Source of the DNA: Archangium sp.
GTDB taxonomy: Bacteria > Myxococcota > Myxococcia > Myxococcales > Myxococcaceae
Reading direction: 5' to 3'
NCBI GenBank assembly: GCA_016793585.1
Contig: JAEUJR010000909.1
Coordinates: 1 to 6,652, forward strand
Length of the DNA: 6,652 nucleotides
Of the stretch, positions 1-6,652 are shown piece by piece (within the stretch, counting starts at the first letter, position 1; each line of letters begins with the position of its first letter). A program made the position numbers and the translations under genes. The notes under the pieces were generated by a model. That model saw only the letters and a program-made list of their open reading frames with translations, was not told the origin of the DNA and did no database searches.

Positions 1-80
1 TCCAGCGACAACGGCATGGGCGGCGCCTTACCAGATGGGTCGGGCCGCCACGCGAACAGACTGGCCTGTCGGTGGGCCTT

Positions 81-100
81 GTCTGCGGAGCTCCGCTGAC
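81..100. repeat. 20-base near-perfect palindrome, possible operator
   Basis: GTCTGCGGAGCTCCGCTGAC is an inverted repeat in which nine of ten base pairs match, the exception being T84/T97. The central 12 bases (85-96) are a perfect palindrome. There is no loop, so it is a poor RNA hairpin but a plausible site for a dimeric repressor or activator. It ends 26 bases before the ATG at 127, where an operator could act on the dioxygenase gene. Its function is inference from symmetry and position only; palindromes of this quality arise by chance now and then in GC-rich DNA. Confidence 0.4.
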
Positions 101-117
101 GAGGATATGAGCCGTCT

Positions 118-121
118 GGAG
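118..121 (+). promoter_or_regulatory. Ribosome binding site for the long dioxygenase start
   Basis: GGAG lies five bases before the ATG at 127. It supports translation of the long form with the signal-like N-terminus. Confidence 0.5.
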
Positions 122-126
122 AAGCC

Positions 127-1068
127 ATGGCTGAAGACCCGAAGAAGACCCTGACCCGACGTGAGACGACCGTCGCCGTGGCCGGCCTGGCTGCGGCAGC
201 GACCGTCGGTGGCCTCGTCGCCGCGACCCCGAAGCCCTCGCAGGAGAAGACGCCGATGAGCTCCAACCCGAATCGCATGCCGATGGCCTTCGTCCCGCAC
301 GGTGGAGGCCCGTGGCCGTTCGTCGATCTCGGCCTCGGCCCGAAGGATCAAGAGAACCGGCTGCGCGACTACCTCGTCGGGCTCGGCGCGATTCCGAAGA
401 CGAAGCCGAAGGCGCTGCTCGTCATCTCGGCGCACTGGGAAGAAGCGGTTCCCACGGTGATGACGAACCCGAAGCCGCCGATGCTCTACGACTACTACGG
501 CTTTCCCCCCGAGTCGTACCAGGTGCAGTGGCCCGCTCCCGGAGACCCGGCGCTCGCGAAGCGGGTCCGTGCACTGCTCGAGGGCGCGGGTATTCCCTCC
601 GCAGAAGACTCCGCGCGCGGATTCGATCACGGCACCTTCGTGCCCTTCAAGCTCGCCTTCCCCAACGCCGACGTGCCGACGGTGCAGCTCTCGCTCAAGG
701 CGGGCCTCGACCCGAAGGAGCACCTCGCCATCGGCCGTGCGCTCGCGCCGTTGCGTGACGAAGGCGTGTTCATTCTCGGCAGCGGCATGACCTTTCACAA
801 CCTGCGCGCGTTCTTCCAGGGCGGTGGCGGCCCGGTGTCTGAAGCGTTCGACGCGTGGCTGCAAGAGACGATGAAGGCTCCGCCTGAGCAGCGCGATGCG
901 CGGCTGATGGAGTGGAAGAAGGCTCCCGGTGCCCGCGCCGCCCACCCGCGTGAAGAGCACCTCGTGCCGTTGATGGTCATCGCCGGCGCGGCCGGAGCCG
1001 ACCCCGTGTCGATTCCCTATGCCGACCTCTACGTCGACGTGAAGCTCTCGGCGTACCACTACGCCTGA
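127..1068 (+). CDS. LigB/DODA-type extradiol ring-cleavage dioxygenase with Tat-like N-terminus
   Basis: This 313-residue protein belongs to the class III (LigB/DODA, E. coli YgiD-like) extradiol dioxygenases. These are metal enzymes that open catechol-type rings beside the hydroxyl pair; the family includes 4,5-DOPA dioxygenase. Visible family motifs are PHGGGPWPF (H58), SAHWE (H103), GFDHGTF (H168), SGMTFHN (H224) and HPREEHL (H273, H278). Their order and spacing match YgiD, and H58 and H103 are the likely metal ligands. Residues 1-43 are extra compared with the usual 260-270 residue family: a charged start, TRRET (R11-R12), then an Ala/Gly/Val-rich stretch to about residue 33. This resembles a twin-arginine signal, though the motif lacks the usual hydrophobic residue after RR. 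An internal ATG at 256 with its own ribosome site would give a 270-residue form starting MSSNPNRMP. The substrate cannot be told from sequence. The gene appears to be transcribed alone; no terminator is evident in the 76 bases before the sigma gene. Confidence 0.9.
   Translation: MAEDPKKTLTRRETTVAVAGLAAAATVGGLVAATPKPSQEKTPMSSNPNRMPMAFVPHGGGPWPFVDLGLGPKDQENRLRDYLVGLGAIPKTKPKALLVISAHWEEAVPTVMTNPKPPMLYDYYGFPPESYQVQWPAPGDPALAKRVRALLEGAGIPSAEDSARGFDHGTFVPFKLAFPNADVPTVQLSLKAGLDPKEHLAIGRALAPLRDEGVFILGSGMTFHNLRAFFQGGGGPVSEAFDAWLQETMKAPPEQRDARLMEWKKAPGARAAHPREEHLVPLMVIAGAAGADPVSIPYADLYVDVKLSAYHYA
242..246 (+). promoter_or_regulatory. Internal ribosome binding site for a short dioxygenase form
   Basis: AGGAG sits nine bases before the in-frame ATG at 256. 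That ATG gives a protein of normal family length, so either this is the true start or both starts are used. The AGGAG may also simply be part of the Gln-Glu-Lys codons. Confidence 0.4.
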
Positions 1069-1144
1069 CGCCAACCGCTCGGGACTGCTGGTGAAACCCG
1101 CTCGCTGTTAACGCAGGCCGCTCTCAAGCATCCTTCCGGTCAGC
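1069..1144. other. Spacer before the sigma-CpaB-VWA operon
   Basis: Seventy-six non-coding bases separate the dioxygenase stop from the sigma-factor start, so the operon promoter should lie here or inside the upstream gene. The heptamer CCGCTCG occurs twice. I see no strong stem-loop with a T-run, no clear sigma-70 pair and no convincing ECF-type -35 (GGAAC-like) element. An in-frame TAA at 1109-1111 bounds how far upstream the sigma gene can start. Confidence 0.4.
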
Positions 1145-1723
1145 GTGTCAGCGGTCGTCCAGAGGGAGTCGTCTGCTCCGGTCTCGAGCCGGCAGAAACC
1201 CGTCTGGTTGCCGTGGGTGGCGGGCGCGCGGCGAAACGAGCGTGAGGCGTTTGGCAAGCTACACCAGCACTTCGCGCGGCTGGTACACGCCGTCATCATC
1301 ACGAAGGTGCCCGCGGCCGACGCGTCTGACCTCACGCAGGACGTGTTTTTGCTGATGCTCTCGAAGTTGCCGACGCTGGAGGACGATCAGGCGTTTCCCG
1401 CGTGGCTGCTCGAGATCGCCCGCAACCGTGCTTCGAAGTTCTTGAGAGACCGGCCGCGCAGGTCGCCGGCCGAGCTCGACGAAGAGCCGCACGCGCCCGA
1501 TCGGTCTGGCTGGCCCGACGCGAAGAAGGTGCTCCTGGCGCTCCAGACGCTGCCCGAGACGTACGCCGAGACGCTCGCCATGCGCCTCATCGAAGGTCTG
1601 AACGGCCCCGACATCGCCGAGCGCACGGGCCTGACTCCGGGCTCGGTGCGCGTGAACCTGCATCGCGGCATGGCGATGCTGCGCGAAAAGCTCGGCCTCT
1701 CACCGAAGGAGGGCGACGAATGA
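1145..1723 (+). CDS. ECF-type RNA polymerase sigma factor
   Basis: This 192-residue protein has the two domains of an extracytoplasmic-function sigma factor. Region 2, about residues 35-104, contains the typical ADASDLTQDVFLLML segment, followed by AFPAWLLEIARNRASKFLR, which recognises and melts the -10. Region 4, about 128-185, contains ALQTLPETYAETLAMRLIEG and a helix-turn-helix (about 153-178: PDIAERTGLTPGSVRVNLHRG) that binds the -35. There is no region 3, as expected for this class. The chosen start is GTG at 1145, the first after the in-frame TAA at 1109. It has no clear ribosome site, and a later GTG at 1217 would remove 24 poorly conserved residues, so the start is uncertain. The stop codon overlaps the ATG of the CpaB-like gene. 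ECF factors are usually held inactive by a co-transcribed anti-sigma factor, and the next gene occupies that position. Confidence 0.92.
   Translation: MSAVVQRESSAPVSSRQKPVWLPWVAGARRNEREAFGKLHQHFARLVHAVIITKVPAADASDLTQDVFLLMLSKLPTLEDDQAFPAWLLEIARNRASKFLRDRPRRSPAELDEEPHAPDRSGWPDAKKVLLALQTLPETYAETLAMRLIEGLNGPDIAERTGLTPGSVRVNLHRGMAMLREKLGLSPKEGDE
1707..1712 (+). promoter_or_regulatory. Strong ribosome binding site fixing the CpaB-like start
   Basis: AGGAGG lies seven bases before ATG 1720 and inside the last codons of the sigma gene. With the ATGA overlap, it fixes the start and suggests translational coupling of the two proteins. Confidence 0.8.
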
Positions 1724-2727
1724 GTGACCCGCTCTTCGATGGCCCCGGAAACGATCCCGAGCTCGACGCGCTCGAGCACGAGCTGGCTGGCTATCGCTTC
1801 GATTCCTCACCTCCCGACCTGCCGGCGAAGCGCTCGTCGGAGCCGAAGCCCGCGCGCCGTGAAGCGCCGTTGCCCGACGTCATGCGCTCGAGCGGCGCCA
1901 CGTTCTCGCTGCGCGGCAAGGCGCCGCTGTTCGTCTCGCTGGCGCTCGCGCTCGTCGCGGGCGTCGTCTCGTACTCAGCGGTGAAGAAGAAGGAGATGGA
2001 CGTTCGCAAGGGCTGGAACCTGGTGCCCGTCGTCGTTGCCGCCACCGACGTCTCCGAAGGCACCGTCGTCACCATGGAGATGATCAGCCAGCGCTCGATT
2101 CCCGAGCAGTTCGTCACGTCGTCGGTCGTGAAGCCCGACTCGGCCTCGTACATCGTGAACCAGAAGGTGCTGGTGCCGATTCAGGCCGGTGACCCGCTGC
2201 TGTGGAGCCAGTTCGAGACCACGAAGGCCGCCGAGCGCCTGTCGACGAAGGTGCAGAAGAAGGCGCGCGCCGTCACCATCGAGACGAAGGGCGCGCAGTC
2301 GGTCGGCGGCTGGGTGCGGCCGAACGATCACGTCGATCTCATCGGCACGTTCAAGGACCCCGCGACGGGAGAGCAGGTGGCCGTGACGCTCATGCAGAAC
2401 GTCATCGTGCTCGCGACGGGGAAGATCACCGGCACCACCAACGTGAACCTCGTGCCCGAGGGCCAGCGCGACTACGCGAACGTATCGCTGCTGCTGCTGC
2501 CCGAAGAGGCCGAGATGGCGGTGCTCGCGCAAGAGCTCGGCGCGTTGACGCTCACCCTGCGAAACGAAGAAGACCTCGACGTGCTCGAAGAGCGCGGGCG
2601 CGCCACCATCAACACGCTGCTCTCGGGTGAGCGCACGAAGGTGCTCCAGTCGAAGCGCTTCAACACCATTCAGGTGATCAAGGGCTCATCGTCGAGCGAC
2701 ACGAAGACGGCGGCGCCTGGCGAGTAG
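1720..2727 (+). CDS. CpaB/RcpC-like SAF-domain membrane protein with cytoplasmic N-terminal extension
   Basis: This 335-residue protein resembles CpaB/RcpC, the periplasmic subunit of Flp/Tad pilus machines that supports the outer-membrane secretin. A hydrophobic segment at about 68-88 (APLFVSLALALVAGVVSYSA) is followed by a SAF-type domain at about 100-165 (LVPVVVAATDVSEGTVVTM; VLVPIQAGDPLLWSQF). An RcpC-type region follows at about 180-290 (ARAVTIETKG, GGWVRPNDHVDLIGTF, VSLLLLPEEAEMAVLAQELG). CpaB proteins usually begin directly with the membrane helix. Here about 65 residues come first: an acidic DPELDALEHELAGYRF segment, then a Pro/Lys/Arg-rich linker. That region would face the cytoplasm and has no zinc-binding His-Cys motif. 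The start overlaps the sigma stop as ATGA. No other Flp/Tad genes are in view. The CpaB relationship is well supported; an anti-sigma role for the extension is inference from position. It could instead be a CpaB of a dispersed Tad system whose gene simply happens to follow a sigma gene. Confidence 0.85.
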   Translation: MSDPLFDGPGNDPELDALEHELAGYRFDSSPPDLPAKRSSEPKPARREAPLPDVMRSSGATFSLRGKAPLFVSLALALVAGVVSYSAVKKKEMDVRKGWNLVPVVVAATDVSEGTVVTMEMISQRSIPEQFVTSSVVKPDSASYIVNQKVLVPIQAGDPLLWSQFETTKAAERLSTKVQKKARAVTIETKGAQSVGGWVRPNDHVDLIGTFKDPATGEQVAVTLMQNVIVLATGKITGTTNVNLVPEGQRDYANVSLLLLPEEAEMAVLAQELGALTLTLRNEEDLDVLEERGRATINTLLSGERTKVLQSKRFNTIQVIKGSSSSDTKTAAPGE

Positions 2728-2739
2728 ACTTCCCGCTTC

Positions 2740-4023
2740 GTGAATCGGCGAACCGCCTGGGGGTTGCTCTTTCTGCTGCTCGCGCTCGCAGGCGGCGTGT
2801 GGCGCTTCGTGCAGCCCGAGCCCGAGGTGGAGCGCTCGCCCGAGCCCACGTCAGGACCGCTCGAACGAACCGTGGTCGATACGCTCGCCGTGGTTCCGTT
2901 GCCATCGCCTGAGGTCGTCGACTCAGGAGCGCTCGAGTCGAACGTTCTCGTCACCGACGCAGGCGCCTCGACGTTCACCACGCAACCGCCGCTGGGCTTC
3001 GACGTCGACGCGTACGTGGCGAAGTGGCGCGCGGCGCTGGCTCCGCTGCTCAACCGCACCGCGCCCACGAAGAGCATCACCACCCGCGAGGCGGACCGTG
3101 GCTCGAGCTTCGCGCCCGCCGTCGATGGTGGCGTCGTCAGGTGTTCGCCGCGCCGGGTCTCGCTCCGGTTCAACGAGAGCGCCCAGGTCGACATCTTCGT
3201 CTTCGTCGACACGTCTGGCTCGATGACCGGAGTGCTGCCCGACGTCGCGCAGTGGCTGGGTGAGCTCGAGTTCGGGCTGCGCGAGGCTCAGCGCGACTTT
3301 CAGCTCGTGGTGGTCGCGAACACCGACTGGCTGCTGCGCACCGAGCGTGTTCGCCTCGACGCCGGCGTCATCAAGCAGCGCATCAACTCCAACGACATCG
3401 TCGAGGTCGTGCTCGCCTCTGGCTCGTCACCGACGGGCTGGCGCTCGTTCGCGCGGCCGGGCGTGCCGACGGAGTTGGTTCTCGTCACCGACGACTCGCC
3501 GTACGGCCACCCGTCGTACGAGGCGCGCTTCGAGGCGTTGATGGGTGATGCGCTCCCGCAGACGCGCGTTCACGTGATGGGTGGCTTCGACGTTGGCTCG
3601 GCCAATCTGCTCGGGCCTGAACAACCGCTCGCGCCGGGCGTCTGCCGGCCCCACGGCGTGGCTCACGGCCTCGAGTACCAGCACCTCTCGATGACCTATC
3701 GAGGGAGCCGGACGAGCCTGTGTCGCCCCGACTCGTGGAGCGCGCTGAAAGACGTGCTGCTGAAGACCCCCGTGCCTCAAGAAGCGCGCTGCGCGTGGCA
3801 GTTCGAGCTGCACCCCGACGCAGTGCTCGAGCCGCCGCTCGCGTTGCCGGCCTCGGGCCTGCCGGTGTCGTTGATTCGCGAGCACACCCTCGCCGACTGC
3901 GGGAGCGGCTTTCGGCGCAGCTACCTCGCTGACGAGCGCAGCATTACCTTGTGCCCGGCCACGTGTGTGGCGCTGCCCGAAGACGGGTTTCGGGGGCTCG
4001 AGTTCTCGTGGTCGTGCCGCTGA
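2740..4023 (+). CDS. Membrane-anchored von Willebrand factor A domain protein
   Basis: This protein has 427 residues. Residues 5-22 form a hydrophobic anchor after MNRR; there is no lipobox Cys and no clear cleavage site, so it is probably held in the inner membrane facing the periplasm. A Pro/Glu/Ser-rich linker (about 25-130) precedes a VWA domain at about 149-345. The metal-binding DxSxS motif is intact in DIFVFVDTSGSM (D157, S159, S161). The supporting elements are GSSPTG (228-233) and the aspartate in LVLVTDDSP (D251). VWA domains bind protein partners through this metal site. The C-terminal part holds seven of the eight cysteines (302, 328, 351, 387, 405, 409, 426), with CAWQFELHPDA and ITLCPATC, probably disulphide-bonded outside the cytoplasm. 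The start is GTG at 2740, 12 bases after the CpaB-like stop and without a clear ribosome site. It is likely co-transcribed with the sigma and CpaB-like genes. The partner is unknown. Confidence 0.85.
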   Translation: MNRRTAWGLLFLLLALAGGVWRFVQPEPEVERSPEPTSGPLERTVVDTLAVVPLPSPEVVDSGALESNVLVTDAGASTFTTQPPLGFDVDAYVAKWRAALAPLLNRTAPTKSITTREADRGSSFAPAVDGGVVRCSPRRVSLRFNESAQVDIFVFVDTSGSMTGVLPDVAQWLGELEFGLREAQRDFQLVVVANTDWLLRTERVRLDAGVIKQRINSNDIVEVVLASGSSPTGWRSFARPGVPTELVLVTDDSPYGHPSYEARFEALMGDALPQTRVHVMGGFDVGSANLLGPEQPLAPGVCRPHGVAHGLEYQHLSMTYRGSRTSLCRPDSWSALKDVLLKTPVPQEARCAWQFELHPDAVLEPPLALPASGLPVSLIREHTLADCGSGFRRSYLADERSITLCPATCVALPEDGFRGLEFSWSCR

Positions 4024-4026
4024 CGG

Positions 4027-4344
4027 TCAGTTCACGTACTTCGGCATCACGAAGTACAGGTCGACGTCGGCTTCGCACTCGACGCAGCGGCCACGCGCGA
4101 CCCGCAGGCCCAGCCGCGGCGTCTCTCCGAGCGACATCACCCGGCCGCCGCAGGTGCAGCGTACGTTGGTGATGGCTTCGTCCATCTGTTTGCCCGACTT
4201 CAGCACGATGGGGTTGTCGGCCGAGAAGCCCGGGGTCGCGGCGCGCTCGGCGTTCGTGCGGCGCGTCTTCACCGCGGCGACGACTTTGCGCGTGCTCCAC
4301 ACGGCGAGCGCGACCAGCAGGGCGAGCAGCAGCAGATCCACCAC
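4027..4344 (-). CDS. Small membrane-anchored zinc-ribbon protein, unknown function
   Basis: This is a 105-residue protein I cannot name. Residues 3-17 (DLLLLALLVALAVWS) form one membrane helix, followed by a basic stretch (RKVVAAVKTRR) that should place the rest in the cytoplasm. The C-terminal half holds four cysteines as CxC (63, 65) and CxxC (87, 90), flanked by GGRVMSLGETPRLGLRVARG and ending LYFVMPKYVN: a zinc-ribbon-like fold. From memory, similar cysteine modules ending in a 'LYF' strand occur in uncharacterised myxobacterial proteins. It lies 34 bases after cheB on the same strand, so it is probably the last gene of the chemosensory operon. The start is GTG at 4344, with another GTG in the next codon; neither has a good ribosome site. 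Its stop is three bases from the stop of the converging VWA gene. Confidence 0.7.
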   Translation of the reverse strand: MVDLLLLALLVALAVWSTRKVVAAVKTRRTNAERAATPGFSADNPIVLKSGKQMDEAITNVRCTCGGRVMSLGETPRLGLRVARGRCVECEADVDLYFVMPKYVN

Positions 4345-4378
4345 GACGTCATCGCGACTTGCCGGCGCTGACGCAAGC

Positions 4379-5434
4379 TCACGCCGCAGGTTTGGCGGAG
4401 CGCCCGTGGAGCGCGAGGGCGAGCGCCCGCGGCCCGATCTTCGAGAGCGGCAACACTTCGCAGGCGGCCCCGCGCTTGAACGCTTCGCCGGGCATGCCCC
4501 ACACCACGCTCGTCTCTCTGTCCTGCACGATGGTCGTCGCGCCCGACTGCTTCACCGTCAGCAGCCCCGCTGCGCCATCGGCGCCCATGCCCGTCAGCAA
4601 CATCGCGACGGCGTTGTGCCCGACGTTCTTCGCGACCGACTCGAAGAGCACGTCGACCGAAGGCCTATGGCGGTTCACGGGCTCGTCGTCACCGATGGCG
4701 CAGAAGTACTTGAGGCCGCTGCGCTCGACGCGCAGGTGTTTGCCGCCGGGCGCGACGTACGCGTGACCCGTCAACAGCGGCGCGCCGTCGTTGGCCTCAC
4801 GCACGACGAGGTTCGTGTTGCGGTCGAGCCGCGCGGCGAAGCGGGCCGAGAACATCTCGGGAATGTGCTGGGCGATGACGATGGCCGGTGCGTCGGGAGG
4901 CATGGTGGCCAGCACGTCGGCGATGGCCTCGGTGCCGCCAGTGGAGGCGCCGATGGCGATGAGCCGATCGGTCGTGTGCAGCGCCTTCACCTTCTCGAAG
5001 TTCGTGCGCGGCGTCTTCTCGGTGCGAGCCGCTACGTTGGCGGTCGCCGCGTTCTTCACCTTCGCGACCAGCTCTCCTGCGAGCGCGTGCAGGCCGGCCG
5101 ACAAGTCGAGCGACGGCTTGGTGACGAAGTCGACGGCGCCCGATTGCAGGGCGGCCATCGTCGCGTCGGCGCCCGAGGCGGTGAGCGACGACACCATCAC
5201 CACCGGCATCGGCCGCAGCCGCATCAGGTTGTTCAAGAACGTCAGCCCGTCCATGCGCGGCATCTCGACGTCGAGCGTGAGCACGTCGGGGTCGAGCTTC
5301 TTGATGAGCTCTCGCGCCTCGAAGGGGTCGCGCGCCGTGCCGACCACCTCGATGGCCGGGTCTTGCGAGAGCACCTCGGTCAGCAGCTTTCGCACGAAGC
5401 CGCTGTCGTCGACGATGAGCACCCGACAAGTCAC
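4379..5434 (-). CDS. cheB: Chemotaxis protein-glutamate methylesterase/glutaminase CheB
   Basis: CheB removes methyl groups from (and deamidates) receptor glutamates, undoing CheR during chemosensory adaptation. This one has 351 residues, close to E. coli's 349. The N-terminal receiver domain (about 3-120) has the acidic pair D9-D10, phospho-acceptor D55 in [13 protein letters not shown]82-S83 and K106 in VTKPS. A linker of about 35 residues leads to the catalytic domain (about 156-345) with GASTGG (S164), AQH (H190) and TGMGADG (D286). These are the same numbers as the E. coli Ser-His-Asp triad, so it should be active and controlled by phosphorylation from a CheA kinase not in this window. 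The start is GTG at 5434, overlapping the cheR stop by four bases (GTGA) with GGAGG six bases upstream. The frame is open much further upstream, but that part merely shadows cheR. Confidence 0.97.
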
Positions 5435-6261
5435 GAGAGGCCTCCGTCGGTCACCCGCTGGAACGCCGTCTTCCCGATGGAGGTGAGCTGGGTCTGGCTG
5501 CCGAGCACCGCTTCGCTGTGGCCCAGCATCAACACGCCCCCGGGCTTGAGCTGACTGGCCAGGCGCCGCACCGTCTTCACGCGGTTCTCGGGTGAGAAGT
5601 AGATGAGCACGTTGCGGCAGAAGATGACGTCGAAGAGCCCCTTCATCGGCCAGGCGCCCAGCAGGTTGAGCTGCCCGAAGAAGACCTTGCTGCGCAGCTC
5701 GTTGCGAACGCGCAGGTACTCGCGGCTGCGGTCGGGGGTGAAGCTGCTGGCCTGCAGCTCGGGCGCGACCGCCTTCACCTGGTCGACGGGGTACACGCCC
5801 TCTTTGGCCCGCGCGAGAATGTCGGCGTCGATGTCGGTGGCCAGTACCTTCCACGTCGGGGGCGCGTTGGGGGCGCCCCGCAGCGTCATGGCGATCGACC
5901 ACGGCTCCTGGCCCGACGAGCACGCCGACGACCACACCGTGAAGGGCTCGTTCTTCTTCGCCCGGCCGGCGAGGCCCTCGAGCAGCTGAAAATGGTGCCG
6001 CTCTCGGAAGAAGTCGGTGACGTTGGTGGTCAGGGCATTGACGAACTGCCCGCTCTCGCCTTCGTCGCGCTCCACGAGGTCGAGGTAGGGGTCGAAGGCC
6101 ACGAAGCCCAGAGCCTTCACCCGCCGCATCAACCGCGCCACGACGAGCGATTGCCGGTTGTCGGCCAGCTCGATGCCGGCCTTCGAGCGGAGCAACCCTC
6201 GCACGCGCTCGAAGGCAGGCTTGTCGATGTCGAGCTGCGGGTCAGAACTGTTCCCAGACAT
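5431..6261 (-). CDS. cheR: Chemotaxis protein-glutamate O-methyltransferase CheR
   Basis: CheR transfers a methyl group from S-adenosylmethionine to glutamates on chemoreceptors. This 276-residue protein is near the usual length (E. coli 286). An N-terminal helical domain (about 12-75) precedes the methyltransferase fold. Visible signatures are [10 protein letters not shown] (78-87), [16 protein letters not shown] (110-125, the SAM-binding loop, more often 'AGCSTGEEPYS'), ATDID (141-145), LRVRNEL (183-189), [13 protein letters not shown] (210-222) and [13 protein letters not shown] (238-250). The loop before LRVRNEL seems about two residues shorter than the glycine-bearing loop of E. coli CheR. 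ATG 6261 lies inside the 3' end of the receptor gene, with GGGGAG nine bases upstream. The gene overlaps the receptor by 20 bases and cheB by four, so the three are probably translated together. Confidence 0.97.
5441..5445 (-). promoter_or_regulatory. cheB: Ribosome binding site that decides the cheB start
   Basis: On the minus strand GGAGG lies six bases before the GTG at 5434. It selects this GTG from a long open frame and sits inside the last codons of cheR, consistent with coupled translation. Confidence 0.8.
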
Positions 6262-6652
6262 TCGGGTCGTCTCCCCGGGGTTGGCTGGGTGGCGCGGCCG
6301 CCGGCTTGCGCGATGGCGCCGGCGCTGACGCTTCGGTGTCTGCGGCGGGCTTCTTGCGGCTCGGCTGCTGGGCCTTCTCGACCTCGAACGCCGGCTCGAA
6401 CACCCTTCGCGGGCTCGCGTCGGTGGCCACCTTGAAGAAGGCGAACGTCTCGAGCACCGACTTGGCCTGCGAGCTCAAGGAGTCGGCTGCCGTCGCCGCC
6501 TCTTCGACCAACGCCGCGTTCTGCTGCGTCATCTTGTCCATCGAGGTGACGGCCTGGTTGATCTGCCCGATGCCCGACGCCTGCTCGTCAGACGCGGTGC
6601 TGATCTCGCCGATGATGTCGCTCACCTTCTTCACGGCCAGCACGATGTCCTT
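6242..6652 (-). CDS. Methyl-accepting chemotaxis protein, C-terminal part (cut by window edge)
   Basis: The gene enters from the right edge. The last 136 residues are visible; the sensor, HAMP domain and receptor tip are outside the window. The visible part is the returning helix of the coiled-coil signalling bundle: VKKVSDIIGEISTASDEQASGIGQINQAV, then MDKMTQQNAALVEEAATAAD, closely resembling E. coli-type receptors. AALVEEAATA fits the methylation-site pattern, with the E-E pair encoded at about 6500-6505. After about visible residue 75 comes a flexible Pro/Ala/Lys-rich linker of about 55 residues, then the final residues NVWEQF. This end resembles the NWETF tail that tethers CheR and CheB to major E. 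coli receptors. The next gene, cheR, starts inside its last codons. Whether the receptor spans the membrane cannot be seen. Confidence 0.95.
   Translation of the reverse strand, partial: KDIVLAVKKVSDIIGEISTASDEQASGIGQINQAVTSMDKMTQQNAALVEEAATAADSLSSQAKSVLETFAFFKVATDASPRRVFEPAFEVEKAQQPSRKKPAADTEASAPAPSRKPAAAPPSQPRGDDPNVWEQF

Follow-up and report, generated by a model that had tools for sequence, protein, structure and literature searches.

A CpaB/RcpC-family membrane protein as the proposed anti-sigma factor of a co-encoded ECF sigma factor in Myxococcota

A membrane anti-sigma factor usually has a dedicated sensor domain at its core. Proteins of the CpaB/RcpC family are known from pilus machines: the available part of PMC12307814 describes RcpC of P. 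aeruginosa as a dodecameric periplasmic ring that binds the secretin, and the available part of PMC8460266 reports that M. xanthus requires kilB, which encodes a CpaB homolog, to lyse its prey. Fusions of ECF sigma factors to membrane anti-sigma regions have also been described (ECF48, ECF52, ECF53 and IutY), and IutY and SCO4117 act as sigma factors, as given in the portion of PMC8999054 that was available. At the locus presented here, an anti-sigma factor appears to have evolved out of a structural component of a pilus machine. What is proposed as new is the combination of a short and itself novel sigma-binding module with a pilus-ring protein as the periplasmic part of an ECF/anti-sigma pair. 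An earlier note on this DNA, made from the sequence alone, knew of no described example, and a search of openly available papers, by listings and selected passages, likewise found no description of a CpaB/RcpC anti-sigma factor; one paper that came up deals with an unrelated CpaB.

The locus lies on a contig of Archangium sp. (JAEUJR010000909.1), of which the whole analysed stretch of 6,652 nucleotides is called the window; coordinates are collected in Table 1. The sigma protein scores 39.1 bits with Sigma70_r2 and 46.8 bits with Sigma70_r4_2, both above the Pfam cut-offs, and 63.2 bits with TIGR02937 (cut-off 42.9); short, and with sigma2 and sigma4 as its only domains, it is an ECF sigma factor. 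As the earlier note had stated, the CpaB-like gene begins inside the sigma stop codon and has a strong ribosome site: the overlap is ATGA (ATG at 1720-1722, TGA at 1721-1723), with AAGGAGG 7 nt away. The product reaches 161.8 bits with TIGR03177 (pilus_cpaB, cut-off 71) and has both SAF and RcpC, which places it in the CpaB/RcpC family. From what is known of that family, we take these two domains to be periplasmic. The cytoplasmic extension, put at about 65 residues in the earlier note, comes to 67, with the membrane helix starting at residue 68. The AlphaFold2 model (40 close relatives, a shallow alignment) is poor, at pLDDT 51.6, and is unused for claims about the fold; its blocks 71-80 and 81-90 reach 87 and 81, a helix at 13-23 is near 70, and the hydrophobic run of the membrane helix is plain in the sequence. 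Cytoplasmic N-terminus (1-67), membrane helix (68-98) and periplasmic SAF/RcpC part together make the layout of a membrane anti-sigma factor, a topology that the protein would have by likeness to RcpC (the available part of PMC12307814).

Table 1. Positions of features in the window and in related loci
Feature	Location	Strand	Basis or remark
GTTAAC - 18 bases - TCCT, proposed ECF-type -35/-10	1107..1134	+	upstream of sigma gene
ECF sigma factor gene, 192 aa, GTG start	1145..1723	+	sigma2 and sigma4 intact
Ribosome binding site AAGGAGG	1706..1712	+	7 nt 5' of CpaB-like ATG; read in sequence
CpaB/RcpC-family membrane protein, 335 aa, proposed anti-sigma factor	1720..2727	+	SAF, RcpC, TIGR03177
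Proposed sigma-binding motif, residues 1-38	1720..1833	+	alignments; FecR-type partners; natural fusions
Cytoplasmic N-terminal extension, residues 1-67	1720..1920	+	not in short CpaB paralogs
Transmembrane helix and following helix, residues 68-98	1921..2013	+	AlphaFold2 model, hydrophobic run
SAF domain PF08666, residues 103-166	2026..2217	+	Pfam, 35.5 bits
RcpC domain PF16976, residues 173-281	2236..2562	+	Pfam, 71.4 bits
Second, different ECF gene upstream of pair	L029 5617-6156	opposite	
Second, different ECF gene upstream of pair	L034 5614-6153	opposite	own partner-like gene
Second, different ECF gene upstream of pair	L050 2163-2702	opposite	own partner-like gene
Second, different ECF gene upstream of pair	L038 4539-5180	opposite	
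Fusion family	L069/L118, L117, L119-L125; P0131-P0191		674-789 aa

The extension opens with a motif, MSDPLFDGPGNDPELDALEHELAGYRFDSSPPDLP in the window, for which the family consensus is MSDYLWDKxGxDPxVExLExSLSGLxYDxxPPxLP. Neither zf-HC2 nor any other anti-sigma family appears among the window protein's Pfam matches to E 1, nor does the FecR domain PF04773. The motif has no anti-sigma match in Pfam, and a search of PDB sequences gave only weak matches (best E 0.11) with no anti-sigma factor among them. The best segments of the window protein are 75-78% identical to pilus-cluster copies of CpaB (L051, L006), and a plasmid collection held only distant CpaB proteins at 24-38% identity. No pilus genes were seen beside the CpaB-like gene within the window, where five products of the other genes were domain-scanned. 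A gene starting 13 bases past the CpaB-like stop (2740-4023, plus strand) encodes a 427-aa product with a VWA-like stretch, DIFVFVDTSGSM, and no Pfam or NCBIfam match; L001 has a similar protein. On the minus strand (4027-4344) follows the gene of a small membrane protein whose CxC...CxxC pattern resembles a zinc ribbon; this protein is conserved in L001-L003 and recurs in L173 and L182 close to orphan CpaB genes.

The extension travels with the sigma gene. Among the window protein and 120 listed relatives (of 1153 found), the motif is present in 56/56 long proteins and 0/65 short ones, as judged with a profile built in part from those same relatives. That the short proteins might be mis-annotated long ones was ruled out by the absence of the motif from their upstream frames. 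A scan of public genomes gave 75 loci, which together with the window contain 85 CpaB-like frames; nine were set aside for truncation or too little upstream sequence, and the 71 motif-less frames include one fusion (L069), the motif of which falls below the detection threshold. An ECF gene stands directly upstream of all 14 motif-bearing CpaB genes, whereas none of the 62 motif-less genes with at least 700 nt of visible upstream sequence has an adjacent one (Fisher p 1.5e-15, a value that overstates the number of independent events because the loci are related). Some ECF gene does occur within 4 kb upstream of 29 motif-less CpaB genes, adjacent to none of them; in L006 and L041 it is a different ECF, with another gene in between. 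The search for further ECF-CpaB neighbours proposed in the earlier note thus came out in favour of a link, and co-encoding, as for a membrane anti-sigma factor, is found at 14/14 loci. The surroundings of the pair vary: the upstream gene encodes a LigB-type dioxygenase in the window and in L002-L005, and is a divergent, presumably SurA-like one in L013, L029, L034, L038 and L050, an additional CpaB gene lies downstream in L029, L034, L050 and L059, and the neighbours in L023 differ again. Because the pairing holds in 14/14 while neighbour genes vary, it is more than chance. A separate anti-sigma gene, which the earlier note had named as contrary evidence, was not seen by eye beside the pair in ten gene lists.

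In three of the 14 pairs (L029, L034, L050), and in the database proteins P0110 and P0119, two tandem copies of the motif precede the membrane helix, which might serve to hold two sigma factors or to give a stronger grip. One record, L048 (BNCN01000007.1), is labelled Comamonas sp. KCTC 72670 and carries a Myxococcus-like CpaB locus; it is probably mislabelled or contaminated.

A narrow profile of the motif was searched against 195 Myxococcota genomes; at most 39 candidates were scored in each, so that remote copies may be missing. At E <=1e-3 it matched in 14 genomes, all of which have the sigma-CpaB pair (the CpaB gene of G114 is cut off by the end of its contig). Weaker matches, at E 2e-4 and 4e-4, led to the FecR-domain proteins L098 and L097, which start in a 4-nt overlap with the end of an ECF sigma gene, as in the window. 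A similar N-terminal module occurs on eight database proteins, all of them FecR proteins; L126 and L127 have the FecR domain PF04773 and a similar N-terminal motif. A match at E 0.014 proved to be a single frame in which a sigma-like domain is followed by the motif, a long linker, a membrane helix and SAF/RcpC. The CpaB scan brought up a second such fusion, L069, which the narrow profile misses; neither is significant by this profile, built without them. Widening the profile with two FecR-type proteins and two fusions, which makes it circular for those four, gave 28 matches with E values up to 1.3e-6, the next match lying at 0.003, under the same limit of 39 candidates per genome. They comprise 17 motif copies in the 14 pairs, 2 FecR-type proteins and 9 fusions, 7 of which are outside the profile's makeup. 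Matches at E >=0.003 were treated as chance; among them L128 is a long repeat protein, by eye unlike CpaB or FecR.

The fusions consist, in order, of a degenerate sigma, a similar motif, a long low-complexity linker, a membrane helix and SAF/RcpC. They are not assembly errors, since 61 database proteins match the sigma and motif part of one fusion, 59 of them in the size range of Table 1 and with RcpC. The motif pattern fits 56 of the 61, four more were recognized by eye, and one is without it. Seven of the nine fusion genomes carry the split pair too (hypergeometric p 6e-8, with shared ancestry). When fused and split sigmas are aligned, the motif starts directly behind sigma4, the place where the split CpaB starts. 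Signatures of region 2.2 (DL.QDVF) and region 4.2 (SVR...), whose roles in sigma factors we presume here, are kept in 14/14 split sigmas, the window's included, and occur in 0/61 database fusions and 0/9 fusion loci; they were picked by eye from the alignment, and the 4.2 pattern was slightly stricter for the 61 proteins. The sigma that is permanently tied to the module therefore no longer resembles a working sigma. The fusion family is possibly a sigma mimic. Beside the fusion, a small conserved gene (MADIIDLSL..ESRK...) is present in 8/9 loci.

An AlphaFold2 model of the sigma and motif part of one fusion (pLDDT 91, pTM 0.86) is a single compact unit in which the motif is well ordered as two helices. 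The modelled chain is a natural fusion whose sigma is degenerate, as distinct from the window's pair, and in it the motif is predicted to pack on the sigma in an inhibited-like arrangement. The modelled sigma is nearer to CnrH held by CnrY than to a polymerase-bound sigma, at modest top Foldseek TM-scores of 0.49-0.52, and sigmas bound by RseA, MucA, ChrR, RsbN and RskA match it over sigma2 only. The closed arrangement of the modelled sigma might form even without the motif.

Upstream of the pair is a promoter-like element, GTTAAC, 18-19 bases and TCCT, which precedes 15/15 sigma genes (ACCT in L023); it was first spotted by eye and then located by pattern, so that part of the blocks' identity follows from the search pattern itself. 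Between locus pairs the two blocks are 95% and 75% identical, the start of the spacer 33% and the flank 38%. Since the blocks outlast the diverged spacer start and flank, close kinship alone is not the cause. The element may be the promoter through which the sigma regulates itself. Genome-wide totals were dropped as evidence, there being no clear enrichment over the reversed pattern (44 sites against 33 in the 14 carrier genomes, 12 against 135 in 14 non-carriers), and the promoter argument therefore rests on position. Thirteen of the 44 sites precede sigma genes. Another 12 precede orphan short CpaB genes without the extension, one in each of 12/14 carriers, and G152 has a one-base variant before its orphan CpaB (L018); 59 upstream regions of short CpaB genes, taken from carriers and other genomes, contain 12 copies of the pattern and none of its reverse. 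The remainder lie before a 988-aa CarboxypepD-reg protein (3 sites, three genomes), a smaller lipoprotein-like CarboxypepD-reg protein (1, G005), two tandem SAF/RcpC proteins (1, G075) and a 191-aa protein without Pfam match (1), or are the other strand of the palindromic GTTAAC before the sigma or 988-aa gene (4), resemble terminator hairpins (2), sit inside the coding sequence of a pilus-cluster ECF (2) or are left unassigned (5). The predicted regulon comprises the sigma operon and the orphan CpaB, with surface carboxypeptidase-regulatory-like proteins and SAF lipoproteins as weaker members. That the same element might drive the fusion or FecR loci was rejected, since a search there found no site.

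In L034 (8985-9018), L050 (5653-5686), L175 and L178 just a few bases separate the -10-like TCCT from the ATG of the orphan CpaB gene that follows, which suggests that these mRNAs are leaderless. Two tandem lipoprotein-like SAF/RcpC proteins stand behind a sigma-type promoter element at L177 3110-7001; the second is at least 1041 aa long, with a VIT match and weak TPR matches.

The CpaB genes of pilus clusters have other neighbours. Behind the copy in L006 come two T2SSF genes and an FHA gene, and behind the M. xanthus copy (L051) a T2SSF gene; no GTTAAC...TCCT site precedes either, and TTGACA/TAGCAT-like sequences were seen by eye before that of L006 and the like. Directly upstream of the pilus-cluster CpaB, L006 (5713-7961) has a different ECF gene with a zf-HC2 partner (28.5 bits) and L041 (5406-7492) a different ECF gene with a cysteine-motif partner, which suggests that the Kil/Tad cluster is under ECF control of its own. 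Each of the 14 carriers has 3-6 RcpC-domain matches, against one in each of seven chosen non-carriers.

The architecture of the pair, the co-occurrence of extension and sigma gene, the sharing of the motif and the promoter-like element, all of them read from sequence, point to the CpaB-like protein as the sigma's membrane anti-sigma factor in an autoregulated circuit, and this is probably what it is. The anti-sigma reading put forward in the earlier note gains support from the split of 14/14 against 0/62, from the sharing with FecR proteins and from the fusion model. That the linkage is an inherited accident of one small clade, without function, is very improbable: the 13 named carrier loci are indeed all MAGs labelled Myxococcales, Myxococcaceae, Archangiaceae, Archangium or Myxococcus, but the pair stays while neighbours change between carrier groups, the promoter-like blocks persist where spacers and flanks diverge, and there are FecR and fusion contexts as well. 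The extension could instead be a tail by which the protein docks to a cytoplasmic part of the pilus machine, with the sigma as an operon mate that controls CpaB expression. Control of expression alone would explain the operon, and the element precedes extension-less CpaB paralogs too; a docking tail is nevertheless quite unlikely, given that a similar motif sits on FecR proteins adjoining ECF genes and directly behind the sigma-like domain of the fusions, and that no Tad platform, secretin or ATPase genes were seen by eye beside the pair in the window, L001, L002, L003, L013, L023, L029, L034, L050 or L059.

Positive roles are known for some FecR-type regulators, and a similar motif on FecR-domain partners would fit a CpaB-like protein that binds the sigma chiefly as a processed membrane co-activator and not as a simple inhibitor. 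We regard this as unlikely, for the fusion model resembles a sigma held by an anti-sigma factor, and the region 2.2 and 4.2 signatures are lost wherever the module is permanently tied to the sigma (0/61).

As an anti-sigma factor, the protein would derive from a duplicated CpaB/RcpC alignment-ring protein of a Tad/Kil pilus machine, one copy of which would have acquired two cytoplasmic helices as a sigma-binding module (YLWDK.G..D..V..LE..L..L). In the resting state the sigma would be bound by this module at the inner membrane and so kept from RNA polymerase, until a change felt by the periplasmic SAF/RcpC part freed it. The trigger may be the assembly state of CpaB-type rings or contact with a secretin, and cleavage might come after it. 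As a signal, ring assembly is attractive because the RcpC ring binds the secretin (PMC12307814) and KilB is needed for prey lysis (PMC8460266), in the parts of these papers that were available; the link to a pilus machine is indirect, since no pilus genes are seen beside the pair. Once freed, the sigma would transcribe its own operon through GTTAAC - N18-19 - TCCT, and also the orphan CpaB paralog without the module from a promoter of the same type.

More tentatively, the circuit is possibly a checkpoint on the pilus ring, with the anti-sigma factor itself a ring subunit. Another CpaB, either the extension-less copy made under the sigma or that of the Kil/Tad contact-killing machine, would co-assemble with it or displace it, and the number or state of rings would set sigma activity; the fused degenerate sigma-CpaB, as a sigma mimic, would compete for the same module. 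If so, gene expression would read out the assembly or firing of an envelope-spanning predation machine. The proposed anti-sigma factor offers a testable link between the state of such a machine and transcription, by which cells of some uncultured relatives of predatory myxobacteria may tune their genes. Evolution would also have placed the module on FecR proteins and fused it to a degenerate sigma. Where sequence records name them, sigma-linked CpaB proteins and fusions are both "pilus assembly protein CpaB", and these names would need correction.

Among the systems to which the pair can be compared, the ECF/class II pairs CnrH-CnrY and EcfG(RpoE)-NepR have no detectable sequence likeness to the window module, and the SAF/RcpC periplasmic part is unlike theirs; the comparison rests on the fold of the fusion with its degenerate sigma, in which there are two motif helices. 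From class I or zinc anti-sigma factors (ASDI, zf-HC2) the window protein differs in having no zf-HC2 signature. FecR-type regulators that overlap ECF genes (L097, L098) have a similar N-terminal module on an unrelated periplasmic domain. Like ECF48, ECF52, ECF53 and IutY, as given in the available part of PMC8999054, the fusion family has sigma, regulatory module and membrane helix in one chain, and unlike IutY and SCO4117 it is without the region 2.2 and 4.2 signatures in 61/61 proteins. Sigma mimicry is known from PhyR-NepR-EcfG; the five fusions scanned have no receiver domain and have a membrane CpaB part instead, and partner switching by the fusions is speculation. With CpaB/RcpC of Tad pili and KilB of the Myxococcus Kil machine, the window protein has SAF, RcpC and TIGR03177 in common. 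To these it adds a cytoplasmic module of about 60 residues, and, where pilus genes and, as seen by eye, TTGACA/TAGCAT-like sequences accompany pilus-cluster CpaB, it has its own ECF sigma and an ECF-type element.
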